Of a stretch of DNA of 61,764 bases, positions 1-61,764 are shown piece after piece. Position numbers and translations under genes: made by a program. The notes below the pieces were generated by a model. The model did no database searches. It saw only the letters and a program-made list of their open reading frames with translations, and was not told the DNA's origin. Each line of letters begins with the position of its first letter. Position 1 is the stretch's first letter. This DNA comes from a virus: positions 1 through 61,764 of IMG/VR virus record IMGVR_UViG_3300027162_000003; one strand, given 5' to 3'.

Positions 1-949
<949 letters not shown>

Positions 950-995
950 AAATGATAGTCTTTTAACTGTCCATGAATATCATTGTCAAAACATA

Positions 996-1268
996 TCAAG
1001 AAATCTGTTCCATTTCTTCATAGCTTTCCGCCAAAAGAGTTCCCATATCTTCTACTGCTTCTTCTTCAAGATCGGGGAATCTTGCATGGAGCAATTCATG
1101 GCAGAGAACATTTAGTCTTGTTCTTTCACATTTCGGATTGATGAAAATAGTTCTGCTCGTGTAATCACAAATACCATCGTTATCGACTCCGTTTGTCTTT
1201 CCTGCATGGCCTAATCGTATCTTCCATGACTTTCCGTTTATTGTCTTTTTGATTATTTTCTTTTTCAT
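996..1268 (-). CDS. small zincin-type metalloprotein (HExxH)
   Basis: A 90-residue protein with HELLH at residues 57-61 followed by an acidic helix (EEEAVED). This is the zinc-binding HExxH arrangement of small metallopeptidases of the SprT/ImmA-like type. The Lys-rich N-terminus may contact nucleic acid. Its ATG lies inside the 3' part of the upstream HTH gene (89-bp overlap in another frame). It lies between the collagen fibre and the HTH gene in the late operon. The fold is inferred from the motif; substrate unknown. Confidence 0.65.
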   Translation of the reverse strand: MKKKIIKKTINGKSWKIRLGHAGKTNGVDNDGICDYTSRTIFINPKCERTRLNVLCHELLHARFPDLEEEAVEDMGTLLAESYEEMEQIS

Positions 1269-1500
1269 GGAATGAATAATATGGAATTTTTCTTTGACTG
1301 TCTTTTACTCGGAATTTTCTAGCGGACACATATCCGTGTTTCTTCCCATCCAAAATCCTTCGATTTGTATGCGTCCTGCTTAGACTCCACATTTCTGATA
1401 ATTCTTCCATCGAATACCATCCACTTGGAATATCATCAATCTGCGATGTTTCTGATTGAATGATTTTTAGGAAATCATTTGGTGTCATGGCAACCTCCAA
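1180..1500 (-). CDS. small helix-turn-helix-like protein
   Basis: A 106-residue protein. Residues ~26-60 (around GWYSMEELSEMWSLSRTH) resemble the helix-turn-helix of MerR/Xis-type small DNA-binding proteins, and the C-terminus is highly basic. It overlaps the metallophosphoesterase by 16 bp upstream and the HExxH gene by 89 bp downstream, typical of compact phage operons. A regulatory role is possible but unproven. The long C-terminal overlap makes the exact end the weakest point. Confidence 0.5.
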   Translation of the reverse strand: MEVAMTPNDFLKIIQSETSQIDDIPSGWYSMEELSEMWSLSRTHTNRRILDGKKHGYVSARKFRVKDSQRKIPYYSFHEKENNQKDNKRKVMEDTIRPCRKDKRSR

Positions 1501-2231
1501 GGCTGATTTGCCTCGCGTGTTGTAATGTGAACACTGGACTGCTTCAACTCCTCACAATACTCACCCCACAGGAATCCTTGTTGCCAAGCCAGCGTAGCCC
1601 TTCGCCCTTTCGCATAATCCATAGCAGACCTCTTTGTGAGAGAACCAATGTTGTATCCGGTTCCTCCAACTAGATTGCGACCTGATTGCATAGAAACCTT
1701 GTGCGTGTGACCAAATACAATTTTACGCCTTGTGCTGTTACAGAACGCTTCAGCGGTATCACGAGCAGCCATTTCATTAAACAATACTCCGTGTTGGAAT
1801 CCAATGTCTGCAATGTCAAACATCTGGAATACTCCATCCCAAGGGATGAGCGGAGCGCGAAGTTTTTTGCAACAATCTCCAATCGCTTCAACGATCTTGT
1901 ATGCGGCATGAGCAACAACAGCATTGTTGCTTGATTGCAGTCTCCATGCGCGATCTTCGTGGTTTCCGCAAAGAACGATGTTTGCTTTCAGCATCTTTAG
2001 GTGCATTAATCCTGTGTCAATGTCTGGAATAAGAGGCTCTGCTTCACTTGCTCCTTTTGCTCCAGCCATAAGAGCTGTTAGATCAACGAAATCTCCTAGA
2101 TGAATTGTTGTATGCGGCTTGAAGTCTTTTTGAAACTTCAGAACTGCATCGAGTGCTTCAGGATCACAGAATTTTGCATGGGAGCAGGACACAGCTAGTA
2201 TCCGTTTCCACTTGTGGGTGATGTTTGCCAT
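1485..2231 (-). CDS. calcineurin-like metallophosphoesterase
   Basis: A 248-residue protein with the ordered motifs of the metallophosphoesterase superfamily: SCSH (15-18, in place of the usual DxH), GDFVD (46-50), GNHED (89-93), a His near 147 and GHTH (174-177). These ligate a two-metal centre that hydrolyses phosphoesters. The first metal-ligand Asp appears replaced by Ser, which could change activity. It starts 1 bp from the endolysin stop, so it is co-translated with the lysis cassette. The substrate could be a nucleotide, nucleic acid or phosphoprotein; sequence alone does not say. Confidence 0.85.
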   Translation of the reverse strand: MANITHKWKRILAVSCSHAKFCDPEALDAVLKFQKDFKPHTTIHLGDFVDLTALMAGAKGASEAEPLIPDIDTGLMHLKMLKANIVLCGNHEDRAWRLQSSNNAVVAHAAYKIVEAIGDCCKKLRAPLIPWDGVFQMFDIADIGFQHGVLFNEMAARDTAEAFCNSTRRKIVFGHTHKVSMQSGRNLVGGTGYNIGSLTKRSAMDYAKGRRATLAWQQGFLWGEYCEELKQSSVHITTREANQPWRLP

Positions 2232-3689
2232 TTATTTATTGATGGAGCCGCTTGGATTAATCCGAATTAAATCTTTTACAAGAGTTTTTTTTCTTACTTT
2301 CCTCCAAACGCCATCACCAGACTCTGAATCTCGTTCGCCTTTTCCATTCGTATTTCCCTCTAGTGTTTCTATCCAGTGTCCGTTGTCACTGACAACAAAA
2401 CCAACATGAGAGAAGTCAAATGTCACAATATCTCCAAGTTTCGCTCTGTCTTTTTCAGAAAAAATACGAGTAGTATTTGGTCGCTTTTTTGCCCATGCAG
2501 TTAAGCCATAAGCAAGCGCAGTTTTTGGTCGCCAATCTTCGGGAGTTCTGTTTTTCAGATTGAGCCATTTAACAACTTGAGAATCTTCAAGCCACTCCTT
2601 GATGCACCAATCCGTAAAGGCAGCGCAATTCCCAGTAACAAATGGAGTGCCGCTTGAGTCTCTACAAATAATTATTTCACTCGGAACACTTATGCAATAC
2701 AAGTCGATTTCTTCCTCGTTTATTGAAATATGTTCTTTTTTTAGAGTTCTTGTTTTTTTGTTTGAAGTGGTTATTTCGTAACATGGTTTCTTTTTCTCAA
2801 TTTTTCTTGTTCTTAAATTTGGATGCTTCCCACATAAAATAGACATTGCTGCAAAAACATCAGCGTTTTGTTTTCTTGCCGTTGAAATAACTTTTGTTTT
2901 TATAGTTCCATCCCAAAAAACATATCTGTCTATGAAATATTCGGCTTGTTTTGAAGACAAGCTAAACGCCCAATCCCACCTAATTTCTTTGTAGTCAGAA
3001 AAAATAACTTCAAAATAATCTGGAATTTGAAATTCAAATGTTGTCAATGGAGATTTGCTTGAACCATATACTTTTTGGCTTTTGTGTTCTTGTCCTCCAA
3101 ATTTTTTAAGCTCTTGAATTTTTCTTTCTTTGCTTACTTGAATCCTTATTTTTTGATGTTCTCTTTCTTTTCTTGCAAAATATCCGTCAGCTATAAATGC
3201 AGCTATAAAATCTAAATCTAAAAATGAAAATTTTATATTATCATCATTGTTGATTTTAATTGATGGAATCGTAAGTGACGATGTTAGGCTTGATATTGGT
3301 TTAAGTTGTGGCGAATTTTCATATTTTGTAGTGTTCCAATAACCCCAAAATTTATGTCTTGCATCACACTTGAAATTCAATGAACGAGATTTAATTGTTG
3401 CAATGGAAATTTTGTTTTTTGTGTGAATTATTGCAGTGGGATTAACGAAAGAGACGCTTTTTGATTCTGAATCAACTTGAGCAACAATATCATTTTTTTT
3501 GATGTCTGATAATTTTTTCCATCCAGATATTGTTAGCGTTTCAACTGATTCATCAAAACACCAAGGCCAAGCGGCGGGTGCAAGTTCAGTTGCTTTCTGA
3601 TATTCACGGATTTGATCTCCGCGATTATTCCCGCCAATTTCTCTAACGCCAACCTGCGATTCAGCAATGGCAATTAGTTTTTCTAACAT
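2232..3689 (-). CDS. CHAP-type endolysin precursor interrupted by an intein
   Basis: The 485-residue precursor contains an N-extein (1-43), an intein (44-354) and a C-extein (355-485). Joined, the exteins give a 174-residue cell-wall hydrolase of the CHAP/NlpC-P60 amidase type: catalytic Cys in WC-AAF at the splice junction (residue 355), then a GDIVTF strand and the catalytic His at ~428 in FSHVGFV. The enzyme would cleave peptidoglycan after holin opening. It sits directly downstream of holin-like and lipoprotein genes, which supports a lysis role. The intein occupies the bond immediately before the active-site Cys, so the unspliced protein should be inactive. Confidence 0.85.
   Translation of the reverse strand: MLEKLIAIAESQVGVREIGGNNRGDQIREYQKATELAPAAWPWCFDESVETLTISGWKKLSDIKKNDIVAQVDSESKSVSFVNPTAIIHTKNKISIATIKSRSLNFKCDARHKFWGYWNTTKYENSPQLKPISSLTSSLTIPSIKINNDDNIKFSFLDLDFIAAFIADGYFARKEREHQKIRIQVSKERKIQELKKFGGQEHKSQKVYGSSKSPLTTFEFQIPDYFEVIFSDYKEIRWDWAFSLSSKQAEYFIDRYVFWDGTIKTKVISTARKQNADVFAAMSILCGKHPNLRTRKIEKKKPCYEITTSNKKTRTLKKEHISINEEEIDLYCISVPSEIIICRDSSGTPFVTGNCAAFTDWCIKEWLEDSQVVKWLNLKNRTPEDWRPKTALAYGLTAWAKKRPNTTRIFSEKDRAKLGDIVTFDFSHVGFVVSDNGHWIETLEGNTNGKGERDSESGDGVWRKVRKKTLVKDLIRINPSGSINK
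2628..3560 (-). mobile_element. intein with LAGLIDADG homing endonuclease
   Basis: This 311-residue in-frame insertion encodes precursor residues 44-354. It begins with Cys44 (block A, CFDESVETLTISG), has a block B-like CDARHKFW at ~108-115, two LAGLIDADG-type motifs (FIAAFIADGYF at ~161-171 and YFIDRYVFWDG at ~251-261) with their acidic residues, and a block F/G end with SVPSEII then FVTGN before Cys355. The penultimate residue is Gly instead of the usual His, as in some phage inteins. The DNA is AT-richer than the flanking extein codons, consistent with recent lateral acquisition by homing. Confidence 0.9.
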
Positions 3690-3866
3690 TTATTTTTTGT
3701 CTTTGCGGATGATATTGATGAGTCCAACGAGGCTCAATCCAGCCGCAAGAATTCCTTCTTGCATCGAAGGATCAAGTTTTACGCCAAGAGCAGTCGCTAC
3801 CAAAATCAAACCGCGCCATGTGCTATTTTCGCTGAGTCGTTCAAGAATTGTATTTACAATTTTCAT
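3690..3866 (-). CDS. small holin-like membrane protein
   Basis: A 58-residue protein starting MKIVNTILERL. An amphipathic N-terminus is followed by two hydrophobic stretches (~19-29 and ~39-52) separated by a short VKLDPS turn, and a charged RKDKK tail. This is the plan of small phage holins. It ends 1 bp before the endolysin start, so they are translationally linked. Its job would be to permeabilise the inner membrane at lysis time. The assignment rests on size, hydropathy and neighbourhood. Confidence 0.65.
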   Translation of the reverse strand: MKIVNTILERLSENSTWRGLILVATALGVKLDPSMQEGILAAGLSLVGLINIIRKDKK

Positions 3867-3867
3867 A

Positions 3868-4098
3868 TTATTTGTCTTTTATTGTTTTTGAGAAGTGTTC
3901 CCAAGCATACATCACACTTGGGTCTTCTTTTGGTTTATCTTCTTTTTGTTTATCTGGGTCGATGTATGGAATGTAGGATACTGCCAACTTTAATTGAACT
4001 GAACCGAGCTTACCTTGATTCTGTCCTGCTGGTGGTATTGGAATATTGACGCATGAAGTAAGCCCAAAAGCAAGCAGAATAATTACCAGTGATTTCAT
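3868..4098 (-). CDS. small lipoprotein, possible outer spanin
   Basis: A 76-residue protein with a classic lipoprotein signal: a hydrophobic MKSLVIILLAFGLTSC with the acylated Cys at 16, then a Pro-containing segment and a hydrophilic tail. It lies between two small membrane proteins in the lysis cassette. Rz1-like outer spanins are short proline-containing lipoproteins, so an o-spanin role is plausible and would imply a Gram-negative host. No separate i-spanin is obvious unless the 64-residue neighbour serves. Its start overlaps the upstream gene by 4 bp (ATGA). Confidence 0.6.
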   Translation of the reverse strand: MKSLVIILLAFGLTSCVNIPIPPAGQNQGKLGSVQLKLAVSYIPYIDPDKQKEDKPKEDPSVMYAWEHFSKTIKDK

Positions 4099-4289
4099 TT
4101 ATCTTTATATTTTTTAAGTTTTGCAAGCATGACATAGATCGAAACCCATGCGGCAATAATTGCACTAGCTGAAGCTAAAATTCTAAACCAAATGTCAAGT
4201 TCTGGTAACATAGAGACGGCAACTGCAAATACACTATAGATTGTGCCAGCATATCCAGTTCCATGTGAAAATCCACTATCTGAGTTCAT
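4095..4289 (-). CDS. small membrane protein, second holin candidate
   Basis: A 64-residue protein with hydrophobic segments at ~15-28 (IYSVFAVAVSMLP) and ~34-56 (FRILASASAIIAAWVSIYVML) and a Lys-rich C-terminus. The two-TM layout and position at the head of the lysis cassette fit a class II holin or a holin/antiholin partner of the 58-residue protein. It overlaps the lipoprotein gene by ATGA coupling. Which of the two small proteins is the true holin cannot be decided from sequence. Confidence 0.55.
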   Translation of the reverse strand: MNSDSGFSHGTGYAGTIYSVFAVAVSMLPELDIWFRILASASAIIAAWVSIYVMLAKLKKYKDK

Positions 4290-4295
4290 TTTTAA

Positions 4296-5047
4296 TTAAG
4301 GTCTTGAGTTTTTGTAAGGATGTCCTGCGGGAAGATTCCCTTGCAATCCCCATTTCCATGCAAGGTAACCCTCTGTGATTTCTTGGTTAGCGGCATCCGA
4401 GAACGCAATTGTTTCGGCAATGTATCCATCCAAATCTTGCGATTCGATTTCATTGTGTCCTAATGAAATGATTGTGAATGGATTTGTGCCGATATTCCCA
4501 GTATTAGTTTGTGCGCCATTTACCCTCCAAGCTGAAGTCGCGCCATTGAATTTGGGAAGCAGTATATAAGGTTGATCCCGAACGGCAGCACCTCCGCCCA
4601 TTTGTTGATTCACCCCAGTATTTGAGCCACCAATGATTTCCCAAGTATTACCAGAAGTAAATCTTCCTGACAATCTTGTTCCAGCAGTAGTCGATCCTAC
4701 CCTTCCAGCCATGAAGAAATGTTGAGCCGCCGCAGAACTATCAACCTGCAAGACCATTGCAATGTATAGACGGCTTGCTGCTTGGTCGTATGCAAACGCT
4801 GTGTTTTCCAAACAGTTGTTTCCAGTATATTCAAATACATTTAACCCGTTAAGATTTCTGGTTCCTGTATTCGGACCAACTGTCCCAGCAGCCCTTGTCA
4901 GGGTTCTGCTATTTCCAGACTTATCAAGAACTTGAGTAACTTGACTTCCTGTTGCGGTGATCGTTGCTGTATCAGCAGCATCATACCAAAAAATTGTTGG
5001 GATGCTAGCTGGTGTCCAATAAGAGGACGCAAACAGCATTTGATTAA

Positions 5048-5051
<4 letters not shown>
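4296..5051 (-). CDS. LamG/concanavalin-like fibre protein (copy A)
   Basis: A 251-residue protein paralogous to the gene at 6549..7358. Both have the FWYDA(A/T)D opening, a [10 protein letters not shown] motif, an MGGGAA segment and a C-terminal [15 protein letters not shown] followed by HPYKN-like residues. The pattern matches laminin-G-like jelly-roll domains that bind glycans, common in secreted proteins of Planctomycetota/Verrucomicrobiota and their phages. It probably decorates a fibre. It starts within the last codons of the upstream collagen gene (4-bp overlap). This copy is clearly AT-richer than copy B. Confidence 0.7.
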
Positions 5052-6487
<1,436 letters not shown>

Positions 6488-6548
6488 ATTATTATATTGC
6501 TATAACAGCTTCTTTTAACTAGTCAAATCCATGATTATATCAAATTAC

Positions 6549-7358
6549 TCATGGCGGGAAATTTTTGTATTGATGGACTGCTGGAAGGTTGCCTTGTAGC
6601 CCCCACTTCCACGCGAGATAGCCTTCGACGGATGTGACATCGCTGGGGGCGGTGAACCCGACCATTTCGGCGATAAACCCGTCGAGGGCGAACCCTCCGT
6701 TTTCATTGCCGCCTAGCAAAAGGAGATTGCAGTCATTCGTGCCAACATTGCCCGTATTTGTGACAAGGCCGTTAGTTCGCCACGCTGACGAGTCAGAGTT
6801 GAGTTTCGGAACGACGAGGTAAGGGGTTTCGATGAATGCTGCCCCACCGCCCATCGCGATATTCGCTCCGCCCGCCGAGCCGCCGAGGATTTGGAAAGTG
6901 TTAGCATCTTGCCACCGGCAGGACATTCGCAGCCCAGCGGTGGTGCTTGTTGTTAAAGCCCAGAGGCCATACTGGACCGCACTCACATCAATAAAAAGAA
7001 CCTGCGCGATGTAGAGCGGCGTGGTGGCTTGGGCGTGAGTGAAAGTTGCGTTTTGCAACGAGACGCCAGATTGCCAGTCGAAAACATTTTTCCCGTTGAA
7101 TTGTCGAGTCCCCGTCTTTGGCCCTACCAGACCGCTCTTACGAGTGAGCGTGTAGTTGTTCCCGCTTTTGTCGAGGACTTGAGTGACCTCATTTGTCGCT
7201 GAGTTAAAAGTGATCGTGCTGGCGTCCGTGGCGTCATACCAAAATCGTGTCGTGATGTTCGCAGGAGTCCAATTCGGCCAAACTTTTGTCGTGCCAATGT
7301 AAGCCGCCGCAACAGACGAGTTGCCAATTTTAAGCTGTGATCCGGCGAGGGCTGGCAT
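6549..7358 (-). CDS. LamG/concanavalin-like fibre protein (copy B)
   Basis: A 269-residue paralogue of copy A (4296..5051) with the same [17 protein letters not shown] and [11 protein letters not shown] motifs, plus an extra N-terminal ~25 residues (LKIGNSSVAAAYIGTTKVW) typical of fibre-attached modules. Codons are much GC-richer than in copy A, so the two were probably acquired separately rather than duplicated in place. It is separated by 1 bp from the upstream 108-residue gene. Confidence 0.7.
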   Translation of the reverse strand: MPALAGSQLKIGNSSVAAAYIGTTKVWPNWTPANITTRFWYDATDASTITFNSATNEVTQVLDKSGNNYTLTRKSGLVGPKTGTRQFNGKNVFDWQSGVSLQNATFTHAQATTPLYIAQVLFIDVSAVQYGLWALTTSTTAGLRMSCRWQDANTFQILGGSAGGANIAMGGGAAFIETPYLVVPKLNSDSSAWRTNGLVTNTGNVGTNDCNLLLLGGNENGGFALDGFIAEMVGFTAPSDVTSVEGYLAWKWGLQGNLPAVHQYKNFPP

Positions 7359-7685
7359 TTATGTGACGAGGTAAAGGGTGTTCGCGTCTTTGGGGGAGAT
7401 GGCGTCATACTGCGCCTGCGTGAGACATCGGATTGTGTTGACGGGAACAGCATCGGCGGGAGCTTTTGCCACCGCGAGGTCAGCTTTCGCTCCTTGCACG
7501 GCGGTAGCGTAAACGGAATCGTCAGTCGCGGCTACGGAGAGGATTGGTTTGTTTAGCACCTCGCCCCATGTGACGGCTCTCGCCTGAACTCCTACGACAA
7601 CCCACGATGTGCCGTTAAATTTCCAAGTCTTCTCGCCGCTCGTGAAAACATCGTTTGTGGAAGGATTGTTGGGGAAGTCGATCAT
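7359..7685 (-). CDS. small tail-fibre-associated protein
   Basis: A 108-residue protein. The N-terminal DFPNNPSTNDVFTSGEKTW and FNGTSWV resemble the short module found in many phage fibre proteins, and the C-terminal YDAISPKDANTLYLVT is the ending common in minor structural/fibre proteins. It overlaps the upstream gene by 4 bp. It is likely a connector or cap in the fibre array; exact role unknown. Confidence 0.55.
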   Translation of the reverse strand: MIDFPNNPSTNDVFTSGEKTWKFNGTSWVVVGVQARAVTWGEVLNKPILSVAATDDSVYATAVQGAKADLAVAKAPADAVPVNTIRCLTQAQYDAISPKDANTLYLVT

Positions 7686-8902
7686 GGTGTCGAGAGGGCT
7701 GCGGCGAGTTGTTCGCCAGTAATTTCAGCAGTCGAGCAGTTTTTCAGACGCTCTCCAATAGAACCTGCTGTGGTCATGCCGCTGGTTGGAGCAGCCCACA
7801 AATCTTGGATGACCGAGGCGAGCGAGAGAACTGCTGTTCCTGTGGTGTTATCGACTGGCACACCAAGAGCGACAGACCCAGCGGCTGGGACGGCGCATGA
7901 ACCAGTAAGCGCACCAGAAGCGTAGTTGACTCCGCTGCGGACATCGCTGGCGGCTGGCATCGCTGCGTTTTGCGTGGCATCGATGAGGGTCTTCCGCCCA
8001 CCTGTGGTGGTGTAAAAGTTTGCGTTGTTTGAGCCGTTAGCGACCAGACGCACCGCACCGCTGGTTGGCGATTGGCCGAGTGCGCCAAACTCAATTTGCT
8101 CTACAGTGGTGATTGAGTTTGAACTGCTGCCAGAGACTCCCGGTGTGGCTGTCAACCCAGTCGCGCCGGGGCCAAATCCATTTCCCACAGCTTTTGTGAC
8201 ACGCAGAGTTCCCGAATTATTAAATGCTCCTACTCCATTGTTGGTTCCGCCTGTGGCCGTGCCAGTTATTTCGATAGTGCCGCTGGAACCATTAAACGCT
8301 CCGTGAGGACTGGTTGGATGTGTTCCTCCGGTGACATTTCCGGTGATGAAAATATTCCCTGTCGATGTATTTGTAACACCGTAGGCAGTTCCTCCAGCCC
8401 CCCCAAAAATTCCCCCGCTTGCGGTTAGGTAGATTGTTCCGCCGCTGGAATTTCGGACTCCATTTCCGTTTGTTCCGTTCCCGCTTCCTACCGTGCCGCT
8501 GACGGTGATCGTGAGCGTTCCGGTGCTTGAGTTGTCTACCGCCGAATTGTTCGTTCCAGCCGCAATAGTGCCAGCGACAATCGTTGCGGTGGATGGGGTT
8601 GTGGAGTTAAATACGACGCAATTTGCGTTGGTTCCGTTTGCGTTGCCGTAAACATTGGATGTCAGTGTGACGCCAGCCGCCAGCGTGAACCCTCCGCCGT
8701 TTGCGGCTCCGCCCGTGGTGTCATTGCGAACCTGTCCAGTTGCGCCAAGGTTGGTATCGACATTGACTGTAATGGCAAAAGTGTTTGCGACGAGGATGTC
8801 GCCGCTGGCAAAAGTGACCGCTGCGGCTGTGCCGCTTGGCGTGGTCGCCCAGACATCGGCGGCGTTTATGTTTCCGGCCTTTCGGGCAAAGTATGTAGCC
8901 AT
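7682..8902 (-). CDS. glycine/threonine-rich beta-repeat structural protein
   Basis: A 406-residue protein. Residues ~40-290 are Gly-, Thr-, Ser- and Asn-rich with short quasi-repeats (TITVSGTVGSGNG-type), characteristic of beta-helix or beta-solenoid adhesin-like segments. The C-terminus is more helical (VIQDLWAAPTSGM). GC content and codon use match copy B and the 93-residue neighbour, not the AT-rich genes on either side. It is inferred to be a surface-exposed fibre or decoration. Confidence 0.55.
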   Translation of the reverse strand: MATYFARKAGNINAADVWATTPSGTAAAVTFASGDILVANTFAITVNVDTNLGATGQVRNDTTGGAANGGGFTLAAGVTLTSNVYGNANGTNANCVVFNSTTPSTATIVAGTIAAGTNNSAVDNSSTGTLTITVSGTVGSGNGTNGNGVRNSSGGTIYLTASGGIFGGAGGTAYGVTNTSTGNIFITGNVTGGTHPTSPHGAFNGSSGTIEITGTATGGTNNGVGAFNNSGTLRVTKAVGNGFGPGATGLTATPGVSGSSSNSITTVEQIEFGALGQSPTSGAVRLVANGSNNANFYTTTGGRKTLIDATQNAAMPAASDVRSGVNYASGALTGSCAVPAAGSVALGVPVDNTTGTAVLSLASVIQDLWAAPTSGMTTAGSIGERLKNCSTAEITGEQLAAALSTP

Positions 8903-8905
8903 AGC

Positions 8906-9187
8906 TTAGAGTCCTTTCGCGGTGAGGTAGGCTTGCAATGCGGCTTGAATCGCGCCCACGGCTTGCTGGGTGGCTTCGTCAGCACCAGCCAATGAGCCGA
9001 GTGCGATGCCAATGGCGGCTTCGTCGGCGGTATAGACTTCGCCGTTTTCAATGCGGGTCGGGACAAGGCGCATTGCGACATTGGCATCGGTCGAACCGTC
9101 TCCGTTATATTTGCCCGTGATGGCGAGGTTTAGGTTAAATCGGTCAAATGTTTTGCCGTCAATTTGGATTGGATTATTTGAGATCAT
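8906..9187 (-). CDS. hypothetical protein in fibre cluster
   Basis: A 93-residue protein: an N-terminal beta half (IQIDGKTFDRFNLNLAITGKY) and a C-terminal alanine-rich helix (QQAVGAIQAALQAYL). It belongs to the GC-rich island 6549-9187. I recognise no family. Context suggests a minor structural protein. Confidence 0.55.
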   Translation of the reverse strand: MISNNPIQIDGKTFDRFNLNLAITGKYNGDGSTDANVAMRLVPTRIENGEVYTADEAAIGIALGSLAGADEATQQAVGAIQAALQAYLTAKGL

Positions 9188-9195
9188 ATGGATGA

Positions 9196-9939
9196 TTATG
9201 TGTAGGTTAGACTTGCTCTATCATTCCACACGCCAGATGCGGTGGTTTTGGTGGTTGTTCCTGAGGAGGAAATTTCTAGGCGGGTTATATTCCAGCCTGA
9301 TGCGGACTCGCTCGTTCCGTCAACAGCAGTTCCAGTATACGAATAAGGCGCAGCGTAAGCGTGACGGACTTCGTAGCTTTGCGAACCACTCAAGCCAAAC
9401 TCGACCCATTGAGAATCGTAATAGACAAAAGATCGTAGAGTTCCCTCTTCTAGCCAAAGCATCCCTGCGGATGGCGATGAGGGAGGAGTTGCTGAAACAG
9501 AAAATGTCGTTGGCTTATTTGTAAGGTCGTTGTAGCTTCCGCTGGTTGCAACTGCGGAAAGAGTTGGCTTGTTTAGAATTTGCGATGATCCGCTGGTCGC
9601 ATTCCAGTCTGCTTGCTGTCCTGCGCTTCCAACATCAGAAAGAGTTGCCAATGTCCCAGATGCACTAGGAAGGGTAAAAGTTTTTGCAGATGAATTGTCT
9701 GTTATAACAATCTGACCAGAATTATTGAGTTCTAATTCTGTGTTCTTGTCTGCGGACAAGAGCTGATCGTGCGAGTGAAGATAAGGCGCACCGATCTCAA
9801 CGATTGCACCCGTGCTTGGATGCTTGCCATACCATTGCTGGTCGGCATAATTAACGGCAACTTCTCCGCTTACCAAGTCGCTTGAACTTGGGACTTTGGA
9901 AATTGCGCTTTTTTTAGGAATGATCCTAGGGTTTGCCAT
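9196..9939 (-). CDS. tail-fibre-like protein
   Basis: A 247-residue protein. The N-terminus (SSDLVSGEVAVNYADQQWY, then GKHPSTGAIVEIG) is a variant of the one at 10787, a module frequent in phage fibres. Next comes a TFTLPSASGTLATLSDVG segment followed by ILNKPTLSAVA and YNDLTNKPTTF, the fibre repeat seen in many phage tail fibres. The C-terminus is Ser/Thr-rich beta sequence. A receptor-interacting role is inferred. Confidence 0.65.
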   Translation of the reverse strand: MANPRIIPKKSAISKVPSSSDLVSGEVAVNYADQQWYGKHPSTGAIVEIGAPYLHSHDQLLSADKNTELELNNSGQIVITDNSSAKTFTLPSASGTLATLSDVGSAGQQADWNATSGSSQILNKPTLSAVATSGSYNDLTNKPTTFSVSATPPSSPSAGMLWLEEGTLRSFVYYDSQWVEFGLSGSQSYEVRHAYAAPYSYTGTAVDGTSESASGWNITRLEISSSGTTTKTTASGVWNDRASLTYT

Positions 9940-9959
9940 CTTATTGAAGAGGGTTGCCC

Positions 9960-9979
9960 CCGTGGGTTTTACCCCACGG
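9960..9979. other. 7-bp stem hairpin between fibre genes
   Basis: CCGTGGG at 9960-9966 pairs with CCCACGG at 9973-9979 around a 6-nt loop, in the gap between two fibre genes. There is no U-run on the minus strand, so it is more likely an mRNA stability or processing hairpin than a full terminator. Confidence 0.45.
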
Positions 9980-9998
9980 AGGACTTGTTTGTTTTATT

Positions 9999-10787
9999 TT
10001 AGTAGGTTCCGCCGTCGATGGTGGTTTCGAGAGCAGTAACACGGGTATCGAGAGCCGAGTCAGCATTGGCGCGAGTGGTCGCTTCGCTAGAGATGGCTCC
10101 AGCATTGGTAACGATATCAGCTTCAGCGGTGGTTACACGGGCTGCAAGAGCAGTCGCATCAGACTCAACACCATCAATACGAATACCGAGGGCGGTATCA
10201 GCATTCGTGCGATCAGTCACCTCTTGGGCGAGAGCTGCATTGTTGCTAGTAACATAACCAGCGAAAGCGGAGTCGTTAGCAGTATCAACGCTGTTGATGA
10301 GGGTAACGATTTCAGCAAAGCTGTCTTTGTCAGCGTCAGCGGCCAAGAGGATCGCGTCGATGCGATTTTTCTCAGTCGTGATCTTGCCGTCGAGGGCGGT
10401 GTCAGCATTGGTGCGAGCAGTGGCTTCTGCCGAAACAGCAGCGGTGCGGTCACTGATTTCCGTTGCGAGGTTGCTGGCGATAACGCCTTCAGCGGCGGTA
10501 GCGCGAGAAATCTCATTATTGAGGTTGGTGGTCAGAACACCATCAGCGGCGATACGAGCAGTCTCTTCAGCAGTGATAGCAGCGGAGAGGGTCGTGTTCG
10601 CAGTCGAGACTGCACTATCAGCATACGACTTGGTAGCGAAGGTTCCTTCACCGCCAATTGCGAGGGCTGATCCGTCAGCTTTACCAACGAAGAGGTTGAG
10701 GTTTGTCAGGTCGATAGCCAACTCACCAGAAGACAAGCTAACTGGAGTGCTGGAACCGCGTTTAATACGAATGATGGGATTTGCCAT
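9999..10787 (-). CDS. coiled-coil fibre/adaptor protein
   Basis: A 262-residue protein. Residues 1-50 form the RIKRGSS-VSLSSGELAID-LFVGKADG module shared by many phage structural proteins. From ~65 to the end it is Ala/Thr/Asp-rich with a heptad-like periodicity (EISRATAAEG, EISDRTAAVS, EVTDRTNADT), predicting a long trimeric coiled coil. It is probably a fibre stalk. Base composition is intermediate. An unrelated long ORF on the opposite strand is a shadow of the repeats. Confidence 0.6.
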   Translation of the reverse strand: MANPIIRIKRGSSTPVSLSSGELAIDLTNLNLFVGKADGSALAIGGEGTFATKSYADSAVSTANTTLSAAITAEETARIAADGVLTTNLNNEISRATAAEGVIASNLATEISDRTAAVSAEATARTNADTALDGKITTEKNRIDAILLAADADKDSFAEIVTLINSVDTANDSAFAGYVTSNNAALAQEVTDRTNADTALGIRIDGVESDATALAARVTTAEADIVTNAGAISSEATTRANADSALDTRVTALETTIDGGTY

Positions 10788-10843
10788 AGTTTTTTATTAT
10801 TTTGTTGTTGTTGTTTTTTGTTTTTCTGGTTATTCAGAAAGTT

Positions 10844-11020
10844 TTAAGGTGCTGGAGGACTATATTCTCCTGCATCAATTTCAGCTACATTTGTAAGTTC
10901 TCCACTTTGTATTTGAGCAATTTCATTTCCATTTGGCAGAGTTCCCTCTTCGCTAATTTGAAGCGTTGAATTAGAACTTAAGTCCAGCTTCCCAGTAAAT
11001 GGATTGAATCTCACTGCCAT
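10844..11020 (-). CDS. 58-residue protein with FNPFTGKLD anchor motif
   Basis: The frame from ATG 11020 to TAA 10844 encodes 58 residues. Its first 13 residues ([13 protein letters not shown]) nearly match the N-terminus of the 479-residue collagen protein, suggesting a common attachment motif without the fibre shaft. The rest is acidic and polar, ending SPPAP. It lies between the coiled-coil fibre gene and the 89-residue gene with short spacers. Function unknown. Confidence 0.6.
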   Translation of the reverse strand: MAVRFNPFTGKLDLSSNSTLQISEEGTLPNGNEIAQIQSGELTNVAEIDAGEYSPPAP

Positions 11021-11022
11021 AT

Positions 11023-11292
11023 TTAAGATATGCTGACATTGATAAGATTAGCGTCATTAGAAGTCGGAGGCTGAACAGAATAGGTCAGAGTCAATGTTGC
11101 AACAGGAGTAGATGCTTTCTTGTAAACAACAGTAGCGATGTTATTGGTTACTCCGTAGTAAGTCAAAGAAAGCTCGTCATACTCTGGAATCTGAAACCCC
11201 TGAAGATTAGCTAGTGCAGTAGAAACGCTATCAACACCATCAAGAACCAAGTGACGATATTTTGCTGTGTCGAGAATAGAAGGGACATCCAT
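11023..11292 (-). CDS. hypothetical protein downstream of capsid gene
   Basis: An 89-residue protein with an alternating beta pattern (LSLTYYGVTNNIATVVYKK, ATLTLTYS) after a helical start. It is the first gene after the major capsid gene, where phages often keep head-completion or decoration proteins, but I do not recognise it. Confidence 0.55.
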   Translation of the reverse strand: MDVPSILDTAKYRHLVLDGVDSVSTALANLQGFQIPEYDELSLTYYGVTNNIATVVYKKASTPVATLTLTYSVQPPTSNDANLINVSIS

Positions 11293-11341
11293 AATGGTAT
11301 TGTAGTTATTTTAATTTAGCTTGTAAAATGTAAACTGATTA

Positions 11342-11372
11342 GGTGAGGGGCGGGATTGGACCACCCCCCACC
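11342..11372 (-). terminator. hairpin after the capsid gene
   Basis: A 12-bp GC-rich stem, 11342-11353 pairing with 11361-11372, with two G-U pairs and a 7-nt loop. It lies 17 bp beyond the capsid stop codon on the minus strand. The following bases are only moderately U-rich, so it may be a partial terminator or a 3'-end stabiliser that boosts capsid mRNA over the distal fibre genes. Confidence 0.5.
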
Positions 11373-11388
11373 GATACCAACTTACCAA

Positions 11389-12618
11389 TTACAGACCAGT
11401 CGAGCTAGTCGAACAAGGGAGAGGATTTACATCAAGCTGGCAACGCTTGTAGACGATGGCGCACACATTCTGCGGGCGAATCGGTTGAATCGCACGGCTG
11501 ATTTGATAGATGTGCTGACCGAAGTCGCCATACAGGTTGCAATCGTTGTCGCGGAAGTAGGTCCACTCAAGTTCACCCATAGCAAGCTGCGGGGCGAATT
11601 TGAAGGTTCCCTCGCCAACATACTGCTCAGGAATGAGACGCTTGAAGGCTTCACCAGCGATAACGAACATAACTTCGTAAGGAGCATCAACCCAGATTGG
11701 GTTTCGGCGTTGAGCAAATCCTGTGTCAACAGCTTGACTAATGATAGGATTCACGAGAACGAGGTTGCCGCTGCCATCGAAGCCAGTCGCACGAAGCGGC
11801 TGTTGGTCGATACCAAAGGCGAAACCACGATAACCCATGAACTGATAACCACTGATGCTCTCTTCGCCGAGCTTGAAGCTACCAGCAGTAAGATACAAGA
11901 GGTCTTCTTTGACATCTGCATCGTTGCGGAAGTTTTCAATCTGGTCAGAGGAAGCAAGAACTTGGAAGAACTCGCCATCTTTGCTGGCGAAAGGCTCTGC
12001 AAGCATCTCTTCGCGGAGGAAGGTTCCGATACGATAGAGGGTCTTGAAGTTCATCGGAGCATCTGGGAGATGTGAAGCCCAAGGTGCGCCCTGAACTTGC
12101 ATATCACCAGTCAGATTCTGAGAGAATGTTTTGGTGCTATTGACAACATACTTGATACCGCTCTGAATTAAATACTGATAACGGATGTCGGCGTTGATGA
12201 GCTGAAGGATCGTCTTTTCCAACGCAATTTGAGCTTGGAGGTAGGAACCCTTGAAGGCCGTGCGAGCTTGCTTGACACAAACGCGAGGACCAGCACCACG
12301 GAGGGTCTGGAGTTGGAATGTGTATTCAGTAGAACCAACTTGATCTGGAGTAGCACCAGCACCGCAAAGCGAGGTGTCATTCAAAAACAAAGGAGCGGCA
12401 AGCGCACCAGCGCCATTGACGCCAGCATTAGCTGGAACGGCCATTTCCTCAACAACGCTACGGACGACATCCGAGACATTTGGGAGGGTTCCGCCATCAA
12501 TCGAGTTGATGTATGGGGATTTGCGAGCAAGCACGCGGCCAATCTGACCGATGATGCGAAGGGTATCTTTACTGGCGAAGTCTTGGACTGCCGCCAAAGG
12601 AATGCAGGTATTAGACAT
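11389..12618 (-). CDS. major capsid protein
   Basis: A 409-residue protein called from size, position after the portal/scaffold genes, and residue pattern: an N-terminal FASKDTLRIIGQIGRVLARK, a long helix (AQIALEKTILQLINADIRYQ) compatible with the HK97 spine helix, and C-terminal beta segments. It has several cysteines (residues 5, ~85, ~113 and near the end), unusual for a capsid protein, and could form intersubunit bonds. It sits behind a ~280-nt leader with its own promoter-like sequence, fitting high expression. The family assignment is inference. Confidence 0.7.
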   Translation of the reverse strand: MSNTCIPLAAVQDFASKDTLRIIGQIGRVLARKSPYINSIDGGTLPNVSDVVRSVVEEMAVPANAGVNGAGALAAPLFLNDTSLCGAGATPDQVGSTEYTFQLQTLRGAGPRVCVKQARTAFKGSYLQAQIALEKTILQLINADIRYQYLIQSGIKYVVNSTKTFSQNLTGDMQVQGAPWASHLPDAPMNFKTLYRIGTFLREEMLAEPFASKDGEFFQVLASSDQIENFRNDADVKEDLLYLTAGSFKLGEESISGYQFMGYRGFAFGIDQQPLRATGFDGSGNLVLVNPIISQAVDTGFAQRRNPIWVDAPYEVMFVIAGEAFKRLIPEQYVGEGTFKFAPQLAMGELEWTYFRDNDCNLYGDFGQHIYQISRAIQPIRPQNVCAIVYKRCQLDVNPLPCSTSSTGL

Positions 12619-12772
12619 ATTATTAGTTTTCTAGTTTTGTTTTGTTTGTTGTTTTACTCGACCTTTATTCCCATTGCATTTTTGCTAGAGGAGAATCGAG
12701 TGTGTTTGGGTTTTGTTCTGCTTGAACTACCCTCCGTTTAGAAAACTTTGGGCGACATTCAAGTGCGAGACG

Positions 12773-12786
12773 ATCCATTGCTGGAT
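12773..12786 (-). other. GNRA-type hairpin in capsid leader
   Basis: ATCCA/TGGAT with a 4-nt loop that reads GCAA on the minus strand, a GNRA tetraloop in the orientation of the capsid mRNA. It is part of the ~280-nt 5' untranslated region between the candidate promoter at ~12.9 kb and the capsid start at 12618. Confidence 0.45.
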
Positions 12787-12904
12787 AGCTTGCAAGTTGT
12801 TTGTTCGCCCCGGCACGCTGGGCTTATTGTGCGGCCTGTGATGTGGTTTCTTAAACTACCACGGAGTTGCCATTAACGCATAGCTCGTCGCCGATGTGTG
12901 AACT

Positions 12905-12931
12905 GCTATAATATATTTAATATTTCGTCAA
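12905..12931 (-). promoter_or_regulatory. candidate promoter for the capsid/fibre operon
   Basis: On the minus strand TTGACG (12931-12926) and TATAGC (12910-12905) are separated by 15 bp in very AT-rich DNA. Transcription would start near 12898 and give a long leader before the capsid start at 12618. It is divergent from the plus-strand candidate at 12954. Sequence match only. Confidence 0.4.
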
Positions 12932-12953
12932 ATCATTTTTTCTGAAAATATTT

Positions 12954-12981
12954 TTGACATTTTAAAAAACTCAATTATTGT
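12954..12981 (+). promoter_or_regulatory. candidate plus-strand promoter for a small RNA
   Basis: TTGACA (12954-12959), a 16-bp AT-rich spacer and TATTGT (12976-12981). It is the best sigma70-like match seen in the noncoding block and faces away from the capsid gene, towards a hairpin at 12997-13013 and the terminator at 13040. Confidence 0.45.
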
Positions 12982-12987
12982 GCTTGC

Positions 12988-13075
12988 ATCTTTCTTGAAT
13001 CGAAACAGGATTCATGGACACATTTCCCCAATAGAAATGCCCGTCTTGATGCTGTTTCCATCAAGGCGGGTTTTT
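12988..13075 (+). ncRNA. candidate ~88-nt small RNA with terminator
   Basis: Predicted from the promoter at 12954-12981 to the T-tract at 13071-13075. It holds a 5-bp hairpin GAATC/GATTC (12997-13001 with 13009-13013) and a 12-bp terminator stem. No open reading frame of note. It is antisense to nothing coding and divergent from the capsid promoter. Existence is an inference from the promoter-hairpin-terminator arrangement. Confidence 0.4.
13040..13075 (+). terminator. Rho-independent terminator
   Basis: The stem CCCGTCTTGATG (13040-13051) pairs with CATCAAGGCGGG (13059-13070) with one G-U pair and a 7-nt loop, followed by TTTTT (13071-13075) on the plus strand. A textbook intrinsic terminator. 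Its arms resemble those of the hairpin at 35758-35808. Confidence 0.75.
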
Positions 13076-13079
13076 CATT

Positions 13080-13505
13080 TCGCATGAAGCTAAAAAGCAG
13101 TTCCCGAAAATGAGCCTAAAGATGAGCGTAGCACGGCAGGGTTCTATCCCCTGACTACGGAACAAACCTGAAAAGGACTCCCGTGTGAAGGAGAGGAGTT
13201 GGGAGGGTTAAAAGACTACCAACTTAATACGCTTCTTCAGAAATGAAGGAGACTGCGGATCAAGCTGGCTCTCACCGAAAGGTGTAAACAAAGTAAGGCT
13301 AGGATAAGGACGACCTCTGGCCGAGTGATCTAAAAATGCACACGATTGGCTCCATGCGAGGAAGTGTATGTTTTAGCAGTTTCTTGACCTAGGAACTGCT
13401 ATGCTCCGATTTCACCATCTAGGAAGCATTATGTATTTGCTGTCTGCCAGACCCGCCGGAGGCATATCGAATGCTAAACTTATCTTAAATGATAAGATAA
13501 GCGTG
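13080..13505. ncRNA. candidate large structured noncoding RNA
   Basis: About 430 bases without a credible ORF but rich in inverted repeats: CGTAG..CTACG enclosing CAGGG/CCCTG (13127-13158), CACC-GAAA-GGTG, GGCTAG/CTGGCC around 13298-13322, TAGCAGTTTC/GGAACTGCTA (13374-13401, 10 bp with one G-U), GCATT..AATGC nesting smaller stems (~13427-13474), and a terminal 9-bp stem CTTATCTTA/TAAGATAAG (~13479-13501). The GAAA loop favours the plus strand, but transcription direction is unknown. Size and setting recall large ornate phage RNAs (GOLLD/ROOL type); I cannot match it to one. Confidence 0.5.
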
Positions 13506-13513
13506 TGTAGAGT

Positions 13514-14083
13514 TCAGAGTTTGCGTAGAACAAATTCAATGAAGGCTTCTACGCGATTCTCGTATGGATATGTCTGATCGACGCGAGTTCCAATTTTGTA
13601 ATTATAGTTTGTGTCGATTAGCTCGCAGTAGACTATTTCGCAATTAAAGTTTGCCAACCACTCTGGCAAGCAAACATGGGTTGGTGCTGGAGAACCTTTT
13701 TGCCACAAAGACCAAGTTGACTTGTGGTCTGGATTGAATCGGCTAGGCCAAATCATGCCTTCGTAGAGTTCCCAAGATGGGATCGAGATAACTGCGTATC
13801 CTCCCTTGCGTAGAACTTTCAGCCAAGACTCCAATGCAGCTTTAGGGTCACGCATATGCTCCAAGCATTGAGAGGCATGAATGAAGTCGAACGATTCGGC
13901 TTCAAAGTATCGGTCTAGGTGATTTGCGTCCCCATCTTCCATGTCGAATCTACGAACATCTGGAACATTGATTAGATCGTTTCCTGCTCCAATGTCTATT
14001 CCTTCACCTTTGAATATCTCAGAAAATAGTTCTCGTTTTTCTGAGTTAAATCGACGCTCCATTGCCTTGCTTGATTCTTTCAT
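13514..14083 (-). CDS. class I SAM-dependent methyltransferase
   Basis: A 189-residue protein with the Rossmann methyltransferase pattern: motif I GIDIGAGNDL (~31-40), an acidic residue at the end of strand 2 (RRFDMEDGD), motif IV FDFIHASQCLEHMRDP (~70-85) and a GGYAVISIPS strand. This matches Methyltransf_11-type enzymes acting on small molecules or sugars. It overlaps the upstream glycosyltransferase-like gene by ATGA and closes the glycan block, so methylation of a glycan is a reasonable guess. Confidence 0.75.
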   Translation of the reverse strand: MKESSKAMERRFNSEKRELFSEIFKGEGIDIGAGNDLINVPDVRRFDMEDGDANHLDRYFEAESFDFIHASQCLEHMRDPKAALESWLKVLRKGGYAVISIPSWELYEGMIWPSRFNPDHKSTWSLWQKGSPAPTHVCLPEWLANFNCEIVYCELIDTNYNYKIGTRVDQTYPYENRVEAFIEFVLRKL

Positions 14084-14832
14084 TTGATTAGTTTTAGTGG
14101 GTTTATTCTGTCTATAAAGTAATTTGCGCCTTCGTATCTAACAATGCTGTCTGGAGTATCAAGAGAAGTCTCTTGGATTAGCGGATGATGGAGTCCAGCG
14201 GCTATCCAGAATGGAGATGATTGATTTCCAATGAACATATCACTTCCAGCGATAGCTTGAGCTATATCCAGACAATTATTCGTCAAAAATCTATCAACCT
14301 TGCCGAATTTATTTACAAAATCACCATATTCATCGTGAACTCCGATAAAAACAGCACGATCTCTGATTTTATCAATAAGTTCCCGCCATGGGAACAAATC
14401 GTTTCGGTATCTAGGCGATCTACAACACACAATCTTACCTTGCAAGGTCAAGTTTGGCTTAACTTCTAGCCATTTTTCTATGCAAGGCTCAACTCCAAGC
14501 TCTTTAGCCTGCATTTCAATGATTGTTCCAGTCCCCCAGTATTTTCTGAAACCACAAGCATTAAAATCTATGTTTTTAGGGGCTTTCTCAAAAGACACCC
14601 CTGTAATGTAATCTTGTTGCTCCAATAAAGGCTTTATTGACTGGTATCTGAACCCTTCCATCTTCAATTGCGGAGTGGAATTGTGGTCTGTAATTACTAA
14701 ATGACCACCACCTAGCTTCCGCATAAGTGGAAGGAACGCAATTATGTCCCCAATATGACCAGAATGGAGAAATGTCTTCACGCCAACAACCGCATCACTT
14801 CTGAACGCTTCTTTTTGGGAGTGAATTGGCAA
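14080..14832 (-). CDS. glycosyltransferase family 9-like protein
   Basis: A 250-residue protein. N-terminal LHSGHIGDIIAFLPLM resembles the GDxI..LP motif of GT-B heptosyltransferase-like enzymes, and C-terminal FIGNQSSPFWIAAGL followed by HHPLIQE resembles their nucleotide-sugar-binding end. It is shorter than typical GT9 enzymes (~320-350). It lies in a run of four glycan-modifying genes with overlapping ends. Glycosylation of virion proteins or interference with host surface glycans are alternative roles. Confidence 0.6.
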   Translation of the reverse strand: MPIHSQKEAFRSDAVVGVKTFLHSGHIGDIIAFLPLMRKLGGGHLVITDHNSTPQLKMEGFRYQSIKPLLEQQDYITGVSFEKAPKNIDFNACGFRKYWGTGTIIEMQAKELGVEPCIEKWLEVKPNLTLQGKIVCCRSPRYRNDLFPWRELIDKIRDRAVFIGVHDEYGDFVNKFGKVDRFLTNNCLDIAQAIAGSDMFIGNQSSPFWIAAGLHHPLIQETSLDTPDSIVRYEGANYFIDRINPLKLIK

Positions 14833-15347
14833 TGTTTAACCAATTTGTTAGACAAATCTTTATCGACGGAATTTACCATACTCTTTTCCGTCAAATTGAA
14901 TATGTTTTGATTTATGAATTTAATAATTGCGGCAGAACACATTTCTCGTGTTGCGTAAAACAAGTATGCTGGCTCGCCACATAAATACAAAGATTGATTT
15001 TTCTCAATTTCATTAGCTTTATCTGGAGTGAAATCAAGATTAAACACATCATAGTCACTCATCCATCCACCACCAGCGGCGTGTAGTCCGCACCACCTAG
15101 AAAAGCGAGCTATAAGCCAATTAAATTCATCACTGCGCTCACGAGGTAATGTTGCCTTGGAATTAACCATTTTAGCAATGATCTTATTGTAGAGATGAGA
15201 GCCTTGAATGTGAGAGTTATTTAACAATTCTGCTTTCCAGCCAAGTTTTTCCCATGACTTTTTCCACAAATTAATGCAAGCGAATTCCTCGTTCTGGTCT
15301 GCAAGCTGAATGCTAGTGTAAAATGCGTAAATGTTTTTCATAATCAA
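14778..15347 (-). CDS. glycosyltransferase with DXD motif (GT32/capsule-type)
   Basis: A 189-residue protein with RFSRWCGLHAAGGGWMSDYD at ~82-101. This matches the helix plus GG.Y.D.D motif of DXD sugar-transferase domains (Gly_transf_sug type); DYD would bind the metal and nucleotide sugar. It overlaps its upstream neighbour by ATGA and its downstream neighbour by 55 bp. The N-terminal FYTSIQLADQNEEF is consistent with the start of the GT-A fold. Confidence 0.65.
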   Translation of the reverse strand: MIMKNIYAFYTSIQLADQNEEFACINLWKKSWEKLGWKAELLNNSHIQGSHLYNKIIAKMVNSKATLPRERSDEFNWLIARFSRWCGLHAAGGGWMSDYDVFNLDFTPDKANEIEKNQSLYLCGEPAYLFYATREMCSAAIIKFINQNIFNLTEKSMVNSVDKDLSNKLVKHCQFTPKKKRSEVMRLLA

Positions 15348-16336
15348 TATGTTTTATATCCGACATGGAAGACTGGAAGCCCAAGATCAATGTGCGCTTG
15401 GTGTCCAGCTTGTTTTGCTCGCTTGCAGAATGACACATCTTCTCCAGTAACAGAGTTAATCGGGTGGAAATAGTCAAATTCGCCATTTGCGATTGGCGAT
15501 TTTAGCTCTGGATACTTTTCTTCGATGTCTTGGAAGACTTTTCGGTGAACAAGCATACATCCAGTAGCTACCCAGTCCACGGGAGCTACTTCATCTTGAT
15601 ATGCACGAGCTTTTGGCTCCAAAGACCTATCAGAACACATCAGCGGCCCTCCTTCTTGCCGTCCAAAGTATGCTCCACCAATCAGAGTCTTGTTTGCACC
15701 AATCAATCGTTGAAGCACATGACGCTGAAGCGGTGCATCTTGCATATTCCTAGCACTAGGAACAGTTGATTTCATCCATGCAGGACGACCAATACAAGGA
15801 ATGATGTCGTCATCAATCATCAGTAGCCACTTGGCATCTGTCTCAAGGAACTTTTGCGCTATCTTATTGCGAGAATGATAGATCATCGCATCGCCAATCG
15901 ACATATCGAAACGAATCTTGTCCTTTCCAAAGTCAAGTGCCATCGCAATCAGGGCAAATGCAGTGACTGGATTGGTAGTTTTGTAGCAAGGGAAGCCAAC
16001 AAAGATGTCCCTGCCTGCAAACTCACAACGATATGAAGGCATCCCATCTTGATTGCGGGATTGCATGATAGGATTGTTGAATTTATCAACTTCTTTTTCT
16101 TCTACTTTTGGCTTCCTCCCACGCTTTTGCGCTTGAGGTTCCTCTGGAGATTCTGTTTTCTTCACTTCTTGCTTTTTCTTTTCTACAGGATCATCGTAAT
16201 GAGAGAAGTCTCGTTGTGGTTTTTTTGGCATATTATGATTTATAGGTTTACTTTGAACGCCTTTTCTTGCAAATGGATCAGGAGACTCAAGAGCATTTAG
16301 TGTAATCTTCTCGTCAGGAGATACTTTTACTTCCAT
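15344..16336 (-). CDS. GT-A glycosyltransferase with disordered N-terminus
   Basis: A 330-residue protein. Residues ~1-100 are Lys/Glu/Pro-rich and disordered, including KRGRKPK, which resembles an AT-hook. The remainder is GT-A-like: a WLLMIDDDIIP metal-binding motif, GAYFGR, VDWVATGCMLVHRKVF and GEDVSFCKRAKQAGHQAHID, the last typical of glycosyltransferase 2-like enzymes. It begins the glycan block just after the scaffold-like gene. The tail might tether the enzyme to a DNA or protein partner; a start at the internal MPKKPQRD is also possible. Confidence 0.65.
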   Translation of the reverse strand: MEVKVSPDEKITLNALESPDPFARKGVQSKPINHNMPKKPQRDFSHYDDPVEKKKQEVKKTESPEEPQAQKRGRKPKVEEKEVDKFNNPIMQSRNQDGMPSYRCEFAGRDIFVGFPCYKTTNPVTAFALIAMALDFGKDKIRFDMSIGDAMIYHSRNKIAQKFLETDAKWLLMIDDDIIPCIGRPAWMKSTVPSARNMQDAPLQRHVLQRLIGANKTLIGGAYFGRQEGGPLMCSDRSLEPKARAYQDEVAPVDWVATGCMLVHRKVFQDIEEKYPELKSPIANGEFDYFHPINSVTGEDVSFCKRAKQAGHQAHIDLGLPVFHVGYKTY

Positions 16337-16408
16337 ATGTTGTATTTATTATAAAGTTATACAAAAATGTAATAACTTTTGTATAACTATAGTATCGTTT
16401 ATCAATAC

Positions 16409-17695
16409 TTACCCGCCAAGAGCTTCATCCAAACCAAGATCAATAGCGTCAGCGGCATTCATCTTGATACGATCACTAATGCCAGATGGTTTGTTGACCG
16501 ATTGATTTGCTGTTGATTGCTTTGGCATCTTGCTTGATGACTTCAAAGCATTATTCTCGGCAGTCAACTTCTTGACCTGATCTAGCAATGCGTTCTTTTG
16601 CGTTTGTTCTGTGCGTAACTGGTCCGAAAGCACATGACTGAAGACTGCGGCAGCGGCAATGTTCGTGCGATCCTTGGCGGTTGTAGGCCAAAGTGCAGCT
16701 TCAAACTTTGTTGCTAGTTCAGAGACACGAGCATTGTGAGATTGAATTTGCTGGATTTGTTCTGGAGTAGCATTAGCGGGAGCTTCTGCATACCTAGCCC
16801 AAGGCAACTCTTTTGTGATGTTATCAAGCTCTTGGTCAATCTCGGTAACAGTTTTCTCATACCACTGACCCTTCTCTTGCTCGCGCTCTTGAAGAATCTT
16901 GTCAGCATTTTCAGCAGCATATTGGATTTCCTGTTCTTGCTTCTCACGAAGATCAGCAACATCAACAAGATTGCGCTTCAGCTTTTCAGCATCAGTAAAT
17001 GGAAGATTTCCAAATGCAGGATTGCGCCAGAACTCGTCATTGATCTTATCTGGTCCACCAGCTTTCTCAATGCTAGCAATGACTTCATCAGATGCTCCAT
17101 GTTTACGAAGGATGCCATAGACATTGCCCTTCGCAGTTTCAATCGGTTTAGAATACTTCGATTGGAACTCTGGATCGTTCTTGATGTCGAAAATCTGACG
17201 GAACTTCTTTAGTTCTTCGTAGTCTTGCGGCGTTTGGGCTGGGGCTTGCTCAAGCTGCGCGATCCTTTGACGGAGGGCTTCCGCTTCTTCGGCTTGCTTT
17301 TTGTAGGTGCTTGCAGTTTCTTGGAGCTTACGCCAGTTGCTTTGGTTTTTTTCCGAAAGATTTCGGGGTTGTTCAATAGCCGCGATTTCAGGGTCGATTT
17401 CGACTTGGGGTTTCGCTTGCTCCAGTTGTCCAGCGTCAACTTGATCTGGCACATTTCCCTCTTCAGTTTTGGTTTCCAAAACAGGCTCCACATCATCTTG
17501 AAGTAGATTTTGTTCAGGAACATCACTATTGCTTGTTTCAATTTCATTGCTTGGTTCTTCTTGTTGTTTAATTACCTCATCAAGCAAGTTATCAATTTGC
17601 TGTTCGGTAGAGTCATCAATCTTGTCCGAATCAAGTGATGGGTTTCCGAATCCAGTAACATCGGATTCGACAATGTTCTCGTCTGTATCTGCCAT
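16409..17695 (-). CDS. probable scaffolding protein
   Basis: A 428-residue, Glu/Gln/Asp-rich, mostly helical protein. An acidic disordered N-terminus (~1-110) is followed by coiled coils (around QEEAEALRQRIAQLEQ-like and EKTVTEIDQELDNI segments), and the C-terminus is GGISDR-like and basic, then acidic. No catalytic motif. Size, charge and location between portal and capsid genes fit an internal scaffold that drives capsid assembly. The Gln/Glu bias causes long shadow ORFs on both strands. Confidence 0.65.
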   Translation of the reverse strand: MADTDENIVESDVTGFGNPSLDSDKIDDSTEQQIDNLLDEVIKQQEEPSNEIETSNSDVPEQNLLQDDVEPVLETKTEEGNVPDQVDAGQLEQAKPQVEIDPEIAAIEQPRNLSEKNQSNWRKLQETASTYKKQAEEAEALRQRIAQLEQAPAQTPQDYEELKKFRQIFDIKNDPEFQSKYSKPIETAKGNVYGILRKHGASDEVIASIEKAGGPDKINDEFWRNPAFGNLPFTDAEKLKRNLVDVADLREKQEQEIQYAAENADKILQEREQEKGQWYEKTVTEIDQELDNITKELPWARYAEAPANATPEQIQQIQSHNARVSELATKFEAALWPTTAKDRTNIAAAAVFSHVLSDQLRTEQTQKNALLDQVKKLTAENNALKSSSKMPKQSTANQSVNKPSGISDRIKMNAADAIDLGLDEALGG

Positions 17696-17755
17696 ATTTA
17701 TTTTTGGTTGGTTGGTTGGTTGATTGATTTATTAGATAAAAACTTTTATCTAAAT

Positions 17756-18043
17756 TTATTTTATAGTTCCATCTGGCTGAACTCTGCCATGATATTTTTT
17801 AGCCCAAGAGTCAGCTTCTTCTACAGTATTAAAAGCAGGATATTTATCAAACCCATATTGTTTTGCAGTATTAAATGCGTCTCTGTCTGATAATTGCTTG
17901 CCTTCTACCATTGTTGGAATGACATATTGCTTATCATCAATTCCAAATGTGCCAAGCAATACATTACTCTCACCACCATCCTTGTTTTTCACATAAGGAT
18001 GCTTTGTTGGGAATTGTCTATATTGTGCAGTAGTGCCACCCAT
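17756..18043 (-). CDS. small virion-associated protein (MGG start)
   Basis: A 95-residue protein. Residues ~24-85 contain a VLLGTFGIDDKQYVIPTMVE segment, then a DAFNTAKQYG helix and PAFNTVEEADSWAKKYH, a module found within phage virion or lytic-transglycosylase-associated proteins. It starts MGG, like five other genes in the late region. Confidence 0.55.
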   Translation of the reverse strand: MGGTTAQYRQFPTKHPYVKNKDGGESNVLLGTFGIDDKQYVIPTMVEGKQLSDRDAFNTAKQYGFDKYPAFNTVEEADSWAKKYHGRVQPDGTIK

Positions 18044-18044
18044 A

Positions 18045-18314
18045 TTATTTCTTACGCACAGATTTTGCGCCTTTGCACTTCCATTTTTTTCGACTTAAAT
18101 TATTTGGAGAATTTGGGTCGTTTTGTTTGGATTTTGGTAAACGCTTTTTGATTCCATAACTGCGAGCGCAATAACCTGACGCCTTTTTAGTGCCGGGGCG
18201 AATACGATCCTTGCCATCTGCCGCTTTCCCTGCTTGCCCATACTTAACTGTGCGAGTGCGGCCAGTTGCTTTATTAACCACGATCTTTGTGAATCGTTTT
18301 TTAATAGTTGCCAT
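18045..18314 (-). CDS. small basic conserved phage protein
   Basis: An 89-residue, strongly basic protein (many Lys/Arg) with the segments VKYGQAGKAADGKDRIRPGT, SGYCARSYGIKK and DPNSPNNLSRKKWKC. I recognise this combination as a widespread phage hypothetical family, often between terminase/portal and capsid genes. The charge and two conserved Cys suggest nucleic-acid binding or packaging-related function. It ends 2 bp before the next gene. Confidence 0.6.
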   Translation of the reverse strand: MATIKKRFTKIVVNKATGRTRTVKYGQAGKAADGKDRIRPGTKKASGYCARSYGIKKRLPKSKQNDPNSPNNLSRKKWKCKGAKSVRKK

Positions 18315-18316
18315 AA

Positions 18317-18556
18317 TTACATTGTTGTGAATGTGCCATTTGAAGCATCGTCTTCATTTGTCTTGGAAGAAACAATACTATCAATTTCTTTCAAAACTCG
18401 CTCATATCCCTCTTTGTATTTTGCCTGCAAAGCAACCTCTTCGATTGTCTTGCCGTCACAAAGTGGAACCATTGATTGCAAATATGCTCGTAGCTTATAG
18501 CCACTCTTTTGTGAGTAGTCTCTAAACTTGGCTGAGTCTTCACTCGTCCAATTCAT
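18317..18556 (-). CDS. hypothetical small helical protein
   Basis: A 79-residue protein, largely helical (SAKFRDYSQKSGYKLRAYLQ, TIEEVALQAKYKEGYERVLK). It sits 2 bp upstream of the basic protein gene and 3 bp downstream of the MGG protein. The family is seen next to phage portal genes, but I cannot name a function. Confidence 0.55.
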   Translation of the reverse strand: MNWTSEDSAKFRDYSQKSGYKLRAYLQSMVPLCDGKTIEEVALQAKYKEGYERVLKEIDSIVSSKTNEDDASNGTFTTM

Positions 18557-18559
18557 TTA

Positions 18560-18817
18560 TTATTTATTTTTTGTATTATCAGCAGTCGCAGCAGGAGAGG
18601 CATCGCGGCCAGTAAAGTTCTGGCTGAATGCTCCCTTAGCGGAGTTGTAAAGATCACGAGCAAGACTGCGAAGCATCTCTTGATCGTTAGCGTTAGCACG
18701 CTGAGAATAGAATTTATCGTATGCTTCAGGCTCGTAAGGAGTGTCCAGTTTAGCAGGCTGGCTAGGCATAGCCGCGCCAGCTTCATTCTTTCGCATTTCT
18801 GTAGGTGATCCGCCCAT
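18560..18817 (-). CDS. small MGG-start protein after portal
   Basis: An 85-residue protein beginning MGGSPTEMRK. Polar and low complexity, with a helical middle (DQEMLRSLARDLYNSAKGAF). It belongs to the set of late-region proteins that begin MGG. Probably a minor head component; unproven. Confidence 0.5.
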   Translation of the reverse strand: MGGSPTEMRKNEAGAAMPSQPAKLDTPYEPEAYDKFYSQRANANDQEMLRSLARDLYNSAKGAFSQNFTGRDASPAATADNTKNK

Positions 18818-18859
18818 ATTTTTATTAGTTATATGTTATTTTGTTATTGTGCAAATGTT

Positions 18860-21283
18860 TTATCCAGCAGTTGGAGGCTTTGGAGGGTTAGCTACATCAT
18901 TAACCATTCCAAATTGTGTAGGAACTTCGCCTTCAAGTTTTCCAAACTCGCGTGATTGACCAAGTGCAACTCGTCCAGTGCGTCCGCCTGCGGCTGGAGA
19001 TGGTGCGCCGCCTGCGGCGGCTGGCATCAACTCTTCTGGAGGAGGAGTGCCATGCCCTGCGGTAAGATGACTGAACGCTTGTTGTGCGGCAGAACGGAAT
19101 TGCGAAATCATCTTTGAGTCCATTCCCTTTGCCTCTGCTTGCATGATATGCCCCATGAAATGCTCCAATGCTTTGTTCAGCGGTTGAACCATCTCTGGAG
19201 GCAGAGAGCCAGCAGGAGCGTTTTCGATGAGCGGCATGAGCTTTTGAGCCATGACGCTCAAGTGAACCATGTCATTATCTCGCGGAGAAACTGGAACCTC
19301 TTGACCAGCGATTATGCTCTGAAGCTCGATAATCTGCTGACGGGTTGCTTCGATAGCAAGCGACTCAACTTGGTCTTTTGGAAGAATGACGCTATTCGCA
19401 ATACTCTCACCAAGTTTACGACTCCAATCCAACTTGAGCAATTCGTCTTGATTGACATTAGGATTGCCCATGTAGCGTTGGATCATCATGTCGAGAATCT
19501 GATCGTTCTGCGCCTGAGTATCTGGCAACAACTCTTCAGCAGGGCTGTATGCCATAAGAAGAATATCCGAAGGAGGAAGATTTCGCTCAAGCATATTCAA
19601 GACGCACGAAATCGCTTCCTCATCCAAATGATCTGGCACTTGGAATGGAACCATGAACGATGGCAATTCCATGACGCTACGATCAAACGCATCGACAACA
19701 TCAGCCCTAGCCCAAACAGCGTTAGGAACCATCTGGCGAGCGATGTCTAGCTTGGTCTTCAATTCAGCGGCAGCTTTAATATGCTCTGGGTGGCAGATGC
19801 CTCGTTGCATACGCTCAACGGCTTTGCTGTATTGCTTCGTGAAACGCATCAAGATTCCTTCGCGGATTTGATTCTCGATAGCCGCCACCCTGTTAATTTC
19901 AGAAGCGGTAACTTTCTGGTCACGGACTCCAAGAGCAGAGCTAGGAAGGAATGTGCCAATTTGAATTTCAGCAAGACCAGAGATGAAACGATCCAAGTTC
20001 AAGAAGTCTTGGACATTCGCTGGCATATTCTGCGGAATCACCTCATATCCTTCCGCGATATAAGCGACAGGATGATGGACAGTCAGAGGAGTAGCCCCAG
20101 CCTTGGCATTCGGGCCTTTCTTGAGAAGCAACATTCCAGAGAGATAGGAATTATCCACAACAAGGTTACGAGCCTTCTCAACAGCAATATGAGTATTGTA
20201 AAGATCGCGCCCAGCACCACGAGAACTCATCAATGCACCACTTCCAATCTCAACAGAAAACAATGCGAGGCATTCGCTCATTTTGCTGTAACGATCAATC
20301 TGTGTGCAAATCTCATCGCCAGATTTATCGTCAAAAAGAAAACGGCTAATCTTACCATTTGGCTCACGAACCAAAAGCTCACCTAGCTCAACATACTTCG
20401 CATCGTTCTCGTAGCTTGCTCCGTAGCTTCCTTCACGAATCCAGTCCTCGTATCGGCGAGCGTCGTCATCGGAATCAAGTGTGCGTCCAGCAGGGATAGC
20501 ATTGTTAATTGCTTTAACGAGATTCTTGATGTGCCAACCTGCCATTGCGGACATCTGCGGGTCTTCAAGAACTGGCAACAACTCTGCAATTTGATAGCGG
20601 CGTTTCCGCGCCCAGATTGGAGTTGCTTCGGTTTCTTGAGGAGTCTCGATAGAAAAGAATGTGTAGTCTTGGCGAAGGAACTCTGGCTTCCAATCACGAA
20701 GATCATCCCAGCACAATGCACAGAATCCGAATGTGGTATTCTCGTGAACAACTTGGGCAACAATATCGTCATGGCCCTTCCATCCACGGATACATTTTGT
20801 GATCTCTTCGCGGAAAATTTTGGTCTTATTTTCAGAGTCAACTCCCTCAACAGGATACTTGGTGTATGTCAGCGTAGGAGCCTGCTCAATGACTTGTTTG
20901 AACGGAGGCTGGATGCGGCTAACCATCGTGGACAAGAATCCTGTCGGACGATTGCTGCGCCAGTTTTGCCCCATGCTTTCGAGCTTCTTCGCGCTATATG
21001 GAGGCTCGTTATTGAGCTTCTTCTGAATCAGTTGATTCTTGCGATTGCGCTCAACATTCTGTTGCTTCAAGCGGCGATAGGCAGAGTGAGCTTGAGCAGC
21101 ATCTTTGAATGTACGACGAACTTGTAGCGTTTTTGGATCAACAGTATCTCCATTGCTAGTAGGAGAAGGATCAACAACATCAAGATTTAGCTTCCTTGGT
21201 TTGCTTTGATCCGAAATGCGCGGAGCCTTGTTAGCGTAAGTATCGGTAACAATTGCGGGTAGCGGTTTTAAAACATCTGCCAT
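18860..21283 (-). CDS. portal protein
   Basis: An 807-residue protein immediately downstream of the large terminase and the Cys-rich gene. The layout is that of long podoviral portals: a helical N-terminus, a central region with NTTFGFCALCWDDLRDWKPE and QDYTFFSIETPQE, a long helical crown-like segment (QIREGILMRFTKQYSKAVERM) and a Gly/Pro/Ala-rich C-terminal tail. It would form the dodecameric vertex through which DNA is packaged and ejected. Assigned mainly by size, order and segment pattern. Confidence 0.75.
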   Translation of the reverse strand: MADVLKPLPAIVTDTYANKAPRISDQSKPRKLNLDVVDPSPTSNGDTVDPKTLQVRRTFKDAAQAHSAYRRLKQQNVERNRKNQLIQKKLNNEPPYSAKKLESMGQNWRSNRPTGFLSTMVSRIQPPFKQVIEQAPTLTYTKYPVEGVDSENKTKIFREEITKCIRGWKGHDDIVAQVVHENTTFGFCALCWDDLRDWKPEFLRQDYTFFSIETPQETEATPIWARKRRYQIAELLPVLEDPQMSAMAGWHIKNLVKAINNAIPAGRTLDSDDDARRYEDWIREGSYGASYENDAKYVELGELLVREPNGKISRFLFDDKSGDEICTQIDRYSKMSECLALFSVEIGSGALMSSRGAGRDLYNTHIAVEKARNLVVDNSYLSGMLLLKKGPNAKAGATPLTVHHPVAYIAEGYEVIPQNMPANVQDFLNLDRFISGLAEIQIGTFLPSSALGVRDQKVTASEINRVAAIENQIREGILMRFTKQYSKAVERMQRGICHPEHIKAAAELKTKLDIARQMVPNAVWARADVVDAFDRSVMELPSFMVPFQVPDHLDEEAISCVLNMLERNLPPSDILLMAYSPAEELLPDTQAQNDQILDMMIQRYMGNPNVNQDELLKLDWSRKLGESIANSVILPKDQVESLAIEATRQQIIELQSIIAGQEVPVSPRDNDMVHLSVMAQKLMPLIENAPAGSLPPEMVQPLNKALEHFMGHIMQAEAKGMDSKMISQFRSAAQQAFSHLTAGHGTPPPEELMPAAAGGAPSPAAGGRTGRVALGQSREFGKLEGEVPTQFGMVNDVANPPKPPTAG

Positions 21284-21285
21284 AA

Positions 21286-21867
21286 TTATTTATTATTCAA
21301 CCAGCAAAATTCTGGCAAATCATTTGATTCTGATAGATTGTCTTTGTCAAAGAAAATCGCCGTTCGGTTATCGTGTCGCAATAACTTACATCCGCCTAGA
21401 ACTTGTGATGATTTTGTATCTCTAGCATTTCGGATACTCGCACAGATGCGATCCGTTGCCGCAATGCAAGAAGAGCATCCTCCACGCCAGTTCACATTAT
21501 TCGGACATTGCCTACAAATCTTAGCTCGTTGTTCAGCCAATTCATCGCTGACAAGTTGAGTCTGCTTTGTAGAGTGCAATATATTCCTAGCCCAAGTGGA
21601 GATGTCACTCATCAAGTCGCCTTGCCGAGTAGGAGGTTTTATGCTCGTTACAGTAACCATATCGACACCATGACAAAAATGCGGCCAATTACCGCAAATG
21701 TAGTTGGTTATATCTCCCTCAACATCGTTAATAGGCAAGTGGTTTTCTGCCCTATAACTTGTTACATTATCTATAAGGTTGCGATATGTATAACCCACAA
21801 TTTTAACATCGCCATCAATATAGTGATAGCCTCCGGGTGGAACCATTCCTTGAATTAATCTTGGCAT
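21286..21867 (-). CDS. cysteine-cluster protein between terminase and portal
   Basis: A 193-residue protein. The middle carries CRQCPNN followed by WRGGCSSC and further cysteines (DRIC, GGCKLL, PEFCWL), at least eight in the C-terminal half, consistent with a zinc-ribbon or Fe-S-like fold. The N-terminal ~95 residues include PPGGYHYIDGDVKIVGYTY. Position between terminase and portal hints at a packaging-associated role; no family recognised with certainty. Confidence 0.55.
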   Translation of the reverse strand: MPRLIQGMVPPGGYHYIDGDVKIVGYTYRNLIDNVTSYRAENHLPINDVEGDITNYICGNWPHFCHGVDMVTVTSIKPPTRQGDLMSDISTWARNILHSTKQTQLVSDELAEQRAKICRQCPNNVNWRGGCSSCIAATDRICASIRNARDTKSSQVLGGCKLLRHDNRTAIFFDKDNLSESNDLPEFCWLNNK

Positions 21868-21870
21868 ATA

Positions 21871-23727
21871 TTATTCAGAAAAATCAACATATTCCATTTT
21901 CTCGATTCCTTGCAAGGCTTTTGTTCTTGTTGGTAACTCTGGCTTTGCGTCGGTCATAGTCGCAATTGCGCCTCCTCGTTGTCTCAAAAGAAACACAAGC
22001 AAGGAAAGCGAATCCAATGCGTCAGGAGAATGTTGCCGTGTTCGCTTGCAATAATCGCCTTTACTTTCCACTCGAACCAAGCCTTGGCCTTTCTGCTTGT
22101 AGCGTCTCGCAGTAGCTTGGCGCACCAACTCTTCGCTACGGAACCCCGGCGATATTTTCAAATACTCAAACTCCAAATACTTCGCTAGACCGAAAATCAA
22201 TTCGGTAACAACGCCAGAATAAAGTTGTGACGCTGGCAAGGAATCGTCGCCAAGAATGTGAGTATCCGTAGCCATAGTTGAGTAGTTGACTCCAAGCACA
22301 TCTCCCCACACGGACTTCAACGAATCATGGATGCCAGCACCATTACCTGTTCGGTCAACGCATACCCAGTTCGGAGCAATACGCATATTCTTACAGAATT
22401 TGATAATATTTGTGGACTGCTCCAATGTCGCGGCCTTCGGGAATGGAATCTGTGAGTCAAGTTGTAAGACAACCTTGGGCTTCTTATACTCAACAAATCT
22501 ACCACTCATTGGCGTATAGCCGTCAGAAAGCCCAAATCTGCCGTAAGAACAGATTACTTGGTCATTGCCCTCCAAAGCCAAGTCGAACGCACACAGAGGC
22601 ACTACAGGCCCAATAAAGCGGGTAATTCCCATGGCATTGTCCATCATGCTTGGCGTCATGATTGCCATGGACACGCCTTCCTGCGGGAACCAGCCCCTAG
22701 CCATGGTATAATATTCTGCCGTCTTACCCTTGGATTCGTAGGCTTGATAGCCTTCGTGAGTCTGAAGACCGGGGAATACGATCTTTTTCTCAATCACATT
22801 CTCGCACTTTGCGGCATCCAATCGCAAGATATGCCAACCATCTCGACTCTTCCATTCCAAGTCATCCTCGCAGTCAATAGAACCCCAGCCTGCTGTTGGC
22901 TCACAACGCTTGCCAAATTCGCTAGTCCTATCCTTCGGGTTGCTTGCCGCAAATATCTTGATTCGACCCTTCGCTCCTTCCGTATCCGCCGCAGACAGGA
23001 TGTTCTGCAATCCTTCCCAGACACCAGCAGGAACTTCTTCCGCTTCGTCCAGCACAACATGAGTCCTAGACATCCTGCCCCATTTCGGATGCGGCTTACC
23101 ACTTCTTGGGCTAGGGTGGAAACCACGGAGCGTTCCAGTTCCGCTATCACCTTTAGGAACAGCAACAAGATGAATCCCGTTCTTGCTATCGTTATTCGCT
23201 TGGATACTTTTTACAAGTGTCTCACTGCCTTCAAATTCTGGTCTAACCAATGCAGTTGTATAGAACTTCTTAATAGCTGCAAATACATTTCGCTGTGCGT
23301 GTTCGGCAGTCAATGACACAACTTTAATACAAGTATAGTGAGGATCACGCATCCAATCCAACAAAAACCAAGCCGCTGCACCGAATGTTTTTCCCATCGC
23401 GCCAGCACCTTGGATCAGCAATTTATCGTGATCGAACAAACATCTCCATGTGTTTTGACTGGACATTGGTCGCCAATCATAGACTTGTGGCCCCCAGAGA
23501 ATCGTTGCCGCTGCCTCAAACTGATCTGCATCCAGCAAGCTCTGGACATAGTTTTTCACTATTTCCTTCGCTTTTGGTATATCCAATTCGACCTTTCCCT
23601 TCACAGATGCCGCATTTAGAATGATATGCTTTGCCGCATATACAATTCCAACATCTTCATCCCTGTCAGCCTCTTCCCGAATCTCCTCGGCTAACTTAAT
23701 CGTCCTATTTACGCTTCCGCCAATCAT
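21871..23727 (-). CDS. terL: terminase large subunit
   Basis: A 618-residue two-domain packaging motor. ATPase: Walker A GAGAMGKT (107-114) and Walker B VVLDEAE (224-230), with the catalytic Glu following Asp; ASNPKDR (~261-267) fits the coupling motif. The RNase H-like nuclease has acidic residues at D382 (CAFDLALEG), D458 (WVCVDRTGNG) and D569/D572 (SPDALDSLS). It cuts concatemeric DNA and drives it into the prohead. Its start overlaps the 93-residue gene by ATGA. It is distant (4 kb) from the small subunit. Confidence 0.93.
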   Translation of the reverse strand: MIGGSVNRTIKLAEEIREEADRDEDVGIVYAAKHIILNAASVKGKVELDIPKAKEIVKNYVQSLLDADQFEAAATILWGPQVYDWRPMSSQNTWRCLFDHDKLLIQGAGAMGKTFGAAAWFLLDWMRDPHYTCIKVVSLTAEHAQRNVFAAIKKFYTTALVRPEFEGSETLVKSIQANNDSKNGIHLVAVPKGDSGTGTLRGFHPSPRSGKPHPKWGRMSRTHVVLDEAEEVPAGVWEGLQNILSAADTEGAKGRIKIFAASNPKDRTSEFGKRCEPTAGWGSIDCEDDLEWKSRDGWHILRLDAAKCENVIEKKIVFPGLQTHEGYQAYESKGKTAEYYTMARGWFPQEGVSMAIMTPSMMDNAMGITRFIGPVVPLCAFDLALEGNDQVICSYGRFGLSDGYTPMSGRFVEYKKPKVVLQLDSQIPFPKAATLEQSTNIIKFCKNMRIAPNWVCVDRTGNGAGIHDSLKSVWGDVLGVNYSTMATDTHILGDDSLPASQLYSGVVTELIFGLAKYLEFEYLKISPGFRSEELVRQATARRYKQKGQGLVRVESKGDYCKRTRQHSPDALDSLSLLVFLLRQRGGAIATMTDAKPELPTRTKALQGIEKMEYVDFSE

Positions 23728-24005
23728 GTCAGCTCTGGCAAATTCCTTTCCTGCTTAAACCTAAGCAATACATTCCACACTTGCTCCAGTGTATCATCGC
23801 AAGCCCTTACCCGCCGATTTACTTTGTTCCCGTCATCGTCGTAGCTTTCAACATTAAACTCCTTAAACTCGCCAGAATCATATCTAAGTTTACTTCTAAT
23901 CTCTTGCTCCAAGTCGTTAATGACTATCAATGCATCCAATCCATGGATAGCATAAGCATGGTCGTCCTGTTCTTCGGGTAGGTTGAATTCAAGTATAGCT
24001 TTCAT
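23724..24005 (-). CDS. conserved phage protein upstream of terminase
   Basis: A 93-residue protein beginning KAILEFNLPEEQDDHAYA, a start I recognise from a common phage hypothetical family, followed by a helix (LIVINDLEQEIRSKLRYDS) and a C-terminal helix (DDTLEQVWNVLLRFKQ). It overlaps both neighbours by 4 bp. Function unknown; usually in replication or packaging neighbourhoods. Confidence 0.65.
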   Translation of the reverse strand: MKAILEFNLPEEQDDHAYAIHGLDALIVINDLEQEIRSKLRYDSGEFKEFNVESYDDDGNKVNRRVRACDDTLEQVWNVLLRFKQERNLPELT

Positions 24006-24514
24006 ATGTTTTTATTTATCCATTCTGCAACTCGTTTAGCTTGTGGTGTTTCTTCTTTTATTATTTGCTCATAGCAAACATCTCCGTATGACTTAAATAT
24101 CTGGACATTATTTACTAACCATCCCATATGGTATCCAGAACGCATAAAGTCAATGAAATTCTGCGTTGCTTCTCTATCAACGACAAAGTTTAACTTACCA
24201 AATTTATGCTCCCAATACTCTTTTGGCTGACAATTAATATGCCCATGCCCACCTTGCCCCGGCACTGCTGCTGAGAAGATAATCGTTGGAGCCAACTCTG
24301 TTAGCTTCTCTACAACATAATCCGCTTCATACGGATCAATATGCTCGGCAACCTCTAGGCACAATGCCAAGTCATACTTTCCATCCTCATCAAACATCGA
24401 CTTGATTGTTTCTGGACAACGCTTATCTGGATCAATGCCAATAACATCGTGACCCAACTCACGCAATGCTTGGACATAAATCCCCGGCCCACAACCTACA
24501 TCAATTATTTTCAT
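24002..24514 (-). CDS. SAM-dependent methyltransferase
   Basis: A 170-residue protein with motif I IIDVGCGPGIYVQAL (3-17), an acidic end of strand 2 (VIGIDPDK) and motif IV KYDLALCLEVAEHI. A compact class I methyltransferase (Methyltransf_23-like). It follows a GT4 glycosyltransferase gene at 57 bp and precedes the terminase set. With the second methyltransferase at 13514 it forms part of the phage's modification genes; the acceptor is unknown (sugar, tRNA or small molecule). Confidence 0.75.
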   Translation of the reverse strand: MKIIDVGCGPGIYVQALRELGHDVIGIDPDKRCPETIKSMFDEDGKYDLALCLEVAEHIDPYEADYVVEKLTELAPTIIFSAAVPGQGGHGHINCQPKEYWEHKFGKLNFVVDREATQNFIDFMRSGYHMGWLVNNVQIFKSYGDVCYEQIIKEETPQAKRVAEWINKNI

Positions 24515-24571
24515 ATTTATTCATTAAGAAATATACAAAACAATAAACACCAACACCTAAAACAATATAGT

Positions 24572-25678
24572 TCATGGATAATTCTTCATTCCTGCATACA
24601 ATCCATTGCCATCAGCATACCAGCCCCTATCCGTATAAACATTCATCACATCTTTGAAGTATTTCTCATACATCGGGGCAACTTTCTCAAGACTAAAATT
24701 CATTCCCCACTTCCTGCAATCCATAGGCTTAATGTCATCAATATTTTTGATCGCATCTACAAAGTCACCCATCGTCCGACACCGAAATCCTGTGATGCCA
24801 TGCAAATTATTCTCTGCAAAGCTACCCCAATCTGTCGTTATCGTTGGCGTTCCACATAGCAAATTCTCAACCTGAACACCACCGAATGGCTCGATATACT
24901 GGCTAGGAACGAAACTTGCCTTGGCGTTAGCCATCAATTTTTTTCTGGTTTCCACATCAGCATATCCAACATATTCCACATGGTCAGGTAACTTATAGCC
25001 TTCTTCTTTCTGCCCTGCGATTACCAACTTCACTCCTGCCTTCTCTGTGGCTTGGATCGCTACATCAACGCCCTTTCCACTGTAAACCCTTCCCAGATAC
25101 AGAAAATAATCTTCCTTCTTAGCGTTAAACTCGAAATCCTCCACATCGAAATAATTCGGGATGACAACATCATACCAGTCCTGTTTGCATGAACCCACTG
25201 CCGACATTCCATAATAGGCATGATAAATTGCGTAGGACTCAAACACCTTCCACCTTGCCCAATGTCCACCCGCATACCCAATCCCCGGCTCCACGCAAAT
25301 CATGTCTTGATGCGCGTCACAGATAGGACGAACGCCTGAACCCCAGAAGGGCAGAATAAAATCATGCTTCTGCTTTCTTTTCCCTACTTCCCTAATCGCG
25401 TTCTTGTAAAATGTCTGATAGGCGTGATCGTTCGTGTTAAACTTAAAGAATGTTTTTCTCCAATCATGCGAGCCGTAGCTTTTCGCAAAATCATCGTTAG
25501 TCAGAACTGGCACATTCTCCGAGCAAATCAAGTCGCTCTCTTCATGCCCATAGTGAATGACCTCATGTCCTCGTTCAACCATCATCTTGCCGAACTTCAC
25601 AACCTTTTGAGTATATGCACAGGCGTTGAACTCTTTTGATGTGACTGTGTGCGGGAGTCCTAAAATGTGAAATCTCAT
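24572..25678 (-). CDS. GT4-type glycosyltransferase
   Basis: A 368-residue GT-B glycosyltransferase. The C-terminal half shows DYFLYLGRVYSGKGVDVAIQ, KLVIAGQ and SQYIEPFGGVQVENLLCGTP followed by ITTDWGSFAE, which is the donor-binding EPFG..E signature of GT4 (Glycos_transf_1). The N-terminal half has an acceptor-side Rossmann pattern. It starts by ATGA overlap with the dCMP deaminase gene. It may glycosylate a virion component or modified DNA base; the presence of a dCMP deaminase and MazG leaves nucleobase modification open, but there is no hydroxymethylase here. Confidence 0.8.
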   Translation of the reverse strand: MRFHILGLPHTVTSKEFNACAYTQKVVKFGKMMVERGHEVIHYGHEESDLICSENVPVLTNDDFAKSYGSHDWRKTFFKFNTNDHAYQTFYKNAIREVGKRKQKHDFILPFWGSGVRPICDAHQDMICVEPGIGYAGGHWARWKVFESYAIYHAYYGMSAVGSCKQDWYDVVIPNYFDVEDFEFNAKKEDYFLYLGRVYSGKGVDVAIQATEKAGVKLVIAGQKEEGYKLPDHVEYVGYADVETRKKLMANAKASFVPSQYIEPFGGVQVENLLCGTPTITTDWGSFAENNLHGITGFRCRTMGDFVDAIKNIDDIKPMDCRKWGMNFSLEKVAPMYEKYFKDVMNVYTDRGWYADGNGLYAGMKNYP

Positions 25679-26190
25679 GTGTTTTTTAAAAGCTTTTCCC
25701 CTTCTGCATATCCTCCGCGATAAATTTCAACTCCGTTTTCTTTCACAACAAACATCGACGGTTTCGTTGAATGATCCCAATATGAGGAAAATCGTTTATC
25801 CTGTAACCGAATCAACTCTATCCCGAAATCTATTGCAAGCGTTATACTCGTGATGTCTCGATCATAAATATCACGATAGATCACCCTCTTGATTCCATAG
25901 CTTGCAATAGAACGCAAGCAATCATTGCATGGCAACAATGTCACGGCAATCAAAGCGCATTCATCAGGCTTCACATACCTCAACGCATTTTGCTCGGCGT
26001 GGACGATATAGAGCCTTCGTTTATCTCGATCCACCCAATCTTCACGCATTCCAGCGGGAAAGCCGTTGTATCCAATCCCCGCGACTGTATTGTCATGGCG
26101 CAATAAACAAGCCCCTACTTGTCTCCATGGGTCTTTACTTTTCTTCGCGGCAATCGTCGCCAATTCTAAAGCGTATTCATTCCAGTTCAT
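25675..26190 (-). CDS. dCMP deaminase
   Basis: A 171-residue zinc-dependent deaminase with the HAE (64-66) and PCNDC (87-91) motifs: His and two Cys bind zinc, Glu65 shuttles the proton. The early GACLLRHDNTVAGIGYNGFP matches the deoxycytidylate deaminase family. It converts dCMP to dUMP for dTTP supply. The C-terminal ~45 residues extend beyond the core. It lies in the nucleotide-metabolism stretch with the MazG-like gene. Confidence 0.88.
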   Translation of the reverse strand: MNWNEYALELATIAAKKSKDPWRQVGACLLRHDNTVAGIGYNGFPAGMREDWVDRDKRRLYIVHAEQNALRYVKPDECALIAVTLLPCNDCLRSIASYGIKRVIYRDIYDRDITSITLAIDFGIELIRLQDKRFSSYWDHSTKPSMFVVKENGVEIYRGGYAEGEKLLKNT

Positions 26191-26507
26191 AGTTCAAACG
26201 CTCGCAACTCTCCGGGGATGTCATCTGGGAATCTAATGCTGTCGATGTTCGCCTTGTGGAATTCTTCAATTTCTATTGCGTCCTTTAATTCACCACGCAG
26301 GAAAATCAAAGCGGTTTCGTATTTATCAAAAGTAGATCGCTCCGTTTCGTGCAGATATCCTTTATGTTCCACGATGAAAACAGGATCGTTGCCATAGCTC
26401 CATTTTACTTCGATATGCCAATGGCAATCCCTATCCTTGTGATGGTCTCCAGCGATTAGCTTGTGGTATTTCTCAGCTAACTCTGTGATTTGCTTTTCAA
26501 TCTTCAT
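26187..26507 (-). CDS. hypothetical protein
   Basis: A 106-residue, His/Glu/Asp-rich protein with a beta segment (CHWHIEVKWSYGNDPVFIVE) and helices on both sides. It overlaps the deaminase gene by 4 bp and the upstream gene by 11 bp, so it belongs to the same translational unit. No family recognised. Confidence 0.6.
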   Translation of the reverse strand: MKIEKQITELAEKYHKLIAGDHHKDRDCHWHIEVKWSYGNDPVFIVEHKGYLHETERSTFDKYETALIFLRGELKDAIEIEEFHKANIDSIRFPDDIPGELRAFEL

Positions 26508-26880
26508 CGGTGTTCAGTCCTCGCTCCATCATGTTCAACGCATGGTTTAGTTCGTGGTGAAAATGTTCCTCGGTGAAATCCTTTTGATTTAAACGGAAAA
26601 TGCAAGCCGATACAACTCGAAGAAGTCTTGCGTAGGTGAACGCGGCGGCGAGTCCGGCGATTGTCGCGTCAGAATAGTTTGAATATATCGGTCCGCCTTC
26701 ATCGTCTATCTCATCGCTTCCGTTGTTTTGAATCAATCCCATGAGCCAGCCAGCAAACAAGTCGAGCGTTTGAATAAACTCGTTCGGGTTGATTGTTTGC
26801 TCTTCAATGTTCATCTGGGCTTCAATGTCGCGCTGACCATCGGCGAAGCCTTCCCAATAGTCTTGAGACTTGTCACTCAT
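26497..26880 (-). CDS. hypothetical acidic helical protein
   Basis: I use the ATG at 26880 (MSDKSQDYWEGF) rather than the one five codons earlier because it overlaps the MazG stop as ATGA. The 127-residue protein is acidic and helical, with a hydrophobic stretch (TIAGLAAAFTYARLLRVVSACIF region) and a His-rich segment near the end. It resembles small phage proteins starting with DYWEGFADGQ, of unknown function. Confidence 0.6.
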   Translation of the reverse strand: MSDKSQDYWEGFADGQRDIEAQMNIEEQTINPNEFIQTLDLFAGWLMGLIQNNGSDEIDDEGGPIYSNYSDATIAGLAAAFTYARLLRVVSACIFRLNQKDFTEEHFHHELNHALNMMERGLNTDED

Positions 26881-27356
26881 TGGCATGATTCGCATTCTTC
26901 ATCTTCTAGGCTACAGGCGCGAGGAACTACTTCGTCGAAATCCTCGTCGGCCTCTACCTCTGGGCCTTTTATCTCGCTTCCGTGGTCTTTGTCCATGCTC
27001 TGCATCTTATCGGCTCGTTCCACTGCGGCGGCGTTGCTGTACGATTTCCCGTATCTAGTGGAAAGCTTTGCCATATTTTCAGCGATGACTGAATCTAGTT
27101 CGGTGTCGATGCTGTCGAGAATGCCGACAATGTAGAAAAGCAAGTCGCCGCATTCTTCTCGGACATTGGCAATATCTAAAGGTTTTCGGTAGATTGTGGC
27201 TTTCTTCACGGCGTCCAGTAATTCTCCGGCTTCTCCGCTGATTCCGATTGCCATGTGCAGGCGGTGACAATCTTGTGGAGTTAATTCGGCGGCGATTGCA
27301 TTCCCCGGCTTTGCTAGGCTCCGAACGAAGTCGCGATATCTATTTAGATTTTCCAT
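26877..27356 (-). CDS. MazG-like nucleotide pyrophosphohydrolase
   Basis: A 159-residue protein with GISGEAGELLDAVKKA (38-53) and REECGDLLFYI (~66-76), the EExx(12-28)ExxD pattern of all-alpha NTP pyrophosphohydrolases, which would bind Mg and hydrolyse (d)NTPs or (p)ppGpp-like signals. The C-terminal ~55 residues are acidic and end in a CESCQ tail with paired cysteines. A GAGGGAAGG-like ribosome site precedes the ATG. Confidence 0.8.
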   Translation of the reverse strand: MENLNRYRDFVRSLAKPGNAIAAELTPQDCHRLHMAIGISGEAGELLDAVKKATIYRKPLDIANVREECGDLLFYIVGILDSIDTELDSVIAENMAKLSTRYGKSYSNAAAVERADKMQSMDKDHGSEIKGPEVEADEDFDEVVPRACSLEDEECESCQ

Positions 27357-27369
27357 GGCCTTCCCTCTA

Positions 27370-27576
27370 TCATGGTTTTTTCCGTCCGCAATCGGTTTTT
27401 TCAGATAGGAAAAGTTCTAGTGTCCGCACTCCCTTTTCTAGTTCGTCAATGGCCTCCTCTCTGCTCTTTAGTGCGTCCAGTAGGGTCTTGATAAATAGGG
27501 CGGAGTTCTCAGCGGTAGGGTTCTTGGCGTAGGCGTGTGAAAGAATCTCTAGTTCGGTCTTGGTTTTTTTGGACAT
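27370..27576 (-). CDS. small hypothetical protein
   Basis: Start taken at MSKKTKTELE (27576); an in-frame ATG 14 codons upstream (27618) is possible. The 68-residue protein is charged and helical, with a KSREEAIDELEKGVRTLELF coiled-coil-like stretch. First small gene after the noncoding repeat region downstream of the small terminase. Unknown function. Confidence 0.5.
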   Translation of the reverse strand: MSKKTKTELEILSHAYAKNPTAENSALFIKTLLDALKSREEAIDELEKGVRTLELFLSEKTDCGRKKP

Positions 27577-27659
27577 AGGGGGGCGAATGATGCCCGAAAA
27601 GCTGAACGAGTCAAACATGGGGCTTATGGCTTCAGCAATGGCATTGCATGGGGCATTTT

Positions 27660-27919
27660 ACTGATCGGTAAAAATACCGAATGCGGGAGAAGTTCCTGCG
27701 AGATTATTCCCGGTCGGTAAAAGTTGGCAATCACCGACACTTTGAAAAGTGGCTCATAGCATACAATCGGCGAAAAGTTCGGTGATGCCATTGGGCGAAA
27801 TTAACCTATCCGTTAATTACTCACATTCGGGGAAAATATGCGGTTCTGAGAATATGCAGGAAAGTGTCACAATATGACAGATTGAAGCAAATCCCTATCT
27901 GGTATAGTTTCGGGGAATC
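27660..27919. repeat. degenerate TCGGnRAAA repeats and inverted repeats
   Basis: The ~400-bp gap downstream of the small terminase gene holds TCGGTAAAAA (27665), TCGGTAAAAG (27714), TCGGCGAAAA (27767), TCGGGGAAAA (27827) and TCGGGGAATC (27910), roughly 50-80 bp apart. It also has TCGGTA-AAAA-TACCGA (27665-27680), AATTAAC/GTTAATT (27799-27818), TGTCA/TGACA (27865-27879) and the perfect palindrome AATCTAGCTAGATT near 27915-27930. Iteron- or operator-like; a pac/cos or origin function is possible because of the terminase neighbour. Confidence 0.45.
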
Positions 27920-27938
27920 TAGCTAGATTCTCCCCTTT
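27912..27938 (+). other. palindromic hairpin with T-tract
   Basis: GGGGA..ATCTAG / CTAGAT..TCTCCCC (27912-27934) with a 2-nt bulge, followed by TTTTC on the plus strand. It could be an intrinsic terminator for plus-strand transcription or an operator. It lies between the small terminase stop (27981) and the next minus-strand gene. Confidence 0.4.
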
Positions 27939-27980
27939 TCGGGTATAACAAAAACCTGCGCTGAGATTGTGTCTCGTTAT

Positions 27981-28463
27981 CTATTCTGATTCCACTATCT
28001 CGGCCTCTATCGGCTCGGCGTCGGATATCCTAGCAACTGGTGCAGATAGTTCTTTCAGGCTGTCGCGGGTGTCTCGTTCTGGAACCGCGAAAGAGATTTT
28101 AAAGTTGGTATTGCCAGTCTGCTCCACTTCTACCTTGTCGCCGTATTTCTTGGGCGCAAGTTTGGAAGCCGTCCACTTTAGAGCGTCGATTCTTAGTCTG
28201 CCGATTTGTGCGTCATGTGAATTAAACGCCTCCGTCATTACCATGTCCGCGAAAGTATCGGCCTGTTTACTCCTCGCTCGTGCGTAGTCTTGAAAGAAGT
28301 CGGGATGATTGTCGAGCCATTTGTAAACCGTGGGAATGCTTGGAACATCGGGAAGCTGGCAAATTGCGTTGAGTGTCATTCCCGATTCTATCATATCGCA
28401 AATCTGTTTTGCGGTATCTTGATCAAAAGGGATTTCTGGTCTTCCGAGTTGTTTTTCTGTCAT
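27981..28463 (-). CDS. terS: terminase small subunit-like DNA-binding protein
   Basis: A 160-residue protein. N-terminal GRPEIPFDQDTAKQICDMIE then MTLNAICQLPDVPSIPTVYK and WLDNHPDFFQDYARARSKQA form the helix-turn-helix of the widespread small-terminase/transposase-like family; the remainder is helical with an acidic C-terminus. It would recognise the packaging site and load the large subunit. It is separated from terL by eight genes, and directly downstream lies the repeat-rich gap where a pac site could be. Confidence 0.8.
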   Translation of the reverse strand: MTEKQLGRPEIPFDQDTAKQICDMIESGMTLNAICQLPDVPSIPTVYKWLDNHPDFFQDYARARSKQADTFADMVMTEAFNSHDAQIGRLRIDALKWTASKLAPKKYGDKVEVEQTGNTNFKISFAVPERDTRDSLKELSAPVARISDAEPIEAEIVESE

Positions 28464-28529
28464 GTTGTGAGGGGTAACGAAAATTTATCGTTTGACAAGG
28501 TTTTTTTGGTCTTTAGTGTTCTAATGCTT

Positions 28530-28760
28530 TCAGCGTTTACGCTGAGAAAAGAATCCATTTGCATGGCTTCTATTCTTGCGCTTCACCTCGTCAATGTTGG
28601 CATGATTCTTGATTATTTCCTTTCTGATCTTGGCATGATTTTTGAATGTTTGGAATGATTCTAAATTATCAGCAACACGACCCTGCCTCTTACGGGCGGT
28701 CGGTTGCAAAATCTGATTTTTCTTTTGGTCTCTCAAAATGTTTTTTTCAATTATTTTCAT
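28530..28760 (-). CDS. possible small basic protein upstream of terS
   Basis: A 76-residue frame, Lys/Arg/Asn-rich, beginning MKIIEKNILR right after the hairpin at 28770-28806 and ending 66 bp before the terS start. The DNA has two direct TTGGCATGATT copies ~36 bp apart, so the frame could simply be open low-complexity sequence. No family match; real gene status doubtful. Confidence 0.3.
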   Translation of the reverse strand: MKIIEKNILRDQKKNQILQPTARKRQGRVADNLESFQTFKNHAKIRKEIIKNHANIDEVKRKNRSHANGFFSQRKR

Positions 28761-28769
28761 GAATTGAAA

Positions 28770-28806
28770 AGCCCGCAGACCCGCATGGGATGCGGTTCCG
28801 TGGGCT
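28770..28806 (-). other. terminator-like hairpin before the terS region
   Basis: AGCCC (28770-28774) pairs with GGGCT (28802-28806), and CCGCAT (28781-28786) with ATGCGG (28790-28795). On the minus strand it is followed by TTTTC and then the ATG at 28760. It may insulate late transcription from the divergent early region or act as an attenuator. Confidence 0.5.
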
Positions 28807-28825
28807 AGTCAATAAAATAAATGCG

Positions 28826-28881
28826 TGCGCGAGAAATTATTTTTTACGATTTTTCTTGGTGTTCGCGTGAGTCTGCGCGAG
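28826..28881 (+). promoter_or_regulatory. early-region upstream segment with TGCGCGAG repeats
   Basis: TGCGCGAG occurs at 28826-28833 and 28874-28881, flanking AT-rich DNA (ATTATTTTTTACGAT) just upstream of the first early gene. The early promoter must lie around here, but no convincing sigma70 -35/-10 pair is visible. The repeats could bind a regulator. Confidence 0.3.
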
Positions 28882-28945
28882 TCTCTTTTCAGTGAACGAC
28901 GCACAACGCGACGACACGAAAAACCAAACGAAAAACCAAATCAAA

Positions 28946-29218
28946 ATGACAGCACGCGAAAAATTCCAAAACATCATTGACCGCCTAAGCAACCTTGGTC
29001 TCAACGAAGTTGAAATTTGCGAAAGAAAATCTTTAGGGGGCCGTATTGAAACCGAAGCCAGCTTGACCGTTGGCCCAAATTTTATTTGCGCGACCTATTC
29101 CCCATCGGGCTATCTACACCCTCGCACCAGTTGTAAAGTTTTTGCTCGCGTAAAAGGCAAGCCCTCCACGCTTGAGCATTGGATTGCTTACACTCGTAGC
29201 AGCAACTTGCCCGCCTAA
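28946..29218 (+). CDS. early small protein
   Basis: I start at MTAREKFQN (28946), since it follows the A/C-rich leader AAAACCAAATCAAA seen before other early genes; an upstream in-frame ATG at 28892 is less likely. The 90-residue protein has a helical N-terminus and a beta C-terminal half ending STLEHWIAYTRSSNLPA. First gene of the plus-strand region. Unknown; early position suggests host takeover. Confidence 0.55.
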   Translation: MTAREKFQNIIDRLSNLGLNEVEICERKSLGGRIETEASLTVGPNFICATYSPSGYLHPRTSCKVFARVKGKPSTLEHWIAYTRSSNLPA

Positions 29219-29225
29219 CCTTCCC

Positions 29226-29271
29226 GTTCCCCCCAGAACAAACCCAAACCAAACCTCAAACGAAAAATCAA
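29226..29271 (+). promoter_or_regulatory. early leader element copy 1
   Basis: GTTCCCCCCAGAAC (29226-29239; GTTC/GAAC stem) followed by AAACCCAAACC and an A/C-rich stretch up to the ATG at 29272. Related copies precede the genes at 29562 and 31795. No Shine-Dalgarno is present. Confidence 0.45.
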
Positions 29272-29514
29272 ATGAACAACACCATTGAAAACATGATAAG
29301 CAACGCAATTGAAATGGGCGATATTTACCTTGCTCTGTCTCTTGCGAACTCTGTTGAATATGCAAACGAGATTGAAAGCGCAACGCTCGCCTTCCGCGCA
29401 CGCCCGAAGCCCGCAATCGATACAACGGCGGCGGATAACGCATCAAAACGCTTCGGCTTTGATTTTGAGGGCGCAATCTTAACACGCGACGAAAACCGCT
29501 TTTTCGGGATTTAA
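29272..29514 (+). CDS. early small acidic protein
   Basis: An 80-residue protein, helical N-terminus (MNNTIENMISNAIEMGDIYL) and acidic tail (FDFEGAILTRDENRFFG). It is preceded by the hairpin/A-rich leader element instead of an SD. Unknown function. Confidence 0.55.
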   Translation: MNNTIENMISNAIEMGDIYLALSLANSVEYANEIESATLAFRARPKPAIDTTAADNASKRFGFDFEGAILTRDENRFFGI

Positions 29515-29522
29515 TCTTCCTC

Positions 29523-29561
29523 GTTCCCCTCAGAACAAACCCAAATAGAAAAACCAATCAA
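29523..29561 (+). promoter_or_regulatory. early leader element copy 2
   Basis: GTTCCCCTCAGAAC (29523-29536) then AAACCCAAATAGAAAAACC before the ATG at 29562. Nearly identical to copy 1 over ~24 bases. Confidence 0.45.
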
Positions 29562-29783
29562 ATGAAAACCACCAAAAAAACCCTGCTCTTGTCCTTGGAC
29601 TATTTATCTAATGTCACTGGTCTAAAATATAACCTTTCTTGCCAGTGTGCTGGCAATGGGAAAGGCTATTCTGTCATGTGCGATGGTTCCCATGTTCTAA
29701 CATTCGGCCATGTTCCGGCTTCAACCTTGGAAGCTTGTATTTCTGCATATGTTAAAGGCTACCTGAAAGGAGAGGGAAAATGA
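29562..29783 (+). CDS. early small protein
   Basis: A 73-residue protein with a Lys-rich start, CQCAGNGKGYSVMCDGSH in the middle (three cysteines) and a helical end (SAYVKGYLKGEGK). It overlaps the next gene by ATGA, with AAGGAGAG serving as that gene's ribosome site. Unknown. Confidence 0.55.
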   Translation: MKTTKKTLLLSLDYLSNVTGLKYNLSCQCAGNGKGYSVMCDGSHVLTFGHVPASTLEACISAYVKGYLKGEGK

Positions 29784-30454
29784 ACATCCACCTTTCCCCT
29801 ATTTCTTCGAATGTTAAAACTGGACCCATACCAGTGACAACATCGTCGGCGGAAACCTGCCCCGATTCTTGTCCTTTAAAGTCCGGCGGATGTTACGCTA
29901 AAAGCGGACCGCTTGCCATGCATTGGAAAAAGGTGACAATCGGAGAGCGTGGGAATTCTGTTGATCTATTGGCAAAACAGATTCGCGCATTCCCTCGTGG
30001 TCAAGTGTGGCGTCACAATCAAGCGGGTGATCTTCCCGGCATTGGTGACAATATCGATTCCGCTGATCTTAAAAAAATAGTGGTTGCGAATAAAGGGCGG
30101 CGTGGATTCACATATACTCACAAACCATGTGAGGAAAACGAAAGCAATCGGGAAGCGGTCAAGTCCGCTAATGCTGAGGGCTTTACAATTAACTTGTCAG
30201 CGAATAATCTTGCCCATGCTGATCGTCTTGTTAATTTAAAGGCTGGTCCGGTTGTTTGTGTTGTGCCGGAAAGCACAGATGCAACATTTTACACCCCACA
30301 AGGGCGGAAGGGTATCGTTTGTCCTGCACAACAGCGCGACGATATCACCTGCGCCAATTGTCAATTGTGTTCCCGTGTCATGCGGTCCGTTATTATTGGA
30401 TTCCGTGCGCATGGCACAAGCAAAAAGAAAGCGGAAGCAATTTCCAAAAACTAA
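29780..30454 (+). CDS. conserved cysteine-rich phage protein (DUF7227-like)
   Basis: A 224-residue protein. NVKTGPIPVTTSSAETCPDS, then CPLKSGGCYAKSGPLAMHWKK, and C-terminal CPAQQRDDITCANCQLC and FRAHGTSKKK form a combination I recognise from a broadly distributed phage/plasmid family of unknown function (DUF7227-like). Five cysteines at each end suggest a metal or Fe-S site bridging the N- and C-termini. It has a good Shine-Dalgarno (AAGGAGAG) overlapping the upstream gene. Confidence 0.7.
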   Translation: MNIHLSPISSNVKTGPIPVTTSSAETCPDSCPLKSGGCYAKSGPLAMHWKKVTIGERGNSVDLLAKQIRAFPRGQVWRHNQAGDLPGIGDNIDSADLKKIVVANKGRRGFTYTHKPCEENESNREAVKSANAEGFTINLSANNLAHADRLVNLKAGPVVCVVPESTDATFYTPQGRKGIVCPAQQRDDITCANCQLCSRVMRSVIIGFRAHGTSKKKAEAISKN

Positions 30455-30497
30455 AATGAGAACCTTTTTAATCCACAAACAAAAACCATTTCAAACC

Positions 30498-30695
30498 ATG
30501 CAACGCGAACCATTGAAAGAAATTCCATCTGTTTACCTTTCCCGAAACTCTGAGGGCTGGTCTCTAATAAAAGACGGGATGCCATTGTGCGCCGTTACAA
30601 CGCGAGAGAATGCCGAAAATGTAGCCTCTCGTTTTAATCTGTCCTTGCCCTCTGTTTATTGGCAAGGGGAACAAGGTCAATTCGTTTCCATTTAA
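30498..30695 (+). CDS. small hypothetical protein
   Basis: Start set at MQREPLKE (30498), which follows an A/C-rich leader (ACAAAAACCATTTCAAACC) like other early genes. A longer in-frame opening upstream runs through the preceding gene and is unlikely. 65 residues with a beta pattern (SVYLSRNSEGWSLIKDGMPL) and a helix (TRENAENVASRF). Unknown. Confidence 0.5.
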   Translation: MQREPLKEIPSVYLSRNSEGWSLIKDGMPLCAVTTRENAENVASRFNLSLPSVYWQGEQGQFVSI

Positions 30696-30699
30696 TAAT

Positions 30700-30840
30700 A
30701 TGCAAACCTTTAATTCTAACCGACTCCGCAATAAATTCCGCGACACTATGCAAGAAGGTCTTGCGCCTATCTCAGACGCTGAATTCTCCCGCATCGTTCG
30801 CGCTTTTCAATATCTAACCAAAAGACTCATCAGAAAATGA
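30700..30840 (+). CDS. small hypothetical protein (46 aa)
   Basis: ATG 30700 to TGA 30838-30840, sequence beginning MQTFNSNRLRNK, helical and basic. It is coupled by ATGA to the next gene and starts 5 bp after the previous stop, which supports translation despite its size. Confidence 0.5.
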   Translation: MQTFNSNRLRNKFRDTMQEGLAPISDAEFSRIVRAFQYLTKRLIRK

Positions 30841-31142
30841 AAAACCAACATACTCCCGGCCCTTGGGAAGTTAAAAGCAAAAAAATGTTGCTCGGCAACA
30901 AGGGTCCGCTTTGCATTATTTCAAGGAAAGAGCAAGTAAAGATAGTTTGCGAAATAGGCGCGCACTCATCACTTGAAAACCATGCCAACGCAAATCTGAT
31001 CGCCTCCGCTCCCGATTTATTGGAAGCCCTGCGTTTCCTTGTGGCCGATTATATCGCAATAGAAGGCGAAAAGCTCACGGGATCGAGCGTGCCGCTTGAA
31101 ATGGCAAGGGCCGCAATCTTAAAAGCGGAGGGCTTGAAATGA
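30837..31142 (+). CDS. conserved phage protein (HTPGPW family)
   Basis: A 101-residue protein with the widespread phage signature QHTPGPWEV at the start and HANANLIASAPDLLEALRFL in the middle. Very common in lytic and temperate phages; function unknown. It overlaps neighbours on both sides by ATGA, part of a chain of tiny coupled genes. Confidence 0.75.
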   Translation: MKNQHTPGPWEVKSKKMLLGNKGPLCIISRKEQVKIVCEIGAHSSLENHANANLIASAPDLLEALRFLVADYIAIEGEKLTGSSVPLEMARAAILKAEGLK

Positions 31143-31306
31143 AAACCACAAACCAAAAACGCAATAGCCGTTTTGCTATTCTTAAAAGAACATCCCAAGA
31201 AATGCAAGACGCCTTGCAAGCCATTGTTGACGCGTTTGGCGATCAAGACAGCCTTCTAATTGACCAAGCAAAAGCGGCACTTGCCAAGGCGAAAGGAGAA
31301 GCATGA
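31139..31306 (+). CDS. small hypothetical protein (55 aa)
   Basis: ATG at 31139 overlapping the previous stop; ends TGA 31304-31306. Basic N-terminus, helical C-terminus (LLIDQAKAALAKAKGEA). AAAGGAGAAG upstream of the next start is a usable Shine-Dalgarno. Confidence 0.5.
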   Translation: MKTTNQKRNSRFAILKRTSQEMQDALQAIVDAFGDQDSLLIDQAKAALAKAKGEA

Positions 31307-31446
31307 ACCTCCCGCCATGCCATCAAGACAACCCAAGGCATTCTCTGTGGTTCGCAAGGGTTCAAGAACTCGAAAACGAGGGGCTTGATACCAGTGACGC
31401 CCAAGGCATCGCCGACATGGAATTTGAACCAATAAAGAAGCCCTAA
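31303..31446 (+). CDS. small hypothetical protein (47 aa)
   Basis: ATG at 31303 overlaps the previous stop (ATGA) behind an AGGAGAAG ribosome site; ends TAA 31444-31446. Begins MNLPPCHQDNPRHSLWFARV, acidic C-terminus. Unknown. Confidence 0.5.
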   Translation: MNLPPCHQDNPRHSLWFARVQELENEGLDTSDAQGIADMEFEPIKKP

Positions 31447-31448
31447 TA

Positions 31449-31589
31449 ATGAACCGCGCAAAAACTATCCAAGACATCTTAGAAGAACAACGCGAAGAAC
31501 GCGAAAGGCAACGCCTAGCGGATTTCCTTCTTAAAATCTTCTTTGCTCATATAATAATCGTGACCCTCTATTTTTACTTCTCAAAATGA
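31449..31589 (+). CDS. small single-pass membrane protein (46 aa)
   Basis: Charged, coiled-coil-like N-terminus (ILEEQREERERQRLADF) and a C-terminal hydrophobic segment (FFAHIIIVTLYFYF) ending in SK. Probably inserts in the inner membrane with the N-terminus inside. Coupled by ATGA to the next gene. Confidence 0.5.
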   Translation: MNRAKTIQDILEEQREERERQRLADFLLKIFFAHIIIVTLYFYFSK

Positions 31590-31747
31590 AATCCATACTT
31601 TTAGAAATTAAAGACTTGTTAGAATTTGAAACTCGTCAAGCCAAACGACACGACCTTGACGAAATCCGCATCACAGTTCCAAGGGCTGTCACCCTTTCCC
31701 ACGCAATCAGAGAAGCTTTAAAGCAATATAAGACTAACACAAAATAA
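31586..31747 (+). CDS. small hypothetical protein (53 aa)
   Basis: ATG 31586 overlapping the previous stop; TAA at 31745-31747. Helical ends around a short strand (DEIRITVPRAVTL), which looks like a ribbon-helix-helix arrangement (strand then two helices), so DNA binding is possible. The next leader element follows directly. Confidence 0.5.
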   Translation: MKSILLEIKDLLEFETRQAKRHDLDEIRITVPRAVTLSHAIREALKQYKTNTK

Positions 31748-31750
31748 TTT

Positions 31751-31794
31751 GTTCCCCTCAGAACATAAACCAATAAATAATAAATATATATATA
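31751..31794 (+). promoter_or_regulatory. early leader element copy 3
   Basis: GTTCCCCTCAGAAC (31751-31764) plus ATAAACCAATAAATAAT, then an ATATATAT run up to the ATG at 31795 (RecT-like gene). Third copy of the hairpin/A-rich leader. Confidence 0.45.
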
Positions 31795-32637
31795 ATGAAT
31801 AATCAAATCGTAGTTCATAATCAATCAGTTCAAGACATCACGGCAATGGCGCAAGCTATTACCAAGTCCGGCCTTTTCGGAATCAAGACACCCGACCAAG
31901 CCGTGGCACTAATGCTCGTGGCACAATCCGAGGGCAGGCATCCTGCATCAGTGGCAAGTGAGTTTGATATAATCCAAGGAAGGCCCGCCCTTAAGAGTCA
32001 AGCCGCCCTTGCGCGATTCCAAGCGGCAGGGGGTAAGATTCAATGGACAAGCCGAGGCCCGACTAAGTGCGCCGCTAAGTTCTCGCATCCACAAGGCGGA
32101 GATTTGGAAATCACTTGGACGATGGATCGCGCCAACGCTGCGGGACTCACGGGAAAACAGACTTGGAAGCAATACCCCGATCAAATGCTGTCAGCTCGTG
32201 TAGTCGCTGAAGGTGTCCGAGCCGTCTTCCCCGCTTGTCTTAATGGTGTTTATCTCGCCGAGGAAGTTCAAGACTTCGATACCAAGCCAAGACCAGCCAA
32301 GGAGGTTGTCGAACTCGTTCAAGAGGCTCCTAGCGCAAAAGAAGTGCCATCCTTGCCTGAGCCTCACAAGGAGTCTGTCAATAATGTCGAGTCACCTAAT
32401 AATGCGGAAATCCAAGGGGAGATTGTAGAGGGCGAAATCTCGTGGGAAGCTAACTGGTGGACTCCAGAAGTAGCGGCAACGCTCGCGGATCTCCAAGAGG
32501 TAAACGCATTCCTCGTCAAGAAGGGTAAAATCCAAGAAGGCCAGACTTGGAAAGATGTCGAGGATGCCACATACCGCAAAAACATCAATGGCAAGCTGGC
32601 GAAGTTTGTCGAAGCCGTTGAGAAAGGAACTAAATAA
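31795..32637 (+). CDS. RecT-like single-strand annealing protein
   Basis: A 280-residue protein. The core SGLFGIKTPDQAVALMLVAQ, EGRHPASVASEFDIIQGRPA and KSQAALARFQAAGGKIQW, then YPDQMLSARVVAEGVRAVFP and ACLNGVYLAEEVQ, is the pattern of phage RecT-type annealing proteins. The C-terminal ~110 residues are an acidic linker and a small helical domain. It would anneal ssDNA during replication/recombination, paired with the PD-(D/E)XK nuclease two genes later. Confidence 0.75.
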   Translation: MNNQIVVHNQSVQDITAMAQAITKSGLFGIKTPDQAVALMLVAQSEGRHPASVASEFDIIQGRPALKSQAALARFQAAGGKIQWTSRGPTKCAAKFSHPQGGDLEITWTMDRANAAGLTGKQTWKQYPDQMLSARVVAEGVRAVFPACLNGVYLAEEVQDFDTKPRPAKEVVELVQEAPSAKEVPSLPEPHKESVNNVESPNNAEIQGEIVEGEISWEANWWTPEVAATLADLQEVNAFLVKKGKIQEGQTWKDVEDATYRKNINGKLAKFVEAVEKGTK

Positions 32638-32717
32638 TGGAAAGCGCACGCTATTCCGTCCGCCCTCAAGACGAACCTCAAGACAATCCACAAGAGCCAC
32701 AAAATGAAAATCAATAA
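32637..32717 (+). CDS. possible 26-residue polar peptide
   Basis: ATG at 32637 overlaps the RecT stop (TAATG). 26 residues, very Gln/Pro/Glu/Asn-rich (DEPQDNPQEPQNENQ). It overlaps the start of the next gene in another frame. Translation is plausible by coupling but unproven. Confidence 0.3.
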   Translation: MESARYSVRPQDEPQDNPQEPQNENQ

Positions 32718-32934
32718 TACTATCAACTTCCAAGGAGAGCGGACAGCAATGTCCGACTCTGGGAACACAGAGTGGTTTGAGTTTACTATCATCAGCGACA
32801 AGAAGTTGCACGATGATACTGTCAACGAGTTGATCAACGCTCATGGATGCGGAGGTCAAACCTCCTCATTTGAATACTCCATGAGTGATGGCCAACACCT
32901 ATATAATGGAAAATCAAAGAGATATTCAGACTAA
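32704..32934 (+). CDS. small hypothetical protein
   Basis: A 76-residue frame; an internal start at MSDSGNTEWFEF (32749) would give 61 residues. It has a beta strand (WFEFTIISD) and a Gly-rich turn (AHGCGGQTSSFEYSMSDG). It is coupled to the next gene by TAATG. Unknown. Confidence 0.45.
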   Translation: MKINNTINFQGERTAMSDSGNTEWFEFTIISDKKLHDDTVNELINAHGCGGQTSSFEYSMSDGQHLYNGKSKRYSD

Positions 32935-33038
32935 TGAATCCAGACCAGCTTCTTTTCATTATGTGTGCGGGATTTGAGATTTCCAAGATACTCATTCCAG
33001 CATTAATAATAGGATATATCACACTTAAACTCAATTAA
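32934..33038 (+). CDS. 34-residue single-pass membrane peptide
   Basis: Begins MNPDQLLFIM and contains a hydrophobic segment (ISKILIPALIIGYIT). Start overlaps the previous stop; the next ATG is 3 bp after its stop. Tiny but well packed between genes. Confidence 0.4.
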   Translation: MNPDQLLFIMCAGFEISKILIPALIIGYITLKLN

Positions 33039-33040
33039 TA

Positions 33041-33244
33041 ATGATAACAAGATATACATTGGAAATGGATTGTGGTGTAACAGTTCAAGCTCAATTTAAT
33101 GTAAAAAGTGGTTCATTCAAGTGCAAGTGGACTCCCGAGCCTCCTTTTACTGAAAAAATGGTTGAACTAATTAAAAAAGAATATGTTCCATGGAGAGATG
33201 AAATTTTCAATGAATGGATTAAAGAAATTACTGTAAAAATATGA
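33041..33244 (+). CDS. small hypothetical protein
   Basis: A 67-residue protein, beta-rich at the start (MITRYTLEMDCGVTVQAQF) and helical at the end. Overlaps the nuclease gene by ATGA. AT-rich relative to that gene. Unknown. Confidence 0.5.
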   Translation: MITRYTLEMDCGVTVQAQFNVKSGSFKCKWTPEPPFTEKMVELIKKEYVPWRDEIFNEWIKEITVKI

Positions 33245-34248
33245 TTAGACATTCACTACTACCAAAGCTGGCCGAATGCCCTTGCTATGAGTCAAAACAA
33301 GGCGAAGCGGGACCAGCGGCACAACGAGGAACCAAGCTAGATGGACGATTCCGTGAGGCTCTAGCAACTGGAGAGTTGAACGAGGTTGACTTGCCCAAGG
33401 ATGACATTAAGGCTCTGAAATGGGCCTTGAAGCAAGTCCGCAAGATTGCGGGGAATAATCCTATAATATCGGATGAGGCACTTCTAAAGGTTCAAACCCC
33501 CGGCATTGAGCATGAAGGAACAGAAGATGTTAGGATTCCAGATATTCAGACCAGCCTAGATTTGAAGACGGGAATCCAGCGGAGTTACTACGCACAAATG
33601 GGGGCATACGCTTGGGGGAACATGGAGGCACATTTCTGCGAGGAATGGACTTGCTACCTTGTGTTCTGCGATCAAAAAGAAATCGTAGAGCATAAGTTCA
33701 CGCTTGAGCAAGCCAAGGGCATCGTTAATCGCATTCTGGACGCTCACAGCAATCCAGACAAGCAACCATCCGTTTGTGGCTATTGTAGCTGGTGCGCCAA
33801 GAAGGACACTTGTCCCGCTGTTGTCCAGCCAGTCCAAGAGGCTCACGCTATAATGGAGTCAGCTAACCTTGCGGTATTGCGCGATGAAATCGCCAATGAT
33901 CCAGCAAGGCACGCTCGGTTCCTTGAAATCAACAAGGTGTTTGAGTCTGAGCTAGTCAAGCCACTCAAGGATTTGGCAAAGAAGAAGCTGGAATCTGGCG
34001 ATTATCTGCCGGGGTTCAGGCTATCCAGCGTCAAGGGATCAGAGTATTTTGACAGGGTATCCATCGTCCGTGCGGCCATCAAGGGCAAGTGGGGCATGGA
34101 TGATCTGGTTGATGCCCTTGGAGGCACAATGTCTGGATCAACATTCCGCGAGTTGTGCGAGAAGTATAGGACTCCAGTTGTCGAGGAAGAGGCTAAAAGA
34201 AAAGATGGATTTAACAAAGTTATCGAAGATAAGAAATCAAAGAAATGA
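33241..34248 (+). CDS. PD-(D/E)XK (Cas4/RecB-like) nuclease with Cys cluster
   Basis: A 335-residue protein. IPDIQTSLDLKTG (~99-111) provides the D...DxK catalytic strand, preceded by an RGTKLDGRF helix and followed by QMGAYAWGNMEA (~118-130), where the conserved Q..Y helix of RecB nucleases lies. Cys at ~179, 182, 185 and 191 (CGYCSWCAKKDTC) form an Fe-S or zinc cluster. Resembles phage DUF2800-type exonucleases that partner with RecT. The C-terminal third is helical. It likely makes 3' single strands for annealing. Confidence 0.75.
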   Translation: MIRHSLLPKLAECPCYESKQGEAGPAAQRGTKLDGRFREALATGELNEVDLPKDDIKALKWALKQVRKIAGNNPIISDEALLKVQTPGIEHEGTEDVRIPDIQTSLDLKTGIQRSYYAQMGAYAWGNMEAHFCEEWTCYLVFCDQKEIVEHKFTLEQAKGIVNRILDAHSNPDKQPSVCGYCSWCAKKDTCPAVVQPVQEAHAIMESANLAVLRDEIANDPARHARFLEINKVFESELVKPLKDLAKKKLESGDYLPGFRLSSVKGSEYFDRVSIVRAAIKGKWGMDDLVDALGGTMSGSTFRELCEKYRTPVVEEEAKRKDGFNKVIEDKKSKK

Positions 34249-34592
34249 GAATCAGAACAGGATATAAACAAAAGAGTCGGCATCATATGTCACTCATTGA
34301 AAAGGAAGCGATCCGCGAGTGGAAGTCACTTCAAAAGCTCCAGCCAACCCAATGGATGGAACGAATCAAGAGCCTACCAGAACGAGCGCAAGGGCAGATT
34401 GCTCGCATGGTATGGTGGGACTTCTGGAGCAATCGCGTTGTCAGCGAACGCTGGAGCGAGTTTGACCACTGGCTTCAATTTGATGAGCGTGAGGAAACTG
34501 ATCCAGTTCCCAAGACAACGCTGATCAAATGCCTCAAGGCTGTTGGATACCCAAAATACAGAATTGATCTGCGTCTAATGGCATTTCAATAA
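34245..34592 (+). CDS. conserved phage hypothetical protein
   Basis: A 115-residue, Trp- and Arg-rich helical protein (WMERIKSLPERAQGQIARMV then WWDFWSNRVVSERWSEFDHW). ATGA overlap supports a start at 34245, but MSLIEKEA at 34287 is an alternative. Probably part of the recombination set; unknown. Confidence 0.5.
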   Translation: MRIRTGYKQKSRHHMSLIEKEAIREWKSLQKLQPTQWMERIKSLPERAQGQIARMVWWDFWSNRVVSERWSEFDHWLQFDEREETDPVPKTTLIKCLKAVGYPKYRIDLRLMAFQ

Positions 34593-34618
34593 TAAACAAA
34601 ACATTAATTAATAAATAT

Positions 34619-34936
34619 ATGACAAAGAAAGAAGTATTAAATAATCAAGTCGATGAAATCATGGATTCATTCGACTTTCGCCAAGTTGAATCAGTAATGA
34701 AGCATCTCAACTGGACATGGAAGGATAGCAAGACTCCGCCAGACGAATATCAGATTAGGAAAGAAGCAAGGAACATCATGCGTGTGGCAATCCAGTCAGG
34801 CGATTCTGTCAGCACTGGAGGCTTTATTGCAAGATTGCATTGTGGTGAGGAAAATGGAGAGAAGTGGGCAAGAATTGATCTTGTTTTTGCTATCGAACAA
34901 ACATTCGGCGAAGGAGAAGTATATGACCAAGAATGA
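34619..34936 (+). CDS. conserved phage hypothetical protein
   Basis: A 105-residue protein. The MDSFDFRQVESVMKHLNWTW start and TGGFIARLH region match a small phage family often near replication or SSB genes. The ATG follows an AT-rich leader. Overlaps the next gene by 14 bp. Confidence 0.6.
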   Translation: MTKKEVLNNQVDEIMDSFDFRQVESVMKHLNWTWKDSKTPPDEYQIRKEARNIMRVAIQSGDSVSTGGFIARLHCGEENGEKWARIDLVFAIEQTFGEGEVYDQE

Positions 34937-35147
34937 ATTGTGGAGAATATATGTTAAGAAGAATCCTTCATTTGAAGGAGATGGCAATGTCACCATGTCA
35001 GCCAAAGGATTGCGTAAGCTATTCGATACGACATGGGATACGGCATATTGGGATGGAGAAGATGAGCCTGTTGAAAAAACAGAACAGAGTTTTCAACCAA
35101 GGTCAGCATCAGTAAATGACATATTGTCCATGTTTGGAATAAAATAA
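34923..35147 (+). CDS. small conserved phage protein
   Basis: Start chosen at MTKNELWRIYVKKNP (34923), preceded by AAGGAGAAG as a Shine-Dalgarno. 74 residues, with VTMSAKGLRKLFDTTWDTAY and a polar C-terminus ending DILSMFGIK. This resembles a family co-occurring with phage recombination genes; function unknown. Confidence 0.55.
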   Translation: MTKNELWRIYVKKNPSFEGDGNVTMSAKGLRKLFDTTWDTAYWDGEDEPVEKTEQSFQPRSASVNDILSMFGIK

Positions 35148-35151
35148 ATAT

Positions 35152-35331
35152 ATGAGCCTAATAATAAATCAAAAACAACTCGCAGATACAATCGAATCAC
35201 TTGAGCATAGAATCAAGAAACACGAAGCAGCCATTCAAATAATCAGAAAAGCAATTAAAGAAAAGCCAAGTGGCTTTAAACCAAGCGTAGCAGAAGATAT
35301 CCTTAACCAAATAGAAAACATATACAAATGA
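35152..35331 (+). CDS. small coiled-coil protein (59 aa)
   Basis: ATG at 35152, TGA at 35329-35331 overlapping the next ATG. Mostly helical (QLADTIESLEHRIKKHEAAI), basic. Unknown. Confidence 0.5.
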   Translation: MSLIINQKQLADTIESLEHRIKKHEAAIQIIRKAIKEKPSGFKPSVAEDILNQIENIYK

Positions 35332-35678
35332 ATATCATACAAAAACTAATCTACTCAATGCAGAATAAGAATGATGACAACTCAATTCCAGCAAGGTTTG
35401 AGCGATTCCATCAAGATAATCCTGATGTATATCGTTCACTAGTATTGCTCACAAGGCAAGTCATGGAGCGAAATAAAAGCCGTAAGATTGGCATTGGAAT
35501 GATGTATGAAGTATTGCGCTGGCAATATTACATTAACTCTGATGCTAAAGAGGATTACAAGCTCCCGAATGAATATCGGGCTTGCTATGCTCGCAAGATC
35601 ATGGCCCAAGAGTCTGACCTAGCTGGATGCTTTAACACACGCAAATCCGTTGCTGACACTAAAAGCATTTTACAATAA
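35328..35678 (+). CDS. conserved phage hypothetical protein
   Basis: A 116-residue, largely helical protein with FERFHQDNPDVYRSLVLLTR, GIGMMYEVLRWQYYIN and YRACYARKIMAQES. I recognise this pattern from a common phage family of unknown function near replication genes. Coupled to the previous gene by ATGA. Confidence 0.65.
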   Translation: MNIIQKLIYSMQNKNDDNSIPARFERFHQDNPDVYRSLVLLTRQVMERNKSRKIGIGMMYEVLRWQYYINSDAKEDYKLPNEYRACYARKIMAQESDLAGCFNTRKSVADTKSILQ

Positions 35679-35702
35679 ATACTTTAATATTTAAATTGTT
35701 TA

Positions 35703-35816
35703 TTCCCAAGTCAGGGAACATCGACTAGAACCCGATGCAACAAAAAACACAAATTTACCCCGTCTCATGGCATTTCCACTTGGTAATGCGGTTCTACTTG
35801 AGGCGGGGTTCTCTTT
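35703..35816 (+). terminator. tandem hairpins with terminator just before the initiator gene
   Basis: TTCCC/GGGAA (35703-35718), then a 10-bp stem CCCCGTCTCA (35758-35767) with TGAGGCGGGG (35799-35808), one G-U, enclosing GCATT/AATGC, followed by TTCTCTTT. It stops 5 bp before the replication initiator ATG at 35821. It may terminate the first early operon and/or attenuate the replication genes. Confidence 0.6.
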
Positions 35817-35820
35817 AATT

Positions 35821-36624
35821 ATGCAATTCAAAATAGAACAATATGAAAGATGCCAGTCAATGGCAGAAGGCTCTATTGAGGATCATCTCATAGGAATTAC
35901 AAAGCCAACGATTGACCGAATACTCAAGATGGATAATCCATCAGACTGCATAGCATTGTATACCTTCTATGCCTACACAAGAAAGTGGCAGAAGAATAAT
36001 GCTGTCTACGCAACATCTGAATATGCGATGAAGGCCATGTCTTGGGGCAGGGAAAGGTTTGCAAAGGCAAAGTCTCAGTTGAAGGAATCTGGATTCATTG
36101 AGGACATCCAGCGCAAAGATGCAGGAGGAAAGGTCATTGGTTGGTATGTCGGAGTTAAGTTTGCACAGAACGCAACCATGGGGAATTTCTCTATTGCTGA
36201 TGTTCAAGAAAACCACCCTCCGGTTTTACCACAGGGTGGTTCCACCAGAGTGTGGCTAAACCGCACCCAAATACCTATTACTGATATTAAAATACCTAAT
36301 ACTGGTAAAGAAATGCAAGAGACAGTAGCTGAACAAGGGGCTTCATTGCCTTCACCCTGTGAAGTCAATAAGCCAAAACGCACATCCAAAGACAATAGAA
36401 CAACTGAAGAATTTGTGGAATACCTCAAGAAAACATACGAATGGATAAATGTTGATATAGAACTCAAGAAAATTGATGCTTGGATTTCAACTCATCCAGA
36501 CCGCAAGAAAACTCGTCGCTTCGTCATAAACTGGATGAACCGAATTGAAAAACCAATGGAGAAACAACCATATGTTCCCGGCTCAATGCTTGGAATCAAT
36601 CAACCATACACGCCATGTCTTTAA
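35821..36624 (+). CDS. replication initiator/helicase-loader-like protein
   Basis: I start at MQFKIEQYERC (35821); the longer frame opens inside the hairpin. The 267-residue protein has a winged-helix-like N-terminal half (SDCIALYTFYAYTRKWQ, TSEYAMKAMSWGRERFAKAK, QLKESGFIEDI), a linker, and a C-terminal helical domain (FVEYLKKTYEWIN, TRRFVINWMNRIE). It precedes and overlaps the DnaB gene by 10 bp. This layout matches phage initiators/loaders of the DnaD/RepA type. Origin DNA could lie inside this gene. Confidence 0.6.
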   Translation: MQFKIEQYERCQSMAEGSIEDHLIGITKPTIDRILKMDNPSDCIALYTFYAYTRKWQKNNAVYATSEYAMKAMSWGRERFAKAKSQLKESGFIEDIQRKDAGGKVIGWYVGVKFAQNATMGNFSIADVQENHPPVLPQGGSTRVWLNRTQIPITDIKIPNTGKEMQETVAEQGASLPSPCEVNKPKRTSKDNRTTEEFVEYLKKTYEWINVDIELKKIDAWISTHPDRKKTRRFVINWMNRIEKPMEKQPYVPGSMLGINQPYTPCL

Positions 36625-37868
36625 TCCCTATCGCAAACACAGCAGAGAATGCAGCCATTTCTTTGCTCGTATCCAATCCAGATTGTTATTCACAGCTTCA
36701 CTGGGAACCCTCGTATTTCTTCCAGAATGCCACCAGAAGCGTTTTTGAGGCAATTGAGACCATCCATAGCCGAACTGGAGTTATCACGGCTGTTTCTGTC
36801 ATTTCAGAGCTAGAGACAACTGGTAAACTCGCAGAGGTTGGTGGAACTGATTCCGTGATGGAGATGATTAAGACCATCTACATTGCCCCCGGCCCAGTAT
36901 CGGTATCCATTGCTGATGACTACCGCCAGCAACTCATCAAGGCTAAATCCTACCGAGATGCTATCAAGCTAATCACAAATTCAGATCGAGATATTCGTGA
37001 GATGCGAATGGACTTGAATGAACTATCAGAGCAAATCGCAGGATGCGTTGTCACCGATTCCGAAATCAAAACAATCAAACAACACATTAATGAGCTGGTC
37101 GATGATCTTGAGAACAAGAACAAGCTGGATACATTCAAAACTGGAATGCACGATCTCGACATGGGATTCGGCGGTGGATTCCATCGTGGAGAAATGGTTG
37201 TTGTCGGGGCGCAGACTTCGGGCGGTAAATCAATCCTGCTTTACCAAATTGCTCTTGAGGCTCTGATGGACAATAAATCTGTTGCGATATTCTCGCTTGA
37301 AATGCCGTGCAAAACGATCCTTCGCCGCATGGCTTCAAACATCATCGGAAAGAAGATTGTGAACCAAGGTGACTTTGGAGATGGAACATCATTCGTCGCA
37401 TCATTCAAGGAAATCGCCAACTCACTTCAAGCTCTGAATAAAATGCCAATCACTCTCCGCGATGATATCTCTGAAGTTGGAGCAATCGACGCAGAAGCAC
37501 AAAGATTGGCATCGCTAGGAAAGGCTGATGTGATTATCGTTGACTACCTGCAAATTGTATCCATGCCGAAAGCTGATAATCGTGAGCAAGCGATCTCAGA
37601 ATTGACTCGCAGATTAAAATTGACTGCCCTAAAAAGTCAGTCTCTTGTGGTCACTGCAAGCCAACTGAACGATGACGGAAAGCTCCGCGAGTCTCGCGCA
37701 ATCGGGCATCATGCAGACCATGCACTATTCATCATTCACGAGAAAAACAATTCCAGCATCGTTGTGGAGAAGAACCGCAGAGGCGCACGGGGAGTAGGTT
37801 TCCCAGTTGTCATGCGCGGAGAAATTTCACGATTTGAGCAAACAGAAAAACAAGAAAAGAAAAGATGA
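36615..37868 (+). CDS. dnaB: replicative DnaB-like helicase
   Basis: A 417-residue protein with an N-terminal DnaB domain (NTAENAAISLLVSNPDCYSQ, FFQNATRSVFEAIETIHS) and a RecA-type helicase domain: Walker A GAQTSGGKS (198-206), SLEMP (H1a/H2 region, ~227-231) and Walker B DVIIVDYLQIV (305-315), then ELTRRLKLTALKSQSLVVTA and the Gln/Arg sensor region near SQLNDDGK. It unwinds the fork as a hexamer. With no phage primase or polymerase here, it would recruit host enzymes. Confidence 0.92.
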   Translation: MSLIPIANTAENAAISLLVSNPDCYSQLHWEPSYFFQNATRSVFEAIETIHSRTGVITAVSVISELETTGKLAEVGGTDSVMEMIKTIYIAPGPVSVSIADDYRQQLIKAKSYRDAIKLITNSDRDIREMRMDLNELSEQIAGCVVTDSEIKTIKQHINELVDDLENKNKLDTFKTGMHDLDMGFGGGFHRGEMVVVGAQTSGGKSILLYQIALEALMDNKSVAIFSLEMPCKTILRRMASNIIGKKIVNQGDFGDGTSFVASFKEIANSLQALNKMPITLRDDISEVGAIDAEAQRLASLGKADVIIVDYLQIVSMPKADNREQAISELTRRLKLTALKSQSLVVTASQLNDDGKLRESRAIGHHADHALFIIHEKNNSSIVVEKNRRGARGVGFPVVMRGEISRFEQTEKQEKKR

Positions 37869-38050
37869 GTGACACTGATGCAGCATTCATTGAGGCGAGT
37901 AATTGCTTTGATTTCGCAAATCATATCTGGGCATCTAGGCAGAAAGATAAATACGATGATGCTCAGAAAGCCTACGAAATTGGAGTGAAAATCTACCAAG
38001 AGAAGTTCGTAGAAAAAAAGATTTGCGCTGAAGATGATTTTGAGTTCTGA
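37865..38050 (+). CDS. small acidic protein
   Basis: A 61-residue helical protein (ASNCFDFANHIWASRQKDKY, EIGVKIYQEKFVEKK) with an acidic tail (AEDDFEF). Overlaps the helicase stop by ATGA. The tail ends in Phe after acids, as in SSB-interaction tails. Unknown. Confidence 0.5.
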   Translation: MSDTDAAFIEASNCFDFANHIWASRQKDKYDDAQKAYEIGVKIYQEKFVEKKICAEDDFEF

Positions 38051-38083
38051 TCTCTCGCGTAGCAACGCTACTAAATAAATACT

Positions 38084-38584
38084 ATGGATAAAAAATACAT
38101 TGATAAACCCGGAAAGTATATTTGCACAGTCAAATCCCCCGGCAACGGATGGCTAGATCATCCAGAAGGCAAAGCACCATTCATTCGCATTCCTTGCATT
38201 GTTGATATGCCAGAGAGTGATCAGCATGGATGCGAGTCAGTCTGGTATGGATACCTAACAGAGAAAAGCCGTGAACGAACAGAGGAGACTCTTAAACAAG
38301 TTTTCCAATGGGACGGAAACTGGGACAACGAAGATAGTCTTGATGCATTCATTGGCCGCAGGGTTCGCTTGCAATGCGACGAATCTGAATGGCAAGGTAA
38401 GACGCAAGTCAAAGCTCGCTGGCTTAATCCTCTTGCTACAAAGCGTGAGAAGAACCGCGATGAATACGACAAGAAGCGCAAGTCAGTTCTTGAGCAGTTG
38501 AAGAAAGATTACCCACATCTTGGCATCGGAGGTAAGCATACTCCGAAAACCCATGATGATGAAGGAGATGCCATACCCTTCTAG
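38084..38584 (+). CDS. single-stranded DNA-binding protein-like
   Basis: A 166-residue protein. Residues ~10-110 look like an OB-fold (GKYICTVKSPGNGW, IRIPCIVDM, DAFIGRRVRLQCDE, TQVKARWLNPL), followed by a Lys/Arg/Glu linker and an acidic C-terminus, DDEGDAIPF, which matches the SSB tail that recruits replication partners. Position after the helicase fits. Confidence 0.7.
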   Translation: MDKKYIDKPGKYICTVKSPGNGWLDHPEGKAPFIRIPCIVDMPESDQHGCESVWYGYLTEKSRERTEETLKQVFQWDGNWDNEDSLDAFIGRRVRLQCDESEWQGKTQVKARWLNPLATKREKNRDEYDKKRKSVLEQLKKDYPHLGIGGKHTPKTHDDEGDAIPF

Positions 38585-38587
38585 CCT

Positions 38588-38673
38588 TTGAGAGAACAAG
38601 GGGATTGTGGCGGAGTGGTATCTGGTTATCATTTGCCCCTGAGCCGTAACCACATAAAACGGCTCGCTCTCAA
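38588..38673 (+). ncRNA. candidate structured RNA/leader before a small membrane gene
   Basis: Outer stem TTGAGAG (38588-38594) with CTCTCAA (38667-38673), 7 bp. Inside are AGGGG (38599-38603) with CCCCT (38636-38640), and GAGCCGT (38641-38647) with ACGGCTC (38659-38665). The loops can also pair: TGTGG (38606-38610) with CCACA (38650-38654), or TGGTTA (38623-38628) with TAACCA (38647-38652). The 3' arm ends 9 bp before an ATG. This is the geometry of a three-way junction with a kissing/pseudoknot contact. Confidence 0.45.
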
Positions 38674-38682
38674 CCTATAAAT

Positions 38683-38814
38683 ATGAAAACAACTACTATA
38701 ACAGCATTTATATTGCTGGTAATAGCCTATATGTCATTCTGTATGGCATGGGAAAAGGTAATGACAAAGCCAGACTTCAAGAAATGTCCTCTATGTGGAC
38801 AGACAATTAAATAA
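38683..38814 (+). CDS. 43-residue membrane protein with CPLCG
   Basis: ATG at 38683, just after the structured region. N-terminal hydrophobic helix (ITAFILLVIAYMSFCMAW) and a C-terminal KKCPLCGQTIK, half of a zinc-ribbon knuckle. Probably anchored in the membrane with the Cys pair in the cytoplasm or periplasm; may dimerise on a metal. Confidence 0.5.
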   Translation: MKTTTITAFILLVIAYMSFCMAWEKVMTKPDFKKCPLCGQTIK

Positions 38815-38816
38815 AT

Positions 38817-39008
38817 ATGAGTGACCGACCTACACCAGAGACAGATGCGGAAATCGAGGGAATTAGAAATTCAATCAAAAAAGAATATCAATTCGATTGG
38901 GCTATAGAAGTCGCAAGAAAACTAGAACGCGAGCGAGATGAGGCGAGAGAGCTAGTTGATTGCTTCCGTGAAAAACACGATTTAACTCCTATGTGTTGGA
39001 ATGTTTAA
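38817..39008 (+). CDS. conserved small phage protein
   Basis: A 63-residue protein starting SDRPTPETDAE and containing EVARKLERERDEARELVDCF, a very common phage pattern (short N-terminus plus coiled coil near a Cys). Function unknown. Confidence 0.65.
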   Translation: MSDRPTPETDAEIEGIRNSIKKEYQFDWAIEVARKLERERDEARELVDCFREKHDLTPMCWNV

Positions 39009-39009
39009 T

Positions 39010-39159
39010 ATGAATTGCCCAACCAGAATGGAAGAACAGCGCAGGATTAACGATCTATATGCATCCGGCCAAATGTCACGCGAAGAGTGGAGTAAACTAT
39101 ACGACGAACTATCTTCTCCAAGGTGGACAGCAGAAGGAAAGGTCAAAGAAGAAAAATAG
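39010..39159 (+). CDS. small hypothetical protein (49 aa)
   Basis: ATG 39010 to TAG 39157-39159. Starts MNCPTRMEEQRRINDLYASG and contains MSREEWSKLYDEL, which resembles short C-terminal (SHOCT-like) oligomerisation helices. Ends 1 bp before the endonuclease ATG. Confidence 0.5.
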   Translation: MNCPTRMEEQRRINDLYASGQMSREEWSKLYDELSSPRWTAEGKVKEEK

Positions 39160-39160
39160 A

Positions 39161-40171
39161 ATGAACTTTACCCATGAGATTCTGCAACAAATGGGATATA
39201 AGGCCAACGCAGACGGATCATATTCCAGAACTGAGACATTTTCTCCACGGCAATTTTGGAGCGAATTGGAAATTAAAACTTTAACTGATTATTATTTAAA
39301 CACTCCAGAGAATTTATTTAATATATCTGATTTATCAAAGAAGCTAAATAGAACCGAAGCATCAATACATTGCAAGGCAAATGATCTAAAGTTAACCATG
39401 CCAAGAGGAGTAAGAAAAAGATCGGATGATTGCAAAAAAGAAATGTCAGAAATAAGGAAAGGCATATATGTAGATCATCTTAAAAAAGCAAACGAAGATA
39501 GAAAAGGGAAGCCGGGAACGAATAAAGGCAAGAAAATTTGGTCTTCAGAACAAAAGCAAGATATATCAGATAGATCAAAAGAATATCTTAAAAAACATCC
39601 TCACCCAAAAGGATTTTTAGGCAAAAAACACACAGAAAAGTCAAGAAAAGCAATGTCAATTGCTGGAAAGGGAAGGGAGAAGTCGCCAGAATCCACACTT
39701 AAAATGATTCAAACAAAAGTTTTAAAATATGGAAGTTTAGCTCCTAATGTAAAAAGAGGATCATGGAAGGCACAATGGTATGAAGTTGGAAGCAAAAGAT
39801 TCTATGCAAGATCATCTTGGGAGATAAATCATGCAAACTGGCTTGAATCATTAAAGAAAAACAAATCAATAATTGATTGGGAACATGAACCTGAAACATT
39901 TTGGTTTACTGGAATTAAACGAGGCGCAATGTCTTATTTGCCAGATTTTAAGATAACACTTAATGATAATTCCGTTGAGTTTCATGAAATCAAAGGGTGG
40001 ATGGATTCAAGAAGCAGAACTAAAATAAAAAGATTTAGGAAGCAATTTAAAGATTATACTTTAAAGATTTTCGGGAAATCAAAAGACGAATTAATACAAT
40101 TCAAAATACCCGGATGTTACATGATAAATGAATACTACAAATTAAATGAATTAGAAATCAAGGAGTTGTAA
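39161..40171 (+). CDS. NUMOD3-containing homing endonuclease with PD-(D/E)XK domain
   Basis: Start at MNFTHEILQQMG (39161); 336 residues. A helix-turn-helix-like stretch (ISDLSKKLNRTEASIHCKAN) is followed by NUMOD3-type segments (GFLGKKHTEKSRKAMSIAGK and GKPGTNKGKK) that bind DNA in homing enzymes. The C-terminus has WEHEPETFWF, SYLPDFKITL and EFHEIKGW, a PD...(E)xK nuclease core. Freestanding, no intron boundary seen. Strongly AT-rich and Lys/Ile-rich compared with neighbours, suggesting recent entry. It sits at the very end of the early operon. Confidence 0.75.
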   Translation: MNFTHEILQQMGYKANADGSYSRTETFSPRQFWSELEIKTLTDYYLNTPENLFNISDLSKKLNRTEASIHCKANDLKLTMPRGVRKRSDDCKKEMSEIRKGIYVDHLKKANEDRKGKPGTNKGKKIWSSEQKQDISDRSKEYLKKHPHPKGFLGKKHTEKSRKAMSIAGKGREKSPESTLKMIQTKVLKYGSLAPNVKRGSWKAQWYEVGSKRFYARSSWEINHANWLESLKKNKSIIDWEHEPETFWFTGIKRGAMSYLPDFKITLNDNSVEFHEIKGWMDSRSRTKIKRFRKQFKDYTLKIFGKSKDELIQFKIPGCYMINEYYKLNELEIKEL

Positions 40172-40179
40172 AAAATAAT

Positions 40180-40226
40180 ACCTATTATCAGGGAAAAATC
40201 ACAAAATTCCCTGTTAGTAGGTTTTC
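40180..40226. terminator. strong terminator of the early operon
   Basis: A 16-bp stem with one mismatch and one G-U: ACCTATTATCAGGGAA (40180-40195) with TTCCCTGTTAGTAGGT (40207-40222), an 11-nt loop and TTTTC after it on the plus strand. It lies between convergent early and late genes and may act in both directions. Confidence 0.75.
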
Positions 40227-40255
40227 AAGATAATAAATACATCAATAGAAAAGAG

Positions 40256-40392
40256 TAGCAGGAACGGGTATGCATTCCCTTTTCAGATGTGGGCTTTCGG
40301 GAGTCTAGGACTTGTAGTAAGCCGCCCATCCCACCAGTTGAAGTGTGCTTCCACGAGAGGCCCAACTGGTCGTATAGTCCACCTGCCTGCTA
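40256..40392. ncRNA. candidate structured RNA between convergent operons
   Basis: 137 bases without a convincing ORF. Outer stem TAGCAGG (40256-40262) with CCTGCTA (40386-40392), 7 bp. Inside, GGACT (40308-40312) pairs AGTCC (40376-40380) and ACCAGTTG (40333-40340) pairs CAACTGGT (40363-40370), 8 bp. On the minus strand TGGGC/GCCCA could add a pseudoknot. On the minus strand it would be the 3' untranslated region of the late transcript; on the plus strand it would need its own promoter. Confidence 0.45.
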
Positions 40393-40397
40393 AAATC

Positions 40398-40556
40398 TCA
40401 ATACTTGATTCGCTCTTTTTTGCGATCAGTATTTTTCTTTTTCTTACGATGCTCTGACCAATCAATCTCATCGTAGTTGTCTTGCCAATTACGCTCCCAA
40501 GTCTTGGTGCGAGGCTTATCGCCTTTTCCGTTACGACTCCACTCGTTGTCCTTCAT
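40398..40556 (-). CDS. small conserved phage protein (52 aa)
   Basis: ATG at 40556, TGA at 40398. Starts MKDNEWSRNGKGDKPRTKTW and ends in a Lys-rich tail; the NGKGDKPR segment is common in tiny phage proteins. Very basic. It overlaps the upstream gene by 26 bp. Last gene of the late direction. Function unknown. Confidence 0.6.
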   Translation of the reverse strand: MKDNEWSRNGKGDKPRTKTWERNWQDNYDEIDWSEHRKKKKNTDRKKERIKY

Positions 40557-40782
40557 TTTCTTTTCCTTGTTCAATAGATTCGGTTTTTTCTTTAATAAGA
40601 ACTTTCTCCATTAAAGAGCAGGCAACCATCAGTTCAAAGTTAAAACGCTTTGCTCGGTTGATGATGTCAGCAAAGACATCATGAGCAGATACAGTAGTGA
40701 TGTCGATCTGCTTCAGCACATGGTCAATAGCCTTAGCATGGTCTTCACTGATTTGTTCTGGTTGTGTATTTTCTTGGCTCAT
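40531..40782 (-). CDS. small hypothetical helical protein
   Basis: An 83-residue, acidic helical protein (EDHAKAIDHVLKQIDITTVS, DIINRAKRFNFELMVACSLM). The upstream stop/ATG spacing is 1 bp. Unknown. Confidence 0.5.
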   Translation of the reverse strand: MSQENTQPEQISEDHAKAIDHVLKQIDITTVSAHDVFADIINRAKRFNFELMVACSLMEKVLIKEKTESIEQGKENEGQRVES

Positions 40783-40783
40783 A

Positions 40784-40924
40784 TTATTTTTTCTTTTTAT
40801 TTATTTTTGATTTCTTAGGTTTCATAATGGAAACGCTAATATTTGTTTTCTTCGGCTTGCTGTCTGCTGTTGTTTTTATTATTGGAGTCTCAAATTTAAG
40901 ACTCGCAGATGTTTGTTTTTTCAT
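40784..40924 (-). CDS. small basic protein (46 aa)
   Basis: ATG at 40924 overlapping the preceding stop as ATGA; TAA at 40784. Very Lys-rich C-terminus (KKSKINKKKK), polar N-terminus. May bind nucleic acid. Unknown. Confidence 0.5.
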   Translation of the reverse strand: MKKQTSASLKFETPIIKTTADSKPKKTNISVSIMKPKKSKINKKKK

Positions 40925-41190
40925 TGCTTCTCTCGTTGTTCAATCATGGCATTTGCCATTTCAAAAGCAAATTCTGCCACATCTTTAACGGGAACTTCCT
41001 CTCCGAACTCCTCTGAATTAGCAAGGATTCCATTCATGGCTTGTGCGGCAAAATAATCCCTCATGCTCATTCCAGTATTCGGACGCACCTTTGGATTTGC
41101 CGCATCGCCGGGATATGCTTGCACAGGAAATGCAGGGTGACTACCATTCAATGTATTTAATTTATTAACCATATTTATATTCTGCCCCAC
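40921..41190 (-). CDS. conserved phage protein (RDYFAAQA family)
   Basis: An 89-residue protein with GMSMRDYFAAQAMNGILAN and AEFAFEMANAMIEQR, a signature found across many phages; function unknown. MVNKLNTLNG (41172) is an alternative start giving 83 residues. Coupled downstream by ATGA. Confidence 0.7.
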   Translation of the reverse strand: MGQNINMVNKLNTLNGSHPAFPVQAYPGDAANPKVRPNTGMSMRDYFAAQAMNGILANSEEFGEEVPVKDVAEFAFEMANAMIEQREKQ

Positions 41191-41369
41191 CTAGATTTAT
41201 AGTAAAGTTCGTTAAGCCTAACTCGTTCTGCTGTCATTGTCCAGAATTTATCGCAAGCCATATTAACTAACCTGCAAGTCTCATAAAACCATGGATCATA
41301 TTCGTTGTTATCAACGCCAGATTTCCTATGGTCATGCGCCGAATCTCTTATATAAGTCTTTTTGTCCAT
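41175..41369 (-). CDS. small hypothetical protein
   Basis: A 64-residue protein starting MDKKTYIRDSAHDHRKSGVD; aromatic- and Arg-rich C-terminus (RVRLNELYYKSRWGR). It overlaps both neighbours (16 and 22 bp). Unknown. Confidence 0.45.
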   Translation of the reverse strand: MDKKTYIRDSAHDHRKSGVDNNEYDPWFYETCRLVNMACDKFWTMTAERVRLNELYYKSRWGRI

Positions 41370-41950
41370 AAATTCTCTGCTTCAGAAAGCGACAATACTG
41401 GCCTTCCGTTTCGCATATTGACATCATTGTGAAGACCAATTCCCCATTTCCACAGGTCTGAAAAATCTGGAGGAAAATGCTTGCAATAGTCTTCAAAATG
41501 TTGTTGGCACGGACAACCATTCCACGGGATAGAATCAGCCCAGTTATTAAACCAACTCTCGATGAATGCGCGATCCTCGCAGTTCCTATTGCGAAGCGAA
41601 AACAAATGTAGTTCTGCCCAGTATCTAGGCCCATCGCGGAGTATCACAGATTGAATTAGCGCACGGCTGCGCTCCGATTCATCCAATGCTCGTTGAACCC
41701 AGTCGCAATGCTCATCCCAGTTCAGTCCGATATGCTCACAGACCATCTTCTCAACATCATCAGCAATCGAATAACCACTAATCGACTTTGAGCGGACGAA
41801 TGTTTCGACCAGTTTACCAAGTGCTACGAGGAACGAATGATCTTCCCTAGCACCATAATCAACCACAGGGATAATCAGATGATCACCGATAATCTCGGAA
41901 TCACTAAATGGCATTAGTGATGGATCAACTGACTTCGCCTCAAACTTCAT
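41348..41950 (-). CDS. Erv/ALR-like sulfhydryl oxidase-type protein
   Basis: A 200-residue protein. The second half follows the Erv1/ALR plan: GPRYWAELHLFSL (~107-119) with W111 and H115, GCPCQQHF (145-152) with C146/C148, and LHNDVNMRNGRP (173-184), matching the FAD-binding HNxVN..LGKP motif. The active site is CxC instead of the usual CxxC. Family members oxidise thiols to disulfides with O2. The first ~100 residues are unassigned. In the late operon beside Cys-containing virion genes. Confidence 0.55.
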   Translation of the reverse strand: MKFEAKSVDPSLMPFSDSEIIGDHLIIPVVDYGAREDHSFLVALGKLVETFVRSKSISGYSIADDVEKMVCEHIGLNWDEHCDWVQRALDESERSRALIQSVILRDGPRYWAELHLFSLRNRNCEDRAFIESWFNNWADSIPWNGCPCQQHFEDYCKHFPPDFSDLWKWGIGLHNDVNMRNGRPVLSLSEAENLWTKRLI

Positions 41951-41973
41951 TTATTTATTTATCTTTTTTGGGA

Positions 41974-42069
41974 TTATTTATCCCACCAGAATGCCGATGC
42001 CATCGCATATCCACCTCCGACGAAAGTAGCAATAGCAAGAACAAGAGAAACCAGAGAATCATGTGACAT
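41974..42069 (-). CDS. 31-residue membrane peptide
   Basis: ATG 42069 to TAA 41974; begins MSHDSLVSLVLAIATF, one hydrophobic helix with GGG, ends FWWDK. Start lies 2 bp after the previous stop. Small but in frame with operon spacing. Confidence 0.4.
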   Translation of the reverse strand: MSHDSLVSLVLAIATFVGGGYAMASAFWWDK

Positions 42070-42071
42070 GG

Positions 42072-42233
42072 CTATTTATCCATCTTACGAGTCATAGCAG
42101 CCTTCTTAGCGCGAGCTTTGCGCTGAACACTATAGGCGATTGCTACGGCTTGCTTTACTGGCTTACCAGATTTAACTTCCGCAGAGACATTACGATCAAA
42201 ACAATTTTGTGAGGCACATTTACGGATTGGCAT
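42072..42233 (-). CDS. small basic conserved phage protein (53 aa)
   Basis: ATG 42233, TAG 42072. Basic, with SGKPVKQAVAIAYSVQRKAR, a motif of small phage/bacterial DNA- or nucleoprotein-associated peptides of unknown function. Lies just downstream of the 997-residue ejection-type protein. Confidence 0.55.
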   Translation of the reverse strand: MPIRKCASQNCFDRNVSAEVKSGKPVKQAVAIAYSVQRKARAKKAAMTRKMDK

Positions 42234-42275
42234 AGTTTTTATGTTGTATGTTAATTTTACTTTGAATGCAATGAA

Positions 42276-45269
42276 TTATTCTTCCTCAAAAGAAATTTCA
42301 GCTTCTGGAGTTTCGCCTTCTGGTTGCTCTGTTTTCAATCCAAAGTCAGACGCCTTTAGATTCTTAATTCCATAAGTAGCAAACATTCTTTGAATAGCAG
42401 GGAAGTTTTCTTCATTAACCTTCAGAAGCAATTTACGAGCAAGCTCTGGATCAGTCATTGAATCAATCATCATATTCTTGAACAGATCAATGACTTCCTT
42501 ATTATATTGACGCTGAACTTTCTTAACAAGGTCAGTAGATTTCCAAGCTACATAACCCTTAATGCCTGCAAGGCCAATTCCAGCAAGCTCAAGAACAGTG
42601 TCTTTTATGTCTTGTGCTTTGTCTTCTGGAGACTCAAATCCGGCAACCTTTAGCTTTGAACGACGAGACATCATGTCAAGTTGCTGACGAATAGTATCCA
42701 TTGCCTCAAGCTCTGGAGAATTTTTTCCAAAGACCATCTCAAGAGAATTTCTTGTTGCAGAACCTTTCTGCATCAAATCATTCATCTTTTTAAGATCAAC
42801 TTGGAAGTCAGCAATATTTGCCTCATGTGAAGCAATTCCCTTGCCTACGCTCTCTTTTGATGTTGTCCTTGCTTGGCTATTAAGCCATCCCCTAAATGCG
42901 TTTTTAAGACCTTCTGTAGCCTTTCCAGTGGTGTCTTGAGCGGCCTGTTCTAACAGGTTCTGAACCTGTTGCTCAGCGTTCACCTTGTTAGACATTACTT
43001 TATTAACAACCTCGTATGGATTTCCTCCAATAAACCTTGCGGCTGGATTAGAGTTTGGATTAGTCGCAAGTTTTATTTCGTCATCAAGTTTTCTGACTTG
43101 TTCTTGATATTGTTTTTCAATTTGTTTTGATAGAGCTTCAGCTTGCTTTTCAACAATAGAAGCTTTTTGTCCTTCTAAAATTCTTTGTTTCTTGAAATCA
43201 TTAACTGCTTTATTGGCATTAGAAACTTGATCCTCAAGGGTTGCAAATTTCTCTTGAATTTCAGATATTCTTTTTCTAGATTCAGGGAAAATCTCAAGGA
43301 TTCGATTTCCCTTGGTTTGCAGCCAATTTTCAATAGATTTAGATGTCTTAGCTCCCTTTACTTCACCAGACATCTTACTTAACACCCAGTCAGAAACATC
43401 TCGAATGGCCGTTGCTCTATCAGCTTCAGCGGCTACAAGTTGATCTGGAGTTAGATTAGGAATATCCTTTTTACCAATAATGGCATCGCGCAATCTTTGT
43501 ATTTCTTCAGGAGAAGCAGAGGCTTCGCTTCTTCCAATAAATTTATCTATAGTTTCAGAAGCAAGCGACTTCGGGCCAAAAGCATCTCTAGATGCTCCCT
43601 CCTTGTATCTTTGAGCATACTCATAATAAGCTCTATTTGCTTTTTTTAAGTTATCACTAACTCCTTCAAGCGATTCAATATCTTTATTAAGTGACTCTTT
43701 GAATTTAATCAATGCAGGAACTTCTGCCTGCCTAGCAGAGCTTGACTGAGCTGCGCGAATTTCAGAATTGATAGCACGAATATCTGCACGGAGCTGATTG
43801 AGCGTCCGCAATTTCATGTTTCCTTTTACATCTTGAACTTCGCCAAGAATTTTTTGAACTTCAGTTGGGATTCGTCGTTCCTCGCCAAATTCTTTTACCA
43901 ATCCAGCTTTAGCCTCTGCTGTATTTTTTTGATAGAATTTAGGAACTTCTTTTTCAGCAGCATCATAAAGATCATTGATATAAATTTTCTCACGATCCTT
44001 CTGACGCTTTATTACTTCAAATGCGCTTTTACTCAAATCATCTTTTGCGGTTGATTCTTTAAGCCTTGAAAGATCAGTAAAAAGATTTTCATATTCATCT
44101 TTTACCTTCTGAAAAGCATCTTCAGCATTCAAAACGCCCTTGTCTGCCTCGGCTCTGATTGCTGCTGCTTTTATCCCAGCATCTTCAATCAATTTAGCTG
44201 CCTCTGCGTCACCTTGAGATAATGCAGCCTGCTTATTCTTCTCTGATTCAGAAACGATATTATCAATTACTGATTTTAAATACTGCTGAGTTTCTTCAGG
44301 GGAAGCTCCAACTGGAGCAAGTCCTTCGCCTAGTTTACGAGACATTCCAGCGATGTTTTCGAGCTTCCTACTAGAAAGAACATTGGATTCACGCTCAAGC
44401 ATATCTTGCATAGCAAGAAGTCCCGGATCGCCAGTAATGTCACCAGTCATCATTTTAACCTGAGCATCACTTACCTCTTGCGAGCGAGCTAAATCATCAA
44501 GTGCTTGCTTCTTATCAAATACCATTCGTTGATATGCAGCCGCACCCAATTCTTCTGCTTGTGCAGCTTTTTGTGCGGCAGTCTTTGGAAGCAGTGTTAA
44601 TGCACCTCTACCAAGTCCAGCCGCCACAGGAACAGCAATGCCAGTGGCAAGCCCTCCGCCAAGTTGAGCCAATGGGCCTGCTCCCTCTTGTCCCATCTTT
44701 TCCATGACACCACCAGCGGCAGCACCAGCGGCAGCTTGCACGACAGGACGCTCTCCCATTAATTTAGTAAATTTACGAGTCGCTTCAGCGGAAATTCTTT
44801 CGCTAACAGGAAGGATTGTTTCGGGCTGAATTGCTTTACTAATTGTTCCAAGTGCTTTTGCACCACCGCCCATTTGAGATGTGCCAGCAGAAACAGCCTC
44901 AATAATCTTTTCTCCAGAAGATTCGGGTTCAGGAACTCCAATTTTATCCAAAAGGTGAGTTACGGCATCTTTAGTATTTGAATACTTTGTTCCAAAGTTT
45001 GAATTAACTAAATCAATAGTAAGGTCTGCAAGTTGACCTGCAACAACGCCACCAGCAGCACCAACAGCCATTCCGGGAGGGCCAAACGGAATCCCAAGCA
45101 ATGCTCCCGCTCCAGCTTGAGCAAGAGTTGGGGAAACGCCACGAACTACAGCCCCAGCGGCTCCCTTTGCCGTCATTGAAGGTTCTTCTTCAGGAGAAAC
45201 CTCGTCCTCTGGAATAAATTCATTGTTATTTTTTTTATCCTCTTCTTCTGGAATAAAATCAGGTTCCAT
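42276..45269 (-). CDS. large internal virion/ejection protein
   Basis: A 997-residue protein. Acidic N-terminus (with repeated FIPE motifs), then Gly/Ala-rich hydrophobic stretches around ~40-85 (PPGMAVGAAGGVVAGQLADL) and ~150-220 of glycine-zipper character that may insert in membranes, followed by ~700 residues of coiled coil (Lys/Glu/Ala/Gln) and an acidic tail. This is the profile of podoviral internal proteins ejected with DNA to form a trans-envelope channel. No lytic motif recognised. Confidence 0.65.
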   Translation of the reverse strand: MEPDFIPEEEDKKNNNEFIPEDEVSPEEEPSMTAKGAAGAVVRGVSPTLAQAGAGALLGIPFGPPGMAVGAAGGVVAGQLADLTIDLVNSNFGTKYSNTKDAVTHLLDKIGVPEPESSGEKIIEAVSAGTSQMGGGAKALGTISKAIQPETILPVSERISAEATRKFTKLMGERPVVQAAAGAAAGGVMEKMGQEGAGPLAQLGGGLATGIAVPVAAGLGRGALTLLPKTAAQKAAQAEELGAAAYQRMVFDKKQALDDLARSQEVSDAQVKMMTGDITGDPGLLAMQDMLERESNVLSSRKLENIAGMSRKLGEGLAPVGASPEETQQYLKSVIDNIVSESEKNKQAALSQGDAEAAKLIEDAGIKAAAIRAEADKGVLNAEDAFQKVKDEYENLFTDLSRLKESTAKDDLSKSAFEVIKRQKDREKIYINDLYDAAEKEVPKFYQKNTAEAKAGLVKEFGEERRIPTEVQKILGEVQDVKGNMKLRTLNQLRADIRAINSEIRAAQSSSARQAEVPALIKFKESLNKDIESLEGVSDNLKKANRAYYEYAQRYKEGASRDAFGPKSLASETIDKFIGRSEASASPEEIQRLRDAIIGKKDIPNLTPDQLVAAEADRATAIRDVSDWVLSKMSGEVKGAKTSKSIENWLQTKGNRILEIFPESRKRISEIQEKFATLEDQVSNANKAVNDFKKQRILEGQKASIVEKQAEALSKQIEKQYQEQVRKLDDEIKLATNPNSNPAARFIGGNPYEVVNKVMSNKVNAEQQVQNLLEQAAQDTTGKATEGLKNAFRGWLNSQARTTSKESVGKGIASHEANIADFQVDLKKMNDLMQKGSATRNSLEMVFGKNSPELEAMDTIRQQLDMMSRRSKLKVAGFESPEDKAQDIKDTVLELAGIGLAGIKGYVAWKSTDLVKKVQRQYNKEVIDLFKNMMIDSMTDPELARKLLLKVNEENFPAIQRMFATYGIKNLKASDFGLKTEQPEGETPEAEISFEEE

Positions 45270-45274
45270 ATAAT

Positions 45275-46966
45275 TTATTGTGTCAATGGGGCCAATGTAA
45301 ATCCTTCAGATAATTTTTTATCAACCTTTGATTTAGGAACTGTTCCAAAAACATCTTTCCCTTCTTTTTGATAAGGAGCTTTCATTCTTACCATTTCTTC
45401 AGAAGATTTTGTTTTTTTTGATTTTTTTTCCTCTTTAGGATATTCAATTGCAGGAGGAGTATATCCGGGATTATTAGCTTTTAATATTTCAACAGAATCA
45501 TTATAGATTTTAAGACGCTTTCGTTTAAGTTCTTCCAAAACTGGTAATATATCTTTTTTTTCTAATGAAGGATCAAGAGGGCCTTCAGTATTTGAAAACA
45601 TTTCATTTTCTTGATTAGAAACATTTCCAACAGCAGCACCTGTTGGAGATGCGCTTCTCATAGAATTTAAAGCATTAATAGTTACACCAGACTTGATTGT
45701 CTCAAACTTTTTTCTTACCTTATAAGCATCTGTATCAATTGGAATAGCCGCAACAGATGCGCTCAATCTTCCAACAGACCAAGGATTATTATTAATTGTT
45801 GAAATTATATCATCAATTTCTCTCAATGATGTAGCTGCTGTTTCAACATGGTCAGCAAGAACCTTGTTTTCGTCTTTTACTTTTTGCTGACGAATCTGCA
45901 TTTCTTGTTCAGCTTTTTTAGCTTCTCTCTCTTCTTTCTTTACTTCTCTTTCTTCTTTCTTTTTAGCTATATCTAATTTTTCTTCTTCTATTTTAGTTTT
46001 CTTTTCTTCACGACCACTCTCGACTACTTCTTTTTTAATAGCTTGTTCTTCAGCAAGTCTTTCTTTTCTAATACTTACTGGCGCAACAGTTTTAAATTCA
46101 TCCGATTTGCCCAAGTTAATAACTTGGTATTTATAATCTGGGTTTGTATTCTTTAATTGATTATTTAATTTGGATGCTAAATTTTGAGCTTCAGCATCAG
46201 TCTCAATATTCCCGTAGGTTGGAGGTTCTTCGTATTTAGTGTAATCAACTTCAGTAGAAATTTTCTCAAGAGGCTTTTCTTTGGTTGCAACAGCCTGTGC
46301 AGGGAATTTTGGTGCTGGCAAGTCTTCTAACACTGGAGCGGGTGCGGCAGTTGTTGAAACTGGGACAGCCTCCAATGCTGGTTTTTCTTGCGGAACTCTT
46401 GGAGAAGGCTTCCAACTAAATACTCCGGGTCTTTCTTCAGGAAAATCACCAGTTGGAGTTTCAAAATTAGCTTTCAGTTCTGGCTGTTGCTCTGGAAGCG
46501 GCTCTTCTACAGTTTCATAATCAGAAGGCTCCTTATCAACTTTAGTCTCTGGAACTCTGTCAGAAAATCCAGAATAAGCCTTCCTGAATCTAGCAAGATT
46601 AGCAGCAAATCCCGGCTTGCCACTATTTTCAGCGATCCACCTAGCCTCTTCTTTTGCGAAGAAGTCTGCGTTTTCAGATTTTTCCTTAACTCCATAGAGC
46701 ATAAGCTCGTGGGCAAACTTACGCTTCTCTTTCTCTTTCTCCTCTTCCTTCTCGTATTTAGCAGTAATCCCACCCAACGCACCTTTAGCGATACTAGAAA
46801 CAGCACTAGCGATGCCTTCAGCTACAAGCTCTGGTCGAGAAGACTGAATCTGGATAGCTTGAAGCGGCTGGAACTGCAATGCAGCACCGCGAGTCACATC
46901 GAGTGCTGGCAATGGTTGCAGACCACTAAGATTAGCGAATTGAGGAGAGAAGGAATAATCAGCCAT
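45275..46966 (-). CDS. internal virion protein with coiled coil
   Basis: A 563-residue protein. N-terminal ~60 residues are hydrophobic/polar (VAEGIASAVSSIAKGALGGI), ~60-270 Pro/Glu-rich and disordered, and ~300-375 a very charged coiled coil of KKEER/EREAKK repeats. A C-terminal globular part (INNNPWSVGRLSASVAAIP, GVTINALNSMRSASP) resembles a domain common in phage internal proteins. Starts 1 bp before the end of the preceding MGG gene. Probable partner of the 997-residue protein. Confidence 0.6.
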   Translation of the reverse strand: MADYSFSPQFANLSGLQPLPALDVTRGAALQFQPLQAIQIQSSRPELVAEGIASAVSSIAKGALGGITAKYEKEEEKEKEKRKFAHELMLYGVKEKSENADFFAKEEARWIAENSGKPGFAANLARFRKAYSGFSDRVPETKVDKEPSDYETVEEPLPEQQPELKANFETPTGDFPEERPGVFSWKPSPRVPQEKPALEAVPVSTTAAPAPVLEDLPAPKFPAQAVATKEKPLEKISTEVDYTKYEEPPTYGNIETDAEAQNLASKLNNQLKNTNPDYKYQVINLGKSDEFKTVAPVSIRKERLAEEQAIKKEVVESGREEKKTKIEEEKLDIAKKKEEREVKKEEREAKKAEQEMQIRQQKVKDENKVLADHVETAATSLREIDDIISTINNNPWSVGRLSASVAAIPIDTDAYKVRKKFETIKSGVTINALNSMRSASPTGAAVGNVSNQENEMFSNTEGPLDPSLEKKDILPVLEELKRKRLKIYNDSVEILKANNPGYTPPAIEYPKEEKKSKKTKSSEEMVRMKAPYQKEGKDVFGTVPKSKVDKKLSEGFTLAPLTQ

Positions 46967-47460
46967 TAGGAACCTCCGAAGGTAAGATTAGAAGCAGAAG
47001 GAAGTTTGAACATATTAGCAGGTTGACCAGTTCCGCCAGCACCAAGGTTTGCGGCCATAGCAGCTCCGGGCATTGCGGTTGGGGCAGCAACTGCTCCAGC
47101 ACCACCAATACCCATAGCAGCGGCTTTCTGAGCTTGAGTAGCTTGTCCATCACCACCAGCGGTTGCGCTAGTTCCAATAGCTCCTTGAGCCTGTTGCGAG
47201 GCCGCAAGTGACGCTTGATCTGATGCCTTTTGTTGAGTTCCGTAAGCTCCGAGTTGTTGACGAGCGGCAGCTTCACCTTGTTGTGCAGTAGCAAGAGCAG
47301 ATTGCTGTTGTTGTTCCGCCATTGCTTTTTTCTTGGCTTCTTCAGCAGCGCGAGCTTGTTCGGCAGCTTGCTGTTGTTGCATCATCATCATCGCCATCAT
47401 TGGGTCTGGCCCAGATGGTTGACTAGAGCCTCCGCCGCTTGATTTTTTACTTCCACCCAT
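46966..47460 (-). CDS. MGG low-complexity virion protein (copy 1)
   Basis: A 164-residue protein, MGG start, SGPDPMMAMMMMQQQQAAEQ, then Gln/Ala-rich helix and an Ala/Gly-rich C-terminus ending NLTFGGS. It is paralogous to 47462..47944: shared SGPDPMMA, AAEAQKQ-like helix and the Thr-Phe-Gly-Gly end. Likely an internal or tail-lumen protein. The terminal FGG codons supply a GGAGG that could serve as the ribosome site for the next gene. Confidence 0.6.
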   Translation of the reverse strand: MGGSKKSSGGGSSQPSGPDPMMAMMMMQQQQAAEQARAAEEAKKKAMAEQQQQSALATAQQGEAAARQQLGAYGTQQKASDQASLAASQQAQGAIGTSATAGGDGQATQAQKAAAMGIGGAGAVAAPTAMPGAAMAANLGAGGTGQPANMFKLPSASNLTFGGS

Positions 47461-47461
47461 A

Positions 47462-47944
47462 TTATTGACCTCCGAATGTTAGACCAGTAGATTTAGGAAG
47501 GTTAAAAATATTAGCAGAACGAGTATCGGGAGTCATCGTGGAAGTATCACCCATTCCATAAAACGGCAGCTTGGTGGAAGGAATAGCTCCTGTGCCAGCA
47601 AGGTTTGCCATTTGTTCTTGGCGAGCTTTAGAGACATCAAAACCACCACCAATAGCAGATTCTCCAGCAGCGGTTGAGGCTTGTTGTTGCGCTTGTTGAG
47701 CAGCAATATCTTTAGCCTGTTGCATAGCTCCAGCCTGAGACAAGGTTTGCTGTGCTGCCATCTCCCCTTGACGAGAGGAGGCGATAGCAGATTGTTTTTG
47801 CGACTCAGCCAATGCTTGCTTTTGAGCTTCAGCAGCAGCCTTAGCTTGAGCTGCTTGCTGCTGTTGCATCATTGCAAGATATGCCATCATTGGGTCTGGC
47901 CCCGATTGTTTTTTTGGTTTTGATCCGCCTCCACCTCCGCCCAT
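47462..47944 (-). CDS. MGG low-complexity virion protein (copy 2)
   Basis: A 160-residue tandem paralogue of 46966..47460 with MGGGGGGSKPKKQ, SGPDPMMAYLAMMQQQQAAQ, a Gln/Ala helix and a LTFGGQ end. Both copies keep a hydrophobic/helical core with few aromatic residues. The pair points to a local duplication. Confidence 0.6.
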   Translation of the reverse strand: MGGGGGGSKPKKQSGPDPMMAYLAMMQQQQAAQAKAAAEAQKQALAESQKQSAIASSRQGEMAAQQTLSQAGAMQQAKDIAAQQAQQQASTAAGESAIGGGFDVSKARQEQMANLAGTGAIPSTKLPFYGMGDTSTMTPDTRSANIFNLPKSTGLTFGGQ

Positions 47945-47957
47945 AGTATTAAGTAGG

Positions 47958-48254
47958 TTAAGTTTTAATGTTTAGTTTTTTTCTTGCTTCAAGGCACAAA
48001 TCGCCATTCGGCTTAAAATGCCTACAAGAATCAGGTCTGTCAAAGTAAATTGAGCATGATACGCAATTTCCCAAAATTCCTTTTAATGCCACACATCTGT
48101 TGTTTTCAGTTTTCATCAAAGGATAGTCTCCTCGTTGCATTTCTTTCGGTATCTTTTCTGCATCCGATCTGTCACGCTTAAAAAGCGGCCAAGACCATTT
48201 GTAAGAACAGCAAGCACCGCAAGAAATACAGTCTTCACTTGTTACTTCTTCCAT
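47958..48254 (-). CDS. YkgJ-type cysteine-cluster protein
   Basis: A 98-residue protein with CISCGACC at 9-16 and further cysteines at ~54, 64, 67, 77 and 87 (NRCVAL, GNCVSCSIY, DSCRHF, LCLEA). This is the CxxCxxCC...C pattern of the YkgJ family, predicted to chelate Fe or Zn. It overlaps the PAPS-reductase-family gene by 13 bp, so the two are coupled. Its role in a phage is unknown. Confidence 0.75.
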   Translation of the reverse strand: MEEVTSEDCISCGACCSYKWSWPLFKRDRSDAEKIPKEMQRGDYPLMKTENNRCVALKGILGNCVSCSIYFDRPDSCRHFKPNGDLCLEARKKLNIKT

Positions 48255-49078
48255 TCAACAGGTCGGAATCCAAGATCATCAATAACTATGTCCTCGTATG
48301 GAGCCATTTCGCTTATATTCGTGATAGTAGCGTTTAGTTTTGGGCAATGCACATGGCGACCTAAATGGCGATTCACGCAATTAAAGCAAGTCGGGTAGAA
48401 GTCAGCATTTAGTGACTTATCTGGATTGTTATACCACTTATCATCTTTTTTAATATACCGAGTTGGATCAGGCTCAATTCCGTTTTCCTCTAAATACTCA
48501 AATATATCATCATCAGTCCAGTCGCGCATTGGATATAGTGATACTGGCGAACCATCAACAATGCGGATGTCTTGAGCCAACGGAACATGACCTTTGATTA
48601 GATCTGTATCCTCGTATTTAGTTCCGATAAATACTGCTCCCCAAGGCCAGTTAAATGTTCCAGTAGGACGCTGTAAGAAGTCCGTAACGCCACACAAGAA
48701 CTTTTCATCTGGCTTTGGAGTCTCTGTTCCAAGCGAAAGCACAACGCAATTCTTTCCCCATTGAAAATAATGGAGCATATCAAATCTAACCTCGCCAGTA
48801 TTCACATCAGGCCCATCTGCCAATGCCACCTTCATTGGAGGATACTCATATACCTCTAAGCCCCATTCTTTGATCAGTTGATCAGAGTAGGCATATCGCT
48901 CACGGAACTTTGGCTGACGATACTGGATAACAGGAATATCAATCTCTGCTCCGTATCGAATAAGATGAAGTAATGCAGTAGAGTCCTTTCCTCCACTCCA
49001 TAACACAACTGATCTAGGCCATCTTTTGTTCCACTCTTTTATTCTATTTATTGTTTTATTTATTAGGTGATGTCTCAT
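48242..49078 (-). CDS. PAPS reductase-family protein
   Basis: A 278-residue adenine-nucleotide alpha-hydrolase-fold protein: PP-loop SGGKDST (28-34) after a VVLW strand, central VFIGTKYEDTDL, SLYPMRDWTDDDIFEYLEEN (C-terminal substrate region) and a Cys/His-rich end (YPTCFNCVNRHLGRHVHCP). Family members act in sulfate reduction, DNA phosphorothioation (DndC-like) or tRNA/sulfur modification. It stands alone with YkgJ inside a virion operon; no other dnd gene is visible. Confidence 0.8.
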   Translation of the reverse strand: MRHHLINKTINRIKEWNKRWPRSVVLWSGGKDSTALLHLIRYGAEIDIPVIQYRQPKFRERYAYSDQLIKEWGLEVYEYPPMKVALADGPDVNTGEVRFDMLHYFQWGKNCVVLSLGTETPKPDEKFLCGVTDFLQRPTGTFNWPWGAVFIGTKYEDTDLIKGHVPLAQDIRIVDGSPVSLYPMRDWTDDDIFEYLEENGIEPDPTRYIKKDDKWYNNPDKSLNADFYPTCFNCVNRHLGRHVHCPKLNATITNISEMAPYEDIVIDDLGFRPVEWKK

Positions 49079-49896
49079 TAAATAATAATCGCACCAACAG
49101 CGGCTCCAGCCACAGCACCTCCAGCACCAATTAACGATCCAGTCATTGCATTCTGCGATGCTGCATTTTGAACAGCATTTTGATACATTGACTCTTCGTA
49201 ATTTTGTTTATTCTGTTGAGATACTTGATTGGCCTGTTGCAACTCGCCAAGGTTCTGATTGATCCAATCAGAAGTAGATTGTTGCAATCTCTGACCTCCT
49301 GCAAATACATTTTGCTGGTATTGTTGCATCGCTTGCAAGTTTGCGGCTTTTGCTTGCATTTCAGCCTGAATTGCCGTTGCTGGATCAAGTCCACCAATTG
49401 GAGCAGGTGTTTGAGCAAGGTATCCTTGTTGAAGTGAAAGATTGCGAAGCCTAGCCTGACGCCCAGCTTCTGTTCCCATGTCATACATTGCGGATCGACC
49501 AATAGTGCTTGCCCCAAGTCCTGTTTGGTATCCAGAAATTAAGCCCTGTCGTTTAGCCCAATCATCCATGCTTCTCTGCGTAGCTGCAATATCTGTGAGT
49601 TCTGCAACTCTGCCCCCCATTTCGCTACGCATTCTTGCAGCCGCTGGATCAGTTAGCCTTTCAATCTCGCGGGAACGGAATATGTTTTCTAAACCAAACT
49701 CAGACGCTTCTTTTGATACTTTTCCAGAATCAAATGCCTGCATTTTTGGTGGAAGTTTTGCATACTCCTTCAATAGTTCAGCTTGTCCTTGAAGGAACTG
49801 TCCTCCGCCAGCTTGTTTAGCGGCAAGAAGTGCATACATTGCCGTATCATCTGGCTTTTGTAGATATTTACTGGCATCAACGCTTTGTCCACCCAT
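49078..49896 (-). CDS. MGG structural protein (paralogue pair, copy 1)
   Basis: I start at MGGQSVDASKYLQK (49896), which matches the homologous start of the next copy; a longer frame upstream reads into that gene. 272 residues, Gln/Ala-rich helical, with TGLGASTIGRSAMYD in the middle and a hydrophobic Gly/Ala C-terminus (GSLIGAGGAVAGAAVGAIII). Parallel motifs to 49901..50902. Likely tail-lumen or internal protein, with a membrane-active tail. Confidence 0.65.
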   Translation of the reverse strand: MGGQSVDASKYLQKPDDTAMYALLAAKQAGGGQFLQGQAELLKEYAKLPPKMQAFDSGKVSKEASEFGLENIFRSREIERLTDPAAARMRSEMGGRVAELTDIAATQRSMDDWAKRQGLISGYQTGLGASTIGRSAMYDMGTEAGRQARLRNLSLQQGYLAQTPAPIGGLDPATAIQAEMQAKAANLQAMQQYQQNVFAGGQRLQQSTSDWINQNLGELQQANQVSQQNKQNYEESMYQNAVQNAASQNAMTGSLIGAGGAVAGAAVGAIII

Positions 49897-49900
49897 AGTT

Positions 49901-50902
49901 TTACCTTCCGAAAGAGCCTGCTGGTGTGTAGTAGTATCCGCCCTGTTTTCCAAGACCAGCAAATCCGCTTAGCCCTGTTGATGGTTGATACGAAAGTTGG
50001 CTTGTTGGAACATTATAAGCACCAGCGGCTTGCTCTGCTCCACCATAAAATCCAGCAGGATTCAATCCGCCACCACTCCCACCCATTTTACCATAAGAAC
50101 TAATCGCTCCAGAAGCAATATTTCCAGCAGCACCAACCAATGCTCTATTAATTGCATTCTGAGCTTCTGCGTTTTGTTGCTCTCCACCAAGAAGCATTTG
50201 ATTATATGCTTGTTGAGATTGCTGTTGTGTATTCTGCAATCCAGCAAGATTAGCAAATTGTTGATTAAGTAACTGCGCTCCAGTTTGCCCAAATCCAGCA
50301 ACGCTACCAAACATTCCTTGCTTATATGCCTCTTGAGCGGCAAGGTTCTGGGCTTCCATTGCTTGTTTGGCGGCAACTGATGTCTCAGGGGAAATTCCGC
50401 CAATAGGTTCTGCTGTCTGAGCCAAAAATGCTTGCCTTTGAGCGGCAAGATTTTCTTCATACGCTTGTCGAGCAGCCAGCGCACGATCATACATTGCGGC
50501 ACGGCCAATACTGGAATCAGCAAGTCCTGTTTCGTATTGTGTTGGAAGACCCTGCGTTCGCATATACTCGCGCATATACTTGTCAACATTTTCTTTGCTG
50601 GTTAAATCTTCCATCTGCTTTGCTCTAGCCTCTCGCATTGCAGCAGCTTCTGGATTTGTAATGCGCTCCAGTTCTTTTTGCCTTAAAATGTTTTGCAATC
50701 CAAGTGATGCCGCCCTACGAGATTGAGCCAAAGCATCATATTGTTGTGGCTGTGGGGCCATTCCTGCATACTGCCTCAACATTTCAGCCTGATTCGCCAT
50801 CTGTTGCTGTTGAGCCTGTTGCATCATCGTAGCAATAGCAACATCACGCGATGGATCGCGTCTCGACATATATTTACTTGGATCAACAGTTTTTCCGCCC
50901 AT
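49901..50902 (-). CDS. MGG structural protein (paralogue pair, copy 2)
   Basis: 333 residues. Shares MGG..VD.SKY, a LGL.NI.R..E.ER.T.P.AA.MR stretch, TGLADSSIGRAAMYD and a Gln-rich helix with copy 1, but has a Gly/Tyr-rich C-terminus (GGYYYTPAGSFG) instead of the hydrophobic tail. Tandem duplication is clear. Probably part of the internal/ejection apparatus because of position and composition. Confidence 0.65.
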   Translation of the reverse strand: MGGKTVDPSKYMSRRDPSRDVAIATMMQQAQQQQMANQAEMLRQYAGMAPQPQQYDALAQSRRAASLGLQNILRQKELERITNPEAAAMREARAKQMEDLTSKENVDKYMREYMRTQGLPTQYETGLADSSIGRAAMYDRALAARQAYEENLAAQRQAFLAQTAEPIGGISPETSVAAKQAMEAQNLAAQEAYKQGMFGSVAGFGQTGAQLLNQQFANLAGLQNTQQQSQQAYNQMLLGGEQQNAEAQNAINRALVGAAGNIASGAISSYGKMGGSGGGLNPAGFYGGAEQAAGAYNVPTSQLSYQPSTGLSGFAGLGKQGGYYYTPAGSFGR

Positions 50903-50903
50903 T

Positions 50904-51293
50904 TTAAGTCAATGAATCGTAACTATAAATCTCTCTGTTCATCTTAGTCAATCCCAATTTACCCATAACATCATTAGTAAACTTTGGTCGATCATCAATA
51001 AGTGGAACGCCAATATATCCAAGTCCTCCAGAAAGTTGGGCGTGCGCCCTCCAATCGCTCATCACCTGAATCACATCCTGCGGCCTAGTATGATTCGGGT
51101 GAAAAGCTGGATAGACAACAGGAAGGTAAACATGGTCAGAATAGCCAAACAACTCGCCATTCCTATAATGAGCGTAAACATTGATGTTAGGATGTTCGAC
51201 AATTTTGTGGTCAAACGATTCAGCGAAGTCTTGTAAATTTCCAAATTCAAATGAGTCTTTAGGAACGAGTCGATAGTCGATTCTGGTTTTCAT
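50904..51293 (-). CDS. conserved phage hypothetical protein
   Basis: A 129-residue protein with FDHKIVEHPNINVYAHYRNG, VVYPAFHPNHTRPQDVIQVM and LGYIGVPLIDDRPKF. Compact alpha/beta, His-rich; the pattern recalls small phage proteins (acetyltransferase-like or tail assembly) but no catalytic set is clear. Lies between the internal-protein genes and the nozzle gene. Confidence 0.55.
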   Translation of the reverse strand: MKTRIDYRLVPKDSFEFGNLQDFAESFDHKIVEHPNINVYAHYRNGELFGYSDHVYLPVVYPAFHPNHTRPQDVIQVMSDWRAHAQLSGGLGYIGVPLIDDRPKFTNDVMGKLGLTKMNREIYSYDSLT

Positions 51294-51298
51294 ATTTA

Positions 51299-51553
51299 TT
51301 AATTGAATCCTACTCTTGGATTATTTCCTATAATTTCGTTAGGGATATAATCCTTAAATCGGTTTGCTTGTTGTGCAATGATTTTTTTGCGGTCAGCGTA
51401 ATTCCCGCAAGCAGCACAAGGCAGACATCCTTTCTCTGGATTGAATAGAGGAATGGAAGAATACAATGGAACAACAGGATCATTTTTGAAAGGAGTGATG
51501 TATTTAAACGGGAAGCTAGTTACTTCTCTAGTTGCTGTTGTAATTGATGGCAT
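51299..51553 (-). CDS. small protein with CxxCxxC segment
   Basis: The reading frame is open further upstream inside the nozzle gene, but the start is MPSITTATREV (51553), adjacent to the nozzle stop. 84 residues, with EKGCLPCAACGNYADRKK in the middle, a possible metal or disulfide site, and a Pro/Asn-rich end. May be a minor tail protein. Confidence 0.5.
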   Translation of the reverse strand: MPSITTATREVTSFPFKYITPFKNDPVVPLYSSIPLFNPEKGCLPCAACGNYADRKKIIAQQANRFKDYIPNEIIGNNPRVGFN

Positions 51554-51554
51554 A

Positions 51555-53687
51555 TTAGCAAGGGTTTTGTGCAAGATATTGGTTTGCCGCACTACTTGCT
51601 GCATTTTCAGCAAGAATGCCAGCTTGGATTTTTGCATCAATTTGAGATATGCTAGAAAGAAAGCTCGCTGATGCTGTCGCAGAAATTGATTTACTTGGAT
51701 CGGCAGTGCAAGTGAGGCTAACTGTCCTATACTCTTTAGCCCACCAAGATTTCTGAGTTGTGTCAGCCTGTTCGTATGGACTTGGTAGAAGATCAACAGT
51801 GAGGCTGGTTCCATCTTGAGAAATAACACACGATTTGACTTCTGGAGAATTAGGAACGCCAGTGCTTTTTTCAGTCCAAGGATCAATGAATATCCTCAAT
51901 GATTCAACGCCAAACTCACCGCACCACTCGATAAGCATGGAGAATGCTTTATCAATGTCATTGGTCAGTTTTGATTCACAAGTAATGGACGATGCTTTTC
52001 TGCTGACACTTTCTGTTATCAGCCTGCGGTATTGCGTATTTAGAAAACCAAGGCTCTCTATCTCGTCAGAAAAATCTGTATTGACCCACTGATAATCGTC
52101 AGTGACTGCCAATATTTTTGTTTCAAGAATATTTTGGTATATCCCTTTTGACCCTCGATACGAAGCCTTAACATCCACAGTCCCGCCAATTTCACAAGCC
52201 TCAATTTCACCATACTGGAATTGCTTGAAATCAAGGCCATCACCAAGAAGTCCAGTCTCCATCTGGCAGTAAATTCGATTGACTTTTTCAACGATTCCAC
52301 CATCTGGATTTATATCGAAATAGGTGTCCGCCCTGCGCTCAGTGAATGTCTCCCAAAGATGGTTGTATGAGCCATCATTTGTTGCTGAGTAGTCAACAGA
52401 AAAATGGAAGCAACGAGGTGCGCCATTTACAACGCCAGAAATCCACTCTACGGGACGAGTTCCAGTCCACACGCCACACCATGCTGGAATCTTTTGAGTC
52501 CCCCACTCTGCTGCTGGGGCGTAATCAAGAACCATCGTAGCAGAGTTGCAAGTCTCCAGATAAGGCACAGAATACAGAAGGTAATTCTCAAACGACATCG
52601 CGCAAATCTTGGATGTATCTCCAGCCATGTATGCTTTGATGCGAGCCATCTCAACATCTCGATAAAGCGATTCCGATGTAACATAGACTGACGCTGCAAT
52701 GTCAGCAGATATTAGTCCCCCTTGGGAATACCACCACATTTGTCCAGCCTGAAACGAAATAGATTTGCCAGCAACGCAGCCAATCGTCGGATACAATGTC
52801 GTTTGGAAATTTGCAGTAGTTACCCATTGAGTTCGATCATAGATTCCACTTGCCAGTGAGTATGTCGCACGATCAGTGAATACAATCAGCTTTGTGTCGT
52901 TATCCTGACCAATGTAATTCGTCATTCCAGTGACAACGCGAGCAAATGCAAAGTCACCACGGCCAGTTCCAGTCAGTCTTTCCGTAAAAGAAGTCGGGTC
53001 TCCAAGGTCTGACGCCAATACAATATTCTTGGAGGAAACCCAAAGACGATTTCCACTAAATGCCATCCAATATCCAACAGGAATTGAAGTTGTCTGGATG
53101 CCCGTCTGATTTGATCCATCCCAGTATGCAGGAGTAGAAATGCCATCTTGGATTACAACGATACGATGAGATGGAGTTACTGTGACATCACCACCAGTTG
53201 ATACCTTTGCGGTTTGCGTTGCTAGAGTGAAAACAAACTGGTCAACACTTGGGTCTAGCTTGATATTTTTGAGTCGATAATCTTCCCAGTTTTTCGGTTG
53301 AGTCAGAGGGAATGGCGAGTAGTAAACATTTCCGTTGACTGCGAACACTACAAACGGCAATTCATCAGCAAAAGATGTTGTGCCGTCTGGATTGTAGATT
53401 TGCGCTGGAATGGTTTTCGTTACTCCATTTTGAACGATTGTGTCCGATGCGCTTGCTTGCTTATTTGACGAAAAAAAGATTCCTCCTTGGAAATTGCCTT
53501 GAGGCAGCGAGAGACGCATTGAGTATCCCGGCCTAGTCTGAACAACTCCACCACGAACAGCACAATTTACTGCCCACTTAATCTGGTTGTCTGGTAATGC
53601 CCACGGATTCCTTACCGAATTGACACCAAGAATCCAACCAGAAGAAACCTTTACTTCTCTTCCTGAAGTTATCTGTGCGCTTTTCAT
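51555..53687 (-). CDS. tail nozzle (T7 gp12-like) protein
   Basis: A 710-residue, beta-rich protein with repeated short strands (RIVVIQDG, WMAFSGNRLWVS, TKLIVFTDRATYSL, IGCVAGKSISFQAG) typical of the beta-propeller nozzle proteins of podoviruses; NIVLASDLGDPTSF is a hallmark segment. The C-terminal ~80 residues are helical. It follows the adaptor-like gene with a 1-bp overlap, as gp11-gp12 do. It would form the distal tail tube. Confidence 0.75.
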   Translation of the reverse strand: MKSAQITSGREVKVSSGWILGVNSVRNPWALPDNQIKWAVNCAVRGGVVQTRPGYSMRLSLPQGNFQGGIFFSSNKQASASDTIVQNGVTKTIPAQIYNPDGTTSFADELPFVVFAVNGNVYYSPFPLTQPKNWEDYRLKNIKLDPSVDQFVFTLATQTAKVSTGGDVTVTPSHRIVVIQDGISTPAYWDGSNQTGIQTTSIPVGYWMAFSGNRLWVSSKNIVLASDLGDPTSFTERLTGTGRGDFAFARVVTGMTNYIGQDNDTKLIVFTDRATYSLASGIYDRTQWVTTANFQTTLYPTIGCVAGKSISFQAGQMWWYSQGGLISADIAASVYVTSESLYRDVEMARIKAYMAGDTSKICAMSFENYLLYSVPYLETCNSATMVLDYAPAAEWGTQKIPAWCGVWTGTRPVEWISGVVNGAPRCFHFSVDYSATNDGSYNHLWETFTERRADTYFDINPDGGIVEKVNRIYCQMETGLLGDGLDFKQFQYGEIEACEIGGTVDVKASYRGSKGIYQNILETKILAVTDDYQWVNTDFSDEIESLGFLNTQYRRLITESVSRKASSITCESKLTNDIDKAFSMLIEWCGEFGVESLRIFIDPWTEKSTGVPNSPEVKSCVISQDGTSLTVDLLPSPYEQADTTQKSWWAKEYRTVSLTCTADPSKSISATASASFLSSISQIDAKIQAGILAENAASSAANQYLAQNPC

Positions 53688-56600
53688 TAGAACATTACTG
53701 GGTCAGTCGTATCGCCATAAGTGATCGCATTGATCTGCGGGACTGACATTGCATGACCATCAATACTCTCTTGCTGATTCTTGAGATAAGCAAAAGCAAT
53801 CTGCCAGTATCGAGCTGATTGATCAGCAAAATCTTTATCTTCCAAGTCGCAAGCGTGAACAGCAGTGATGATTGCTCGCTCTTGCTCTAGCGGAATGAAG
53901 TCGTAGATGCTCGTGATACTTGGAGTCTGGATGCGATAAGAAATCCTAGCCCATGCACAAGGCTTACCAATACGAATCCTGCGGTATTGAGGATTAACTT
54001 CAGATGGATGATATTGACCGATCAGAGTCATGTCATTGCTACGGCCATAATCGTAAGCGTAGAGCGACACATAGCCCTCAGTAATTGGCTTGTCGATTTG
54101 AGCCACAGACTTCACAAATGTTGGCAGGGTTACAGAGTCAACAAAGAATGTTGATATCACAGTCTCGCCAGTTGTAGTGTATTCTTTGCGGCCAGTAGTG
54201 GAAGGAGTATTTTTCGATTGAGCAAGCGTGTCGTAAAGCTCAAACGAATTATTATCTAGCCTACGAGCGTAGCATGTCGTTCCAGCAGTCAATCCAGTTG
54301 GCAATATATCGCCTTCTTTAGCGCGAGGAACAACAGCATCACCAGTGTTGAAGTGAGCTTGGTCAGCATCAATACTCGTGGATGGCGAGACATTGAATTC
54401 TCTAAGAATGTCTAGGCTTAACTGACCAGTTCCCGGTGTTGTCAATTCCTGCAAGATTCCACCCAAGTAAACTTTTATTGAGTCACCAAACAATTTGATC
54501 GTATAGTCAGTTCCAGCAACAAGGGGGGCGGGAAGCGTATCTGTCGTAGAGAATCCAACAATTTGATCTTCGTTCAAGAATGCAATTTCAGATGGAGTAA
54601 TTAGATTTCCAAATGGCAAAGAACGGAATGATTTCCTCAATGCATAATATGTCTGACCAGCACCGAACGACTGAATTACAATAAGACCAGTCGTTCCCCC
54701 AGCAATAGCGTATGCGTCTGGAGCAGATGGCAACGGAGCAGCAATATAAATCTTGCCAGTCGTATTGTTAATTTTATTGAGATAAAATGGAGTTACACCA
54801 TTATCAATTGAAGGATTGGTCGAAGGCAGAAGATAATCAGTTCCAAAATAAATTTGCTGACCAGTCGCAAGATTCGTGAAGTCGCCTTCCCAGTTATTAT
54901 TAAATGTAACACTAAATGCACGGGACAACGAAACATAGAATGTTCCAGTTCCAGATGAAGTAATGTTTACATCGCTGAAGTCAGTATTTTTAACAGTAAA
55001 AGTTCCAGATGACAAAGGAAGTTCTGCCCTGTATGCAGTTCCAGCAACAAGCGGAGATGGAAGTGATCCAGTAGAAGTAAAGCTAACAAAAACGCCAGTT
55101 GATGGAGTTATCACAACGATTGGCGTTGTCGTATAACCACTTCCAGCAGTAACAGCTTTTACTTCAGTTACATTTCCAGATGTTGATGTTATTCCAGCAT
55201 TTGAAGCCGTTCCATTTGGAGCAGAAACTGCTGCAAATGTAAATGTTGTTGCAGTAGCATCTGGAATATATGATGTAGGGCTTGCTCCAAGCGTTGGAGA
55301 TACGCTGGTTGTTGTTATTGTAAATTTAAATGTAGTTGCATCATAAACCTCAACAACAAATGGTGTGTCTGCATACTGGAATGGAGTTACATCGCTAAAT
55401 CTTACGACATCACCAGTTGAGTAATTGTGATTTGATGAAGTAACAACAGTCACAACATCTCCACCACTTACCCTTGTCATTGATGAAATGTTTTTGCTAG
55501 TAACTGGAACTGATGTGATCGCATTTTCTCCGTTTAGATATGTGGCAAGCGAGCCAGTCACATTAGATATTTCAATTGTTTGACCATCATCATATCCATG
55601 AGGAGAAGTTGTTGTTACTGTAGCAACTCCAGACGAAACAGATATTTGATTTACATTTAAAATAGAACTATTTACTTGAGCAGTTGCTACAGCACCAGAA
55701 CCTCCACCTCCAGTAATTTTAACTTGCGGAGATGTTAGGTATCCATAGCCGCCAGATATTTTGTTGAAATGAGAAACAAACGACCTTGTAATTGTAGCTA
55801 CAGCAGTAGCTGGAGAACCTGATATTTTTTGAGATTCAATAGAAACTCCTGTAGCTGGACTTCCAAGTAGAGATGATACTGTATATGTAAATGTTTTTGC
55901 TCCAGCATTTACAGCTATAATAGTTTTCTCCCCATTAAATCCACTAGGGCTTGCTCCACTAATTATTACTTTATCTCCAGCAACATATCCATGAGTTTCA
56001 TTTGTAGTAGCCGTTGCTACAGTTCCAGTATATGCGGTAGATATAATTGTTCCTGTTGCTGGACTTGCAGTTATGGTTGAAAGAGTTGTATATGTGAATG
56101 TGCTGGAATTTACTACATTTATTGTAAATGTTCCATTATATTCAGTCTCATTAGCTCCACTAATTGTAACAACTTGACCATCTCCATATCCATGGGATGA
56201 GATAACGCAAGTTGCAGTAGTTCCTGAGCCAGTAAGATTGCCAGCAGATACTGTTTTATTTGCACCAACTTTTGTTATTGATGTGACTGCTAATAATTGC
56301 TGAACCGGTCCTTCAATTGTAATTGTTGGAGCCTCAGTGTATCCAAGGCCGGGATCAGTAATAACAACATTTAGAACTTTATTGTTTACTGTATCTCTAA
56401 TTGAATATCCAGTTGCTTGTTTTTGAAGTCCGTAGAAAGGGCTAGACTCTGGCAATATTGGAGGGCTTGAGAAAGTTACTTGCGGATCAGAAACATATCC
56501 ACTTCCTTGAGAAATAACCCTAACTGATGTTACTGATCCAATCGTTACAGCTTGGAAGTTAGCTCCAGTTCCTGATGGCGTATCTATATTTAATCCAGAT

Positions 56601-57955
56601 GCGCTTATTTGCTGAGTTGTCCCAGTTATTGATGTTGCTGGAATCAATTTAACAAGAGAATTTGTTCCGCTTCCAGAATCTTTAAGAACAATAGGATTTA
56701 CAAGATTTGTTTGGTCTGATGCAATCGCATCGGCTTGATTCTCGTGAAGCGAAACGCTAAAATCATCAATAATATTAACAAAGTAGTTTTGATTCGCAAT
56801 GAGTGGCTTGGGAAGATTTCCAGATGCAGTAAATGCTTGGACTTGATCTCCATCATTGTAGTAGTGACGAACAGCAAATGTCAGCGTTGTTTGAGGATCA
56901 ATGTTCTTGCGAATATCTACATTGAGAGGTGCAGTGCTTCCAGTCGTGTAAACTGGATTGATATTCTTTTTAGCATCGTCCGATGTTTCAAATGCAGTCA
57001 AATGCGTTGAATCAACAGCATTGACATAATATGTTTGATTTGAATTAAGCGGAGGAGGAAGGGATTGACCAGTAGGGAATGTAATTTGATTTGCAGTCTC
57101 AAGAGTAAATTCTGGTGCTTCAGAAAGCTCAAGTGCAGTTATAACTTGCGATTCGCGGCTATCTTTGAATTCAAGATTTCCAGCACCAACGATACTCTGA
57201 AGATTGATTGGATAATTTAATGCTTGAGCATTAAGCGGGTCATTGAAAAGCTGGACTGTGAATGCATCAATGACTCCAATGTAGTATGTCTGGCCATTCT
57301 CCAATGCTACAGGAATCGCTCCAGCAGTGGTAACACTCATTCCCTGACCAGATGATAGTCCATGAGCAGTTGCGCTAGTAAATAGGTTAATCGGCGTTAT
57401 AGCGACACTGCGGGTCTTTACAGTAGCATCATCTGGAGTAATCGTTCCATACGCAAAATCACTTTGCGAGTGAATCGGCACAAGTAACCCATCAACACCA
57501 GTTCCATTCGCAAGTTGCGAACGAAGTGTTCGATTATTCTGATCGTTACCAAGAACACGAATAACCTTGCCAACATCGTTCTCCATTTCAGCCACAGCAA
57601 CAAGCTGAGAAGGCTGAATGATGTCCATGAGTGTCGCAACATAACCGCGATCATCCCACGCCCATTCAACGGAATTAAACATCCCGCCTTTGTTTACATG
57701 GTATTGAAATAAACGATTACGGAAGTATGTAGGAGAGCCATCAATGTTGACCGCAAGAGGAACATCGATATTGCGAGGAAGCGTGATAGAACAACGATCC
57801 CAGCCTGTGCAAACATCAACATCAGCAACCGAATGAGTCCAGTGACCAGACTCCATCAAGGTCGCTACTGCCTGCTGAATCTTACGAAAGATTTTACTTT
57901 CGTCAGTCGTTCCTAGAATTTCAGCACATTCCTCAAAGATTTGCGAGACAAACAT
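53687..57955 (-). CDS. tail adaptor-like protein expanded with beta repeats
   Basis: A 1422-residue protein. Residues 1-~140 (ECAEILGTTDESKIFRKIQQ, AVATLMESGHWTHSVADVDV) and the last ~150 (RIRIGKPCAWARISYRIQTP and DFIPLEQERAIITAVHACDL) resemble the two parts of podoviral tail adaptor (gp11-like) proteins. Between them ~1100 residues are Thr/Gly/Ser-rich beta domains with recurring (S/T)xxHGYxxGxxxxI motifs, probably Ig-like or similar small beta modules. The insertion may decorate the tail collar or bind the host. Confidence 0.65.
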   Translation of the reverse strand: MFVSQIFEECAEILGTTDESKIFRKIQQAVATLMESGHWTHSVADVDVCTGWDRCSITLPRNIDVPLAVNIDGSPTYFRNRLFQYHVNKGGMFNSVEWAWDDRGYVATLMDIIQPSQLVAVAEMENDVGKVIRVLGNDQNNRTLRSQLANGTGVDGLLVPIHSQSDFAYGTITPDDATVKTRSVAITPINLFTSATAHGLSSGQGMSVTTAGAIPVALENGQTYYIGVIDAFTVQLFNDPLNAQALNYPINLQSIVGAGNLEFKDSRESQVITALELSEAPEFTLETANQITFPTGQSLPPPLNSNQTYYVNAVDSTHLTAFETSDDAKKNINPVYTTGSTAPLNVDIRKNIDPQTTLTFAVRHYYNDGDQVQAFTASGNLPKPLIANQNYFVNIIDDFSVSLHENQADAIASDQTNLVNPIVLKDSGSGTNSLVKLIPATSITGTTQQISASGLNIDTPSGTGANFQAVTIGSVTSVRVISQGSGYVSDPQVTFSSPPILPESSPFYGLQKQATGYSIRDTVNNKVLNVVITDPGLGYTEAPTITIEGPVQQLLAVTSITKVGANKTVSAGNLTGSGTTATCVISSHGYGDGQVVTISGANETEYNGTFTINVVNSSTFTYTTLSTITASPATGTIISTAYTGTVATATTNETHGYVAGDKVIISGASPSGFNGEKTIIAVNAGAKTFTYTVSSLLGSPATGVSIESQKISGSPATAVATITRSFVSHFNKISGGYGYLTSPQVKITGGGGSGAVATAQVNSSILNVNQISVSSGVATVTTTSPHGYDDGQTIEISNVTGSLATYLNGENAITSVPVTSKNISSMTRVSGGDVVTVVTSSNHNYSTGDVVRFSDVTPFQYADTPFVVEVYDATTFKFTITTTSVSPTLGASPTSYIPDATATTFTFAAVSAPNGTASNAGITSTSGNVTEVKAVTAGSGYTTTPIVVITPSTGVFVSFTSTGSLPSPLVAGTAYRAELPLSSGTFTVKNTDFSDVNITSSGTGTFYVSLSRAFSVTFNNNWEGDFTNLATGQQIYFGTDYLLPSTNPSIDNGVTPFYLNKINNTTGKIYIAAPLPSAPDAYAIAGGTTGLIVIQSFGAGQTYYALRKSFRSLPFGNLITPSEIAFLNEDQIVGFSTTDTLPAPLVAGTDYTIKLFGDSIKVYLGGILQELTTPGTGQLSLDILREFNVSPSTSIDADQAHFNTGDAVVPRAKEGDILPTGLTAGTTCYARRLDNNSFELYDTLAQSKNTPSTTGRKEYTTTGETVISTFFVDSVTLPTFVKSVAQIDKPITEGYVSLYAYDYGRSNDMTLIGQYHPSEVNPQYRRIRIGKPCAWARISYRIQTPSITSIYDFIPLEQERAIITAVHACDLEDKDFADQSARYWQIAFAYLKNQQESIDGHAMSVPQINAITYGDTTDPVMF

Positions 57956-57964
57956 GGCGCGACA

Positions 57965-58291
57965 TTATCGCATCGAACCTTCTGCCGCAAGTGATTTAAG
58001 AAACTCTTCGTCTTCAGCGGTTGCAACAGCCTCTGGAGCCATTGCTTCACCAGTAGGAGCAACTTCGCCACTTTTTTGAGCGTCAACTTCAGCTTTGAGT
58101 GTTTCAAGACCAGATTGGAGTTGGCTAACAAGTGTGTAGATAGAATCAAACGCATCAGATGGCATTTGAACCATAACCTTGCCACCAGCAGGAGGAGCCA
58201 TGTCAGGAGTTGGTGCGGCCATTTCCCCCGGCATCGCTTCTGGTGTTGGTGTTGGAGCCTCGGTTGGAGGCATGGTTTTATCTTGTGCCAT
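57965..58291 (-). CDS. small Pro/Ala-rich acidic protein
   Basis: A 108-residue protein: disordered Pro/Thr/Met-rich N-terminus (TEAPTPTPEAMPGEMAAPTP), a short coiled coil (SIYTLVSQLQSGLETLKAEV), and an acidic Ala/Glu C-terminus. No enzymatic motif. Spacing to neighbours is short. Possibly a virion accessory. Confidence 0.5.
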   Translation of the reverse strand: MAQDKTMPPTEAPTPTPEAMPGEMAAPTPDMAPPAGGKVMVQMPSDAFDSIYTLVSQLQSGLETLKAEVDAQKSGEVAPTGEAMAPEAVATAEDEEFLKSLAAEGSMR

Positions 58292-58295
58292 AAAA

Positions 58296-58694
58296 TTAAT
58301 CTTCGTATTCCTCTTCGGTTTCGTCCTCTTCGCCCTCAGCTTCTTTTAAGCCTTTTTCAATAGCGTCTTCATCATCCTCTTCTTCTTCCATTGGCTCCAT
58401 CTTGGATTTACCATTGGATTTGATGCCGTGGATTTCAAGTTCAACGCAGTAGCGTTTCTTCTCTTCACCATCACGCATCATGGTTTCTTTCTTCTCCATG
58501 ACTTTCTTGAAGTGAATTACAGCAGTTCCCTCATTTGGGAAATCCATCAACTCTTTAGCATCGCTAAAATACAGAGAGGGATAGTGAACGGAAGCAGGCT
58601 CACGCTCAATTTCAATAGCCGTCATTGGCTTCATTTCTTCTCCAAGGTCAACAAAGCCCTCTGGCAAGCTTACTTTTTTAGATGTGTATGGCAT
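58296..58694 (-). CDS. acidic-tailed structural protein
   Basis: A 132-residue protein. A beta-rich N-terminal ~85 residues (EREPASVHYPSLYFSDAKEL, GTAVIHFKKVMEKK, RYCVELEIHGIK) resembling head decoration/assembly proteins, then a tail of ~35 Glu/Asp residues. Function uncertain. Confidence 0.5.
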   Translation of the reverse strand: MPYTSKKVSLPEGFVDLGEEMKPMTAIEIEREPASVHYPSLYFSDAKELMDFPNEGTAVIHFKKVMEKKETMMRDGEEKKRYCVELEIHGIKSNGKSKMEPMEEEEDDEDAIEKGLKEAEGEEDETEEEYED

Positions 58695-58695
58695 A

Positions 58696-58794
58696 TTAGT
58701 ATATTGTAATCCGACCTTCTTTTTTGGCTTGCTCGTATTCTTCTTTCGTCACTTTGTTTTTAGAAAGGATTTCTTTGGCTTGTTCAGTTGTCAT
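58696..58794 (-). CDS. 32-residue basic protein
   Basis: ATG at 58794 overlapping the tailspike stop (ATGA), TAA at 58696. Short, helical and basic (MTTEQAKEILSKNKVTKEEY). Coupling suggests translation. Unknown. Confidence 0.45.
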   Translation of the reverse strand: MTTEQAKEILSKNKVTKEEYEQAKKEGRITIY

Positions 58795-60623
58795 AAGTTA
58801 GAAAGTTTCCAATGAACATATGCAGCATTAAGTGAAAGCAGTTCTTCATACCTTACGCTATACATTTCTCCTGCTGGATTTTGTAAATTTCCTTCATCAT
58901 CAAACTCGTCTTCCCATTTATCATAGCATAGCAATCCGTATTCAAATGCATCCAATCCCTCAGATTCAAATGCTTCTTTTACTTCTTGCGCTATAACTCC
59001 ATAATGCCATCTTGCTTTTTCTTTTTTTGAATCAACAGCATGATTAAATTTATATTGCTTGAATTTAATTTTTCCAAAAGCCCTTAATGCAGATTCTGGA
59101 ATTTCTTGGATTTGTTGTTTGTAATTTGCATCAGATGTATTAATTGTTCCATTTACAGCAAAGACTTCAGTCCATCTTACTCCGCTAACTCCAAGGCTTG
59201 CTGTATTATTTGTAATTGGTCTTACTGCCCCAATTGATCTATGGTCTTCTGCAAATCTTTGAACTTGAGTAGTCCCTTGAAACAATGCAAAATATTTATT
59301 TGCTGGAGTTGGATCAGAACCATCAAATGATGCAACTAATCCATTTGCGCTAAATTTAAAACCCTCCTCTGTGTGTTCAGAAGAATTTTCCGATGCAGCA
59401 GATTTTGCAATAGTTGAATTAATTATGCTAGTTGTTTGTTCATCCCCAACATTTTTTATATCCCAGCTTTTGCAACCAGTTTGTAAATTTATAGCTGGAT
59501 TGAAGTCATCTGTTACATTTGTGCCAGAATGCCTTGGCGATGCGCCATTAATTAATGTATATGTTGAAATCGCATCTATATCAACACAATATTGATATGG
59601 CCTAATAAATCTATTGTTTATTAAAACATTATTTTTCCCTTTAACATATATGCCTTTTACCAATGCAGCCGTTCCGCCACTTGCTAATGTTCCTTGAGTT
59701 GTATTTGTCCCTCCCAACTGACCTTGTGGGCCACTAACAGCACAACCAACGATTGATATATTGTCAGCATATTGAAGTTGAATTACATGATTTGCATATG
59801 GACTTAATGTAGTATTTCCTCCGCAAAAGAAAAATTCGCAATTCAAAAGATATAGCCTATATGCAGCAAGATTTGCTCCTGATTCATTATTTGCATCCCC
59901 AGCAAATAAAGCGCAACAGTCAGTTCGTCCAGCACGGCAAGTATCAAATGTTATAATTCCACACTCCGCATATCCACTTGTTGAATTAATAGCACCATCA
60001 TCTACATAATAAGCGTGTCCCTTGCAATACTCTACTGTTACCTGCGTTAATTTTGTGCTTGGGCATTCTTTAGATAAATATACTCCAATTCCCGGCTCTT
60101 GGTAAACTTGGACTCGTTCAAGCAATGTTTGAACACAATTTCTAATATAGATTGCTCCTACAGTTCCATTAACGCTTCCAGAAGATGTCCAGCGAACAGT
60201 ATCTGAACCATAAATCTCTATATCGCGCATAACAAAACAACTTTTGTCATCGGCAGTAATTACCCATCCACCAGTAAAATCTGCAAGAAGTCTTGTTCCT
60301 ATATTTTCTGAAACTGACAACGACCTACCAAATCCATCTCCATAAATTGTTATTCCGTCATCTGGAATAGTTAGTCCAGATGTTAAGCGATAAACTCCAT
60401 CTGGAATATAAACTACACCTTTCCCTCCGCTTGCTGAATTAATTGCAGCTTGAATAAAAGAAGTAGAATCAAAAGTTGAGTAGCCAGACTCAGTAATCGA
60501 ATGCGCGCCAAAATCCCTTACATTTATTACATCAGCAAAGTGATCTTGCAATAGACGCGATGTATTTCCTCCAGTAGATGTAATTCCATCAATTACTCTT
60601 TGTGTTGCTTTTGTAATAGGCAT
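58791..60623 (-). CDS. tailspike with beta-helix and S74 intramolecular chaperone
   Basis: A 610-residue protein. N-terminal ~30 residues are short attachment sequence, then VINVRDFGAH and GGKGVVYIPDGVYRL, a pectate-lyase-like (Pectate_lyase_3) beta-helix start, through ~400 residues of Asn/Gly/Cys-containing coils. Residues ~490-610 (SDANYKQQIQEIPES, RWHYGVIAQEVKEAFESEGL, YSVRYEELLSLNAAYVHWKL) are the Peptidase_S74 chaperone, whose Ser in TSDANYK and Lys (SDxxxK) self-cleave after trimer assembly. It would bind and perhaps hydrolyse a host polysaccharide. Confidence 0.85.
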   Translation of the reverse strand: MPITKATQRVIDGITSTGGNTSRLLQDHFADVINVRDFGAHSITESGYSTFDSTSFIQAAINSASGGKGVVYIPDGVYRLTSGLTIPDDGITIYGDGFGRSLSVSENIGTRLLADFTGGWVITADDKSCFVMRDIEIYGSDTVRWTSSGSVNGTVGAIYIRNCVQTLLERVQVYQEPGIGVYLSKECPSTKLTQVTVEYCKGHAYYVDDGAINSTSGYAECGIITFDTCRAGRTDCCALFAGDANNESGANLAAYRLYLLNCEFFFCGGNTTLSPYANHVIQLQYADNISIVGCAVSGPQGQLGGTNTTQGTLASGGTAALVKGIYVKGKNNVLINNRFIRPYQYCVDIDAISTYTLINGASPRHSGTNVTDDFNPAINLQTGCKSWDIKNVGDEQTTSIINSTIAKSAASENSSEHTEEGFKFSANGLVASFDGSDPTPANKYFALFQGTTQVQRFAEDHRSIGAVRPITNNTASLGVSGVRWTEVFAVNGTINTSDANYKQQIQEIPESALRAFGKIKFKQYKFNHAVDSKKEKARWHYGVIAQEVKEAFESEGLDAFEYGLLCYDKWEDEFDDEGNLQNPAGEMYSVRYEELLSLNAAYVHWKLSNL

Positions 60624-60636
60624 ATTTTTATTTAAG

Positions 60637-61290
60637 TTAAGCTATAGAAAGTGATACAATTGTTGCTTCTGAAGATAATGGAACCGGTTGAGAGAATGTT
60701 ATAGTCCTTGGAGTTGTTAAACTAATTGTGTAATTTGTAGGATTTTGAAAAATGCCATCAATTGTAACTAAATATGCAATGGAGTTAGTAGAAAGACCTC
60801 CAGTAATTCCAAAAACATCCGTCACCCCATCTCCAATATAAGACCAGATATTGCCAAAATTTGAAGGTGGCAATACCCCAGTTGCACCCGTGGCTCCTGT
60901 TGGCCCTGTTGGGCCTGTTGCTCCACCTGATGGGCCTGTTGCACCAATTAGCCCAGTTGCACCAATTAGCCCAGTTGCACCAATTGGCCCAGTTGCGCCA
61001 ACTGGCCCAGTTGCACCAATAAATGTTCCATTATTTGCAAGACGAATAAAATAGCACATCAACCCCTCATCCGTGAGTCGGGGTTGATTGAAAATCTCTA
61101 CTGTATTATTGGGATCGCAAGGAATATCCCATACTACGCGACCATTTACAATGGATTTATTGATTGTTCCATAAAGCGCATAAACAAGATTATCAATCAA
61201 TGATGGAACTGACTCAGAAGAAATAGATGGATACGGAACTTCTGGGCAGCAAGTGCTGGAATATGTTGAGCTATTGCAATTGCAGGACAT
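60637..61290 (-). CDS. collagen-like tail fibre protein
   Basis: A 217-residue protein. Cys-rich N-terminus ([20 protein letters not shown]), then a segment ([20 protein letters not shown]) found at the start of many phage collagen-like fibres, GATGP/GATGL repeats at ~90-140 and a C-terminal domain ([20 protein letters not shown]) homologous to that of the split collagen gene. Sits between the tailspike and the junction gene. A fibre with a trimerising tip is inferred. Confidence 0.75.
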
Positions 61291-61333
61291 GATTTTTATG
61301 TTTTAAATTTTTAAATTAAATAGTCAATTACTT

Positions 61334-61764
61334 TTATGCTGTAGAAAGAGAAACTACAACCATTGAACTTCCACTTGGAACTGTTGAAATTGTCAATGTC
61401 CTTGGAGAAACATTATTGATAGTATAATTTGCTGGTGGTTGCAAAATGCCATCAATCGATACTAAATAAAGTGCTGATACAAGTGTACCTGATGTATTTC
61501 CTGTAAGAGTCCAAGTTGTAGTTGCGCCATTTCCTGAAAATGTCCAAACATTACCTGCGTTTGAGGCGGGAATAACTCCAGTTGCGCCTTGTGGCCCAGT
61601 GGCTCCAGTTGCTCCTTGTATCCCAGTAACTCCAGTCGCACCCGTAGCACCAGTTGCGCCTTGTGGCCCAGTGGCTCCAGTTGCTCCTTGTATCCCAGTA
61701 ACTCCAGTCGCACCCGTAGCACCAGTTGCTCCTGTCGTGCCTCTAACACCAGTGGCTCCAGTAG
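61334..61764 (-). CDS. collagen-like fibre protein, 3' part (begins at left end)
   Basis: The frame is open from the right edge to the TAA at 61334-61336 and continues the gene that starts at 949. It contains the last GATG repeats (with one extra 24-residue unit versus the left edge) and a C-terminal domain ([40 protein letters not shown]) matching that of 60637..61290. Only a small ORF in another frame would be called here if the edge were ignored. Confidence 0.85.
61558..61764. repeat. right copy of junction repeat with a tandem 72-bp unit
   Basis: The 72-bp unit beginning GTTGCGCC at 61581 repeats at 61653, and the next unit opens at 61725 with GTTGCTCC. The left end holds one unit fewer. 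Joining the ends keeps the reading frame because 72 is a multiple of 3. Confidence 0.85.

Follow-up and report, generated by a model that had tools for sequence, protein, structure and literature searches.

The window analyzed here is the whole stretch of 61,764 nucleotides of the IMG/VR virus record IMGVR_UViG_3300027162_000003. Near one end, it holds a gene in which a CHAP endolysin is interrupted by an intein, preceded in the same reading direction by three small genes, whose products are a membrane protein, a protein with a lipobox, and a hydrophobic protein (Table 1). By sequence, these three genes and the lysin gene look like a lysis cassette, with no PHROG function assigned to any of the three.

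Table 1. Coordinates of the interrupted lysin gene, its neighbors in the window, and the site-b inteins of related contigs
Feature	Position	Strand	Basis
Precursor ORF, CHAP endolysin with intein, 485 aa	2232..3689	minus	unbroken reading frame, Pfam CHAP, PHROG
N-extein, residues 1-43, ending ...AAWPW	3561..3689	minus	gap-free alignment to uninterrupted lysins
Intein "lysin-a", residues 44-354, 311 aa (Cys1 ... VTGN)	2628..3560	minus	tblastn, alignments, AceL NrdHF match, fold search
Cys44, intein residue 1, class 1 nucleophile position	3558..3560	minus	invariant in 4 complete lysin-a inteins
His112, block B (DARH); H69 of the intein	3354..3356	minus	invariant in 10 inteins
LAGLIDADG motif 1, residues 156-169, Asp168 (FIADG)	3183..3224	minus	Asp invariant in 10 inteins; predicted helix 156-168
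LAGLIDADG motif 2, residues 246-261, Asp260 (FWDG)	2907..2954	minus	D and G invariant in 10 inteins; predicted helix 246-260
Cys332, block F position 4 cysteine	2694..2696	minus	invariant in 10 inteins
Asn354, C-terminal intein Asn; penultimate residue Gly353, not His	2628..2630	minus	alignments
Cys355, +1 splicing nucleophile and CHAP catalytic Cys	2625..2627	minus	invariant in 36 lysins; CHAP fold match
C-extein, residues 355-485 and stop (CAAF...)	2232..2627	minus	alignment to uninterrupted lysins
His428, CHAP catalytic His (FSHVG)	2406..2408	minus	invariant in 36 lysins (H117 of A5)
EGN motif, residues 444-446; no intein here, lysin-b insertion point in relatives	2352..2360	minus	lysin alignment
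Small hydrophobic protein, holin candidate, just upstream of the lysin gene	3690..3866	minus	sequence; PHROG 8494, no assigned function
Small lipoprotein, lipobox LTSC, Rz1-like by sequence	3868..4098	minus	no PHROG match
Small membrane protein, holin candidate	4095..4289	minus	sequence; no PHROG match
Site-b intein in contigs L140, L141, L142, and L143	3001-4035/4038
Site-b intein in contig L144	3001-3696

The endolysin and its intein

When the two flanks of the intein (residues 1-43 and 355-485) are joined into a 174-residue protein, a profile search identifies Pfam CHAP at 2e-6; the precursor matches PHROG endolysin families at 4e-10, and an intein-free relative (L007) does so at 9e-14. In an alignment of 36 phage and bacterial-genome lysins, the catalytic Cys (C44 of A5), the FSH His, and the EGN motif are all invariant. 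In the structural model of the L007 lysin (pLDDT 92.5), the catalytic Cys lies at the start of a helix, resembling papain-like enzymes, and the top PDB matches in a fold search were the LysK CHAP domain, PlyGRCS, and LysIME-EF1, followed by LysGH15. The LysK sequence has the corresponding order Cys ... WGHIG ... EQN, and these are its catalytic residues. Taken together, the Cys, His, and EGN, the endolysin homology, and the CHAP fold identify the protein as a CHAP endolysin. The sequence-only reading had placed the catalytic Cys at the start of the C-extein, and this assignment agrees with both the invariance of residue 355 and the CHAP fold match. Cys355, the predicted CHAP nucleophile, is in this arrangement also the putative +1 splicing nucleophile.

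The bacterial-genome lysins closest to this family (L227, L228, L231, and L255; 51-57%) come mostly from Verrucomicrobiota assemblies, which may offer a weak hint to the phage host. Elsewhere in the window, collagen-like repeat proteins, probably tail fiber parts, are encoded at 5048-6487 (G-A-T repeats) and 60637-61290 (Pfam Collagen slightly under threshold). The genes at 4296-5051 and 6549-7358, beside the collagen-like gene, encode proteins of 251 and 269 residues that resemble each other and apparently represent a duplicated gene, and a glycosyltransferase group 1 gene (24572-25678; Pfam 4e-20) is located near a terminase-like gene (21871-23727).

The core residues of an intein are all present, namely Cys44, the block B His112, the C-terminal Asn354, and the +1 Cys355. 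Across an alignment of 10 inteins, the block B His, both LAGLIDADG Asp residues, the block F Cys, and the penultimate Gly never vary, with Cys1 and the terminal Asn almost invariant. Points against an intein are DARH in place of the block B TxxH and the absence of both the usual block F histidine and the penultimate His, which is replaced by Gly353. However, the Thr of TxxH and the penultimate His are common in inteins rather than obligatory, and the AceL NrdHF intein likewise lacks the block F and penultimate His, yet splices. Cys332 aligns with the F:4 residue that was mutated (C124A) in the AceL NrdHF crystal construct (PMC7891396). This block F Cys and a Thr at G:5 are class 3-like features, whereas the presence of Cys1 and a Phe instead of Trp at B:12 depart from class 3; Cys1 is as expected of class 1, yet Cys332 could possibly start splicing in place of Cys44. 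With both cysteines present, either class 1 or class 3 chemistry may apply. The two LAGLIDADG motifs, each with a catalytic Asp, point to a putative homing endonuclease. Both had been read as intact from the letters alone, and the invariance of D168 and D260 in the 10 inteins bears this out, the Pfam LAGLIDADG_3 match to this intein being sub-threshold only.

No intein or Hint model of Pfam and NCBIfam matched the 311 residues at threshold, an outcome that had been named beforehand as evidence against an intein. Although the objection technically applies, it is overruled by intein homology, fold, and empty sites, and the missing match can be regarded as a false negative of the model libraries. 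With tblastn, inserts in PhoH, ribonucleotide reductase (RNR), DNA polymerase, primase, and ThyX genes showed 21-27% identity over approximately the whole intein, and the match to an insert in a NAMPT gene spanned most of it but not all. Two of the matched phage inserts had been labeled by their depositors as bearing an intein or Hint domain, and related inteins with matching termini occur in genes annotated as RNR, DNA polymerase, and primase. PHROG 32482 (PhoH family) matches residues 42-290 of the precursor, i.e., the intein, at 1.9e-10. A profile built from 10 inteins retrieved the solved AceL NrdHF intein from the PDB (E 3e-11); this profile was needed, as a phmmer search of the PDB with the single intein gave nothing significant. 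For the precursor, the structure prediction is weak (pLDDT 64), and the top PDB matches of the model in a fold search were an endonuclease-bearing intein, AceL NrdHF, and the LysK CHAP domain. A search of the genome collection with the intein alignment yielded zero relatives.

Empty sites, recurrence, and selection

Both the lysin-a site and the EGN site are uninterrupted in 106 of the 108 intein-free viral contigs collected with the joined lysin and the lysin alignment (distinct contigs, duplicates removed), where the scan pattern WPWCAA cannot match site-a inteins and the best 80 of 478 relatives were retained. An occurrence of this kind rules out chance. Compared with uninterrupted lysins, the junction WPW/CAAF (slash, insertion point) has neither gained nor lost a residue, and the closest listed intein-free lysin shares 94% nucleotide and 96% amino acid identity with the window exteins (dS ~0.2). 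The uninterrupted homologs at the same insertion site that the sequence-only reading had proposed to look for are thus found in at least 106 viral contigs, and these exact empty sites, together with intein homology, confirm its claim of a 311-residue intein with boundaries 44-354 inside the endolysin.

The same intein is present at the same residue in no fewer than four further lysin lineages, with amino acid identities of 80% (L059), 60% (L060), and ~50% (L061-L063, three contigs of one phage type with a PG_binding_1-like N-terminus). The copy in L115, found with the pattern WPWCFD, is incomplete and cut by the contig end; complete lysin-a inteins are known from only four lineages. A search of viral contigs with the pattern TGNCAAF returned, beyond known members, chance frames only, and these were rejected. 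In the lysin tree, rebuilt without L117 (spurious long branch) and L062 (long branch), every intein bearer is located in a separate neighborhood otherwise devoid of the intein.

Between the window and L059, dN/dS of the intein is 0.13, with 0.18 for the splicing part and 0.10 for the endonuclease part, so that splicing and endonuclease functions both appear to be under selection. In the same pair, pS is lower in the intein than in the lysin (0.54 vs 0.70; bootstrap fraction 0.0035), in a family where several lysin dS values are saturated; the inteins therefore look younger than the lysins, suggesting that the lysin-a intein may have moved laterally. A dip in identity across the 39 nt preceding the insertion was considered as a possible co-conversion tract and discarded, since intein-free alleles vary there too. 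Intact LAGLIDADG motifs, low dN/dS, and isolated bearers form, at the sequence level, the pattern expected of a homing element.

A second intein at the EGN motif

In L029, a 346-residue intein (Ala1 ... HN/T) directly follows EGN (968-2005), and the same site-b allele is also found in L140, L141/L142, L143, and L144, so that five lineages of this lysin family carry it. It is of the terminase/helicase type and unrelated to lysin-a; its relatives are widespread among terminase and helicase proteins, and in L145 and L146 they occupy the Walker A site GGGK/T. Considering that the inteins of L140 and L141 share 95% DNA identity and their lysins 66%, lateral transfer of the site-b intein is clear. 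The DNA motif GGNAAN/AC is common to the GGGK/T and EGN/T sites, so an ectopic jump between them would be possible, which suggests a route by which an intein might pass from Walker A to EGN. L059, which bears the site-a intein, and L140, which bears the site-b intein, lie next to each other in the lysin tree. As a side observation, LAGLIDADG motif 1 of the L140 site-b intein (3001-4038) reads LLIGKGG, vs LLIGEGG in L029 and LLIGDGG in L141, so this endonuclease may be decaying. As judged from these alignments, the two catalytic motifs of a single enzyme family host two unrelated inteins, which is unusual.

Interpretation and known systems

The locus is very probably the result of a selfish homing intein that has reached a new host site, the endolysin gene, whose product would have to be spliced to become active. 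In a tailed phage, a LAGLIDADG homing intein would have inserted itself into this gene precisely where the CHAP catalytic Cys is encoded. The whole precursor would be translated first, and splicing would start when Cys44, or possibly the block F Cys332, attacks the N-terminal junction. The N-extein would be passed onto the Cys355 thiol as a branched thioester, cyclization of Asn354 would release the intein, and an acyl shift would ligate WPW to CAAF and set the Cys355 thiol free as the nucleophile of the peptidoglycan hydrolase. Because splicing would free this same thiol, it would be obligatory for activation. With its nucleophile acylated or misplaced and its N-terminal segment displaced, the precursor is expected to lack activity, and from this anatomy we infer that the unspliced lysin is inert. 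At the DNA level, the endonuclease would cut intein-free lysin alleles at the conserved site, the cut would be repaired from an intein-bearing copy, and the intein would be kept as a selfish element. Lysis time is usually set by holins rather than by endolysin synthesis, and slow splicing at the lysin may therefore be tolerated.

It has long been debated whether active-site inteins are parasites or act as regulators, and the sequence-only reading had leaned toward a timer or safety lock on lysis, possibly sensitive to redox, zinc, or temperature. Splicing co-opted in this way, with the intein sensing redox, metal, temperature, or cell state, would be consistent with an insertion that should block the catalytic Cys of the precursor, with the eight cysteines of the precursor (six of them within the intein), with the occurrence of two unrelated inteins at both catalytic motifs of the lysin family, and with the conditional splicing known in other inteins (PMC10663303, PMC5050341). 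However, 106 intein-free relatives have uninterrupted lysins, the presence of the intein is patchy, and its endonuclease is intact and under selection. Native inteins are generally close to active sites, at a mean of 8.3 Å vs 21.1 Å for other Cys/Ser/Thr (PMC3359363), so the insertion position needs no special reason; at such favored sites, splicing has to be precise and the DNA sequence is conserved. Given close relatives without the intein, the timer is not needed, its proposed sensitivities are not supported, and a homing element explains all of these observations. We thus consider a regulatory intein improbable. A post-translational lysis clock, in which both catalytic motifs have been repeatedly and independently invaded because delayed lysin activation benefits the phage, appears just as doubtful.

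An ordinary inserted lysin domain or a non-splicing remnant would account for the Hint profiles all falling below threshold and for the non-canonical block B, but this explanation is very unlikely in view of the exact empty sites, the terminal residues common to inteins in conserved replication genes, the dN/dS of ~0.13, and the homology to the AceL NrdHF intein, for which splicing is proven. As the contig is metagenomic, an assembly chimera might also be considered, but the single unbroken in-frame ORF and the same arrangement in independent contigs from other samples make it scarcely credible. For a soluble endolysin in which the catalytic nucleophile doubles as the +1 splicing residue, the natural alleles (empty, site a filled, site b filled by an unrelated intein) would permit a simple lysis-time assay of the parasite-versus-regulator question.

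Among known systems, AceL NrdHF (PDB 6zgq) is a class 3 split intein that has Ala1, begins splicing at the block F Cys, and splices within minutes (PMC7891396). It shares with the window intein a homologous splicing domain, the block F Cys, and the Thr-Gly-Asn end, but it is split, resides in an RNR gene, and is accompanied by a free-standing GIY-YIG nuclease, whereas the window intein has Cys1, a LAGLIDADG insert, and a lysin host gene. The inteins of phage PhoH, RNR, DNA polymerase, NAMPT, primase, and ThyX genes have the termini and both LAGLIDADG Asp residues in common with it; they differ in host gene and carry Cys or Thr at +1 depending on the site. The RNR intein of Corynebacterium phage Darwin (L267, 2501-3487) resembles AceL NrdHF in starting with Ala while retaining the block F Cys, and is a possible class 3 member within the lysin-a intein family.

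Mycobacteriophage inteins resemble the window intein in active-center insertion, mobility, and a variable penultimate residue (PMC5050341). The survey of these inteins covers thirteen host protein groups, and the words lysin and lysis are absent from it (PMC5050341). In addition, all 224 of 224 mycobacteriophage endolysins are without introns or inteins (PMC3314691). No published endolysin intein was found in the open-licence literature searched, so priority is not proven, but the earlier expectation that inteins are rare in lysis enzymes is in line with these records. Group I introns with homing endonucleases in Kayvirus are likewise homing elements aimed at lysis genes, but unlike the window intein they are removed at the RNA level and involve no protein precursor (PMC6445280). 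The lysin-a intein can therefore be regarded as an element of a familiar type that occupies a new host site, by which a lysis enzyme joins the known intein hosts.
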